Assembly: GCA_029570375.1 (NCBI GenBank)
Contig: JAKPXB010000007.1
Location: 1-43,727, forward strand
Length of the DNA: 43,727 bases
Reading direction: 5' to 3'
DNA from: Bacillota bacterium
Lineage (GTDB): Bacteria; Bacillota; Clostridia; Saccharofermentanales; DTU023
This document shows, one piece after another, positions 1 to 43,727 of this stretch. Made by a program: the position numbers and the translations under genes. Below the pieces are notes generated by a model that saw only the letters and a program-made list of their open reading frames with translations, made no database searches and had not been told where the DNA came from. Position 1 is the stretch's first letter. Each line of letters opens with the position of its first letter.

Positions 1-1131
1 GAAGAAGAACGTGACATGCGCGTATTTCTCTGTCTCGGCGATGCGCAGCTGTCTCAACCCCGCTTCGGAGACAATTTCACCGAACGTGCCGGTCAGCTCC
101 ACCGGCGGAAAAGCTGTGGTGTATTGCGGGAACGCATCAAAGCCCGCACTGTATTCAGTCATGCCGACATAATGAAGGCCGAGGGGCGAATCGACAACAG
201 GAAACTTATCAAATCCCGGTTCGCATAAAGCCCGTGTCATTTCACGTGCCCGGTCCGGTCTGAAGTTGAAGAATATGAAGCTGTCTCCCGCGCGGACCGG
301 CGCGGCCGCTTCGCCTCTTTCGTCAGTTATCAGGACCGGAGAGATAAACTCATCGGTCACTCCCTGCGCGTATGACGCGCGGATCGCTTCGAGCGGGTCT
401 GTCGCGCGCGTCCCTTCGAAGCGGACGGCCGTCAGGCAGCGATACGCTTTCTCCACTCGTTCCCAGCGATTGTCGCGGTCCATGGCGTAATAGCGACCGG
501 ACAGCGTCGCCACTCTGCCGACCCCCGCTTTGCGGATATGTCCGAGAAGAGCTTCCATGTAAATGATTCCTGATTCAGGCGGCGTATCGCGCCCGTCAAA
601 AAAAGCGTGAATCGCTACATCCCGAACACCCTCGCGCTTTGCCATATCGATCAGAGCGAAAAGGTGCGTGAGGTGGCTGTGCACACCGCCGTCGGACAGA
701 AGTCCTGCCAGATGGAGCGTCTTCTGTCCGTCCGCGGCGTTTCTCATGGCGCGCAGCAGCGCGTCATTTTCGAAAAATGTGCTGTCTTCAATGGCGTTGC
801 TGATTCTAAGCAAATCCTGGTAGACAATTCTGCCCGCGCCGATATTGGTATGCCCCACCTCAGAATTCCCCATCTGACCGTCAGGCAATCCGACATCGCG
901 GCCGCTTGTTCTAATCCTGGACACCGGCCACTCTTTGAGAAGCCGGTCGATATAGGGCGTATCCGCGGCCAGGGCCGCGTTTCCGCATGTATTTTCAGAG
1001 ATTCCCCATCCATCGAGAATGATCAGGGCGACAGGGCGTTTTGCTTGAGTCGTCATCTGGTTCACACTTTCGTTCTTTCCTTCGACGCGAGCCGCCAGGC
1101 TCGCCAAAACATCCGCCTGAGCTTTCCGCAT
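1..1131 (-). CDS. gpmI: 2,3-bisphosphoglycerate-independent phosphoglycerate mutase (partial, C-terminus outside window)
   Basis: This enzyme interconverts 3- and 2-phosphoglycerate in glycolysis using two metal ions and a phosphoserine intermediate. The reading frame stays open to the left edge, so 377 codons of an enzyme usually near 510 residues are visible. The metal-binding LDGWG motif lies near the N-terminus and is followed by VGLPDGQMGNSEVGHTNIG, which carries the catalytic serine. DGRDTPP and GRYYAMDRDNRW also match the family. The ATG at 1131 has GGAGG four bases upstream. It gives about 24 residues before the usual family start; an inner ATG before TTQAKRPVALI would give the standard length but lacks a clear ribosome site. 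The gene lies 78 bases downstream of pgk-tpiA on the same strand, so the two probably share a glycolytic operon. Identity is very secure and the exact start is less so. Confidence 0.95.
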   Translation of the reverse strand, partial: MRKAQADVLASLAARVEGKNESVNQMTTQAKRPVALIILDGWGISENTCGNAALAADTPYIDRLLKEWPVSRIRTSGRDVGLPDGQMGNSEVGHTNIGAGRIVYQDLLRISNAIEDSTFFENDALLRAMRNAADGQKTLHLAGLLSDGGVHSHLTHLFALIDMAKREGVRDVAIHAFFDGRDTPPESGIIYMEALLGHIRKAGVGRVATLSGRYYAMDRDNRWERVEKAYRCLTAVRFEGTRATDPLEAIRASYAQGVTDEFISPVLITDERGEAAAPVRAGDSFIFFNFRPDRAREMTRALCEPGFDKFPVVDSPLGLHYVGMTEYSAGFDAFPQYTTAFPPVELTGTFGEIVSEAGLRQLRIAETEKYAHVTFFF

Positions 1132-1209
1132 AATACCTCCCTGTTTGCCGAATGACGCAGGAAGCGGCCGGCGCGGTCAGTCAGTTTCATGCTCTTTTAG
1201 CCGAACTAA

Positions 1210-3159
1210 TCAGATGTTTGCGATCACCGCAAAGTCGTCCGCCTTCAAAGAAGCCCCTCCGACAAGTCCCCCGTCAACAGCGGACTGCGCAAACAGTCCG
1301 GCGGCATTCCCCGCGTTGATTGAACCGCCGTAGAGTATTTTCACAGAAGAAGCCGCCTCCGGTGAATACAGTCTCGTCAGGACATCGCGGATCAGCGCGC
1401 AAGCTTCCTGAGCCTGCGCTTCAGTCGCGACTTCGCCTGTACCGATGGCCCAGATCGGCTCATACGCGACCATTATCTGACAGAGAGAAGCCTCGGTAAT
1501 ACACTCAAAAGCGCGCTCAATTTGTGAGACGATATGCGCTTGCGTCTCGCCCGCTTTCCTCTGCTCTTTCGATTCACCGCAGCAGACAATCGGCCGGATG
1601 CCCCAGCGCAGTGCGGACCGCAGTTTGGCGTTTACGTCCGCATCCGTTTCGCCGGCATACGCGCGGCGCTCGGAATGGCCGATGATGACATACGGCACAT
1701 GCATGCGGGCGAGGGCGTACATGGACACCTCCCCCGTATAGGCGCCGGCATCCTCGCTGTGTCCGTTCTGCGCGGCGACATGGATGGGCGTCCCATTGCA
1801 GAGGGAAAGGGCAGCGTCAAGCGCTGTGAAAGGCACACCGACAATCACTTTTGAACTTGTGTCAGCGACGAGCGGCAAGAGTTTTTCGAGGAAGGAAACC
1901 GCCTCCGCGGGAACCTCGCGGTTCATCTTCCAGTTCCCCGCCGCGACAAGCTTGCGCGGATCGCGGTCAAGCAGACAATCGATCCCGGGGAGCACCTTCC
2001 CCTCCAGGAATTCAAGCGACGCCCCGCCGCCTGTCGACACGTGGTTCATCTTCTCTGAGTAACCGTATTTCTCGACGGCCGCCGCCGAGTCGCCGCCGCC
2101 GATGATGGATACGGCGCCGGATTCGGCGATTTCCCGCGCAATCTCACGCGTACCGTGGCTGAATGCCTCAAACTCAAATACGCCTACCGGGCCATTCCAC
2201 ACAACAGTCCCCGAGCGCCGGATCGTTTCCGCGAACAGACGCACCGTTTCAGGACCGATATCAAGTCCTTCCATGTCGTCGGGTATTTCGTTGGCGGCTA
2301 CCACAACGGGCGCCGCGTCTTCACCGTAGTGATCGGCGACAACCGTGTCGACAGGGAGAATGAGATTGACGCCTTTCTCTTCGGCGAGCAGCATCAGCTC
2401 TTTCGCGAGATCAATCTTGTCCGGCTCACAAATCGATCGTCCGACGGACCATCCGCGCGCGGCGAGGAATGTATAAGCCATGCCTCCGCCAATCAGGAGG
2501 TTGTCGACATTATTGATCAGGTGGCGGATCACGCCGATTTTATCGGAGACCTTCGATCCTCCCAGGATAGCCGTCAGCGGGCGCACCGGATCGGCGACTC
2601 CTTTGCCGAGCATCTCGAGCTCGCGGTTAATGGTATAGCCGGCGACGGCGGGCAGATGGTACGCCACCCCCGCGGTTGACGCGTGCGAACGGTGAACGGC
2701 GCCAAACGCGTCGCTCGCGTAGAGCTCCGCCATGGAAGCCAGCTTCCTCGCGAACTCGGGGTTGTTTTTCGTCTCTTCCTTGTGAAAACGGACGTTTTCG
2801 AGGAGAAGTATCTCCCCTTCCTTCAGCGCCGCGGCTTTTGCCATGGCATCCTCTCCCACCACATCGTCCGCTAACGCAACAGGCTTATTCAGGAGAACAG
2901 ACAGCCTTTCAGCTACTGGTTTGAGGGAAAAAGCTTTGTCAAATCCTTTCGGACGCCCGAGATGTGAAACAATAATCAGTTTCGCACCGCGTTCCGACAG
3001 CGCGCGGATAGTCGGCAGCGCCGCGCGAATCCGCCTGTCATCTGTTATCTCATTCGTCTTTTTATCAAGGGGAACATTGAATTCGGCGCGCAGCAAGACG
3101 CGTTTGCCCTTTACTTCAACATCGTCAATTGTTTTCTTGTCATAAATGATCATTTGCAT
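1210..3159 (-). CDS. pgk-tpiA: Fused phosphoglycerate kinase - triosephosphate isomerase
   Basis: One uninterrupted frame encodes two consecutive glycolytic enzymes. Residues 1 to about 398 are phosphoglycerate kinase, with RAEFNVPL, SHLGRPKG, LLENVRFHKEE, GGSKVSDKIGV, WNGPVGVFE and a GGGDSAAA nucleotide loop. Residues about 402 to 649 are triosephosphate isomerase, with the catalytic lysine in AGNWKMN, histidine in IGHSERR and glutamate in AYEPIWAIGTG, plus the phosphate-binding LYGGSIN and GGLVGGASL. Every catalytic residue I looked for is present in both halves. Fused PGK-TIM is established in Thermotoga, where a programmed frameshift makes the fusion; here no frameshift is needed. The second ATG at 3153 fits the upstream GAGGG better than the first at 3159. 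The enzyme should be cytoplasmic. gpmI follows on the same strand. Confidence 0.96.
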   Translation of the reverse strand: MQMIIYDKKTIDDVEVKGKRVLLRAEFNVPLDKKTNEITDDRRIRAALPTIRALSERGAKLIIVSHLGRPKGFDKAFSLKPVAERLSVLLNKPVALADDVVGEDAMAKAAALKEGEILLLENVRFHKEETKNNPEFARKLASMAELYASDAFGAVHRSHASTAGVAYHLPAVAGYTINRELEMLGKGVADPVRPLTAILGGSKVSDKIGVIRHLINNVDNLLIGGGMAYTFLAARGWSVGRSICEPDKIDLAKELMLLAEEKGVNLILPVDTVVADHYGEDAAPVVVAANEIPDDMEGLDIGPETVRLFAETIRRSGTVVWNGPVGVFEFEAFSHGTREIAREIAESGAVSIIGGGDSAAAVEKYGYSEKMNHVSTGGGASLEFLEGKVLPGIDCLLDRDPRKLVAAGNWKMNREVPAEAVSFLEKLLPLVADTSSKVIVGVPFTALDAALSLCNGTPIHVAAQNGHSEDAGAYTGEVSMYALARMHVPYVIIGHSERRAYAGETDADVNAKLRSALRWGIRPIVCCGESKEQRKAGETQAHIVSQIERAFECITEASLCQIMVAYEPIWAIGTGEVATEAQAQEACALIRDVLTRLYSPEAASSVKILYGGSINAGNAAGLFAQSAVDGGLVGGASLKADDFAVIANI

Positions 3160-3414
3160 ACCCTCGCTTTAATAATCGCTTCCGGCATCACATCATGCCG
3201 TTTCCCACCTCAAAACCTGATCGCCGGCCCGGATCACTGATCTCACCTCAAATCCGCTCACAGGCAGACTTCCGCCGTTCGGATGATAACTCTGACATCA
3301 ATTAAATCCGGCGCTACCAGTCTAACGCTATCGGCGGCTGCTTTCAGTAACGTATATGTAGATAATTGATTGTCAGAAATAGTCCTATTTGTGAAAATGA
3401 CGGGAATAACGGCG

Positions 3415-4371
3415 TCACCCGGCGGCAGATACAAACGGAGAGAAAGAAGTCTTCCCGTCGTACATCGGAGCGTGGTGATCCGATCGGCCGTGAAAATCAG
3501 AACCGGCTGTTCGGATCAGTCCCAGCTCGGAGGCAACCCCGGCGAGCAGACGCATTTCCTCCGGTCCGGCTTTCCCGTGAAAGCACTCGATGCCTCTCAA
3601 CCCCAGTTTCGCGAGATACTCAAAACGGCTGTATAGTTTCTTAAACGCGGAAGGATCATCGGGATTGCCTGTCCAGCCGTATTGCTGCGGGTGGGCGATT
3701 ACGCTCAGTCCTCCCGCCCGGTCGATTTCATGAAAAGCTTCCTCAATGGATCGCCTTGTCCTGTGCACAAAAGCGGGCTTCCCCTCGCCGAGCAGTTGCT
3801 GGAAGGCGCCTGACACAGAACGGCAGACACCGTGATCGACAAGCCAGAGGGCCATATGGACGCGGCCGGGAAGCGTTTTCTCTTTCCCGTAAAGCATAAG
3901 ATCGTCCATGGATATATCGTACCCAAGCGTTCTCAATTTTTCGATCATCGCGAGATTGCGCCGTTCTCTGTTTTTGGCCTGATCCGCGAAATAATCGGCG
4001 ATGCCGCCGGGATCGGGTTCCGTGAAATAGCCGAGAACATGAATCTCGCGGTTGTCGAGCATAACGCTGATTTCAACTCCAGGAACGAATAACGGTGACG
4101 AACCGTCCGCGCCCTCTCCCCGAGCGGATGAAGGCCCGCTGCCGAGAATGCCGAGAACTTCTCCGACTCCCGCCATGGTGTCGTGATCGGTCAGCGCGAA
4201 CGCGCTGAGATCGTTCTCAATCACATGGGCGACCAATTCGCCCGGAGTCAGGGCGCCATCCGAGTATGTCGAATGTATATGGTAATCAACTCCCCCCCGA
4301 ACAGAGGTCGTATCCAGGAACGCCGCCAGCCGATCTCGATCATGAGGAAGCGATGCAACCAAGGCCGCCAC
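3415..4371 (-). CDS. PHP-domain metal-dependent phosphoesterase
   Basis: This is a member of the TrpH/YciV-like PHP family, whose characterised members remove phosphate from 3',5'-nucleoside bisphosphates or trim RNA 5' ends. The metal-binding motifs appear in order: DYHIHSTYSDG, FALTDHDT, PGVEIS, IECFHGK and GSDFHG. It has 318 residues, slightly longer than the usual 280 or so because of an N-terminal extension. The start is a GTG directly abutting the TAG stop of the upstream glycosyltransferase, with GTAGG just before it, so translation is probably coupled. It is the last gene of an operon with the NlpC/P60 hydrolase and the glycosyltransferase. The neighbours do not reveal a specific substrate, and cytoplasmic nucleotide turnover is the family-based guess. 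Confidence 0.85.
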   Translation of the reverse strand: MAALVASLPHDRDRLAAFLDTTSVRGGVDYHIHSTYSDGALTPGELVAHVIENDLSAFALTDHDTMAGVGEVLGILGSGPSSARGEGADGSSPLFVPGVEISVMLDNREIHVLGYFTEPDPGGIADYFADQAKNRERRNLAMIEKLRTLGYDISMDDLMLYGKEKTLPGRVHMALWLVDHGVCRSVSGAFQQLLGEGKPAFVHRTRRSIEEAFHEIDRAGGLSVIAHPQQYGWTGNPDDPSAFKKLYSRFEYLAKLGLRGIECFHGKAGPEEMRLLAGVASELGLIRTAGSDFHGRSDHHAPMYDGKTSFSPFVSAAG

Positions 4372-5412
4372 CTACTTATCAGAAGCGGGTGCTTTTCCCT
4401 GCGTACCGGAGGAAGGCTCCGGTAAATCGGATGTCTCCTCCGTAATAATGTAGCGTGGACGACGCTTCGCTTCCTGAAACAGATTGGCCATATAAAGGCC
4501 GAGGAGTCCGAGGCTGATCAGAACGATACTCCCGATCAGCAGCTGAAGGAGAATGACCGTCGTGAAGCCGGTCGCCGCTTTGCCGTCAAAATAGCGGACG
4601 AGCGTCTGAACAGCGAGAATAAAGAAGACAATCAGGAAAATGACGCCCATGCTGCTGATCAGCATAAGCGGACGCGACGAAAAACCGGTGACCGCGTTAA
4701 ACGACAATTTGACAAGCTTGAAGAATCCCCATTTACTGCCGCCGATCTGGCGATCGTCTACTTCAAACGGAAAGGTTGCCCGCTTGAAGCCCATCCAGGC
4801 GGACAGCGCGCGGAAGAACGTCTCCCGCTCGGGCAGCGTGTTCCAGTGGTTGACGACTTTTCTGTCAAGCAGCTTGAAATCTGACGCGTCCTTGAGCCGG
4901 ATCCCGGACAGCTTCGCAAACGCGCCGTAGAAAGCGTTGGCGGCGAGCCTCGAGAAGCCCGACTCTTTGCCGCGCTTGGATTTGACACCCTCCACCACTT
5001 CATAGCCTTCGCGCCACAGGCGGATCATCCCGGGAATATACCGCGGTGGATGCTGCAGGTCTCCGTCCATCAGGATGACCGCGTCACCCTTCGCTTTAGC
5101 AAGACCGGCACAGATCGCCGCCTCTTTCCCGAAATTCCGTGAGAAACGCAGCGCGCTGACGTGAGAGGATTTCTCCCTGTATTTCAGTATTTCATCCCAC
5201 GTGCTGTCACAGGAACCGTCGTCAATCGCGAGAATTTCAAAACGGATGTCGAGCGTACGGAGCACACGCTCCGTCGTCTCAAGCGTCATCAGAATCTGCC
5301 CGGATTCATTGTAGAAAGGAATCACCACCGAAACAAAATCCATGTCGCTTTTCTCATCACAACGCGTATCGGATGCAACCTGGTTCATCGGTATCGGCTC
5401 TGCGTTTTTCAC
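4372..5412 (-). CDS. GT2-family membrane glycosyltransferase (DPM1/GtrB-like)
   Basis: The N-terminal half is a GT-A fold: SVVIPFYNES near residue 29, the DDGSCDST motif and the metal-binding MDGDLQHPP. This pattern belongs to polyprenyl-phosphate glycosyltransferases such as GtrB and DPM1, which transfer a sugar onto a lipid carrier on the cytoplasmic face. Two long hydrophobic segments follow at roughly residues 255-280 and 292-317, as in GtrB-type enzymes, and the tail is a hydrophilic, Pro/Ser-rich stretch. The gene begins six bases after the NlpC/P60 gene ends and abuts the PHP gene. That placement suggests cell-envelope polysaccharide or lipid-linked sugar work. The sugar and lipid acceptor cannot be read from the sequence. 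Confidence 0.88.
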   Translation of the reverse strand: MKNAEPIPMNQVASDTRCDEKSDMDFVSVVIPFYNESGQILMTLETTERVLRTLDIRFEILAIDDGSCDSTWDEILKYREKSSHVSALRFSRNFGKEAAICAGLAKAKGDAVILMDGDLQHPPRYIPGMIRLWREGYEVVEGVKSKRGKESGFSRLAANAFYGAFAKLSGIRLKDASDFKLLDRKVVNHWNTLPERETFFRALSAWMGFKRATFPFEVDDRQIGGSKWGFFKLVKLSFNAVTGFSSRPLMLISSMGVIFLIVFFILAVQTLVRYFDGKAATGFTTVILLQLLIGSIVLISLGLLGLYMANLFQEAKRRPRYIITEETSDLPEPSSGTQGKAPASDK

Positions 5413-5418
5413 GGCTGA

Positions 5419-7299
5419 TCAATCGAAGATGCGCTTCACCAGGGCGGGGATCTGGTAGTAATTCATAAGGCTGACGACTCTGACGCCGCCGCGGCTTTGC
5501 GCGTGAATCATCTGGTTGTTCCCCACATAGATCCCGACATGATGGTAACCGCTCCCCTTGCTGAAAAAGATCAGGTCACCCGGCAGAAGCGGTGAAAAAT
5601 CGCGTCCCTTGAATGGGACTTTAGTCCCGTAAAGCTGCGCCTGCCACGTCGCCCCATGATAAGTCATTTTGAAGCCGACCGCGTTGTAACAGTACAGAAC
5701 CAGACCGGAACAGTCGATACCGCGTGTCGACGCCCCTCCCAGAACATAAGGCGTTCCGATCAATGAGCGCGCGACCTGCACCACCTGGTTCCGAATCCCC
5801 GCGTGTGTGTCATTGACAGGCGGCTTCGGAGCCGATGTCCCGCCGGCGCTTTTGCTTGTAGCCGATGTCCCCTGATTCTTTGATGTGGTTGTAGCCGAAG
5901 TCGGCGATGGTTTATTCCTGACGATCAGGTCGTTGCTGGCATATCCGCGCACCCCGGCGGAAATCTCAACGAAGCTCCAGTCCGCGCCGACCGCCAGCCG
6001 TTTCAGCTTGTCCCCGAAGCGGACCACCGTCACGATTGAACAATTCGTATTCGGCTGCGACCGGACATTCATATAGCCCGTATTCACGTAAACCGTGTCT
6101 GTGGTTTTTTTGAATCCGCTCGGCGCGGGTTCGAGTGTTGTCAGAAGCTCACCGAGAATATAACCTGTTTTCCCGTCTCCGAGTTTAACCTTCGACCAGG
6201 TGCCGTTCGTCGCAAGCTCGGTCAGCCGCTCGTCGCGTCTCACCTGCGTGACAACAGCGGAAACAGTGGATGCGAGCTGCCTGACATTCGCCACGTTGGT
6301 ATCGACGTAAACCGTCCGGTTCGTCTTCGAGAACGGATTGACGGGCGGCGCTGTGCGGAGGAGGTCATTGCGTATATACGCGACGATACCGCCTTCCGTA
6401 CGGACGCGGGACCAGCCGCCATTCGTAGAGATCTGGTAAACTTTTTCATCTTTGTAGACGACTGACAGCCTCTCCGATTCAGTCGAAGGTTCCTCGCGAA
6501 GATTGGCCGCGTCCGCGTCGACATACATATCTTTTCCGGTGCCGATTTCTTCAACGACATGATCCGGTTTGACAGGGCCGAACAGCTCGTTGAGCATGTA
6601 ACCGGTCAGACTGTTCTCCGTTCTGATCTTCGACCACTCTTTGCCCGGTTCCAGGACACGCAGGGACATGCCGCGAAGGCCGAATCCGGCGATCTCGTAT
6701 TCTTTGCCCGGACCTTCCCGGACATAAACCTGGCGATTGAGCACGTACTGCGTGCTCCCTTTCAGCGGTATACCGGAAGCGGCATCGGAAGTCCTGGCAG
6801 GCGGAGCTGTCGAACCCGTCTCCGCAGCCGCAGAGGCAGGCGAAGACGGAGCACGTTCGGAAGAAGATGTCCCCGCTGTTGTCGCGGTTGTGGTTTGTTC
6901 CTGAGAAGCAGGGGTGGTTGCGACAGCGGCGGCAGAAGGATCGGGCACTGGTCCGGTTGCCGCGGGCTGACTGTCTGAGGTCCGGATGACAGGCACATCG
7001 GTTTCATCGAGCGGAAGCGGCGCGTCGCGGTCAATCAGCCCGCCTTGTTTCGAAGCGTCCTCCCTGAAATCCTGAAAAGGTATGTCAACCTGTTTCACTG
7101 AAGCCATACTGACAACAAAAATAGAGACAATCAGCACGAAAGCTACAACAGGTAATCCGTAGAACAGCGAACGCCCTATCGGCAATGATCTGAACCGTTT
7201 TCTTCTGCGCACTTGCGGCCGAACATGCTTCGATTGTGCGAAAATGTCAGAAAATTCCTGACCATTCAGTGATTCGTTGTCTCGGATACCGCCCGACAT
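5419..7299 (-). CDS. Membrane-anchored SH3b x4 - NlpC/P60 peptidoglycan endopeptidase
   Basis: This protein should sit in the membrane by a single N-terminal segment (about residues 46-66), after a basic cytoplasmic stretch rich in Arg and Lys, with the rest outside the cell. A Ser/Thr/Ala/Pro-rich linker (about 105-180) is followed by four bacterial SH3 repeats, near 183-245, 255-318, 328-392 and 400-463. Each begins with a YV-type strand and a V/L-R motif. A second Ser/Thr linker leads to an NlpC/P60 domain (about 502-626). The papain-like catalytic residues are visible as Cys530 in DCSGL, His587 in HHVGIY and His599 in IHAQS. Such enzymes cut peptide stems in peptidoglycan. A sigma-A-like promoter lies just upstream, making this the first gene of the operon with the GT2 and PHP genes. 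Confidence 0.93.
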   Translation of the reverse strand: MSGGIRDNESLNGQEFSDIFAQSKHVRPQVRRRKRFRSLPIGRSLFYGLPVVAFVLIVSIFVVSMASVKQVDIPFQDFREDASKQGGLIDRDAPLPLDETDVPVIRTSDSQPAATGPVPDPSAAAVATTPASQEQTTTATTAGTSSSERAPSSPASAAAETGSTAPPARTSDAASGIPLKGSTQYVLNRQVYVREGPGKEYEIAGFGLRGMSLRVLEPGKEWSKIRTENSLTGYMLNELFGPVKPDHVVEEIGTGKDMYVDADAANLREEPSTESERLSVVYKDEKVYQISTNGGWSRVRTEGGIVAYIRNDLLRTAPPVNPFSKTNRTVYVDTNVANVRQLASTVSAVVTQVRRDERLTELATNGTWSKVKLGDGKTGYILGELLTTLEPAPSGFKKTTDTVYVNTGYMNVRSQPNTNCSIVTVVRFGDKLKRLAVGADWSFVEISAGVRGYASNDLIVRNKPSPTSATTTSKNQGTSATSKSAGGTSAPKPPVNDTHAGIRNQVVQVARSLIGTPYVLGGASTRGIDCSGLVLYCYNAVGFKMTYHGATWQAQLYGTKVPFKGRDFSPLLPGDLIFFSKGSGYHHVGIYVGNNQMIHAQSRGGVRVVSLMNYYQIPALVKRIFD

Positions 7300-7353
7300 A
7301 ATGCCATCCTTCCCAAGCGAAATAACGCCAAAAAGGCGTCCTCAGTTTCCGCC

Positions 7354-7382
7354 ATTATAACAGGAGCGAACTCACCCTTCAA
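7354..7382 (-). promoter_or_regulatory. Sigma-A-type promoter of the NlpC/P60 operon
   Basis: On the minus strand a TTGAAG -35 box (7377-7382) is followed after exactly 17 bases by a perfect TATAAT -10 box (7354-7359), about 55 bases before the NlpC/P60 start at 7299. The -35 box overlaps the stop codon of citXG, so the two transcription units are packed tightly. A small ACGCC-TTTTT-GGCGT hairpin lies in the leader at about 7328-7342. Confidence 0.75.
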
Positions 7383-8959
7383 CAACCGGGTTGTGACATA
7401 TTAATGACTAAAAAATGAATAAATTCATGTACCAGACAGCTGCCCGCGAGCAGATCGGCGGCTCCTCCGCAGCTCAAACCCTGATCGCAGAAGCAGGCCG
7501 AAAGCTGATCAAGAAGGCTTTGCAGCCTGGATGCGGGCATCGCAAGCGCGGACGAGATGAGCGCCTCTGGGCTGTCGCTGTTCTGACATCCGAGGGCGGA
7601 TTGAATAGCACTGCGTATCCTCCTCGCCAGAGAAATACCGCCGCGCCTGATCAGCGTTGTATCTTCAGCGGCGGCGAGCAGCGCGACCAGCGCCCGCTGC
7701 CCCGCAAGGTTCTCTCCTTCACCCCTGTTCAGCGCACGGGTCATGATCGGAAGACCTATTTCGAAAACACACGGGAACCCCAGGACCGCTTCACGGCGGA
7801 TTCCCGTAAGCTTTTCCGCGCCGGTCTCTCCAGTGCCAGAAGAAGAAACCAGACCTGTTTCCCCGCAAGCGTCCGGGGTAAGAAGCGAACGTAATGCCGC
7901 TGTCTTTTCCTCTGACACGTGCTCTGCCATACCCCCCCGGACGCCTTCAAAAAAAGGCGAAGCAAGCGCCTGCTCGAGCGCACGCGAAATCCGCGCCGCC
8001 GTATCAGACATAATGGAGACTGAAACGCTGCCTTTGCCTTCGGGCCCCTTCTTTCGCTGAACCGGAAATGTTTCAGGCGTTTTCAGCTTTGCCGCGCAGA
8101 GCGCGCCGCCCGCTGCCAGCAGAATTCCCGCCGTATAAATCCAGCCGCGGTGCGCGTTTATCCCATCTGTCGCTTCCAGCATTGCCGCCTCCGCGTCCAT
8201 TCCCTCAAGGCGGAACCGGAGGATAGCATCGTCGTTATCTATTCCTTCCCAACCGGCTCTGAACGCATCTTCGTAAAAACGGAGAAGTGCCGCCTGGCTT
8301 CTCGCGAAAGTGAAACGGTCCATATCCCTGTGAGAACCGGAGTCATAAGGCGTCACGAGGCCGGGCTTCGGAGACACCAGAAGTTCAAACGATGACGCCC
8401 GGCACGCCATTGAAACAGCGCGGCCGGCAAGCGAATGAAAAACAGCCTGTTCGAGCATTCTCCAGGCTTTTTCCGCCAGCTCCTCCACCGGGTGCGCACG
8501 CGATCGCCCGCAGATCAGCGCTGCCTTTTCGCAGAGCAGGCATGAGCGCGGCTCCTTCCCGATGAATGAGCGCTTGACCTGCGCGCCGTCCACATCAATC
8601 ACATCGAGATCGAGAAGCCTGCCCGCATCCGAACACTCCTCCAGCGAAACAGCCAGTTTTTTAAGCGTCAGCGCGGAAATACCGGCAACCGCGAGAACAG
8701 ATTCATCACCTGTCGGTCCAGCGGTCAGTTCCTCCCGCGCGACCGCCGCTCCCATTGCCTTCAGGCGCGCTTTGAGGCGTCTCAGCGATTCATGGAAATA
8801 GTAAGATGACAGGGGCGTCCGCTTGACACGCCCCGGCAGATTAAGTGTCATGGACAGCAGGGGGCATCGGAACAGGGCGGTCAAGCGCGCCTGCCTTTCC
8901 GCGCGCCTCTCGCGAGCGTCAAGGATTTCCTCCAGCGTTACATTCTTCTCCTGGCACAT
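7379..8959 (-). CDS. citXG: CitX-CitG fusion: holo-acyl-carrier synthase plus triphosphoribosyl-dephospho-CoA synthase
   Basis: Citrate and citramalate lyases carry a phosphoribosyl-dephospho-CoA group on their small subunit. CitG makes the precursor from ATP and dephospho-CoA, and CitX transfers it to the apo-carrier. Residues about 1-185 match CitX, including a DLDVIDVDG stretch and a Cys-rich SCLLCEKAALICGRSRAH. Residues about 185-526 match CitG, with SPKPGLVTPYDSGSHRDMD and GINAHRGWIYTAGIL. CitXG fusions are known in other bacteria. The upstream P-loop/SAD gene ends 19 bases before this start. The lyase subunits it would modify (citDEF) lie about 4.6 kb upstream on the same strand, beyond unrelated genes, so this cofactor unit is split from its target operon. 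Confidence 0.9.
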   Translation of the reverse strand: MCQEKNVTLEEILDARERRAERQARLTALFRCPLLSMTLNLPGRVKRTPLSSYYFHESLRRLKARLKAMGAAVAREELTAGPTGDESVLAVAGISALTLKKLAVSLEECSDAGRLLDLDVIDVDGAQVKRSFIGKEPRSCLLCEKAALICGRSRAHPVEELAEKAWRMLEQAVFHSLAGRAVSMACRASSFELLVSPKPGLVTPYDSGSHRDMDRFTFARSQAALLRFYEDAFRAGWEGIDNDDAILRFRLEGMDAEAAMLEATDGINAHRGWIYTAGILLAAGGALCAAKLKTPETFPVQRKKGPEGKGSVSVSIMSDTAARISRALEQALASPFFEGVRGGMAEHVSEEKTAALRSLLTPDACGETGLVSSSGTGETGAEKLTGIRREAVLGFPCVFEIGLPIMTRALNRGEGENLAGQRALVALLAAAEDTTLIRRGGISLARRIRSAIQSALGCQNSDSPEALISSALAMPASRLQSLLDQLSACFCDQGLSCGGAADLLAGSCLVHEFIHFLVINMSQPGC

Positions 8960-8978
8960 GGGAACGCGCGGCAGCGGT

Positions 8979-9932
8979 TTACCTGCCGTTGTCCGGGCTC
9001 GTGAAGGTCATGAGCTGAAGTGAATTCAGCTCGGAGAGCCTGATCTCCTTGGGCATATTGACGACCCCAAGAATCTGCGCGTCTTTCGTGATCGGGTGCG
9101 TCAGGAACTCATGGTAGAGCTGAAACCCCGTGATCTCCGCCGTCGATTTGACATGCATGCGCGGACCCGTACAGTAATGCCGCTGATCCCCGATCAGAAC
9201 ATGTGTGTTATCCAGATAGGAAATCGGGAGATTCTTGGCGATTAATTTCTTGACATCTGCTTCCAGCTCCATGAGATCAAGCTGAGGCTTCTCATGAAAT
9301 GAAAGGATAAATCCGCTGCGGACATCATAGTGGTCAAAGTGATAGACGCGGCGGTCAATCAGACAGTACTCGACGAGGTCTTCCGCCGTATGCGCCATGC
9401 GGCGGCTTGTGATGGAGGTAAAAACGATCTCCTTGATATCTTCCGGGTCCGGGCCGAAGACACTCGGCCTGGTCACGATGATTTCCTCTCCTATGCCCAT
9501 CAGCAGGTGAGCGTTCATTCCGAGATGGGGGTAGATGAGATCAAAATGCTCGACGACAACGCGCTTTCCCCGGTTAATCGCGAGCCGGATGGCGTCCGCA
9601 AGCTCGTGCGCCTGATAAAAAGCCAGCTCAAAGCGTATATCAAGGTGATAGGTATGAGGCGTAAAGAAGCCCGTATCGTCCTGATGCATGATGGGAAGCG
9701 GCCTCACGTTGACGCCCTCGTCATCGTTCGTCAGTTCCAGCCCCGGGAACATCCCTTTCAGCAGAATACTCTTGCCTGAACCGCTCTCTCCGATCAAACC
9801 GATCAGTAAATCGAAAGGCGAGAGGAACTGCTGGGCGATCTGCATCCCCTGGTCTGCCATCCGCGGAGCTCCACGGGGTGACAATAAGACGCTGTACAGG
9901 TGGTTCCTCTGCATGCGGTCTGAATATGACAT
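8979..9932 (-). CDS. P-loop NTPase with C-terminal tRNA-SAD-like domain
   Basis: The ATG at 9932 is chosen because AAGGAGGAG lies eight bases upstream; the frame stays open further but without a ribosome site. The 317-residue protein has a Walker A motif GESGSGKS at about residues 47-54. A stretch near 105-135 (RGKRVVVEHFDLIYP) resembles the Walker B region of kinase-like P-loop proteins. The C-terminal part resembles the 'second additional domain' of alanyl- and threonyl-tRNA synthetases: PQLDLMELEADVKKLIAKNLP, then YCTGPRMHV with STAEITGF, comparable to the C-x-G-T-H-V metal site. From memory, Clostridia carrying glutamate mutase clusters encode proteins of this kind, but no substrate is known to me. 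It is the first gene of an operon with citXG, which suggests a link to the lyase/methylaspartate system. The function is unassigned. Confidence 0.72.
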   Translation of the reverse strand: MSYSDRMQRNHLYSVLLSPRGAPRMADQGMQIAQQFLSPFDLLIGLIGESGSGKSILLKGMFPGLELTNDDEGVNVRPLPIMHQDDTGFFTPHTYHLDIRFELAFYQAHELADAIRLAINRGKRVVVEHFDLIYPHLGMNAHLLMGIGEEIIVTRPSVFGPDPEDIKEIVFTSITSRRMAHTAEDLVEYCLIDRRVYHFDHYDVRSGFILSFHEKPQLDLMELEADVKKLIAKNLPISYLDNTHVLIGDQRHYCTGPRMHVKSTAEITGFQLYHEFLTHPITKDAQILGVVNMPKEIRLSELNSLQLMTFTSPDNGR

Positions 9933-9964
9933 GGTACTCTCCTCCTTCACGGTGAAATCGGGCA

Positions 9965-9981
9965 GCATGCCTCCGGCATGC
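9965..9981 (-). other. Leader hairpin upstream of the P-loop/SAD gene
   Basis: A perfect 7-base inverted repeat, GCATGCC-TCC-GGCATGC on the plus strand, lies about 33 bases upstream of the ATG at 9932. It would form a compact RNA hairpin just ahead of the ribosome binding site. No T-run follows, so it is not a classic terminator. The rest of the 334-base divergent gap up to 10266 holds the epimerase promoter and no coding region that I can see. Confidence 0.4.
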
Positions 9982-10203
9982 ACGCGCAGAACAGTAATCT
10001 CTGCCTGTATTGTCTCATACTCTCGATAGTGTGGCTATCTCAAAACAGAAAGCTTTTTTAAACAAGATGAAGGACCATCGTCTGTCCGCGCGAAGATCGG
10101 AGAATGACCGCGATAGCCGGACAACACGGGTGACATTTAGCGCAAAATGACACAAAGTCGTTTAATTCTGTCACATTGACTGCGCAAACCGCACAATGCG
10201 ATT

Positions 10204-10212
10204 TGATATGAT
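10204..10212 (+). promoter_or_regulatory. Extended -10 promoter for the epimerase gene
   Basis: TGATATGAT matches an extended -10 element (TG, one base, then TATGAT). A TTGACT at 10176-10181 is too far upstream (25-base spacer) to be a normal -35 partner. The epimerase ATG follows 55 bases after the element. Confidence 0.45.
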
Positions 10213-10266
10213 ACAAACAGCAGAGCTATATAATGCAAAGTCCACCTTTGAGATAGGAGTCTACGC

Positions 10267-11352
10267 ATGGTTCCCGGAAATGAGATTGAGAATAAAACAG
10301 GCACAATCTGGCTGGTAACGGGCGCTTCCGGCCACATAGGGAACAATGTTATCCGGGAACTTCTCGACATGGAACAGCGTGTCCGCGCGTTTGTGATAGA
10401 ACCCGATACCCCGAAATCCCTGGAAGGTCTGCCCATTGAATATGTGCGCGGAGACATCACTCAGCCTGAATCAATAGAACCTCTATTCGCCGGCACGGAC
10501 GGGCTCGATGTCATAGTTCTTCACCTTTCAAGCATTATCACGATCTTCGGCAAAGAGGATGAGCGCACCTACAACGTGAATGTAAGAGGAACGGAGAATA
10601 TTCTGAAAGCGTCGATCGCGCATCATGTCAGGCGTTTTCTGTATGTGAGCTCGGTGCACGCCATTCCCGTCCCCGAAACGGACTGTGTCATCCGGGAGAT
10701 CAATCACTTTGACCCCGACGCGGTACACGGCTTCTATGCGAAGACTAAAGCATTGGCAACACAAGCGGTCATGGACGCCGCGAAAGACGGGCTCGACGCG
10801 GTTGTTGTCCATCCGAGCGGCGTGATCGGCCCGTACGATTACCTGAACAGCCATACAACAAGGCTGTTCAAACGGCTTGTCGACAAAAAACTCCCCGCCA
10901 TGGTCAAAGGCGGGTATGACTTTGCTGACGTGCGGGACGTCGCAAAAGGAATCATCAGCGCGGCTCTCAAAGGCCGCCGGGGAGAGGCCTATATCCTGTC
11001 AGGTGGCTACTACGAGATCTCCGATATCGTAAATATGGCAGCTGAAATGACAGGTAGAAAGAAGTTTAAATTCACCGTTCCTGTATGGATGGCAAAGATC
11101 GCCGCGCCTTTCGCGGAGTGGAACAGCAGGGTAACGAAGAAACCGCCGATCTTTACGTCGTACTCACTTTTCACGCTGGACTCCTTCTGCAGTTTTTCGA
11201 ATGAAAAAGCGCGCAGAGAGCTCGGTTATACGACGCGGCCTATGAGGGAAACTGTCCAGGACACGCTTGCGTTCATGCAGAAATCAGAACAGTTCAGAAA
11301 AGCCTTTGTCTTCCGGACAGGGGACGCCATCAAGCAGCCTATGACGAACTGA
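10267..11352 (+). CDS. NAD(P)-dependent epimerase/dehydratase, extended SDR family
   Basis: The N-terminus has a strong Rossmann dinucleotide site, WLVTGASGHIGNNVIRELL (GxxGxxG), followed by D-type strand ends and VRGDITQPES. The SDR catalytic pair is YAKTKA (YxxxK) with an upstream serine in LYVSSVHA. DGLDAVVVHPSGVIGPYD is the usual extended-SDR substrate-side motif. The length of 361 residues is normal for the family, which includes sugar-nucleotide epimerases, dihydroflavonol reductase-like enzymes and sterol dehydrogenases. The motif GPYD with a C-terminal region lacking sugar-nucleotide signatures makes a dihydroflavonol reductase-like oxidoreductase as likely as an epimerase. TAGGAG lies nine bases before the ATG. 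A hairpin terminator follows the gene, so it is probably transcribed alone. The substrate is unknown. Confidence 0.82.
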   Translation: MVPGNEIENKTGTIWLVTGASGHIGNNVIRELLDMEQRVRAFVIEPDTPKSLEGLPIEYVRGDITQPESIEPLFAGTDGLDVIVLHLSSIITIFGKEDERTYNVNVRGTENILKASIAHHVRRFLYVSSVHAIPVPETDCVIREINHFDPDAVHGFYAKTKALATQAVMDAAKDGLDAVVVHPSGVIGPYDYLNSHTTRLFKRLVDKKLPAMVKGGYDFADVRDVAKGIISAALKGRRGEAYILSGGYYEISDIVNMAAEMTGRKKFKFTVPVWMAKIAAPFAEWNSRVTKKPPIFTSYSLFTLDSFCSFSNEKARRELGYTTRPMRETVQDTLAFMQKSEQFRKAFVFRTGDAIKQPMTN

Positions 11353-11385
11353 CGCCGACAGGGATTTCTGAACTGGCAGCGGGGC

Positions 11386-11412
11386 GCTCCGGATCTTCCG
11401 GAGCTTCTTCTG
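11386..11412 (+). terminator. Intrinsic terminator after the epimerase gene
   Basis: GCTCCGGA (11386-11393) pairs with TCCGGAGC (11397-11404) around a 3-base loop and is followed by TTCTTCTG. The T-tract is interrupted, so strength is uncertain. The remaining bases up to the glycosyltransferase start at 11584 show no gene. Confidence 0.55.
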
Positions 11413-11583
11413 TTCAGAGCATACCATCGGAGCACGATGTTAATGACGACGCCGTGGCGACCGGTGTTTCTTTTCCCCATATGTGATACCCTGACTCGAG
11501 ACGGGAAGCGGTTCCGCGCCGCGTGTCATGATCGGATCGACTGATGGTGACAGGAATGACAGATTGAAAGCGAGGATCTCTTT

Positions 11584-12753
11584 GTGCGCATTGGTTTGAT
11601 GACAGACGCCTACTACCCGCAGATTGGCGGTGTTTCAACTTCAACATCACTCTTAAAAAACGGGTTGAGAGAACGTGGACACGACGCTTTTGTGATCACG
11701 ACGACAGACCCGGAACAGCCTGAAACCGAGGAGCACGTCTTTCGTGTGGCCAGCGCGCCGTTTTTCAGCGCGAAGCGATTAGCCCAGCCATACCACCCCA
11801 GGCTTAAACGCCAGCTCGAAGAGATCGGACTGGATATCATCCATACGCAGACAGAATTCGGAATAGGAGATTTCGGCCGTTTTTTTGCAAGAAAGAACAA
11901 AATCCCCCACATCCATACTTTTCATACGCTCTACGAAGACTGGCTGAACGATCAGCTCCGCGCGAAGGAAGGCGGGATCAAGCGCAGGCTCATCCACCAA
12001 TATGTCCGCATAGAATCCCGTCGGTTCTGCAATGCCGCAAAAGTTGTGATCGCGCCGACAGACAAGACGGAACGCGTGCTGCTCTCCTACGGTGTCAACG
12101 TCCCGATACGAATCATTCCCACAGGCATCGATCTCCAGCGTTTCTACAGCGCGCGCGACGACATCAGAAAAAGAAAAGAAATCAGGGATCGATACGGCGT
12201 CAAAGAGGATGACCGCCTGCTGATCTACCTCGGGAGAATTTCTCAGGAGAAACAGATTGAGCGCCTTACCGTTTATATTGAGAAGAGGTTAAAAAACTGG
12301 CCGGATATGCACTTCATGCTCGTCGGTTCAGGGCCGGCTACAAACCACATCAAAAGCATCATCGTGAACAGCGATCACAAGGACCGCATCCATTTTGTCG
12401 GGCCGGTTCTTCTGGAGGATGTTCCGCAGTACTACGCGGCTTCCGATCTATTCCTGAGCGCCTCCCAAAGTGAAACGCAGGGGCTTACGTATATCGAGGC
12501 CCTCGCCTCAGGGCTGCCGATATTTGTCCAGGAGGACGACTGCCTCTCAGGTGTTCTCAACAAGGAAAACGGGCTCTCCTTCAACGACGAGGAATCCTTT
12601 GACCGCGGTTTGGCAACGCTCATGACCGAACCGGAGGATAAACGCGTTCTCCGGAGCCGGGCTGCCATCGCGAAAGCGCGCGAATACGGTGTCCGCTCCT
12701 TTGTCAGCAGAGTTCTGGCTGTCTACGAAGAAGCCTTCCGTACTGAAAAATAG
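11584..12753 (+). CDS. GT4-family glycosyltransferase (diacylglycerol glucosyltransferase-like)
   Basis: This is a GT-B fold retaining glycosyltransferase of 389 residues. The N-terminal domain opens with RIGLMTDAYYPQIGGVSTS, typical of enzymes that add glucose to diacylglycerol or of PimB-like enzymes. It then shows HTQTEFGIGDFGRFFA and HIHTFHTLYEDW. The C-terminal domain has YLGRISQEKQIERL, which supplies phosphate-binding Arg and Lys, and the EX7E-type motif in SETQGLTYIEALASGLPI. The closest characterised type I recognise is the Firmicute 1,2-diacylglycerol 3-glucosyltransferase that makes membrane glycolipid, but the acceptor is an inference. It starts at GTG, with GCGAGGA upstream. It is probably membrane-associated on the cytoplasmic face. 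A strong hairpin follows at 12859. Confidence 0.87.
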   Translation: MRIGLMTDAYYPQIGGVSTSTSLLKNGLRERGHDAFVITTTDPEQPETEEHVFRVASAPFFSAKRLAQPYHPRLKRQLEEIGLDIIHTQTEFGIGDFGRFFARKNKIPHIHTFHTLYEDWLNDQLRAKEGGIKRRLIHQYVRIESRRFCNAAKVVIAPTDKTERVLLSYGVNVPIRIIPTGIDLQRFYSARDDIRKRKEIRDRYGVKEDDRLLIYLGRISQEKQIERLTVYIEKRLKNWPDMHFMLVGSGPATNHIKSIIVNSDHKDRIHFVGPVLLEDVPQYYAASDLFLSASQSETQGLTYIEALASGLPIFVQEDDCLSGVLNKENGLSFNDEESFDRGLATLMTEPEDKRVLRSRAAIAKAREYGVRSFVSRVLAVYEEAFRTEK

Positions 12754-12845
12754 TCTGCTCCGGAACGCGGTTCCTATCCCCTCCGGGAAGCTGCCGTTTC
12801 TGCGCTCTCCTGAGAGTGTATCATCGTCCGTTCTTTTTAAACGCC

Positions 12846-12893
12846 CACAAAAAAACGAGGCCGTCTCCAATATGGGGACGGCCCTGTCTTTCT
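12846..12893. terminator. Bidirectional terminator between the GT4 and hsp20 genes
   Basis: GGCCGTCTCC (12859-12868) pairs with GGGGACGGCC (12874-12883), one wobble pair, with a 5-base loop. An A-run on the left (12849-12855) becomes a T-run for minus-strand hsp20 transcripts. On the plus side CTGTCTTTCT follows. It therefore serves hsp20 well and the glycosyltransferase less well. Confidence 0.75.
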
Positions 12894-12898
12894 CCGGA

Positions 12899-13330
12899 TC
12901 AGTCTTCAAAGTCTATGTCTATCGTCCGGCTGCTTTTCTTGTTCTCCTCTTTCTTGGGGAGTTCGAGCGTAAGGACACCGTCGCGGAATTTGCCAGTGAT
13001 GGCGTCTGTATCAACACCCGTCAGATCAAAACTGCGGCAGCATGAGCCATATGAACGCTCTTTATAGATGTAGTTCTCCTGCTCTTCCGTTTTCTCAATG
13101 TTCTGTTCAGCGGAAATTGTCATAAATTTCCCGTCGAGTTGAATTTTGATGTCTTCTTTTTTGGCTCCCGGAAGATCCGCTTTCAGGAGGTAGTGATCGC
13201 CTTTATCGAGCACGTCGACTTTAAAGTCCCGCGCGCCCGAGACATTCTTAAAGAACGGTTCCTCCAGGATGCGGCTCATTTCGTCAAATAAACTGCGGCT
13301 GCGGCGGCCATATGGAATCAAATCAAACAT
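12899..13330 (-). CDS. Hsp20 small heat-shock protein
   Basis: This is an ATP-independent holdase chaperone that binds unfolding proteins in the cytoplasm and usually forms large oligomers. The 143-residue protein has a short N-terminal arm with LFDEMSRILEEPFF and an alpha-crystallin domain starting near residue 36. The signature LKADLPGAKKEDIKI is followed by the conserved GVLTLELPKK. The extreme C-terminus lacks a clear I-x-I/V motif except for RTIDIDF. The start is ATG with AGAGGTAATTAAC upstream. A perfect CIRCE element lies about 160 bases upstream, which points to HrcA repression, and a terminator follows the gene. Confidence 0.95.
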   Translation of the reverse strand: MFDLIPYGRRSRSLFDEMSRILEEPFFKNVSGARDFKVDVLDKGDHYLLKADLPGAKKEDIKIQLDGKFMTISAEQNIEKTEEQENYIYKERSYGSCCRSFDLTGVDTDAITGKFRDGVLTLELPKKEENKKSSRTIDIDFED

Positions 13331-13490
13331 GTTAATTACCTCTTTCTTTACTTACGCGTTATCCGCATTCCGCACCGGCTGTCATATGCCGGAACGCCGC
13401 TCGCTATGGAGTTCATGCGGATCTTTTCGTTACGCCTCTATCATAGGCGCAGGTTGCGGAGGAAATTTCATGCGAATGTGAAGGCATATG

Positions 13491-13527
13491 AAGAATTAGC
13501 ACTCTAAAGTGAAGAGTGCTAATTCTT
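13491..13527 (-). promoter_or_regulatory. CIRCE heat-shock operator (HrcA site)
   Basis: The sequence contains the exact CIRCE consensus TTAGCACTC (13496-13504), nine bases, GAGTGCTAA (13514-13522). The inverted repeat extends to 14 perfect base pairs (13491-13504 with 13514-13527). CIRCE is the operator of the HrcA repressor, most often found before groESL and dnaK operons. Here it lies between the end of citF and hsp20, 161 bases upstream of the hsp20 ATG. No T-run follows, so it is not primarily a terminator. A TATGAT on the minus strand at 13440-13445 is a possible -10 downstream of it, but I cannot fix the promoter. Confidence 0.93.
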
Positions 13528-13558
13528 GCGGCCGATTTTCTTTTAATCCGGCTGAGTG

Positions 13559-14974
13559 TCAGCCCATGACCGTCCTGATCTCGTCGAGCAGATCGCCCTC
13601 ACGGCTGATAACACGCGCGACTGTCCGTCCCGATGACTCAATGCGCGCCGGTCTCCCTGTTATCGATTCAGCTCTGGCTTTCAGGTCATGGATAGAGAAA
13701 ACGGGCAGGCCTGCATACCTGAGTTTTTCGGATAGTTCCGCCTGTTTTGGATTGCAGGCGATTCCGTACTGCGTCACAAGGAGATCGATATCCTCACCCG
13801 GCGTCGAAATGGTACCGACGCGGTCGACTATGAGGGGCAGTCTCGCGCGGACGAGTGGCGCAACTATCACGGAGAGCTTCGCTCCGGCAGCCGTATCGCT
13901 GTGTCCGCCTGAACCGCCCATAATGACACCGTTCGAGTCGGTGTGCACATTGACGTTGAAATCAGTATCAATTTCCGTCGCCCCCAAAATGACGACATCG
14001 AGATGATCGACAACGGCGGTCCTGGCGGTCGGGCTCGCGTACCGCGAGGCGCTTATTTCGCCATGCCTCGCGTTCTCCCTGATCGATTCCACCGCTTCAC
14101 GGTCAAAACACTGAACATCAAGAAGTGTCTCGAACAGTCCTTCTTTCATCAGATCGACAAGCAGCCCCGTGATACCGCCCGAGGCAAATCTCCCCGTAAT
14201 CCCCCGCTCACGCATGATCCCGCCGAGATAACTCGCAACCGCGAGCGATGTGCCGCCCGCACCTGTCTGGAAGGAGAAACCATCGCGCAGGAGTCCGGAA
14301 GCCTGAACCGCCCTGGCCGTCTGCTCCGCGATCAACAGTCCGATCGGATCGCGTGTGACACGTGTCGTCCCCGACATAATCCGCTTCGGGTCACCGATGG
14401 AGTCGACCACAACGACAGCATCGACGCGATCCTCGGTAATCGACGCGTCCATGAGTGGGTATTCGACGAGATGATCGGTCAGGACAATCACATAATCGGC
14501 GTGCTCGGCGTCCGGCATCGCGTAGCCGATTGATCCGAACGCGGCTATCCCTTCTTTTCCGTTGCAGTTTCCCGCGGCATCCGCCGCAGAGGCTGCGATA
14601 AAAGCGGCGTGGACAGGAGATTCTCCCCTTTCCATCGCCGCGGGTCGGCCGCCGTGGCTTCTGAAGATCACTTCACGCTTCAGCAGCCCCCGCGAAATCG
14701 ACCGGCCGACATTCGCGTGCATGAAATTGCACTCAATACCGGTCACTGTTCCGTCTTCTATGAAATCCAGCAGCGGGCGGTGACACCCCATAATCGCGGA
14801 CGCGTTGACCGTCAGGTCTTTCAGTCCCATCAGAGAGCACTCGGCGAGCACTGTATTGAGCACGTTGTCTCCATCGCGCAGATGATGGTGAAAAGAAAGC
14901 GTCATGCCGTCGCGCAGCCCGGCACGCAGAATCGCTTCTCTCAATGAGGGCACCACTTTGGTCTGAAGTGTCAT
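13559..14974 (-). CDS. citF: Citramalate/citrate lyase alpha subunit (CoA-transferase subunit)
   Basis: The alpha subunit exchanges the acetyl group on the carrier subunit for citrate or citramalate. The frame contains the family landmarks LRDGMTLSFHHHLR, ISRGLL, GFSFQTGAGGTSLAV, LDVVILGATEIDTDFNVNV and GSGGHSDTAAGA. It has 471 residues, about 40 fewer than Escherichia coli CitF; the missing part is the variable N-terminal arm and all conserved blocks remain. The ATG overlaps the citE stop by four bases, so translation is coupled. The substrate is called citramalate because the same strand encodes glutamate mutase, methylaspartase and a mesaconase-like enzyme; sequence alone cannot separate citrate from citramalate. 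It is the last gene of the operon. Confidence 0.92.
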   Translation of the reverse strand: MTLQTKVVPSLREAILRAGLRDGMTLSFHHHLRDGDNVLNTVLAECSLMGLKDLTVNASAIMGCHRPLLDFIEDGTVTGIECNFMHANVGRSISRGLLKREVIFRSHGGRPAAMERGESPVHAAFIAASAADAAGNCNGKEGIAAFGSIGYAMPDAEHADYVIVLTDHLVEYPLMDASITEDRVDAVVVVDSIGDPKRIMSGTTRVTRDPIGLLIAEQTARAVQASGLLRDGFSFQTGAGGTSLAVASYLGGIMRERGITGRFASGGITGLLVDLMKEGLFETLLDVQCFDREAVESIRENARHGEISASRYASPTARTAVVDHLDVVILGATEIDTDFNVNVHTDSNGVIMGGSGGHSDTAAGAKLSVIVAPLVRARLPLIVDRVGTISTPGEDIDLLVTQYGIACNPKQAELSEKLRYAGLPVFSIHDLKARAESITGRPARIESSGRTVARVISREGDLLDEIRTVMG

Positions 14975-15867
14975 AACAGCGCTCCTTCCTTCTCAGCCGC
15001 CAGCATGCCGCTCGCACGCGCGAGTTCGATCGTCCTCTCGGCCTGTTTCAGAACGGGCAGGTCGATCATCTTGCCGCGGAGAGACACGGCGCCTCTCCCC
15101 TCTCTCCTGGCTATTTCCATCGCCTCTTTAACTTCGAGGGCAAACGCGACCGCTTCTTCTGTCGGTACGAAAGCGCGGTGAATCGGCCGCAGATGGTGCG
15201 GAGAAATGGAGAGCTTCGCGTCGAACCCCATGCTCCGGGCGAATACGGTATCCGCGTAGCAGCCTTCCTCATCGCGAGCGTCTGTAAAAGGCGTATCGAT
15301 CGCCTCAATACCGGCCGCCCTGGCCGCGACAACGAGTCTGGAACGGCTGTAGAAAATCTCCGTCCCCTCTTTTGTCCTCGGACATCCGAGGTCCGCCGAG
15401 AGATCTTCACCGCCGAGAGCGAGCGCTTCGACGCGAGGAGACGCCGCCGCGGCTTCAAAAGCTTTCTCAATACCGGCGGCTGTTTCGATCAGGGCGATAA
15501 TCTTTGTCCGCCCCGGCTCCATCCTGTACTCTTCTTCAATCAGATCGAGCATTACGGCTACATGATGGATCGTATGCGCCCCGGAGACTTTCGGAACCAT
15601 CACCGACATCGCGCCCGCCGCCGCGACTGCTTCGAGATCTTTTTTCACATAAGGTTTATCAATATCATTGATACGAACAACAAGCCCCCGGCTGCCGTAA
15701 TCGATGGAGCGAAGCGCCGACGCGACAAGTTCCCGCGCCGCGTCTTTTTCTGAAGGCGAAACGGAATCCTCAAGGTCAAAAATGAGCGCATCGGCAGGCA
15801 GTACCGCCCCGTTCTGGAGCATGTTGGGCTGATTCCCCGGCAAAAAAAGAAGTGAACGTCTCATCAT
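14971..15867 (-). CDS. citE: Citramalyl/citryl-CoA lyase beta subunit
   Basis: The beta subunit cleaves the carrier-bound citramalyl or citryl thioester, releasing pyruvate or oxaloacetate and regenerating the acetyl carrier. It is a TIM-barrel protein of the HpcH/CitE family. Visible motifs are RSLLFLPGNQPNM at the N-terminus, IFDLEDSVSPSEKDAARE (metal and CoA side), LVVRINDID, ALIETAAGIEKAFE and LALGGEDLSADLG. The length of 298 residues is normal. It starts eight bases after citD and overlaps citF by four. In this operon the expected product is pyruvate plus acetyl-carrier from citramalate, an inference from context. The motifs are complete, with no sign of decay. Confidence 0.93.
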   Translation of the reverse strand: MMRRSLLFLPGNQPNMLQNGAVLPADALIFDLEDSVSPSEKDAARELVASALRSIDYGSRGLVVRINDIDKPYVKKDLEAVAAAGAMSVMVPKVSGAHTIHHVAVMLDLIEEEYRMEPGRTKIIALIETAAGIEKAFEAAAASPRVEALALGGEDLSADLGCPRTKEGTEIFYSRSRLVVAARAAGIEAIDTPFTDARDEEGCYADTVFARSMGFDAKLSISPHHLRPIHRAFVPTEEAVAFALEVKEAMEIARREGRGAVSLRGKMIDLPVLKQAERTIELARASGMLAAEKEGALL

Positions 15868-15875
15868 TGCGCTCC

Positions 15876-16142
15876 TTATTCATCAGCGAGAGAGCGTTTG
15901 ATCGCTGTCGTCAGCCTCGCACGAATCGTGCAGTCAAGCGCGCCCTGGTCCTCAAGCGAAATCGCCCCGCCCGTCACCCCGAGGGAAGCCGCGACATCGC
16001 GCACGGATTGCCGGATAGATTCCCCGAATTGTCTGATCACCGGCGATTCCACCCGGATGTCGAGCGATTCAGACGGCCCGACAATGACCAGGACGTCTCC
16101 TGATTCGAGCGTGCCCGCTCTCGCTTCTTTCGTCAATTTCAT
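15876..16142 (-). CDS. citD: Citramalate/citrate lyase acyl carrier subunit (gamma)
   Basis: This 88-residue protein carries the phosphoribosyl-dephospho-CoA arm that shuttles the acetyl and citramalyl groups between the alpha and beta subunits. The attachment serine is Ser14 in AGTLESGD, the same position as in Escherichia coli CitD. The C-terminal GALDCTIRARL is also a family signature. The ATG overlaps the methylaspartase stop by four bases, tying the lyase genes to the methylaspartate genes on one transcript. The CitXG protein encoded at 7379-8959 should load the prosthetic group. Confidence 0.95.
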   Translation of the reverse strand: MKLTKEARAGTLESGDVLVIVGPSESLDIRVESPVIRQFGESIRQSVRDVAASLGVTGGAISLEDQGALDCTIRARLTTAIKRSLADE

Positions 16143-17383
16143 TGTTTCACTCCACGCAAAGCGAGAATCCGCTGCATCTCATTGTAGACAATCATGATAC
16201 CTTCATCGACGCCCATTCCGGGTTTCGCGAGGACCTGAGCGGGCTGCATCGCCATCGCCACGTGGATACAGACTTCGGCAGACCGGTTCGTCTCATTGCA
16301 CGTGCCGCCCATGTAGGCGCCGGCGCCCTTCTCCTTGCAGTAGAGAACGGCTTCCGCTGTCTTGTGGAGGCTCCCGAGATCGGGCGTCTTGATCTGGATC
16401 ATATGGCCCGCGCCCGCGTCTACAAAATCGCGGACGTCCTCTCCTGTATTACACCACTCGTCAGCGACAAGCGCCACATTGATCCCGCGCTCGTCGACGC
16501 GCTTTGTCAGTTTCGCGAGCCATTCAATCTGCAGTTCACGCGATCCGGCGTCGATCGGCCCCTCGATGCGCAGCGCGAAAGGACGCGCCGCTTCCTCCAG
16601 CCTCTCAAGATAATCGGCGATCGCGTCAATATTCCGGTACCCGAACAGTTCGCCGATTGTACCGTACACGTCGATATGAAACACGGGATGGTAGGTGGGA
16701 TCCTGGCGGTAATTGAGCACGCGGTCGCGGAGCCAGGCGACATATTCCGCGAGGGTATCGCCGTTTGGCCCCAGTTTTTCGAGGTTATTGATGAGAGCGT
16801 GCGGAAGAACCTGCACATGCTTGAGAATCATCTTATCCGCGTTGTCATGGCGCATATCGCCCGTCTGCGAGAAAATCGGGATCATCTGATCGCTTACCGT
16901 TGTCCCGTACTCCTCGGCGATCACTTCACACATGAGCTTGCCTTTTGTCTTGGCGACACAGTCGAGAATCGCCTGAGATAAGCCGTAACGGATCGCCGTG
17001 TGCAGACGCTTTCCTTCGCTGTCTTTCATGTTTTCGAACTCGTTCATCGTCTCACGGAAGGAGTCGACCACACGGCCTTCCAGCTTCGGCGCGATCTCAC
17101 GCATGATCACGGGGATAAAATCCTCCGCCAGGAAGAGCGGGTCGCGGCCGCCCGCGCCGGAATACTGAACAGCGGCACAGTCACCCCATGCGACCTGTCC
17201 GTTCTCGAGAATAAGCATCAAAGAAATGGATTCGCCCGCCTGCCGGATGGCCTGAAACCCTTCTGTCACAGGCTCGCCAACATAGAAGAAGCCGTCTGTC
17301 ACCGCACCCTGTTTAATCGCCTTCTGATCATCAAAGTAAAATCCTGTACGCCCCGGAGCACATACAACTTTCATAATCCTCAT
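16139..17383 (-). CDS. mal: Methylaspartate ammonia-lyase
   Basis: This enzyme removes ammonia from (2S,3S)-3-methylaspartate to give mesaconate, the second step of glutamate fermentation by the methylaspartate route. It belongs to the enolase superfamily. The protein resembles the Clostridium tetanomorphum enzyme throughout: VCAPGRTGFYFDDQKAIK, GDCAAVQYSGAGGRDPLF, HTAIRYG, the histidine in FHIDVYGT, metal ligands in LRIEGP and VADEWCN, and the catalytic lysine in IQIKTPDLGS. The ATG at 17383 gives 414 residues and lines up exactly with the characterised N-terminus; the frame extends upstream into the end of the mutE gene but that is not expected to be translated. It sits 55 bases after mutE and overlaps citD. 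Confidence 0.97.
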   Translation of the reverse strand: MRIMKVVCAPGRTGFYFDDQKAIKQGAVTDGFFYVGEPVTEGFQAIRQAGESISLMLILENGQVAWGDCAAVQYSGAGGRDPLFLAEDFIPVIMREIAPKLEGRVVDSFRETMNEFENMKDSEGKRLHTAIRYGLSQAILDCVAKTKGKLMCEVIAEEYGTTVSDQMIPIFSQTGDMRHDNADKMILKHVQVLPHALINNLEKLGPNGDTLAEYVAWLRDRVLNYRQDPTYHPVFHIDVYGTIGELFGYRNIDAIADYLERLEEAARPFALRIEGPIDAGSRELQIEWLAKLTKRVDERGINVALVADEWCNTGEDVRDFVDAGAGHMIQIKTPDLGSLHKTAEAVLYCKEKGAGAYMGGTCNETNRSAEVCIHVAMAMQPAQVLAKPGMGVDEGIMIVYNEMQRILALRGVKQ

Positions 17384-17413
17384 GTACTGTTGTTCCTCTC
17401 TTTGTTTATGGTC

Positions 17414-17449
17414 GTTATTTATTTCGTTATTTTTCTGGTTATTTGTTCG
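17414..17449. repeat. Three tandem 12-base AT-rich units between mutE and mal
   Basis: GTTATTT recurs at 17414, 17426 and 17438, exactly 12 bases apart, in an AT-rich gap within a GC-richer operon. On the transcribed strand each unit reads AAATAAC and contains TAA; one of these is the mutE stop. It could be an A-rich translation enhancer or unstructured spacer for mal, but no function is shown. Confidence 0.5.
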
Positions 17450-18896
17450 TCGGTCGTCCGACGAGGCGACCCTTGCTGATGGCGTAGACATCATCGATAA
17501 CCATCTGGAATGAAGCCTGGCGTTTCTCATACTTGGCGCGCTCCTCGATCTTTTCTCTGTGGAAATCGAGAAGCTCCGGCGTCAGCGGGACATTCCCGGC
17601 ATGGAAAAGCCGGATGGCTCCGTCGTTATCGCGGGCAGGCAGCATTTTCCCCGCGTTGTACCGGCTGGGGGCAAAAGGTATATCGAGCGCCCCGGAACGG
17701 ATGGCAAGGATTACGCCCTGCGCGAGGTCGCCCTTGCCGAGCTCGAAGCATTTGTCGAGCACACAGCGCGTCTCGGCGGCGATAATCACCTTTTCGTCTT
17801 TCAGGCCGTATGTGTTGAGGCTCTGTTCACCCAGCATATTGATAATCTGCTGGGTACAGAGCATGCCGTCCGCGTTGGCTTCTTTTGTCGGAACGCCAAT
17901 CGCTTCGTGCGGCGTCTTGACGATGACTTTCGTCGCGTGGGATAGCGCCGCGACGGCGCTGCCCCAGGCGATGACCGAGTAGGCCTTCGACTCTTCCTGG
18001 GGGAATCCTCCCATCCACTGGTGGAGAACTGTCGTCACATTGACATCGCCATAGCCGTATTTCCGCAGATACTCATCGGTCAGGCTCTGAAGGACCTGTA
18101 CCGCCGCCACGTCCTGCGTCAGGTTTCCGCACTGGCCGTAACCGACGGTCACATTCTTAACTCCCTGTTCAGCGGCGAGGAGAGCCTCGATGACAGCGAC
18201 ACTGTGGGAGACAAAAGGCGGCACAAGTGTGCCCGTCAGCGGTCCGTATGGCTCGCGGTTGATCGGACATCCCGCTTCTTCATAAATTCCCGTCAATCTG
18301 TCGACATACTGCCAGTCGCGGATGGTCGCCTCGAGAGAGACATTCTTCGCGTAGGGGATATTGTAGGAAATCCCGCCCCCTTCGTAGCTCGTGTAACCGC
18401 CCGCGTACGTGATCTCAGTCAGAAGGCGCGCGTCAGGTGTCCCGTGGCGGATCTGAATAGGCGTATCGAGGGCGTCAATCAGCATCCGGCAGCCCGCCAC
18501 GCCGTGGTTGACAGCCGGGAATCCGTTCAGCATCGCTTTCCCGCTCCGTTCCGATTCGGTGATCCCGACTTCGGCTTCGTTATAGCGGTTCTGTCTTGTA
18601 TAACTGTCGATGGTCGTCGGAAGCAGGTCGGCTTTCCCCACATCCTGCAGATATGTCAGCAGTTCGATCATCTGCGGGATCAGAGGAACCCCGGCGCGTG
18701 GCTGTATGAGCGTCTTCCCTTCTTCCTTCGCTTTATTCAGCTTAAAGCTGAACACCTTATGTTCAGGAAGGCTTTTGTGGTACGCAAAGGCTTCCTCCAT
18801 ATCGACATCTTTCCCGGTCGGCCATTGCGTCAGGATTTCTGAGCGGACGCTCTCGAACTCATCCCGCGTCCACTTCTTGTTTCTCAGTTCATCCAT
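17439..18896 (-). CDS. mutE: Glutamate mutase epsilon (large) subunit
   Basis: This is the catalytic barrel of adenosylcobalamin-dependent glutamate mutase, which rearranges L-glutamate to (2S,3S)-3-methylaspartate. At 485 residues it matches the known clostridial subunit (483). Conserved blocks include [103 protein letters not shown] and [18 protein letters not shown]. The start has AGGAGAG ahead of the ATG. It lies 151 bases after mutL, the largest gap inside the pathway cluster, and I see no convincing promoter there. It works with the small S subunit encoded at 20459-20881. Confidence 0.97.
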
Positions 18897-19047
18897 GTGG
18901 TTGTCTCTCCTATGTTATATCTCATTGGTTTATCTCACTTATCATGTCGACGGCGCCGACAGGCTCATGCGGCGTTCGCCTTCTGATTCTCTTTTCTCAT
19001 CATTCACATACCCCTGCCCGGTATGGAAGCCGCGGTATACCGGTGTT

Positions 19048-20466
19048 CTACAGACTGTCGTCTGATCCGATTTCCCCCAGATTGACAAGTTCGCGCTTGA
19101 TAATCCGCAGGGCAATCTCCTTCTCTCGTTCCGCGAGCACCCCCATCGCCGAGAGAATATAGCGGTCATCTCTCAGAATCGACGCTTTCATCGGGCGCAA
19201 TGACATGGGATACCGTCCGGAGAAGAGGGCGTGCCGGGCGATGCCGAGCGTGTCTGCCGCGTGAATCAGCGATCCTCCGGTAAAGACAATCCGGCGGATC
19301 CGGCTCAGGTCTTTGCCCATCTGCACGTAGACGCGCCCCGATGTTGTGTACGCCTCTTCCAGCGTCCCCGCGTGGCGTCTCGTCGCGATATCGACGGCAC
19401 CTGACGCGAGCGCAAAGTCAAATTGCGACAGAACATCCTGACCGCAGGAGGGAACTTTCGATTTGTCCGCGGCCAGTTCGTCCATCAGCGCTTCACATCG
19501 GCTCTCAGACAGGCCGGCGCATTGAGCGATCCATTTCTCTCCGATATCCGCGACAATACCTGACGCGCTGTACCGCATTCCGATATCGCCTTCGACCGTC
19601 CGTTTCGCGTAGGGCTCATTGAGCCCTTTGCAGATCACGTTGATGTCTGAAGGCTCCCCTGCAGCCACTGAGTAGACATCAGTCGTCGCCCCTCCCACAT
19701 CGACACCCATCAGCTCGCCGATACCCGGCTCCCTCTCCGTTCCGTCCGCCAAAAGCTTCATCGCGGACAGAATCGCTGACGGCGTTGGCATCAGGATGCC
19801 GGACAACAGTTCGGACGCCCTGGAGAGGCCGCGCGCGTTTATAATGTGGTTCAAAAAAAGTGCCCGGATCTCACGCTGCACAGGTTCAATATTGAGCGTT
19901 CCGAAGACCGGCATGACATTCGGGCAGACGATAACTTTAAAATCCTGAAGAGAATCCTCACAGCTGTCCGCCGCTTGGCGGTTACCCGCGAGAATGACCG
20001 GAAACCTGGGTGAGACGGACCGGAGTTTTTCGGCGTTGCCCTCCATGCAGGAGCGGTTCCCTCCATCCGTTCCGCCCGTCATCAGGAAAATATCAGGAGG
20101 ATCCGCCTCGATTGCCCGGAGGTCCCGGCGCGTCAGCTCATGCGTAAATACCCGCGTGATCCGCGCCCCCGCTCCGAGAGCCGCGAGCCTTGCCGCCTCA
20201 GCCGTGAGTTCAGGAACGAGCCCCGACACCATCATGCGCAAGCCTCCGGCGGCAGAAGAACAGGCGAGTTTGTACTCAAACGCCAGTTCGCCGACCGCCC
20301 GGCGCAGCTGATCGAGCGCCGCCTCCAGCCCCGTTCCGATATCGGAATCAGCGGTTGTGAACGCGGAAGACGTGCCGATGATCTCCTCAGACGAGAGATC
20401 GACAGCTGTCACTTTTGTGAACGTGCTTCCGAAATCGATCAGCAGAACGGGGCGCATGTCATTCAA
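19048..20466 (-). CDS. mutL: MutL/GlmL, glutamate mutase-associated actin-fold ATPase
   Basis: GlmL proteins lie between the S and E genes of glutamate mutase clusters and are thought to help maintain or reactivate the cobalamin enzyme; the exact role is not settled. The N-terminal [16 protein letters not shown] is the phosphate-1 motif of the actin/Hsp70 ATPase superfamily, with a second nucleotide motif in [19 protein letters not shown] and FTGGSLIHA near the C-terminus. The 472 residues are typical. The start overlaps the end of mutS by eight bases, so translation is probably coupled; an inner ATG (20457) before RPVLLIDFG is equally plausible. Despite its name it is not the mismatch-repair MutL. 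Confidence 0.92.
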
Positions 20467-20881
20467 CCCCGAGATCTTTTTTCAGGCATTCAATAGTCGT
20501 TTCGGGCGGTGTCCCGGGTGGGAAGACGCGGTCAAACCCCATGTTGTGGAAACGCTTTTCGACATCGACAAAATCCTGTTTGCCGACCACGATGTTCCCG
20601 CCGACATAGAGCAAAAGGCCTTCCAGTCCCGCTTCGTTCATCTTGTCACGCATGCCGCGGCAATCGAGTTCGCCGTGCCCGTACAGCGACGAGATGATAA
20701 TCGCGTCGGCGTCCGTTTCGATCGCGGCTCCGATGAATTCTTCCTGCGAAACCATGACCCCGAGATTTGTCACATCAAAACCGGCTTCCCTGAACGCAAA
20801 TTCGAGAATACGAATGCCAACCGCGTGAACATCCGCGCCGATGACGCCGATAACGAGCTTTTTACCGTTCCCCTGTTCCAT
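20459..20881 (-). CDS. mutS: Glutamate mutase sigma (small, B12-binding) subunit
   Basis: This subunit binds adenosylcobalamin. The 140-residue protein has the canonical DxHxxG motif in [12 protein letters not shown], whose histidine replaces the base as lower cobalt ligand. The SxL element follows in [10 protein letters not shown], and GG in [12 protein letters not shown]. These are the three loop signatures of the B12-binding fold. It pairs with the epsilon subunit encoded at 17439-18896. It lies 56 bases downstream of the GntR gene and overlaps mutL. It is unrelated to the mismatch-repair MutS. Confidence 0.97.
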
Positions 20882-20937
20882 CTTTTTTCAGACCTCCCGT
20901 GGCACACATCCTGGCGCCTCCGTTTGTTTCACCACTC

Positions 20938-21930
20938 TTATGAATGGAGTGATTCCCGCAAATCGCGGAAACTTCGTTCAATGGCGTTGCTGATATAGAG
21001 CAGCGATCCTTTGTCACACGAAAATTCCGATTCGATAAAGACCTTGCCCGCATGCATGTATTCATGAATAATGGCTGTTTCTTTGGCGTCGATCAGGTTC
21101 TCATAATCCGGCGCGAGCGCAATGACATCCGCCTGATCGATAAATCCGCGGGTTACGTCGGGATTTCCGAAAACAGCCCGTTTCACCTGCAGAGGTTCCG
21201 TGATATAGCGTTCGCATGAATCCTGCAGAACTTCAGCAAATCCCAGGCTGACAGTCAGAAACCCAATCGTCACATGCGCCGGAAGATCCATGCAGGCAGA
21301 TGCCGAGGCCTGCGACAGCTCCAGCACCGCCGGCATAACCTGGATATGATCCGGTGTGATCAGCTTCAGCTCTTTGTAAAGCCTCTCGGGTGTGACAACG
21401 AGATCGTAGCCGGCGGTGAGTCGGCCCGGGTGCGCCAGGACATCATCGAATGGAACGCGGAAAGTGTTCGCAATACGAACCGTGTCGAGCGACTGGGCCA
21501 TAATAGACCGCTCTTCCGATGTTGCCGCCACGACGGCGACACGGATGGGGCGCGTCATGTCTTCCTTCTGGCGGAGCCGGAGCTCAAAGAAAATCTGGGC
21601 TTCCCGCGTGGTAAAGCCGAGCGAAGACAAATCATCGATCATTTTGTCAATGGCCGCGAGCGCTTTCTCCTTCCGGCTGACCACATCCGATTCAGCCGAT
21701 GTGGAAAGAACGAATGTACCGCGGCCGCGCTGCTGCTCGATGAAACCGTCGTGTGAAAGCATATTGTAGACATGACGAATCGTGCCGACCGAGACCTTGC
21801 GCGCATCCGCGAAGTCGCGGATGGAAGGCAGCTTCGTTCCCCCGGGCAGCATCCCGGATTCGATCTCACGGCGGATGTCGTCGTAGATAACGCGGTAAAG
21901 CGGACTTTCAGTGACGGATGATTCAGTCAT
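20938..21930 (-). CDS. GntR-family transcriptional regulator of the methylaspartate operon
   Basis: Residues about 8-75 form a GntR winged helix-turn-helix, with LYRVIYDDIRREIESGML, LPSIRDFADARKVSVGTIRHVYNML and QQRGRGTFVL. The remaining 230 or so residues do not look like the common FadR, HutC or aminotransferase-type partners; alternating strands and helices suggest a ligand-binding domain, but I do not recognise it. The ATG at 21930 is preferred: it overlaps the mesaconase beta stop by eight bases, while the frame's earlier start would be TTG. Its place inside the pathway operon suggests that it senses glutamate or a pathway intermediate. A perfect palindrome before the first gene, at 23375, is the candidate operator. 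Confidence 0.83.
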   Translation of the reverse strand: MTESSVTESPLYRVIYDDIRREIESGMLPGGTKLPSIRDFADARKVSVGTIRHVYNMLSHDGFIEQQRGRGTFVLSTSAESDVVSRKEKALAAIDKMIDDLSSLGFTTREAQIFFELRLRQKEDMTRPIRVAVVAATSEERSIMAQSLDTVRIANTFRVPFDDVLAHPGRLTAGYDLVVTPERLYKELKLITPDHIQVMPAVLELSQASASACMDLPAHVTIGFLTVSLGFAEVLQDSCERYITEPLQVKRAVFGNPDVTRGFIDQADVIALAPDYENLIDAKETAIIHEYMHAGKVFIESEFSCDKGSLLYISNAIERSFRDLRESLHS

Positions 21931-22501
21931 GGTGTTCGCTAAGCCAGGCCGCGGGGCCTTCTTCGTAGAGATTTCTGCCTTCCGTATCGACAACTACCGT
22001 CACCGGCATATCGACAACTGTCAGCCGGCGGAGCGCTTCTGTCCCCAGATCCTCCCACGCGACGATTTCCGCCGCGCGGATTGTCTCAGAGATCAACGCC
22101 CCGGCACCGCCGATGGCCGCGAAATAAACGGCACCGTGCTGCTTCATCGAATCAATCACATCAACGCCGCGGCGGCCTTTACCGATCATGCCGCGGAGTC
22201 CTCTTTGAATCAGATACGGCGTGTAGGGATCCATTCGGTAAGACGTGGTCGGTCCGGCTGAGCCGAGCGGACGTCCCGCTTTGGCAGGCGAAGGGCCGAC
22301 ATAATATAAAACGGCGTCTTTTATGGGGAAGGGCGGTTCTTCACCGCGCTTCAAAAGCTCGACCAGACGCTTATGCCCGGCGTCACGCAGCGTGTAGACA
22401 GTCCCTCTGAGAAGAACGCGGTCGCCGCTTTTCAGTTCTCTCGCTTTTTCTTCTGAAAACGGTGCTTCAAGCCGGATCGTTTTACCCTGACGAGCCATCA
22501 T
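21923..22501 (-). CDS. Class I fumarase-like hydratase beta subunit, probable mesaconase
   Basis: This matches the C-terminal half of class I fumarase and the tartrate dehydratase beta subunit. The 192 residues include GDRVLLRGTVYTLRDAGHKRL, YYVGPSP, GSAGPTTSYRMD (substrate-binding) and a GKG turn before a VDVIDSMKQHGAVYFAAIGGAGAL stretch. The ATG overlaps the alpha stop by four bases. In a cluster with methylaspartase and a citramalate lyase the expected reaction is hydration of mesaconate to citramalate. Fumarate hydratase activity remains possible, since class I enzymes often accept both. Confidence 0.9.
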   Translation of the reverse strand: MMARQGKTIRLEAPFSEEKARELKSGDRVLLRGTVYTLRDAGHKRLVELLKRGEEPPFPIKDAVLYYVGPSPAKAGRPLGSAGPTTSYRMDPYTPYLIQRGLRGMIGKGRRGVDVIDSMKQHGAVYFAAIGGAGALISETIRAAEIVAWEDLGTEALRRLTVVDMPVTVVVDTEGRNLYEEGPAAWLSEHHD

Positions 22502-23343
22502 AGTACCTCCCGGTAGTGACGAGCCACATGGCAGTTGATATTCACCGCCACGGGCAAGCCTGCGATATGAGTGGGGAGCACTTCGATGGCGACGCCAAGC
22601 GCCGTCCCTCTCCCCCCGAAACCCTGAGGGCCAACCCCGAGCCGGTTGATCTCTTCGAACAGCGACCGCTCCATCTCAGCGTAATAGGCGTCGGGATTGG
22701 ATTCCGTCAGAGGCCTCGCGAGCGCGCGTTTCGCCGCGAGAGCGACCTGATCGAACGTCCCCCCGATGCCGATTCCGACGACGAAAGGCGGGCAGGCATT
22801 GGGGCCGGCGTGTGCGACGGTGTCGATGACAAATCGTCTGACGCCTTCCTCGCCGTCAGCCGGCACGAGCATCGCCAGCCGGCTCATATTCTCACTTCCG
22901 AAGCCCTTCGCGAGAAGCGTGACAGCCACGCGGTCCCCCGGAATCAGCCGCGTCGTCACCATCGCCGGCGTGTTATCGCCTGTATTGACTCTCCTCAGAG
23001 GATCCTTTACCACTGACATCCGCAGCAGGTGCTTACTGTACCCGCGCCGCACACCTTCGTGAATGGCCTCGTAGGGATCGCCGGTAAAATGGACATCGAG
23101 CCCGACATCCAGAAAGGCGACAATCATCCCTGTATCCTGGCAAATGGGAATGTGGTCTTTCGCGGCGATATCATAGTTTAAAAGGAGATCTTCAAGCACT
23201 TCGCGGGCTGTCAGCCCGTCTTCCCGTTCAAGCGTCTGTTCAACCGCCCGCCGGATATCCCCCGGGAGCTGACAGGCAAGCCGTCCACACATTTCTTCCA
23301 CTGTATCCCGGAGCACCGAGACATCAAATTCGCGCACAGACAT
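22498..23343 (-). CDS. Class I fumarase-like hydratase alpha subunit (4Fe-4S), probable mesaconase
   Basis: The 281-residue alpha subunit binds the oxygen-sensitive 4Fe-4S cluster. The three expected cysteines are in IPICQDTGM, GPNACPPFVVG and NINCHVARH. Other family motifs are VNTGDNTPA, LLAKGFGSENMS and GIGGTFDQ. The ATG at 23343 has GGAGGGG nine bases upstream and is preferred over an upstream in-frame start at 23445. The gene is first in the pathway operon. The alpha and beta subunits are encoded separately, as in many anaerobes, rather than fused as in FumA. Substrate assignment to mesaconate rests on gene context. Confidence 0.92.
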   Translation of the reverse strand: MSVREFDVSVLRDTVEEMCGRLACQLPGDIRRAVEQTLEREDGLTAREVLEDLLLNYDIAAKDHIPICQDTGMIVAFLDVGLDVHFTGDPYEAIHEGVRRGYSKHLLRMSVVKDPLRRVNTGDNTPAMVTTRLIPGDRVAVTLLAKGFGSENMSRLAMLVPADGEEGVRRFVIDTVAHAGPNACPPFVVGIGIGGTFDQVALAAKRALARPLTESNPDAYYAEMERSLFEEINRLGVGPQGFGGRGTALGVAIEVLPTHIAGLPVAVNINCHVARHYREVL

Positions 23344-23374
23344 CTGAACTAACCCCTCCGGCCTGATGTGCATA

Positions 23375-23393
23375 CACAATAACGGATATTGTG
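23375..23393. promoter_or_regulatory. Candidate operator palindrome upstream of the methylaspartate operon
   Basis: CACAATA-ACGGA-TATTGTG is a perfect inverted repeat with 7-base arms and a 5-base spacer, 32 bases upstream of the mesaconase alpha ATG. Its position and symmetry fit a dimeric regulator such as the GntR protein encoded three genes downstream. No CIRCE-like or cobalamin-riboswitch sequence is seen in this 348-base divergent gap. Confidence 0.5.
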
Positions 23394-23691
23394 CTGACAT
23401 GCAACTGTTATTCGCACGATCTTCCGCCTGTCGGCTCAAATCCAATCATCAAAAACTACAAAAGAATCATAGTTTGTCGTATGATTGTAAATAGAGAAAA
23501 GCTTTCGCGTACGCACCGGCCTTTCTGCCCACAGCACGGGAAAGCGCGTAACGCGTCAGCAATAACGGGAGTCCGCGTCAGGCGCGGAACTAATCAGCCG
23601 CCTCATGACAAATCGGCTGAAAGAACATTCTCCGACACGAAGCCGGAGAGAAAATTCATACCTTTGCAGGTACTATTTTTTGGAGGTAAAC

Positions 23692-24111
23692 ATGTCCGTA
23701 AAAGCGATTGTCGGGAGAAAAGGATCCGGGAAAACGCCGATCATGCTTCAACAGATCGAATTGTTATCACAAGACAAAGAATCGAACATTGTGTTCATTG
23801 AATACGGAAAAACAGTTGTCCACCTTATCCCCCACTCAGTAAGACTTATCGATATTACTGAGTATCCCGTCCGCGGCTTCAGCCAGCTGATCGCTTTTCT
23901 GGCCGGCATGAACGCGAAGGATTACGACATCTCGCATATTTTTATCGACAGCCTTCTTACGATCGCCGCTGACAACAGCGCCGATCACCTGTCAGAATTT
24001 CTTACAGCCCTTGAGGATCTCGCCCGCCGGGTAGACGTCAAGATAACGGTCTCCATCAGTCTTGATCGGGAAGAATTTCCGCGTGAATCTCTGCGTTTCT
24101 TAGAAGAATAA
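23692..24111 (+). CDS. Small conserved P-loop ATP-binding protein
   Basis: The 139-residue protein starts at an ATG with TTGGAGG seven bases upstream. Its Walker A motif sits at the very start: SVKAIVGRKGSGKTPIML. A hydrophobic strand ending in aspartate, YDISHIFIDSLL (about residue 85), is a likely Walker B. The protein is little more than one nucleotide-binding domain. From memory, similar short proteins are common in Clostridia and are often labelled as PilT-like or ATP-binding without evidence. It is divergent from the methylaspartate operon and followed after 249 bases by mscL. I cannot assign a function. Confidence 0.8.
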   Translation: MSVKAIVGRKGSGKTPIMLQQIELLSQDKESNIVFIEYGKTVVHLIPHSVRLIDITEYPVRGFSQLIAFLAGMNAKDYDISHIFIDSLLTIAADNSADHLSEFLTALEDLARRVDVKITVSISLDREEFPRESLRFLEE

Positions 24112-24249
24112 CGGTGCAAAACCCCGGTACTCTACCCGTTGATTCCGGCTGGGATCAGAACATCCTGAATCCCCGGTCTTTAAGAACGGAACGCAGACAG
24201 CGCGCAGTCATTTCACATAGGATACGGAATAAAGCGGATGCGGCCAGTC

Positions 24250-24258
24250 TGCTATACT
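24250..24258 (+). promoter_or_regulatory. Extended -10 promoter upstream of mscL
   Basis: TGCTATACT is an extended -10 element 102 bases before the mscL ATG, with no good -35 box. A short inverted repeat, ATCAAC and GTTGAT around a 10-base loop, lies just downstream in the leader. Confidence 0.45.
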
Positions 24259-24360
24259 CTTGGCATCAACAGTCCATCTGGTTGATATCCGGTTCGCGGC
24301 TTCGCACACCACGAGGTCACGATCGATGCCGGCATAATAATTAAATAGAGGAGAGTTTTT

Positions 24361-24753
24361 ATGATCAAAGAATTCAAAGAATTTGTGTCGCAGGGCAGTG
24401 TCCTCGACGCGGCTGTAGGGTTCGTTCTCGGCCTTGCTTTCAAAGGTGTTGTCGACAGCGTTGTCAACGGCGTGCTCATGCCTGTCATCGGATACCTCAC
24501 CGCGGGGGTTGATTTCTCAGCGCTGAAGATTGTTCTCCGCCAGGCCACAGAGACCACGGAGGAGGTCGCGATCACTTACGGCGCCGTGATTCAGGCGCTT
24601 ATCACGTTCCTGCTCGTCGCGTTCTTCCTGTTCCTGGTCGTCCGCGCGGTTAACAAAGCGCGCCGCAAGAAGCAGGAAGAAGCTGCCGCCGAAGAACCTG
24701 CTGAGTCCGAACTTGATCTCCTGAAGAATATCCGTGATCTATTGTCAAAATAG
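24361..24753 (+). CDS. mscL: Large-conductance mechanosensitive channel MscL
   Basis: MscL forms a homopentameric channel that opens under membrane tension to release solutes during hypo-osmotic shock. The 130-residue protein has the family layout: an N-terminal amphipathic helix (MIKEFKEFVSQG), the first membrane helix with LDAAVGFVLGLAFKGVVDSVVNGVLMPVIG, a short outer loop, a second helix (ALITFLLVAFFLFLVVRAV), and a basic then acidic cytoplasmic tail ending in LLKNIRDLLSK. GGAGAG precedes the ATG. The length is normal. The zinc-ribbon gene follows on the same strand after 77 bases. Confidence 0.97.
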   Translation: MIKEFKEFVSQGSVLDAAVGFVLGLAFKGVVDSVVNGVLMPVIGYLTAGVDFSALKIVLRQATETTEEVAITYGAVIQALITFLLVAFFLFLVVRAVNKARRKKQEEAAAEEPAESELDLLKNIRDLLSK

Positions 24754-24830
24754 ATTCTTATAGGGTACTCTGACAGATGAATTAAAAATCTTCGAACGAC
24801 AGTTGAAGAAAATGACGAAGGAGGACATTT

Positions 24831-25553
24831 ATGTTTTGCGAAAAATGTGGAGCCCCCAATGACGATCAGTCGAGGATCTGCACCCAGTGCGGAGCCATGC
24901 TCGGGGCGAATCCCCCGACAGAGATGAATTACAATGCTCCTGCGGGCGCGCCCTACGTCGCTCAGCAGCCGCCGCAGCAACCTCCCGAACAAGCTCCCTA
25001 CGCGGCTTACGCGCCTCAGCAGCAGCCGCAGCAACCCCCCGCGCAAGCCCCCTACGCGGCTTACGCGCCTCAGCAGCCGGGATACGGGTATCCTTCACCT
25101 CAGTTTCCTCAACAGCCGGTCGCTAAGAAGAAAAAGACAGGCCTGGTTATCGCGGTCGTCGCCGTCCTGGCCGTCGCTTTGATCATCGGCCTTGTTCTCG
25201 CCCTTTCAGGCGGCGGCGGTGGCGGCGTGGGAAGCAAGGGCATCGCCGGGAAATGGAAGGTTGTCACAGATGCAGAAGACGGCGACTACGCCCCGGGGCT
25301 CATCTTTAACTTCCAGCGCGGTGGAAAGCTTTCCTTTGAACTGAGCGACAGCATGCCGGAAGAGGCAAAAACCGCCATGGCTTTGATGTCCATGCTCAAC
25401 ATGACCTATGAGGTTAAAGGGGATTCGATCGATCTGACGATGGAATTTTTCGGAGAAAAGGACACCACCACTTTCCAATACAAAATAGAGGGTAACAAAC
25501 TCTACTTCATGGAGGGCGGCAAGGTAATGACCACTCTTGAACGGTACAAATAG
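24831..25553 (+). CDS. Zinc-ribbon membrane protein with Pro/Gln repeats and an extracytoplasmic domain
   Basis: The N-terminus is a double-zinc-ribbon half, FCEKCGAPN and ICTQCGAML, with four cysteines for one zinc. A Pro/Gln/Ala/Tyr-rich region (about residues 30-98) contains two copies of QAPYAAYAPQQ, spaced 18 residues apart. After KKKK comes a single membrane helix (about 105-125), a poly-Gly run, and a C-terminal domain of about 105 residues beginning GIAGKWKVV. This last part reads like a small beta-rich lipocalin or DUF-type domain with a GxW motif. The arrangement is typical of Firmicute envelope proteins with a cytoplasmic zinc ribbon and an outside sensor-like domain. GAAGGAGG precedes the ATG. 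The function is unknown. Confidence 0.8.
   Translation: MFCEKCGAPNDDQSRICTQCGAMLGANPPTEMNYNAPAGAPYVAQQPPQQPPEQAPYAAYAPQQQPQQPPAQAPYAAYAPQQPGYGYPSPQFPQQPVAKKKKTGLVIAVVAVLAVALIIGLVLALSGGGGGGVGSKGIAGKWKVVTDAEDGDYAPGLIFNFQRGGKLSFELSDSMPEEAKTAMALMSMLNMTYEVKGDSIDLTMEFFGEKDTTTFQYKIEGNKLYFMEGGKVMTTLERYK
24990..25076 (+). repeat. Tandem in-frame repeat, 54-base period
   Basis: Two nearly identical stretches beginning at 24990 and 25044 encode QAPYAAYAPQQ. The unit is 18 codons long and the DNA differs at only a few bases, implying recent duplication or gene-conversion-type expansion of the Pro/Gln linker. Confidence 0.7.
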
Positions 25554-25592
25554 AAGAGGTCGTAGACCAACACTTATACCGCACAGAAATAT

Positions 25593-25640
25593 AAAACAGC
25601 CATCGGTTTCAAAACGGAGCCGATGGCTGTTTTTGTATTA
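25593..25640. terminator. Strong bidirectional terminator after the zinc-ribbon gene
   Basis: AAAACAGCCATCGG (25593-25606) pairs perfectly over 14 bases with CCGATGGCTGTTTT (25620-25633) across a 13-base loop and runs into further T residues. It sits between convergent genes, so it can end both. The remaining bases to 25757 show no gene. Confidence 0.88.
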
Positions 25641-25757
25641 TAGGCTTTTTCGTCTATGCCGCCCATGCCGGCGATCGAATCAGCCGGGGCTGGAACCCCG
25701 ATCCCGTCGGGCTTGCTTCAGGAATGAAACGCCCGGGGCGCTTGTCCGCCGGAAGCT

Positions 25758-28079
25758 TTATTCCGCTTTCGGCGGGATCTCCTCCGTCATGAGAACGAAC
25801 TGAACGCTGGCCACATCCTTGTTCTCCTCGGAGACAAACGATTTCACCTCGAAGGATCCCTGGTACTCCTTGAGCATCTCGCGCAGCGCTTCTTCGAACT
25901 TCCCTGAGAGATCGCCCGTCTCTTCTTTGAACCGTTCGGCGCCGTCGGAGAACTCCTTTAACCCGTCAGAATACGGGACAAGTCCATCCGCGCGGTAACG
26001 GTCAAGGCCTTTGCGGAACGAAGACACGCCGCCGACATAGTCGGAAATACCCTGTCCTGTCTGCGATACGCCGTTCCGAAGCTCGCGGCCTCCCGCGCTC
26101 AGCTGATTCCCGTTCTTCGCGAGTTCCGCGAGCCCTTTCTTAATCCCCGCAGAACCAGACAGTATACCGGGCTTCCCGTTTACTCCCTCGTAACCGGCGA
26201 TCAATCCGCCCACACCCTGATCAAGATAAGCGGCGAGACCGTTGTGGAAGCCGATCATCGGCTGGCCGTCCGGGCCGGCGACAGGCTTTCCGTTGGCGTC
26301 GTAGACGCCGGCATAGCCCGCCTGAAGCTGGTGAAGCCCGTTGACAAGGTCAGCGTACCCGCTGAGAAGCGGCGCCACGGAACCGGCCAGCCCTGCAAAG
26401 CCTTTCACCTGGTTGACAAGCGCTGTCAGTCCGTCGTGGATACCGCCGTAATTGGCTGAAAGCTGCTGAAGGGCGCCGAGGAGCTGCCCGGCGCCGTTTT
26501 CAAGTGCCGGAACGCCTTGTGTCTGGTCGAGCAGACCGTCGATGGTCCCGCGGAGCATCTGAACAGCCGGTTTGTACCCGGCTGCAAGCTGTGACATCCC
26601 GGCCAGCTGGTTGTAAAGCAGCGCATCATTTCCCGGCGTTCCCGCGAACGTAAATCCAAGACTCGCCAGATATCCATACCACTGTACTGCTGTCATCGGA
26701 TTAATGTCATCGTCAGGAATGGTAAACTGATCCGCCTGCTGTTTTAACAGAGTGAGCTGTTCCCTCATCTGTGTTAGCCCGGCGTAAAGTTTGGCCGGGC
26801 CGCCGTCAGCAGCGGCAAGCTGTGCCAGCGCGCCGCGGAATTCTGCCGAACCGGCCGCCAGCGCGTCCAGCTGCGCCAGCATCTCCGGCGTAAACGCGGG
26901 GAGCTCCATGCCTTCAAGGCTCTCCGGCGGAGGCAGCTGCGCGACAATCTGGTTCAACCCCTGCAGGATCGCCGCGGATGCTTCTTTCAGCCGGGCGCCT
27001 TCCGCGTTCAGCTGTTTTGTCCCCTGGTACATCGCCTGCAGGCCTTCGTCAAAAGCCCTGTATCCGTTCGAAAGCTGTCCGACGCCCTGCGTGTACCGGT
27101 CAACGCCGGATGTGTAGTCTTTGATGCCTGTTTTCAGTTTATCGGCGCCTGATGCCAGGCGTTGGCCGCCCGATACGAGCTGGCTGCTCCCGTCGCGCAC
27201 TTTGCCGAACGCGTCGAGGAGTTCCTGATGCCCCTTGCGGAGTTTCGCGGCGCCATCAGCGAATTCGGCAATCCCCGAAGACAGCTCATCGAGAGGCTCA
27301 AGCATCTTATCCAGTTCACCGAAATCATCGGGATCGATGTCGAAAGCCAGCGGAATTCCCGCCAGGGTGATCTGCCCCATGGCGAAATCCTTCACCTGGA
27401 AGACAGCCTTAATCGTCGTCTTTTTCCCGGGGAGAGCGATATAAGTGAGCTGATGCTCAGAACCCGCGTAAGATACCATAAAGCCTTCGCTCGCCGCTTC
27501 CAGTTTCGCGCGTTCAGGGTCAATCGGAATGCTGATCTGGAGCGCGTACTGCTTGAAGAAATCGGCGTTCACCGCGTCGTTGCTCTTGATATTCATGGTG
27601 AACTCAAGCTCGCCCTCGGCGCCGGAGAGCGTTGCCGGTTCCCGTTTCTCCCCGTCAAGTTTCCATTCGATCTCTGTTTTCCAGGGAAGATCAAGGGATT
27701 TCAGATTCCCCTGATAGTAGTAGGGCCCTTCCACTTCGGCGATTGACACCGTTGTTCCGCTCAGGACCGGAGGCGCCTCCCCTGTCAGCTGGATCACTTC
27801 GCTGTATTCGCCGTGATCCGTGATCGAGATCTTATGAGAGGGTTGAAAATGGTTGACAACATAAATATTGTCAACATCGCCTGTCGCTTTCAGGCGGGCG
27901 TAGACAACCTCCCTTTTGCTGGAATCGGACGCCGGCAGCGTCAAGAGTTTCACTTCGCGCTCAGCCACGGCGACAGCAGGAATGATCCCGATGACGAGAG
28001 ACAGCAGAAGCACCACAGCCATCGGTTTCAGAAAGCGCATGATCGCCCGTTCTTTTTTGTTTTTTGTTTTGATTTTCAT
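25758..28079 (-). CDS. Secreted heptad-repeat (LxxG) protein partnered with an MMPL exporter
   Basis: The 773-residue protein opens with a basic stretch and a signal-peptide-like segment (about residues 15-40, ending AVAVAE). A beta-rich N-terminal region to about 255 is followed by hundreds of residues of repeating L-x-x-G heptads, such as GAAKLRKGHQELL, GSQLVSGGQRLASGADKL and GLAELAKNGNQLSAGGREL. This repeat is typical of Firmicute YhgE/Pip-like and MMPL-associated proteins, and likely forms long extracellular coiled coils. Unlike YhgE, I see no C-terminal membrane segments. GGAGGAAT lies before the ATG. The start is five bases after the MMPL gene, so the two probably work together, perhaps as the outside extension of the exporter. 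Confidence 0.82.
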   Translation of the reverse strand: MKIKTKNKKERAIMRFLKPMAVVLLLSLVIGIIPAVAVAEREVKLLTLPASDSSKREVVYARLKATGDVDNIYVVNHFQPSHKISITDHGEYSEVIQLTGEAPPVLSGTTVSIAEVEGPYYYQGNLKSLDLPWKTEIEWKLDGEKREPATLSGAEGELEFTMNIKSNDAVNADFFKQYALQISIPIDPERAKLEAASEGFMVSYAGSEHQLTYIALPGKKTTIKAVFQVKDFAMGQITLAGIPLAFDIDPDDFGELDKMLEPLDELSSGIAEFADGAAKLRKGHQELLDAFGKVRDGSSQLVSGGQRLASGADKLKTGIKDYTSGVDRYTQGVGQLSNGYRAFDEGLQAMYQGTKQLNAEGARLKEASAAILQGLNQIVAQLPPPESLEGMELPAFTPEMLAQLDALAAGSAEFRGALAQLAAADGGPAKLYAGLTQMREQLTLLKQQADQFTIPDDDINPMTAVQWYGYLASLGFTFAGTPGNDALLYNQLAGMSQLAAGYKPAVQMLRGTIDGLLDQTQGVPALENGAGQLLGALQQLSANYGGIHDGLTALVNQVKGFAGLAGSVAPLLSGYADLVNGLHQLQAGYAGVYDANGKPVAGPDGQPMIGFHNGLAAYLDQGVGGLIAGYEGVNGKPGILSGSAGIKKGLAELAKNGNQLSAGGRELRNGVSQTGQGISDYVGGVSSFRKGLDRYRADGLVPYSDGLKEFSDGAERFKEETGDLSGKFEEALREMLKEYQGSFEVKSFVSEENKDVASVQFVLMTEEIPPKAE

Positions 28080-28084
28080 GTTCT

Positions 28085-30169
28085 TTATTCCTCCAGACGT
28101 GATGCTTGTCTGTCCGGAAGCATGTTGAGCTTCCAGGTTGTTTTCTCAATCGCGCGGTCAAAGACCCGCAGAAGGTTTGGCAGCAGAACCAGGATCATCA
28201 GGAGCGACAGCAGGGCTCCCCGCCCGAGGACGTGCCCGATTTCCCTGACGACCTGCAGACTGGAAATCAGGTAGAGCAGATACCCCGCGACGGAAAGGAT
28301 CAGTGCCGGCGGGATGATAGAGCCCGCGACTGTCTGAATGGTGATCGCCGACGCCTCTTTTCTCCCCATTTTCTTTCGATGATCAAAATAGTGCTGCGTC
28401 ATGAGTATGCCGTAATCAACCGTCGCCCCCAGCTGCACGGTGCTGATCACGAGATAGCCGATGAAGACGAGCGGCGTAGAAGTAATATAGGGAATCGAGA
28501 GGTTGATCCACACCGCGAGTTCGATGGTAAAAACGAGGATAAGCGGGATCAGAAGCGACCTGAATGTCAGCATGATCACAAGGAAAATGGCGAGGATCGC
28601 GAGACCGTTCACGACGGGGAGATCCTGGGTAATAGTCGTTCTCATATCGAGCAGAACGACATTGGCGCCCGCGATATGCGTTTCCGCCGGCGCGTACGCC
28701 TGGTCGACAATCTCCCGTATCCTCTCCGCGAGGTCGAAAGTCTCGGGACTTTCATCGGGTGAATCGGCGATGAGAACAATACGGCTGTACTTCTCCGATG
28801 TGAACTGAGAGGAAACGCGATCGGGCAATAAGTCGAGAGGGACGCCTGTGCCGACCATATTGACATAGCCGATCACCGACTTCATCTCAGGGAGCGCCTC
28901 CAGATCCTTCACCAATTGCTTCTCCTTCGCCCAACTGCCTTTCGGGACGAGAAGCGCCATCTGCATATTGTTGCCAAACGTTTTTCTCAGCTGCTCCGCA
29001 TCACGGCCTTCGCGCGACGACGCCGGATACGCGCGCCCTCCGTAGAGGAAATTGTTCGCCCTCTGTCCGAGATACGCCGGTACGGCAGCCAGAAGCGCCA
29101 GGATCACGACGGGAATGGCGATTTTGACAACGAGGCGGCTGAGGCCCTTAAATGACGGGAGAAACGACCGGTGGGTCGTCTTGTCGATCAGCCTATAGGT
29201 CAGCAGCGCGAGTGCGGGCAGCAGCAGGAAAACAGTCACCAGGCTGACGATCACGCCGCGGGCGAGCACAAGCCCTAAGTCTTTGCCGATTCCAAACCGC
29301 ATGAAGATCAGGGCCAGGAAACCAAAGAACGTCGTCACGGCGGACGCGCTGACAGGAGCGAAACTCTTGACGATCGCCAGCCGCATGGCTTCTTTCGGTT
29401 CCAGCCCTTCCGACCGGTAATCGCCGAAGCGGTGGAGGAGGAAGATGGCATAATCCATCGAGACAGCGAGCTGCAGCACCGAACTCACCGCCTGCGTGAT
29501 AAACGAAATATCCTCCGCGAATGAACTGAGTCCCATGTTGATGAGTACGCCCGCGAACACGACCAGCATAAACAGAACAGGTTCAAACCAGGACCGCGTC
29601 GCAAAGAGGAGAATAAGAAAAGCGGCCGGAATCATGAACGCGAGGATCGTCGCGATTTCCGATGTGACAGCGCGCTGCATAAAAGACTGCTCGACGGCAT
29701 TTCCGCGTATGCTCCCGGATTCGCCGATCAGCTCCTGGATCTGAGCGACTGCCTCCTTCGCGGGCATTTCGTCAGAGATGGTCAGATGGAACAGCGCAAC
29801 TCCGTCCTTGTAGAACCCTTCAACTGTTTTTTTATCGAGCAGCTCGACAGGGATACTGAGATCGAGCTGGTCGTCCATCCAGAGCACTTCGCTGACAAAA
29901 TCAAAAGATTCGAGTTTGCGCTTCATGTCAAGCGCTTCTGAGATTGATTTTACCGGGTAACCCACTTCCGCGTTCGGCACCGCCTGCGTGAACGCCTCCC
30001 CCATCTGATCGACGGCGATCGTGGAAGGCGCGCTTTTGGGCAGGTACGAAGAGAGATCAAAATTGATTTTGATATTCGACGCGAGAAAAATGCTCGCGAT
30101 GATCAACGCGATGAATAAAAGGAATACGGCCCATCGGAATTTAACAATATATCCCGCCAGTGTGTTCAT
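28085..30169 (-). CDS. MMPL/RND-family membrane transporter
   Basis: This 694-residue membrane protein has the duplicated RND layout: one membrane helix, an extracellular domain, five helices (about residues 175-330), a cytoplasmic link, another helix, a second extracellular domain, and five more helices (about 520-670). The conserved Asp-Tyr pairs of the proton relay appear as AVSMDYAIFLLHRFGDYR and GATVDYGILMTQHYFDHR in the two halves. MMPL proteins export lipids or lipid-like compounds using the proton gradient. The partner heptad-repeat gene follows at once. A TetR regulator lies divergently upstream with two palindromes between, the usual arrangement for a repressed exporter. The substrate cannot be told. 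Confidence 0.92.
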   Translation of the reverse strand: MNTLAGYIVKFRWAVFLLFIALIIASIFLASNIKINFDLSSYLPKSAPSTIAVDQMGEAFTQAVPNAEVGYPVKSISEALDMKRKLESFDFVSEVLWMDDQLDLSIPVELLDKKTVEGFYKDGVALFHLTISDEMPAKEAVAQIQELIGESGSIRGNAVEQSFMQRAVTSEIATILAFMIPAAFLILLFATRSWFEPVLFMLVVFAGVLINMGLSSFAEDISFITQAVSSVLQLAVSMDYAIFLLHRFGDYRSEGLEPKEAMRLAIVKSFAPVSASAVTTFFGFLALIFMRFGIGKDLGLVLARGVIVSLVTVFLLLPALALLTYRLIDKTTHRSFLPSFKGLSRLVVKIAIPVVILALLAAVPAYLGQRANNFLYGGRAYPASSREGRDAEQLRKTFGNNMQMALLVPKGSWAKEKQLVKDLEALPEMKSVIGYVNMVGTGVPLDLLPDRVSSQFTSEKYSRIVLIADSPDESPETFDLAERIREIVDQAYAPAETHIAGANVVLLDMRTTITQDLPVVNGLAILAIFLVIMLTFRSLLIPLILVFTIELAVWINLSIPYITSTPLVFIGYLVISTVQLGATVDYGILMTQHYFDHRKKMGRKEASAITIQTVAGSIIPPALILSVAGYLLYLISSLQVVREIGHVLGRGALLSLLMILVLLPNLLRVFDRAIEKTTWKLNMLPDRQASRLEE

Positions 30170-30363
30170 CTTTGTCCAGTCAAGAGAGAATCAAAAGCTC
30201 TGGTTCCGGCCATGATTAACCTCAACAACCTCCGTTCTTCATTTCTATCGTCTCTCAGCCACAGCCATAAAAGATAACCTGTGACAGCCGTATCGTACCA
30301 ATTTTTCTTGTGGCCATTCAGGCACAATTTTGACAACTTTGTGGAGACGGCTCCGACACAGGC

Positions 30364-30384
30364 AACAATGTTTCAACAATTGTT
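30364..30384. promoter_or_regulatory. Candidate TetR operator 1
   Basis: This is a 21-base imperfect palindrome with outer arms AACAAT and ATTGTT and inner TT/AA pairs, centred at 30374 between the MMPL and TetR genes. The 457-base gap (30170-30626) holds this, operator 2 and AT-rich promoter-like sequence, with no gene that I can see. Confidence 0.45.
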
Positions 30385-30392
30385 CATTAAAC

Positions 30393-30413
30393 GACAAATA
30401 TCGAATAGTTGTC
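30393..30413. promoter_or_regulatory. Candidate TetR operator 2
   Basis: This is a 21-base imperfect palindrome with outer arms GACAA and TTGTC and inner TAT/ATA pairs, centred at 30403. It lies 29 bases from the centre of operator 1, about three helical turns, consistent with two dimers on the same face. A TATGATAAAAT stretch on the plus strand follows directly and may be a -10 region. Confidence 0.5.
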
Positions 30414-30626
30414 ATGTTATGATAAAATAAATACAGGTAAATCGAGTAAACGATACGATCACCTCGACAACTGTGGCGGTACTCGCGCCGTCCGCCAGGC
30501 AAGGGAGCCACTCCCCGCCCGTTCTGCCGACGACGCCGGCGGGATGATAAGTGTACCGGCACGCGCGAAGTGATCGAAGAACATCTGCCCTTTTCACTCC
30601 GGGCGGACCGCCGTGAGGTTAGCCGT

Positions 30627-31325
30627 ATGAACAGAAATGGATCCATGCCGACACCGCACCGCTCGACTCCGAAACAGGGAAACGAGCCGAAGAAAGGATT
30701 GACGCGGCTTCAGGGAGACAGGCGAAGCCGGCGCACACTGGCCGCGCTCCAGAACAGTCTCATTGAACTCCTGCTGCAGAAACCCCTGAGAGAGATCACG
30801 ATCACGGAATTGACTGACGCCGCAGACATCAGCCGGACGACATTTTATATCCACTTCACCGACATCAACGATTTGTTTCACCAGATGGAAGACGACATTT
30901 ACCGTCAGTTCGAGAAGATCATCCACGAAAGTGTCATCGATTCGACAACCGTCATGCACATGGAGATAGACAAATCGGGGAATATCTACCTGCCGACACT
31001 CTACGAAGTCTTCAAATTCATCAACGACAACACCGACCTCTGTGTCGTGCTGCTGACAAACCCCGACAGCACATTCCTCAAAAGAATCTGGGCGGAGGGA
31101 CATACGACCCTCATGAATAAGACGGCGAATGTCAACGATAAAAAATATCAACGATCCGTCGAATATTACTATTATCTCGTCGCAAACGGAATCCGCGGTT
31201 TAATTGAACATTGGCTCGAAAGCGGTATGCGCGAAACCGTCGACGAAGTGTACCGCATCGCGGCGAATTTTGTGCTGCACAACCTGGCATTCCTGCAACA
31301 GGGAGGCATCATGGGGCAGCTTTAA
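30627..31325 (+). CDS. TetR-family transcriptional regulator
   Basis: The chosen ATG at 30627 has GAGG nine bases upstream and gives 232 residues; a GTG at 30570 would add 19 residues but lacks a ribosome site. The DNA-binding domain includes RRTLAALQNSLIELLLQKPLREITITELTDAADISRTTFYIHFTDINDLF, the TetR helix-turn-helix pattern, with a basic tail before it. The C-terminal part ends in GLIEHWLESGMRETVDEVYRIA, common in the TetR subgroup found beside membrane proteins. It is divergent from the MMPL operon and likely represses it through the two palindromes. The ligand is unknown. ywlG follows 24 bases later and may share the transcript. Confidence 0.9.
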   Translation: MNRNGSMPTPHRSTPKQGNEPKKGLTRLQGDRRSRRTLAALQNSLIELLLQKPLREITITELTDAADISRTTFYIHFTDINDLFHQMEDDIYRQFEKIIHESVIDSTTVMHMEIDKSGNIYLPTLYEVFKFINDNTDLCVVLLTNPDSTFLKRIWAEGHTTLMNKTANVNDKKYQRSVEYYYYLVANGIRGLIEHWLESGMRETVDEVYRIAANFVLHNLAFLQQGGIMGQL

Positions 31326-31349
31326 TACAAGCAAGAGAAGGGAGTAATC

Positions 31350-31898
31350 ATGGACAACGAGTTAATCAAAAAACAATTGACAGACGCAGTCGAAGAGCTG
31401 ATCAAAGAAGCCCGCTATTCCAGGCCGGGCGACATCTTCGTTCTCGGGTGCAGTACGAGTGAAGTCCTCGGACTGCGCATCGGGAAGGGTTCAAGCCAGG
31501 AAGCCGGCTCCCTCATCATCAGCACTTTGATCCCGCTGATCAAAGCGTACGGCTTCTTCCTGGCCGTACAGGGGTGTGAACATATCAACCGGTCACTTGT
31601 GGTCGAGCGTGTCGTGATGCTCCGCGATCAGCTCGAAGAAGTCAACGTCATCCCCGCACTTCACGCAGGAGGCGCGTGCTCAGTCGCCGCTTACGAACAA
31701 TTTGTCGACCCTGTCGTGGTGGAGCATATTACCGGAACGCTCGGAATGGATATCGGTGATACGGAAATCGGCATGCATATCAGACACGTGCAGCGCCCCG
31801 TCAGGCTGGCGGTGCGTCAGATCGGCGAAGCGAGAGTCACTTCCCTGATGTACCGGCCGAAACTGATCGGCGGGGAGCGCGCCCGCCACATGAAATAA
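31350..31898 (+). CDS. ywlG: YwlG / TIGR01440 (UPF0340) family protein
   Basis: The 182-residue frame matches the conserved Bacillota family UPF0340. Motifs are a GDIFVLGCSTSEVLGLRIGKGSS segment, a GFFLAVQGCEHINRSLVVER block, VNVIPALHAGGACSVAAYE, and the C-terminal GDTEIGMHIRHVQRPVRL. The role is not known to me; conserved Cys and His residues hint at metal or substrate binding. GGGAG precedes the ATG. It follows the TetR gene on the same strand, but that adjacency probably has no functional meaning. Confidence 0.9.
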   Translation: MDNELIKKQLTDAVEELIKEARYSRPGDIFVLGCSTSEVLGLRIGKGSSQEAGSLIISTLIPLIKAYGFFLAVQGCEHINRSLVVERVVMLRDQLEEVNVIPALHAGGACSVAAYEQFVDPVVVEHITGTLGMDIGDTEIGMHIRHVQRPVRLAVRQIGEARVTSLMYRPKLIGGERARHMK

Positions 31899-31942
31899 AT
31901 AAAAGGGCGGTTCTCCCGCCTGTGAAGACGAAAGAACCACCC
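31893..31942 (-). terminator. Terminator of tRNA-Thr
   Basis: GGGCGGTTCT (31905-31914) pairs with AGAACCACCC (31933-31942) with one mismatch. Read on the minus strand, the hairpin is followed by TTTTATTTATTT, nine bases after the tRNA end. It also lies just past ywlG on the other strand, where no T-run follows. Confidence 0.7.
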
Positions 31943-31950
31943 CTGTCATC

Positions 31951-32026
31951 TGGAGCCTGCGGACAGATTCGAACTCCCGACCTGCCGCTTACAAGGCGGC
32001 TGCTCTACCGGCTGAGCTACGCAGGC
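31951..32026 (-). tRNA. tRNA-Thr(UGU), CCA encoded
   Basis: The reverse complement folds as a cloverleaf. Acceptor arms GCCTGCG and CGCAGGC pair fully, the discriminator is U and CCA is genomic. The anticodon stem GCCGC/GCGGC encloses loop CTTGTAA, giving anticodon UGU for threonine. The T arm contains GTTCGAATC. Length is 76 with CCA. A consensus promoter lies just upstream and a terminator downstream, so it is transcribed alone. Confidence 0.97.
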
Positions 32027-32037
32027 GTGCAGGGAAT

Positions 32038-32066
32038 ATCCTACCCGACGTCCGCCTGTCTGTCAA
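32038..32066 (-). promoter_or_regulatory. Sigma-A promoter of tRNA-Thr
   Basis: On the minus strand a perfect TTGACA -35 (32061-32066), a 17-base spacer, and TAGGAT -10 (32038-32043) precede the tRNA 5' end by 11 bases. The GC-rich bases after the -10 suit stringent control of a tRNA promoter, which is an inference. Confidence 0.88.
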
Positions 32067-32224
32067 TCTCTATTTCATTTGACACGCGTCCGGCAGAGCG
32101 GGATACCGATGTATACCGGGCAGGGGAATGCGTGTGTCCGCTGCGGTTTCGATCTGAAGCCAGCCGAAGTATGCGTAAGCCGTAAGAAAGTGCGAACCGG
32201 CTTATCAAGGCTGAGGGGAGCTCT

Positions 32225-34066
32225 ATGGGATTGCTGAACGAGAAAATAAAGGAAGTACTGCAGTCGCTGATACCTGTCACTGTCTTTGTGCTCTTTTTGC
32301 ACTTCACGGTTACCCCTCTGTCCGGCATGCAGATCGGACAGTTCCTGCTGGGCGCTTTTCTCCTGCTCATCGGTCTGTCCGTCTTCCTTGTCGGAGTCGA
32401 CCTCGGGGCGACGCCGATCGGGAAACACAGCGGCAAGGTCATCGTGCGGTCAGGCAGGATGTCCACACTTCTCACCGGCGGTCTGATCCTGGGATTTCTC
32501 ATCTCAATCGCCGAACCGGATCTGCACATTCTCTCACATCAGATCGAAAGACTGACGAACGGCAATCTGACGAAATGGACGATGGTCGCCGTCGTTTCCG
32601 TGGGCGTAGGGCTCCTCGTTATGGCGGGATTCTGGCGCATCGTCAAGCAGATCAGGATCCGCTATCTGCTGTGGGCAGTTTACGGAATTATTTTGCTTCT
32701 GGCCTGCTTCTGCCGCCCTATCCTCCATGATTTCGCTTTTGACGCCTCCGGAGCGACAACCGGCGCCATCACGACTCCATTCGTACTCGCGCTCGCCGCC
32801 GGGGTCGCCAAACTGACCACATCAAAGAGCGAAGACGCCCGCGATCAGTTCGGCCTCGTCGGGTACGCGTCAGCGGGTGCGATCGCGGCTGTTCTGGCCA
32901 TGGGAGTGATCCGGCGTGCCGGCGCCGTCAGCGCGCCGCCTGAGCCCTCATTCGCCCCCCTCTCCCGGCTCTTTGAGTCATTCTTCGCGGTCGCTCCTTC
33001 TTCTCTGCGCGATTCGCTGCTGAGTGTCGCGCCACTCGTCGCTGTTTTCTTTCTTCTGCAGATCAGTACGCTGAAACTGAGAAAACGCGAATCAACGCGC
33101 ATCTATCTGGGCATGCTGTTCTGTTATGTGGGGCTCGCCCTGTTCCTGACGGGCGTCATGGGGGGCTTCATGTCGACAGGCCACCTGTTGGGATCGAGGC
33201 TCGTCGCGCTCGACAAACGCTGGCTGACAACACTCGCCGCCTTTTTTCTCGGGCTGGTCACTGTCATCGCCGAGCCAGCTGTGCAGGTTCTGACTCAATC
33301 GATAGAAGAAGTGACGGAAGGGATGATCCTGCGCAAGGTAGTCCTCGTGTTTCTCTCGATCGGTGTCGCCTTTGCCGTCATGCTGTCGGTCATCCGGATC
33401 TACACGCCGGGCCTTCAACTGTGGCACTTCCTGCTTCCGGGTTATTTCCTCATCATGATCATGAGTTATTTCACCCCGGACATTTTTCTCGGTATCGCGT
33501 TTGACGCGGGCGGTGTTGCCTCCGGACCGATGACGGCGACTTTTATCCTATCTTTCACACAGGGAATCGCGGCGGGAACTCCGGGGGCTGACCTCCTTCT
33601 CGACGGGTTCGGTGTCATCGCGCTGGTGGCGATGGCGCCTCTGATTACCCTGCAATTCCTCGGTCTGGTTTCAGTCATCCGAACCGGGAGACAGCGGAAA
33701 CGGCAGCTGATGTCAGCAGGAATACCCGCCATTGAACACGAGCTAGCGGCTAAAGGATCGGAACCCGACGGCCTGACACAGAATGAGGAATTCGATGAGC
33801 TGTCTTCTTCGCTCGGGGGTGAAGAGGCGCTGGCCGCTCTGGGGACCAATGGGGAAGACAGCTATCCGATCGCGGACGCTTCCGAGGCAGATGGAAAAGC
33901 ACCCGAAGAACCCGCGGGGGAAGCCGCCTGTTCCGGGACGGACGACAGGGAGACGGCGGCCGGCGGGAACAGCTGGACGGACGGCGCGGACGGCGCGCAA
34001 ATTGAAGATGAATTAGATTTTTTGGAGGAAGACAGTCATGCAGATGAACGAGCCGCCTTTGACTGA
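32225..34066 (+). CDS. DUF1538-family membrane protein, internally duplicated
   Basis: The 613-residue protein contains two homologous membrane halves, about residues 1-235 and 260-485, each with about six hydrophobic helices. The repeats share GFLISIAEPDLHILSHQIE with LVTVIAEPAVQVLTQSIEEVT, and AFDASGATTGAITTPFVLALAAG with AFDAGGVASGPMTATFILSFTQG. The acidic AEP and small-residue FDxxG motifs look like a transport or gating core. The final 125 residues are hydrophilic, acidic and Gly-rich, likely cytoplasmic. Single DUF1538 proteins are often encoded beside PII-like proteins; here the next gene overlaps by 29 bases and encodes three such domains. Ion or small-molecule transport is a reasonable guess, but no substrate is known. 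A GAGGGGAG ribosome site precedes the ATG. Confidence 0.85.
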   Translation: MGLLNEKIKEVLQSLIPVTVFVLFLHFTVTPLSGMQIGQFLLGAFLLLIGLSVFLVGVDLGATPIGKHSGKVIVRSGRMSTLLTGGLILGFLISIAEPDLHILSHQIERLTNGNLTKWTMVAVVSVGVGLLVMAGFWRIVKQIRIRYLLWAVYGIILLLACFCRPILHDFAFDASGATTGAITTPFVLALAAGVAKLTTSKSEDARDQFGLVGYASAGAIAAVLAMGVIRRAGAVSAPPEPSFAPLSRLFESFFAVAPSSLRDSLLSVAPLVAVFFLLQISTLKLRKRESTRIYLGMLFCYVGLALFLTGVMGGFMSTGHLLGSRLVALDKRWLTTLAAFFLGLVTVIAEPAVQVLTQSIEEVTEGMILRKVVLVFLSIGVAFAVMLSVIRIYTPGLQLWHFLLPGYFLIMIMSYFTPDIFLGIAFDAGGVASGPMTATFILSFTQGIAAGTPGADLLLDGFGVIALVAMAPLITLQFLGLVSVIRTGRQRKRQLMSAGIPAIEHELAAKGSEPDGLTQNEEFDELSSSLGGEEALAALGTNGEDSYPIADASEADGKAPEEPAGEAACSGTDDRETAAGGNSWTDGADGAQIEDELDFLEEDSHADERAAFD

Positions 34067-35210
34067 CCGCAGGGATAAGACAAAAGAACACGAAACATAC
34101 TCTCTCCTAATCATGATCTCAACCCCCAAAAAGGCTGAAGACATGGCGAACTATGCCCTCGCGAACGGAGCGGCGGGCGCGTTCTTCAGTCACGCCCGCG
34201 GCACGCTTCCGGGCCATATTCTCGCCATGCTGGGACTCGCGGGGGTCAGACGGGAACTCGTCGTGCTTGCCGTCCCCCACAGGAGAGCCGGTTCCCTTCT
34301 TGAGGAAATCAATGAGACGTTCAACCTCAAAGAGAAGATGGGAGGCATTGCCTATCTTCTCGATCTGGAACATCCGCTCAGACGGCCGGCTGAGACAGAC
34401 AGCGATCCCTATTCCGTCGTCGCGGCAATTGTGAACGAAGGCGAAGGCGAAGAGGTCGTCGAACACGTCCGCCAAAGCCACCCCGTCGGCGCGTCTATTC
34501 TCCAGGCGTCCGGATCAGCCAATCACAGCCGGAAAACTTTCGATTTCGAGATTGTGGAGAGCAAAGAGATTGTTCTGATCATCACAAAAAAACACCTCTG
34601 CAAAAAAGTTTATCAGACTATTCACGACGCCCTTCGCACGGAACTCCCGGGGCGCGGAATCATCTTCTCGACCGACATAGGCGCGGTCGCCGGCATCCTT
34701 GAGAAAGATCAGGAACTCCGATCGCGGGAGGAATACCCCGGAGGCGGATACGCGGACGCTGAACAGTACCCGGAAGATTCATACCATCCGCGAGACCGGC
34801 ATTCGGAAGACGGGTACGAGGATGCCGAACCGGATGACGCCGGGGTACTCCGGGAAGGAGAACCAGGCAGGCCAGGTAAAACGGCGGATCAAGGCGAGTC
34901 GTATCAGGTCGCTGTTTTAGCGCTCGTTGACCGCGGACACACGGAAGAGATTGTCCGGCTGTCAGAAGAAGCGGGCGGCCATGGCGCAACGATTATGCGC
35001 GGTCGGTTCGCCTCGCATAAGAGCCACGGTTTTTTCAGTCATTCGGATGAAACGGAGAAAGAAGCGGTTATCATGATCGCGCCGAGGGAAACAGCCCGGA
35101 CCGTTCTGCACCGGCTGCAGCAGTACGCCGCGGAACACAGAGAGAGACCGGTGATCCTGACCTGGGTGTGCGTCCACTCATTCGACAAATTCTCTTACGG
35201 GACAGTCTGA
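34038..35210 (+). CDS. Protein with three PII-like domains, partner of DUF1538
   Basis: Three stretches resemble the PII/CutA-like ferredoxin-type fold: residues about 21-112 (YSLLIMISTPKKAEDM... GAAGAFF, HARGT), about 125-222 (YSVVAAIVNEGEGEEVV... GASILQ, KEIVLIITKK) and about 288-385 (YQVAVLALVDRG... GATIMRGR, KEAVIMIAP). Each has the strand-helix-GA-strand pattern, with a basic or Gly/Ser loop before the last strands. A Tyr/Glu/Asp/Pro-rich linker (about 223-285) separates domains 2 and 3. PII proteins normally form trimers of single domains, so one chain could imitate a whole trimer. GGAGGA lies before the ATG, and the gene overlaps the end of the DUF1538 gene. Regulating that membrane protein by binding a nucleotide is the obvious hypothesis, not shown here. 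Confidence 0.75.
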   Translation: MQMNEPPLTDRRDKTKEHETYSLLIMISTPKKAEDMANYALANGAAGAFFSHARGTLPGHILAMLGLAGVRRELVVLAVPHRRAGSLLEEINETFNLKEKMGGIAYLLDLEHPLRRPAETDSDPYSVVAAIVNEGEGEEVVEHVRQSHPVGASILQASGSANHSRKTFDFEIVESKEIVLIITKKHLCKKVYQTIHDALRTELPGRGIIFSTDIGAVAGILEKDQELRSREEYPGGGYADAEQYPEDSYHPRDRHSEDGYEDAEPDDAGVLREGEPGRPGKTADQGESYQVAVLALVDRGHTEEIVRLSEEAGGHGATIMRGRFASHKSHGFFSHSDETEKEAVIMIAPRETARTVLHRLQQYAAEHRERPVILTWVCVHSFDKFSYGTV

Positions 35211-35240
35211 AGCCGGGAGATGCCGGCTCCGCTTTTCTTA
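35211..35240 (+). terminator. Terminator after the PII-like gene
   Basis: AGCCGG (35211-35216) pairs with CCGGCT (35223-35228) around a 6-base loop and is followed by CCGCTTTTCTTATT. It directly follows the TGA stop and abuts the convergent pseudo-amidase gene. Confidence 0.65.
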
Positions 35241-36518
35241 TTAAGACTGCGGGGAAATGAAATACTGGAAGACGGCATTGGCCACCGCCTGGCCGATATC
35301 GGCTCTCCCTTCATCGGACGCGAGAATCGCGCGGTCGCCTTCGTTCGAAAGATAACCGGGGACGAAGGACACGGAGACATAGTTTGTGAGGCGGAGAAGT
35401 GCGAGATCTTTTTCTTCGCCCGCTTCGATTCCCCCCTCCGGTTTCAGGGACGGCACCATACGGGAGAGATTGGTTTTCAGCAGCTGTGCCAGACTCGCGC
35501 GCCCCTTCGTATCAATATTGGTGTAGTTGGGCGGGAGTTTCATGGGATTCTGATCGACAGCGTAGCCGTTATTTGTATCCGCGACGAAATCCGCTGACAT
35601 GTAATAGGTGTGCGATCCGTGGCGCGACGTGTCGCTGTCATTCCCAAGCGAAAGATTGATGAGAAGAATATCGCTGTACTGCGATTCAATGTCGTACAGT
35701 ATCCGCAGCTGCGGGGGCGTGCCGATCGAGCCGAACAGTCCGCGCCCTCCGGAGGCGGGGCTGTTCTGATTTATACGGATAACATCCCCCATGAGAAGCC
35801 TCAGATTGTCGATCACCGATGTGAGATAACCGGCCTGATCCGCCGCGTCCCGATACCGGATCAGGGAAATATCCGCAGCGGCCGCGACCCTCGAGAACAG
35901 CGAATACTCTTCATCCGTCGTACGTGTCAGCACAACCGTGGCCCCGAAACGGGTAAGCGCTTTTTCCGCTTCCGTCGCGATGCTGAGGAGAAGAGATTTC
36001 TCTGTCAGCGCTTCCTCCCCTGCGCCCCATACAGCGCCGGTCTCCGCACCTCCGCGCGAGGCGTCGATGATCACGGTGACCCCTTTCAAAGGCTGCGCGG
36101 CCGCGGAACGGGACGCGTAATCGCTCAGATTCGCGTCATAAAGCTTCGGGATCGACAGCTCCGCCGGCCAGATCCGCAGCGCTTCCTTAACAGGCGGAAG
36201 CCTGTCCGGGTCGTTATCGGTGACAGGCAGCTCGATTTTCTCAACTGCTGTCGTCACGGGAGGATCTGTGTGTTCTTCCGTACTGTCAATGCCCGTCGAG
36301 CTGCCCGGTGTGTCAGGTGATGTGCCCTCCGGTGTTTTGACACTGTTTTCAGGCGGCTGATCCGGTGTTTTCACACCATCCGGCAAACTCGTACTGATCT
36401 GGAACCGCTTGGCGCCGCGCACCGGTTTCGGGAGAACGCCGCGAAATGAAAGCAGGAGCAACAGACTGCTGATGATCAGCAGAACAAATACATTCCGCGC
36501 GCTCTTCTTCCCTGTCAA
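35241..36518 (-). CDS. Amidase_3-like cell-wall protein lacking catalytic residues
   Basis: A membrane or signal segment (about residues 10-25) is followed by a Pro/Thr-rich linker to about 140, then a domain that follows the N-acetylmuramoyl-L-alanine amidase (AmiA/CwlV) fold: VTVIIDASRGGAETGAVWG, EKSLLLSIATEAEKAL, VVLTRTTDEEYSLFSR and PGYLSNEGDRAIL. The zinc and catalytic residues are mostly gone. The first histidine is Arg155, the second is Leu289, and the catalytic glutamate site is Val386; only Glu173 remains. An insertion of about 60 residues (212-280) precedes the third motif. It is probably non-enzymatic, perhaps a regulator or a glycan-binding protein. It begins three bases after glmM, so it belongs to the cdaA-glmM operon. 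Confidence 0.78.
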   Translation of the reverse strand: MTGKKSARNVFVLLIISSLLLLLSFRGVLPKPVRGAKRFQISTSLPDGVKTPDQPPENSVKTPEGTSPDTPGSSTGIDSTEEHTDPPVTTAVEKIELPVTDNDPDRLPPVKEALRIWPAELSIPKLYDANLSDYASRSAAAQPLKGVTVIIDASRGGAETGAVWGAGEEALTEKSLLLSIATEAEKALTRFGATVVLTRTTDEEYSLFSRVAAAADISLIRYRDAADQAGYLTSVIDNLRLLMGDVIRINQNSPASGGRGLFGSIGTPPQLRILYDIESQYSDILLINLSLGNDSDTSRHGSHTYYMSADFVADTNNGYAVDQNPMKLPPNYTNIDTKGRASLAQLLKTNLSRMVPSLKPEGGIEAGEEKDLALLRLTNYVSVSFVPGYLSNEGDRAILASDEGRADIGQAVANAVFQYFISPQS

Positions 36519-36521
36519 GCG

Positions 36522-37895
36522 TCAGTCCCTTTCACCCGGGGCGCAAACTGCCTCGATCACAGCGCACAGATCTCCCGCCAGCGCGTTAATCTCGCACTCG
36601 TCTTTTCCTTCAATCATCACTCTCACAAGCGGTTCCGTACCGGATTTCCGGACGAGAACCCGCCCGTTCCGGCCGAGGATCTCCTCCTTTTCGGCGATGG
36701 CGGCCAGAAGGTCGGGATGGTTCATGACATACTGTTTCTTTTCATCGGAGACGCGGACATTCACAGTAATCTGAGGAAGCTTCCGGATGATCTTCCTCAT
36801 TTCGCTGAGCCGGGCGCTGCCGCCCTCGTTGCGAATGGCTCCGAGAAGGCGGATGGCGGTGAGCACGCCGTCTCCCGTCGTCGAGTCGTCCAGAAGGATA
36901 ATATGTCCGCTCTGTTCTCCTCCGATCGCGTATCCGTCAGCCAGCATGCGTTCCAGGACGTAGCGGTCGCCTACCTGTGTCCGGATCAATTCATATCCGG
37001 CGGAGGCAGCCGCGAGTTCGAGCCCGAGATTGCTCATCACGGTCGCGACGATCGTCTTCTTTTTCAGCTTCCCGAACCGGTCGAGGTCACGCGCCAGAAT
37101 CGCGAGCATGACATCGCCGTCGCAGACCTCTCCGCTGTCATCGACGGCTATCAGGCGATCGGCATCGCCGTCAAATGCCAGCCCGATGTCCGCACCGTGT
37201 TCACACACGGCGCGCGATAGATTCCCGATATGCGTCGAACCGCAATCGCGGTTGATATTATATCCGTCGGGGTCGGCTCCGATTGTCTGAACGTCGGCGC
37301 CTAAATCTCTGAACAGCCTTGGCGCGACAACAGAACTCGCTCCATGCGCACAGTCAACGACAATTTTCATACCCGAGAGGTCAAGCCCGGCGATCGACTG
37401 AAGATGTTCCCGGTACTCATCCGCGCCCTCCTTATAGTGGATGAGCCTGCCCACCGCTTCCCCGGTCGGGCGTTCATAATCAAGAAAGGAGGGATCGCTG
37501 ATCCGCGCTTCAATGGCATCCTCCGTTTCATCGGGGAGCTTAAAACCGCTGCCCGAGAAGAACTTGATGCCGTTGTATTCAAAAGAGTTATGCGACGCCG
37601 AAATCATCACGCCGGCATCAGCCCCGAGTTTTCTGGTCAGCCACGCCACGCCGGGTGTCGGGATGACCCCAACGTACAGGACATCCGCGCCGGCGGACGT
37701 GATGCCGGCGATCAGAGCCGATCCCAGCATGCCGCACGAAATACGCGTATCTTCGCCGACAACAAGCGTCGGTTTGTGGTGTGTTTCCTCAGTCAGAACA
37801 TGCGCCCCCGCCATTCCGAGATAGAAAGCCAAATCAGGCGTCAAATCGCGGTTCGCGACTCCACGCACACCATCCGTTCCAAACATTCTAGCCAT
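36522..37895 (-). CDS. glmM: Phosphoglucosamine mutase
   Basis: GlmM converts glucosamine-6-phosphate to glucosamine-1-phosphate for UDP-GlcNAc and peptidoglycan synthesis. The 457-residue frame has the full set of motifs: MFGTDGVRGVAN at the start, the phosphoserine loop GVMISASHNSFEYNGIKFF, the metal loop LAFDGDADR, the sugar-binding IGGEQSGHII and the phosphate-binding VRKSGTEPLVRVMIEG. It lies 81 bases downstream of the diadenylate cyclase gene, the standard cdaA-cdaR-glmM order, and GlmM is known to restrain CdaA activity in other Bacillota. AGGA precedes the ATG. Confidence 0.97.
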   Translation of the reverse strand: MARMFGTDGVRGVANRDLTPDLAFYLGMAGAHVLTEETHHKPTLVVGEDTRISCGMLGSALIAGITSAGADVLYVGVIPTPGVAWLTRKLGADAGVMISASHNSFEYNGIKFFSGSGFKLPDETEDAIEARISDPSFLDYERPTGEAVGRLIHYKEGADEYREHLQSIAGLDLSGMKIVVDCAHGASSVVAPRLFRDLGADVQTIGADPDGYNINRDCGSTHIGNLSRAVCEHGADIGLAFDGDADRLIAVDDSGEVCDGDVMLAILARDLDRFGKLKKKTIVATVMSNLGLELAAASAGYELIRTQVGDRYVLERMLADGYAIGGEQSGHIILLDDSTTGDGVLTAIRLLGAIRNEGGSARLSEMRKIIRKLPQITVNVRVSDEKKQYVMNHPDLLAAIAEKEEILGRNGRVLVRKSGTEPLVRVMIEGKDECEINALAGDLCAVIEAVCAPGERD

Positions 37896-37976
37896 AGCTA
37901 ATTCCTCCCATCCTGTCAGACACCCAATAAAACACGTCTATTGCAAACGGCCAATTCTCTCCGTGCGGAGAAACAT

Positions 37977-39563
37977 TCAGGGTGTATCGGAAATTCTTTC
38001 GTAGACATTTACTGTTACCGACACAGGCAGCAGTAATTCAGTTTTCGTGTAGAGCAATGTCTCTGTGTCAACTTTAACCGGCAGCTGGACGATGCCTGCT
38101 CTGTTGACTTCGCTCACATCAATATAGGCAGCGATCTTCCCAGGCGCTATGTCAGCGAGCACCTGCTGTCTCCCGCGGAGTGTCACCTGAACATTGGCGA
38201 CAGGGAAACTCTGGATTCCAAATCCGCGTTCATGCGCTTTTTCAAGGCCGTAGTGAGCAAGCGGGACAATGAACGACTTTGTTGTGACGGGGTTGACTGT
38301 CACCTGGACAAACACCCACATAAAGCAAGCAATAACAATCGAGAGAATCGCGAGTCCCATGCGCTGACGGCGCGAAAGCATCGAACCGATGCGCCTGTTT
38401 CTCAGCACCTTGTGCTGTCTCTTGCCGATACTCTCTTCGCCGTTTTCATTCTCGTCGAAGATGACCGGGGCTCCCCCATTGGCCGCTGCGTCTGATGGCG
38501 CCTCCGCCTCATCTGCTTTGTCATAATCTTTTTCGACATGCGCCGCGCCGGGACGCGAGTCCGCTTTGTGACCAGGAGAGAGAATCTCCTCTCCGTCGTC
38601 ATCGCGATCCGGTGATTCATCAGCCGTTCCGTTCCGGAAAAATCTCCTGAACCAGCCTCTGACTGTCCTGTCCTCTTCTCCCGCCGACGCGCCGAGCAGG
38701 CGGTGAAGTTGTGTCCGCAGAGCGTCCACATTGCCGAGGACATGGAGAACGCCGTCGATGGCGAGGCTGATCGTCCCCTTCTCTTCAGAGACGACTACGG
38801 CGACAGCGTCACCCATTTCACTCGCTCCGACTGCCGCGCGGTGGCGCAGACCGAAATCGCGTCTCAGGTGGTAATTATCCGACAACGGGATATGAACCCG
38901 GGCGGCTGCCACGCGGCCGTCCCGAATGATCACCGCACCGTCGTGAAGCGGCGACCCCGTATAAAAGATCTGCCGAAGCAGCGCGGAAGAGACCGTCGCG
39001 TCAACGCGCACCGCGTTCTCCTGCTCATGCAGTTCACCCAGTTTTGTATTTCGCTCGATAATAATGAGCGCTCCCGTTCTGGTACTGCTCATCCACTCGC
39101 ACGCGTTGACAATATTCTCTATCATCTGATGAACACCGGGATGCGACACATGGCTGTCCCATGTGCCATATGTCAGACGGTTGCGCCCGACCGCTTCAAG
39201 CGTGCGCCGCAGCTCGGGCTGAAAGATGACGATAATGGCGATCGCCAGAATTGAAATCGTGCGGTTGAGCATAAATCCAATCGTGTTCAGTCCGATCGCG
39301 CTTGAGACAAAAGCGAAAACAACGATCAGGATGATCCCTCGAAGCAGCTGCCATGCGCGCGAATCTCTGAGGAGCAACAGAATAAAATACACGACAAAAG
39401 CGGTGATGGCGATATCAAAGAGGGCGACCGCCATATCAATCGGCCCGCCCAGGTACAGCAGGCCGTCTGAAAGGCTGTAACGCAGTTCATTGAAAAACTC
39501 GCCAATTTTCGAAAATAAACCAGTTGCCAGAACCAAAAGTATGGGCTCCTCCGCATTGAACAT
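37977..39563 (-). CDS. cdaA: Fused diadenylate cyclase (CdaA) - YbbR (CdaR) protein
   Basis: CdaA makes cyclic di-AMP from two ATP at the membrane, controlling potassium, osmolyte and wall homeostasis. Residues 45-115 hold about three membrane helices. The cyclase domain (about 145-290) shows the paired active-site motifs LHDGAVII (about 206-213) and GLRHRAAVGAS (about 238-248). A long, acidic, low-complexity linker (about 292-400) is followed by a fourth membrane helix (about 403-420) and one extracellular YbbR domain (about 421-528). In most Bacillota CdaA and YbbR-containing CdaR are separate proteins that bind each other; here they form one 528-residue chain. The annotated ATG lacks a ribosome binding site, and a downstream TTG following GGAGG inside the frame is an alternative start. 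glmM follows. Confidence 0.9.
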   Translation of the reverse strand: MFNAEEPILLVLATGLFSKIGEFFNELRYSLSDGLLYLGGPIDMAVALFDIAITAFVVYFILLLLRDSRAWQLLRGIILIVVFAFVSSAIGLNTIGFMLNRTISILAIAIIVIFQPELRRTLEAVGRNRLTYGTWDSHVSHPGVHQMIENIVNACEWMSSTRTGALIIIERNTKLGELHEQENAVRVDATVSSALLRQIFYTGSPLHDGAVIIRDGRVAAARVHIPLSDNYHLRRDFGLRHRAAVGASEMGDAVAVVVSEEKGTISLAIDGVLHVLGNVDALRTQLHRLLGASAGEEDRTVRGWFRRFFRNGTADESPDRDDDGEEILSPGHKADSRPGAAHVEKDYDKADEAEAPSDAAANGGAPVIFDENENGEESIGKRQHKVLRNRRIGSMLSRRQRMGLAILSIVIACFMWVFVQVTVNPVTTKSFIVPLAHYGLEKAHERGFGIQSFPVANVQVTLRGRQQVLADIAPGKIAAYIDVSEVNRAGIVQLPVKVDTETLLYTKTELLLPVSVTVNVYERISDTP

Positions 39564-39570
39564 TTTTTTT

Positions 39571-39579
39571 ATTTTAGCA
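39571..39579 (-). promoter_or_regulatory. Extended -10 promoter immediately before cdaA
   Basis: On the minus strand TGCTAAAAT forms an extended -10 element ending seven bases before the cdaA ATG. Transcription would begin at about the A of the ATG, which would make the mRNA leaderless. No good -35 box is present. Confidence 0.45.
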
Positions 39580-39714
39580 TATTGTCCGGCGCTATCGGCA
39601 GCACCGGGGAACGAAGCGTCCCGCCCGGAAATCTGTTTGAATCAAAAGGCCGTGAAAACCGCTCCGCTGCGCGCACACGCGCCAGTCAGTCCACACCACG
39701 GCCGCACCTGAATA

Positions 39715-39723
39715 TGCTATGAT
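39715..39723 (+). promoter_or_regulatory. Extended -10 promoter of the lipoprotein gene
   Basis: TGCTATGAT is an extended -10 element 72 bases before the lipoprotein ATG, with no clear -35. It is divergent from the cdaA promoter in a 232-base gap that holds no other gene. Confidence 0.5.
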
Positions 39724-39795
39724 TAATCAAAGAATCGCGCTATCAGACGCGGACGGACAGACCGGGCGGGACAATAAAATCCGGGGAGGCAGCAG

Positions 39796-40584
39796 ATGAA
39801 AATTGAGAACAGATGCGTCAGACCACACGGCTGCCGCAAGAATTATTTCATAGTTATCCTGTCGATACTGCTCTTCGCGCTGCTGCCGGCAGCGGGCTGC
39901 GCCACCCCTTCTCTCAGGCCTCTGAATCCGGAGCCGGGCACAGCTGAACCTACCGAACCCCCAGAGACAAGCGCGCCTATCTTTTTGACCACGGCCCCTT
40001 TATCCGATGCAACAACGGAACAGGAAGAAACTACCCCTTCGGTCACCACGGAAACGGTGCCGGCGACAACACCCGAAACGGATATTCCGTGGTCACAGGA
40101 TTTGCGCGGCCTCATCGACTCGCTCCGTCCGCCGTTTATGACTGGAAGAAGCATCCCGTTTTACGCGCGTATCCTCCGCACGCCGCCGCTGTCACATACA
40201 TTGGGAGTCTCCACAAACCCCCTCATGATATCCAACAGAGAAACGCTGGTAACGTTCCTGGAAAGAGTGAAATACGGCTGGCAGCTGAAAGATTCCGACA
40301 TCAGAAATCTCCTCGACGTCTATAACAACGACTTCTTCCACAAAAATGTTTTAATCGCCGGCGCGATCGGTCTCAATTCCGGCTCCATTCAGGTGGGCGT
40401 CAGAGACGTGCTTCAAACGGATGACCAGCTCTCGGTTCTGTTCAATTTCACATTCCCCGAAATCGGAACCATGGACATGATGAGCTGGCACTATTTCGTG
40501 GAAATAGCCGCGAGTGATGCGGCAGGCAGGACGGTCGCCGGTTCTTACATGCCCAATGTGGAAAAAACCACAATAGCTGAATAG
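39796..40584 (+). CDS. Predicted lipoprotein of unknown function
   Basis: The 262-residue protein has a basic N-terminus, a hydrophobic stretch (FIVILSILLFALLPAAG) and a lipobox-like LPAAGC, so it should be lipid-anchored outside the membrane at that cysteine (about residue 35). A Thr/Pro/Glu-rich linker (about 40-105) suited to crossing the wall leads to a globular domain of about 155 residues. The domain contains SRETLVTFLERVKYGWQL-like helical and GAIGLNSGSIQVGVRDV strand patterns (approximate reading). I do not recognise the domain. GGGGAGG is placed well before the ATG. A strong terminator follows. It lies divergent to the cyclic di-AMP operon. Confidence 0.8.
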   Translation: MKIENRCVRPHGCRKNYFIVILSILLFALLPAAGCATPSLRPLNPEPGTAEPTEPPETSAPIFLTTAPLSDATTEQEETTPSVTTETVPATTPETDIPWSQDLRGLIDSLRPPFMTGRSIPFYARILRTPPLSHTLGVSTNPLMISNRETLVTFLERVKYGWQLKDSDIRNLLDVYNNDFFHKNVLIAGAIGLNSGSIQVGVRDVLQTDDQLSVLFNFTFPEIGTMDMMSWHYFVEIAASDAAGRTVAGSYMPNVEKTTIAE

Positions 40585-40610
40585 ATTAACGTATTTCTTT
40601 TCCCACCCTG

Positions 40611-40649
40611 AAAAAGGACCGCGGAAACTGATTATCCGCGGTCCTTTTT
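40611..40649. terminator. Bidirectional terminator between the lipoprotein gene and tRNA-Gln
   Basis: GGACCGCGGA (40616-40625) pairs perfectly with TCCGCGGTCC (40635-40644) over a 9-base loop, flanked by AAAAA (40611-40615) and TTTTT (40645-40649). It can therefore end transcripts in both directions. The T-run touches the CCA end of tRNA-Gln. Confidence 0.93.
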
Positions 40650-40722
40650 GGCTGCCGATTCAGGATTTGAACCCGAACATACTGAGTCAGAGTCAGGTGT
40701 GCTACCGTTACACTAATCGGCA
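40649..40722 (-). tRNA. tRNA-Gln(CUG), CCA encoded
   Basis: The reverse complement folds as a cloverleaf with acceptor arms TGCCGAT and ATCGGCA. It begins with U1 opposite A72, as is typical for bacterial tRNA-Gln. The discriminator is G and CCA is genomic. The anticodon loop CTCTGAC gives anticodon CUG for glutamine. The T arm holds GTTCAAATC. The length is 74. The outermost anticodon-stem pair is C-U, a mild irregularity. Confidence 0.94.
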
Positions 40723-40746
40723 TCGCTTTTAATGGCAACGAAAGCT

Positions 40747-40775
40747 ATGGTATCACAGTGCTTTGAATTATACAA
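40747..40775 (-). promoter_or_regulatory. Probable promoter of tRNA-Gln
   Basis: On the minus strand TTGTAT (40770-40775), a 17-base spacer and TACCAT (40747-40752) precede the tRNA 5' end by 24 bases. The -35 overlaps the last codons of mutY. The boxes are imperfect; read-through from mutY is the alternative. Confidence 0.45.
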
Positions 40776-41964
40776 GGCATTTTGATATCGTTCGCGAAAT
40801 AAACGCGTCCCTCCAGGGGACAAGAACAGAGGGAAACGGAAGGTCATGTAATTTTTCGGCCCGAACCCAGCACGCGCCCTCCGGATCACCGTCCCGGACA
40901 GCAGGTATCACCGAAGAAAGCTCCGCTTCCCAGAGAAAAACATCCCAGATCCGATGCGAATAGACGGCCCGCCTCTTATCTATGAAACGGATGCCCGCCG
41001 ATTCCGGCGCGTCATATACCCCGCGCCTGCGGAGATGGCGGCACAGTGACTCCCGGAAACCCGCCGGGTTATCCGGACCAAACGGTTCGGGGAGCGAAAA
41101 AAATTCAAACAGCCCTTCAAGCAGTCCTTTGGGCCGACGCTGAACGTAAACGCTTCCATGCACATGGAGGAGGACATATGAAAATGATGTGACCGGTTTA
41201 TCCTCTGCGCCCGGGCGGACAGGGAACCGGCCGACAGCATCGGCTGCATAAGCCTGACACATCTGTTGGAGAGGGCAGTGTTCGCATTGAGGAGATGAAG
41301 GTGTGCATACCATCGCGCCCAGATCCATCAACGCCTCATTGAAGTCCCCCGCCCGGCCGTCAGTTGGCATCAGTTCGCAGATCCTCTTCCTCACCGTCCT
41401 GAGCGCTTTGGCGCTCCCCCGCACATGCGGCACCGCGTCGAATCGTGATACGATGCGGACAATATTCCCGTCGACCGCCGGCTCAGGCTGATCGTAGGCG
41501 AAGGACAGGACCGCCCCTGCCGTATACTCCCCAATTCCGGGCAGTGCCATCAGCTCTTTTTTCAGAGGCGGAATAATGCCGTCGTAATCGCTTGAAACGC
41601 GCATGCCAAAGGCATGGAGAAAACGCGCCCGTCTGTAATATCCGAGCCCTTCCCATGCTTTCAGCACATCTGTCTGCAGTGCGGACGCGAGATCGTTCAT
41701 CGTCGGAAACCGCGCCATAAAACGCTCGTAATACGGAATGACGGCTGTAACCTGCGTCTGCTGCAGCATAAACTCCGATACAACCACGGTGTAGGGATCG
41801 CGCCTTATGGAAATCGGATGATCCTTTGTGAAATCGGGGAAGCGGGCGCGCACCGCGCGGTCAAAGGACAGGCGGTCGTTCCGGGGTACGGGCAGACGCC
41901 AAGGCAGGACGCGCGCATTGGCGTCAAACCATCGGAGAATCGTGTCAGAGAACGCGGACTCCAC
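40768..41964 (-). CDS. mutY: A/G-specific adenine DNA glycosylase
   Basis: MutY removes adenine mispaired with 8-oxoguanine. The catalytic glutamate lies in SEFMLQQTQV, the helix-hairpin-helix in LMALPGIGEYTAGAV, and the catalytic aspartate in AVDGNIVRI. The 4Fe-4S cluster cysteines follow as CTPSSPQCEHCPLQQMC with the standard 6-2-5 spacing. The C-terminal part (about residues 250-398) matches the Nudix-like domain that recognises 8-oxoguanine. An insertion of about 32 residues lies between LPWR and DPYTVVVSE, where the family normally has only a few; it is basic and unusual. The gene starts three bases after the flavoprotein gene, probably in one operon. Confidence 0.94.
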   Translation of the reverse strand: MESAFSDTILRWFDANARVLPWRLPVPRNDRLSFDRAVRARFPDFTKDHPISIRRDPYTVVVSEFMLQQTQVTAVIPYYERFMARFPTMNDLASALQTDVLKAWEGLGYYRRARFLHAFGMRVSSDYDGIIPPLKKELMALPGIGEYTAGAVLSFAYDQPEPAVDGNIVRIVSRFDAVPHVRGSAKALRTVRKRICELMPTDGRAGDFNEALMDLGAMVCTPSSPQCEHCPLQQMCQAYAADAVGRFPVRPGAEDKPVTSFSYVLLHVHGSVYVQRRPKGLLEGLFEFFSLPEPFGPDNPAGFRESLCRHLRRRGVYDAPESAGIRFIDKRRAVYSHRIWDVFLWEAELSSVIPAVRDGDPEGACWVRAEKLHDLPFPSVLVPWRDAFISRTISKCLV

Positions 41965-41967
41965 CGT

Positions 41968-43338
41968 TCACCGCGCCGTCAAATAGCGGGCGGAGCTCCT
42001 CCCCGCCAGATAGCCGGAGGAGAACGCCCAGAGAAGATTAAAACCGCCCGTATCGCCGTCGATATCGAGTACTTCACCGCAAGCGAACAATCCCGGGACG
42101 ATCCGGGACATCATCGTGGAAGAATCAAATTCGTCCGTGACAGCGCCGCCCGACGCAACCTGCGCGAACTCAAACCCCCGCGTCCCCTCCACTTCGAGCG
42201 CAAACCCTTTCAAAGCGCCGGCGGTTTCCGCGATACAGCGTAGCGGATCATGAGGATCAGAATGCACGGAAGTCAGAATAACCCGGGCGATCTTTTCGGG
42301 CACGACACCGGACAGGAACGCCGCCATGTGTTCATGTGCCCGATGAGACTCCAGATGCGTTCTGAGCGATTCGGAGCTCATCTCAGGCAGAAAGTCGATG
42401 ATGACTTTCCCGACCGCCTCCCCCGCTGTTTCACTGTCTTTACTGGCCTGCTCCCCTCTTCCCTGACGAAAACCTTCGGCAGGAATCCTGCCGCCACGGG
42501 CGCCACGCGACCGGCTATCGCGGGAGGCTTGCGAGACAAACAGCCCGAGTTCCATCGCCGCGATCCCGGAAAGGCCATACGATGTGATGAGAAATTCACC
42601 GGAGACATCCGGCGAGCGGACTCCCGTGAAAGATTCGAAGCAGGCACTTCCCCGGAACCGGACACCTTCCGCATCAGACATCATGTCATGCTTTCTCAGC
42701 CGCAGAGGAACAAGCGCAGGCAGGGGTTCACAGATGGTATGCCCTAGCGAACGCAGGAGCGAAACCCCGGAATCCGAACCGCCGAGTTGAGGTGACGCGG
42801 GACTCCCGGCCGCGACGATCACGCTTCTCGCGCGCACACTGGATTGATCGGACAGCTGCACTCGGAAACACGTCTCATCCCTCTCAACAGACAGTACACC
42901 GACATCCGCGTTCACAGAAATACCGGCGTCTGAGAGCGCCCGCCGCAGAATAATGACGACCGACTTTGACTGCATCGAGCGGGGATAAACACGTTCGGCG
43001 TGGTCGACAAACGTCATAAGACCGAGCCTTTCGAAAAGGGAAAGGAGTTCGCGCGCGGGCATCCTGAAGAGCGCGCCGTTGACAAATGACGGCCGCGATC
43101 CGTGGTAATGGCCGCGGGGGTCGGCTAAATTGGCGAGATTACAACGACCGTTGCCACTCGCGAGAAGCTTGCGGAAAGGAATCTTTTCCTTCTCGACGAT
43201 CTCCACAGAACCGCGGAAATTACCTTCGCTGACGGCGCCGAGCGCGGCAAGCGCTCCGGAAGCTCCGCCTCCGATAATGAGCAGATCGACCGCGCGGGTA
43301 TTCCGGGTATTATCGTCCAAGTTGTCTGCCCCCTTCAA
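41968..43338 (-). CDS. HI0933/BaiN-family flavoprotein
   Basis: The 456-residue protein has an N-terminal FAD site LLIIGGGASGALAALGA, the family mark KLLASGNGRCNLAN, an inner AAGSPASPQLGGSDSG segment, and the C-terminal FAD-contacting LFACGEVLDIDGDTGGFNLLWAFSSGYLAG. BaiN-type members reduce bile-acid intermediates in some gut Clostridia, but most family members have no known substrate, so only an FAD-dependent oxidoreductase can be claimed. A Ser/Arg/Gly-rich insertion (about residues 275-310) interrupts the middle region. It is followed by mutY and preceded by an unrecognised gene six bases upstream. Confidence 0.9.
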   Translation of the reverse strand: MKGADNLDDNTRNTRAVDLLIIGGGASGALAALGAVSEGNFRGSVEIVEKEKIPFRKLLASGNGRCNLANLADPRGHYHGSRPSFVNGALFRMPARELLSLFERLGLMTFVDHAERVYPRSMQSKSVVIILRRALSDAGISVNADVGVLSVERDETCFRVQLSDQSSVRARSVIVAAGSPASPQLGGSDSGVSLLRSLGHTICEPLPALVPLRLRKHDMMSDAEGVRFRGSACFESFTGVRSPDVSGEFLITSYGLSGIAAMELGLFVSQASRDSRSRGARGGRIPAEGFRQGRGEQASKDSETAGEAVGKVIIDFLPEMSSESLRTHLESHRAHEHMAAFLSGVVPEKIARVILTSVHSDPHDPLRCIAETAGALKGFALEVEGTRGFEFAQVASGGAVTDEFDSSTMMSRIVPGLFACGEVLDIDGDTGGFNLLWAFSSGYLAGRSSARYLTAR

Positions 43339-43344
43339 TCCCGG

Positions 43345-43727
43345 TCATCTGATTGTGACAATCGACGCCTGATCCTCCGATGTCAAAACGAGAAATTCAC
43401 GCATGCCGACAGTCAGGACGCGTTCCGTACCGTCGAGACCGCGCCGCCGGGCGAGAAGATTCCCTGTGATCGTATCGAACAGCATCCATTCATCTCCCGA
43501 CGCGCCGAGCGCATACATGCCGTCGCTCGAAAGAGCGAAACTCTTCAACGGAACAGGGGCATCCGCCCGGACGAACATCTTATCGGACATCGAGGAAGGC
43601 CCGGGGAGATAATACAAGGCCGTCTGCCCGTCCTCCACACCGAGAATCGCCAGGCGCCCTGCCTGCCGCTCCACCTGTACAATCTGCTCAAAGGTGAGAG
43701 ATGCGCGCACTTCTCCGGTATCGTCGC
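43345..43727 (-). CDS. C-terminal end of an unrecognised, possibly beta-propeller protein
   Basis: The frame runs off the right edge; about 127 residues are visible. The readable part has repeating short strand patterns: LAILGVEDGQTALYYLP, SFALSSDGMYALGASGDEWMLFDTITGNLLARRRG and ERVLTVGMREFLVLTSEDQASIVTIR. These resemble WD40 or YVTN-type propeller blades. I cannot name a family from the fragment. It precedes the flavoprotein gene by six bases on the same strand, so it is probably upstream in the same operon. A GTG at 43710 could be read as a start, but the frame remains open through it without a clear ribosome site. Confidence 0.6.
   Translation of the reverse strand, partial: DDTGEVRASLTFEQIVQVERQAGRLAILGVEDGQTALYYLPGPSSMSDKMFVRADAPVPLKSFALSSDGMYALGASGDEWMLFDTITGNLLARRRGLDGTERVLTVGMREFLVLTSEDQASIVTIR

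Follow-up and report, generated by a model that had tools for sequence, protein, structure and literature searches.

A PII-like protein of three unlike domains encoded beside a DUF1538 membrane protein of the UmpAB family in Clostridia

The DUF1538 gene and the overlapping gene for a PII-like protein

The window, by which we mean the whole stretch of DNA that was analysed (43,727 nucleotides of contig JAKPXB010000007.1, from a Bacillota bacterium of the order Saccharofermentanales), carries on its forward strand a gene for a membrane protein of 613 residues (32225 to 34066) of the fused UmpA-UmpB antiporter type. The protein matched Pfam PF07556 in two stretches with an E-value of 4.9e-123, and its two DUF1538 repeats are made up of residues 8 to 229 (32246 to 32911) and residues 262 to 482 (33008 to 33670). 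From about residue 500 to residue 613 it ends in an acidic low-complexity tail of roughly 115 residues (33722 to 34063), in the place where the relatives described below as layout B have a PII-like domain. The length of this tail varies widely across the window's genus, and the idea that it is a remnant of that domain was dropped for lack of evidence, as it gave no profile match. When scored against the NCBIfam models for UmpA (NF041627) and UmpB (NF041628) the protein reached 159.6 bits against a cut-off of 490 and 134.5 bits against a cut-off of 500, respectively, and since both equivalog cut-offs were missed the transported ion may differ. The initial annotation had proposed a regulated transporter of unknown substrate. 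The second half of this description is now partly answered, because DUF1538 is the UmpAB family and in Halomonas zhaodongensis the hetero-dimeric UmpAB acts as a Na+(Li+,K+)/H+ antiporter (PMC5484666), so that the function is not wholly unknown. Antiport activity has been shown only for the Halomonas UmpAB, and by analogy the protein in the window would exchange a cation for protons. The DUF1538 part had no sequence relative in the PDB. Among solved structures nothing in the match list resembled its fold convincingly; since the PII domain took up that list, this is no sign of a new fold. Upstream of the antiporter gene there are a DUF436 gene and a TetR-type regulator (31350 to 31898, forward strand), which are kept in several genomes of the genus. 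Downstream and convergent to the operon, genes for an amidase, GlmM, and CdaA-YbbR, a diadenylate cyclase, lie on the reverse strand (35241 to 39563), and their place is kept across the window's genus and, outside it, in one g2 genome.

The second gene of the operon (34038 to 35210, forward strand) encodes a PII-like protein of 390 residues; the limits of this open reading frame are exact and it starts with ATG. As had been annotated initially, it overlaps the DUF1538 gene, and the shared bases are the last 29 of the latter (34038 to 34066). Its ribosome-binding site, GGAGG, lies inside the end of the antiporter gene (34024 to 34028), 9 nucleotides before the ATG. The protein has a first PII domain, D1, at residues 21 to 112 (34098 to 34373), whose T-loop reads ARGTLPGHILAMLGLAGVRRE and which is kin to the first domain of the tandem P-II proteins found beside DUF1538 in other Bacillota, and a second, D2, at residues 125 to 222 (34410 to 34703), which is kin to the second domain of those proteins and keeps the B-loop PGRGI. 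An acidic, Tyr-rich disordered linker follows at residues 233 to 287 (34734 to 34898) with a pLDDT of about 41 to 70, and then the third domain, D3, at residues 288 to 385 (34899 to 35192), which is a derived domain of the second type that is without the B-loop but keeps an invariant Arg. Pairwise identity among D1, D2, and D3 within the chain is only 20 to 25%.

That each of these stretches is a PII domain rests on several lines of evidence. The Pfam P-II profile, PF00543, matched the protein with 42.4 bits against a cut-off of 25, in two stretches of which the best, 128 to 218, lies over D2; D3 taken alone gave no Pfam call. When profiles made from single domains were compared by hhalign with a profile of the stand-alone PII proteins linked to DUF1538, D3 matched with a probability of 98.2% and an E-value of 5e-14, and D1 with 96.8% and 3e-10. 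An AlphaFold2 model of the protein, made with 90 relatives, had a pLDDT of 81.8 and a pTM of 0.79 with the linker at low confidence, and its strands and helices follow in PII order at 21 to 109, 125 to 218, and 290 to 384, so that by secondary structure all three domains have the ferredoxin-like beta-alpha-beta-beta-alpha-beta fold; D3 was represented by only 15 rows in the alignment behind this model, as the stand-alone D3 sequences sat on D2. Against solved structures D2 aligned to GlnB/GlnK/GlnZ and D3 to SbtB/CPII/TTHA0516, both with Z of about 10. D1 was absent among the structural alignments listed, and its fold thus rests on the secondary structure of the model and on the profile match. 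When the whole protein was run with phmmer against the PDB, only a spurious low-complexity match of alpha-synuclein to the acidic linker came back, and a profile was needed to find the PII relationship. The model, the structural alignment, and the profile match together rule out that the resemblance of the third region is a chance one. Hence the three PII-like stretches that had been read from the sequence (about 21 to 112, 125 to 222, and 288 to 385) are borne out by profile, by model, and by their conservation in 15 further genomes, and the third region is related to the other two.

Partition of the same domains between genes in relatives

In the survey of related loci we write U for a DUF1538 repeat, P for a PII-like domain, and a square bracket for one gene. 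In 38 genomes of the window's family the antiporter and the PII protein were either both present or both absent; six of the genomes were without both, the few mismatches were truncated contigs, and without truncated contigs the count was 35 to 1. The layout of the window, [UU][D1D2D3] or layout A, was found at 16 loci, namely in the window and in 15 further genomes from two genera. In layout B, [D1D2][UU-D3], the antiporter has D3 as its C-terminal domain (8 loci, two other genera), and in layout C, [UU][D1D2][D3], found at 5 loci in three genera, D3 is a gene of its own. One locus of the family, L061, has D1D2 with no D3 adjoining. Elsewhere in the order, [UU][PP] was the layout of most loci. 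The sister family has a U-D3 fusion on a broken contig (L206, fragmentary), the PP gene of which is on a different contig (L205) and precedes a truncated antiporter there; the family also has a stand-alone third PII domain ahead of the antiporter (L198). In the wider phylum Bacillota, UmpA and UmpB, split or fused, are followed by one PII gene, by two PII genes, or by one tandem PII gene. With few exceptions one, two, or three PII-like domains come next at DUF1538 loci; outside the window's family L146 and L176 had no PII gene at the DUF1538 locus. Two alphaproteobacterial plasmids are annotated by NCBI with DUF1538, DUF1538, and P-II in a row, that is, with a single PII after the pair. Some loci were unusual in other ways. 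An antiporter gene at L112:4501-7504 is followed by two tandem PII genes, which makes four PII domains; the tandem PII proteins at L202:3528-4463 and L210:3003-3956 have an unusually long low-complexity linker between their domains; at L042:513-2234 the first DUF1538 repeat is broken by about 110 residues (profile matches at 8 to 109 and 220 to 283), which is either an insertion or a frame problem; and L145, from a record labelled Caldisericia, has a Bacillota-like DUF1538 and tandem PII operon, by transfer or by mis-binning.

When genes fuse and split and yet one set of domains stays together, this is a classic sign that the parts form one working assembly. Here the same five domains, two DUF1538 repeats and D1, D2, and D3, are partitioned between genes in three ways, and this implies, as far as gene content can tell, that the three PII domains would work together as one assembly and act on the antiporter. 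The fusion of D3 to the antiporter in relatives ties the PII assembly to the membrane protein and is strong, though indirect, evidence that the PII protein and the transporter make contact, and this fusion, together with the near-invariant pairing of the two genes, supports the proposal that the transporter is a regulated one. In an AlphaFold2 model of an antiporter-D3 fusion the fold of D3 was present and no firm docking was seen. In most Bacillota the tandem PP protein consists of two domains and works without D3, so that there is no general need for three domains per chain.

Descent, residue pattern, and proposed assembly of D1, D2, and D3

In a tree of the domains the first domain of the tandem proteins (T1) and D1 fell on one side and the second (T2), D2, and D3 on the other. 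D1 and D2 are thereby orthologous to the two domains of the tandem P-II proteins, and since D3 grouped with T2 and D2 it is a copy of the second-type domain. When all D3 sequences were held together the tree was not rejected, its lnL being 10.4 higher (AU p 0.68, or 0.18 with the sister-family rows), and the U-D3 of the sister family grouped with the D3 of layout B (support 99/82). These tests had about 110 columns and long branches to work with, and they neither prove nor reject that D3 arose only once.

The residues around the pockets differ between the domains. At the base of the T-loop GGTxxxxRGxGxHE is common to stand-alone and T2 domains, as is PGxGIxF at the B-loop. In D1 and D2 the Gly at the T-loop base and the B-loop Gly are kept in 28 to 29 of 29 loci. 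The Arg of D3 is kept in all 29 loci, including 24 of 24 in layouts A and B taken together, and the B-loop Gly of D3 is lost in these same 24 and kept in the five loci of layout C; in D2 that Arg is lost in all 16 loci of layout A. D3 has in addition the conserved motifs GATI(M/H)xxR and FxxFS. A ligand-binding residue pattern identical to that of GlnB or SbtB was present in none of the three domains. Each domain has a T-loop between strands 2 and 3 of its own conserved type, GTxPxxxLxxLGLxxVRRE in D1, GSADHSxKTFDFEI in D2, and (H)xRxxxxxSxGFxxxxGDxEKE in D3. Such a pattern of residues would be expected of a ring whose three seats have specialised, and our guess is that the Arg of D3 reaches the seam of D2. 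The acidic Tyr-rich linker, which had been put forward as a source of asymmetric binding, is present, but it is unlikely to have that role because it varies in sequence and length and is only about 20 residues long in some relatives. It is instead the T-loops and pockets, which differ among the three domains, that make the protein asymmetric.

Few signal transducers are as widespread as the PII proteins, almost all of which act as symmetric homotrimers that normally consist of three separate identical subunits. The initial annotation had suggested that the three domains could build a single-chain pseudo-trimer. By a simple estimate for 390 residues, of which about 292 are ordered, a pTM of 0.74 to 0.78 would be expected if all three domains were tightly fixed, 0.48 to 0.58 if two were fixed, and 0.31 to 0.38 if none was. 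The observed pTM of 0.79 thus indicates that all three domains are in fixed mutual positions, while it says nothing of their geometry. Such a placement is as in a single-chain pseudo-trimer, and the ring itself is what we infer from the PII family. This value and the fact that the domains stay together across the gene partitions give the pseudo-trimer indirect support. We would put at about even odds the specific proposal that this is a natural single-chain PII pseudo-trimer which evolved from a homotrimer and has three functionally different seats, two of them bearing pockets and one pocketless, donating its Arg and belonging with the transporter, and that it has been freely re-partitioned between genes, including assembly in trans of D1-D2 with a D3 borne by the antiporter.

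A different assembly is conceivable in which each domain forms a ring with its own copies, so that three chains would give stacked or linked homotrimers (D1)3, (D2)3, and (D3)3. The protein would then be an ordinary trimer but for the additional rings, and the D3 that relatives carry on the antiporter would form a D3 ring under a trimeric antiporter. The homotrimeric habit of PII proteins speaks for this, the tandem PP proteins of other Bacillota could likewise build two rings, and one D3 per antiporter chain in layout B would suit a transporter that is itself a trimer, as SbtA is in its complex with SbtB (PMC8352866). We regard it as unlikely, as the lone chain folds at a pTM of 0.79, which needs fixed contacts of D1, D2, and D3 within one chain, and as the loss of the pocket of D3 in layouts A and B would leave a D3 homotrimer without any site.

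Somewhat less probable still is that the sensing is done by D1-D2, as in the many PP proteins, and that D3, as a degenerate tether, does no more than keep this sensor close to the antiporter. D3 is indeed the most derived domain, having lost the B-loop in layouts A and B, and it is the piece that moves between partners; but it is kept in 29 loci with its Arg invariant and its two motifs conserved, and the stand-alone D3 of layout C, which keeps the B-loop Gly, cannot tether anything covalently. That the PII protein regulates some other target, for example a cytosolic enzyme, and shares with the antiporter only the conditions under which the operon is expressed appears very improbable to us. 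PII proteins do have many targets, but against this reading stand the near-invariant adjacency across Bacillota and in the alphaproteobacterial plasmids, and the 8 loci, plus the sister family, in which a PII domain is covalently joined to the antiporter.

A proposed dedicated switch on the antiporter and its relation to known systems

The most likely reading, by analogy with known PII systems, is that the PII-like protein is a switch dedicated to the antiporter, on which it would dock, and that it senses a small molecule. In full, and with a probability of roughly 60%, the gene pair would encode a cation/proton antiporter and its own switch, a three-seat ring of unlike domains in which the pockets of D1 and D2 still look usable and D3 closes a seam and stays with the antiporter, throttling being driven by a ligand. 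PII rings have their small-molecule pockets at the seams between neighbouring domains. Here the three seats of such a ring would have become three different domains, and in the window's genus, where D1, D2, the linker, and D3 are in one chain, one polypeptide would build the whole pseudo-trimer. The pockets of D1 and D2 look usable and D3, which appears to have no pocket of its own, may be the neighbour that closes a seam through its invariant Arg, and also the part that stays with the antiporter, to whose C-terminus it is fused in sister genera. Ligand binding would reshape the three unlike T-loops, which would then attach to the cytoplasmic face of the antiporter or let go of it, and this would throttle the exchange of Na+ or K+ for H+ in the manner of SbtB on SbtA. 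The default ligand of the PII fold is an adenine nucleotide, and this, possibly including c-di-AMP, is also our first guess here. The latter is a candidate because in the window's genus the operon has the diadenylate cyclase gene beside it and because a PstA receptor is encoded in the genome; it is only a lead, as the cyclase and its neighbours lie on the opposite strand and, apart from the one g2 genome, keep this place only within the genus.

Regulation of a transporter by a PII protein is known from AmtB-GlnK and SbtA-SbtB; what is new is the single chain of three unlike domains and the movable third domain. In the literature searched, with subscription journals outside its coverage, no paper treated DUF1538 and a P-II family regulator together and no natural single-chain PII trimer was described. 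In a natural ring with three unlike seats, experiments could address which of the seats takes the ligand and which of the T-loops contacts the target; symmetric trimers offer no such access. The survey also ties the poorly studied DUF1538/UmpAB antiporters to a dedicated PII-like switch across Bacillota, and it makes the ligand of a system of pH and sodium homeostasis a direct question.

Among known proteins, PstA/DarA (PF06153), the c-di-AMP receptor, belongs to the same PII-like fold family and acts in the context of ion homeostasis, but it is a separate gene in this genome, and as the protein in the window had no PF06153 match up to an E-value of 10 its identity with PstA/DarA was ruled out. 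The pair of a PII protein and a transporter is also that of AmtB-GlnK, and by sequence as well as by fold D2 comes nearest to GlnB/GlnK; unlike in that system, no AmtB and no canonical PII gene were found in the genome. The search of the genome with PF00543 found nothing and missed the protein in the window as well, being insensitive to this divergent type, whereas a canonical GlnB would match. GlnB has the B-loop GDGK followed by RxR and a Tyr in the T-loop that is uridylylated. The B-loop Lys and the RxR have no counterpart in the consensus of the stand-alone relatives, which reads PG(T/N)GI(A)F and vGi and has no conserved T-loop Tyr, and these differences, with the absence of AmtB from the genome, rule out a canonical nitrogen PII. 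The likeness to UmpAB of Halomonas zhaodongensis is in the pairing of two DUF1538 units, a hetero-dimer there and fused in the window; unlike UmpAB, the protein in the window falls below the UmpA and UmpB cut-offs, and PII is not mentioned in that study (PMC5484666). The tandem P-II proteins of about 222 residues beside fused DUF1538 in most Bacillota have the same gene order and domains orthologous to D1 and D2, but they are without the third. Finally, in SbtA-SbtB a PII-like homotrimer docks on a trimeric transporter and inserts its T-loops into the cytoplasmic cleft of the latter (PMC8352866). As there, a PII-like protein is encoded here for one membrane transporter, and the fold of D3 aligns best with SbtB/CPII. 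SbtB is a one-domain homotrimer on trimeric SbtA (PMC8352866), whereas here three unlike domains are in one chain, the transporter is a DUF1538 protein, and relatives have a PII domain fused to the transporter itself.
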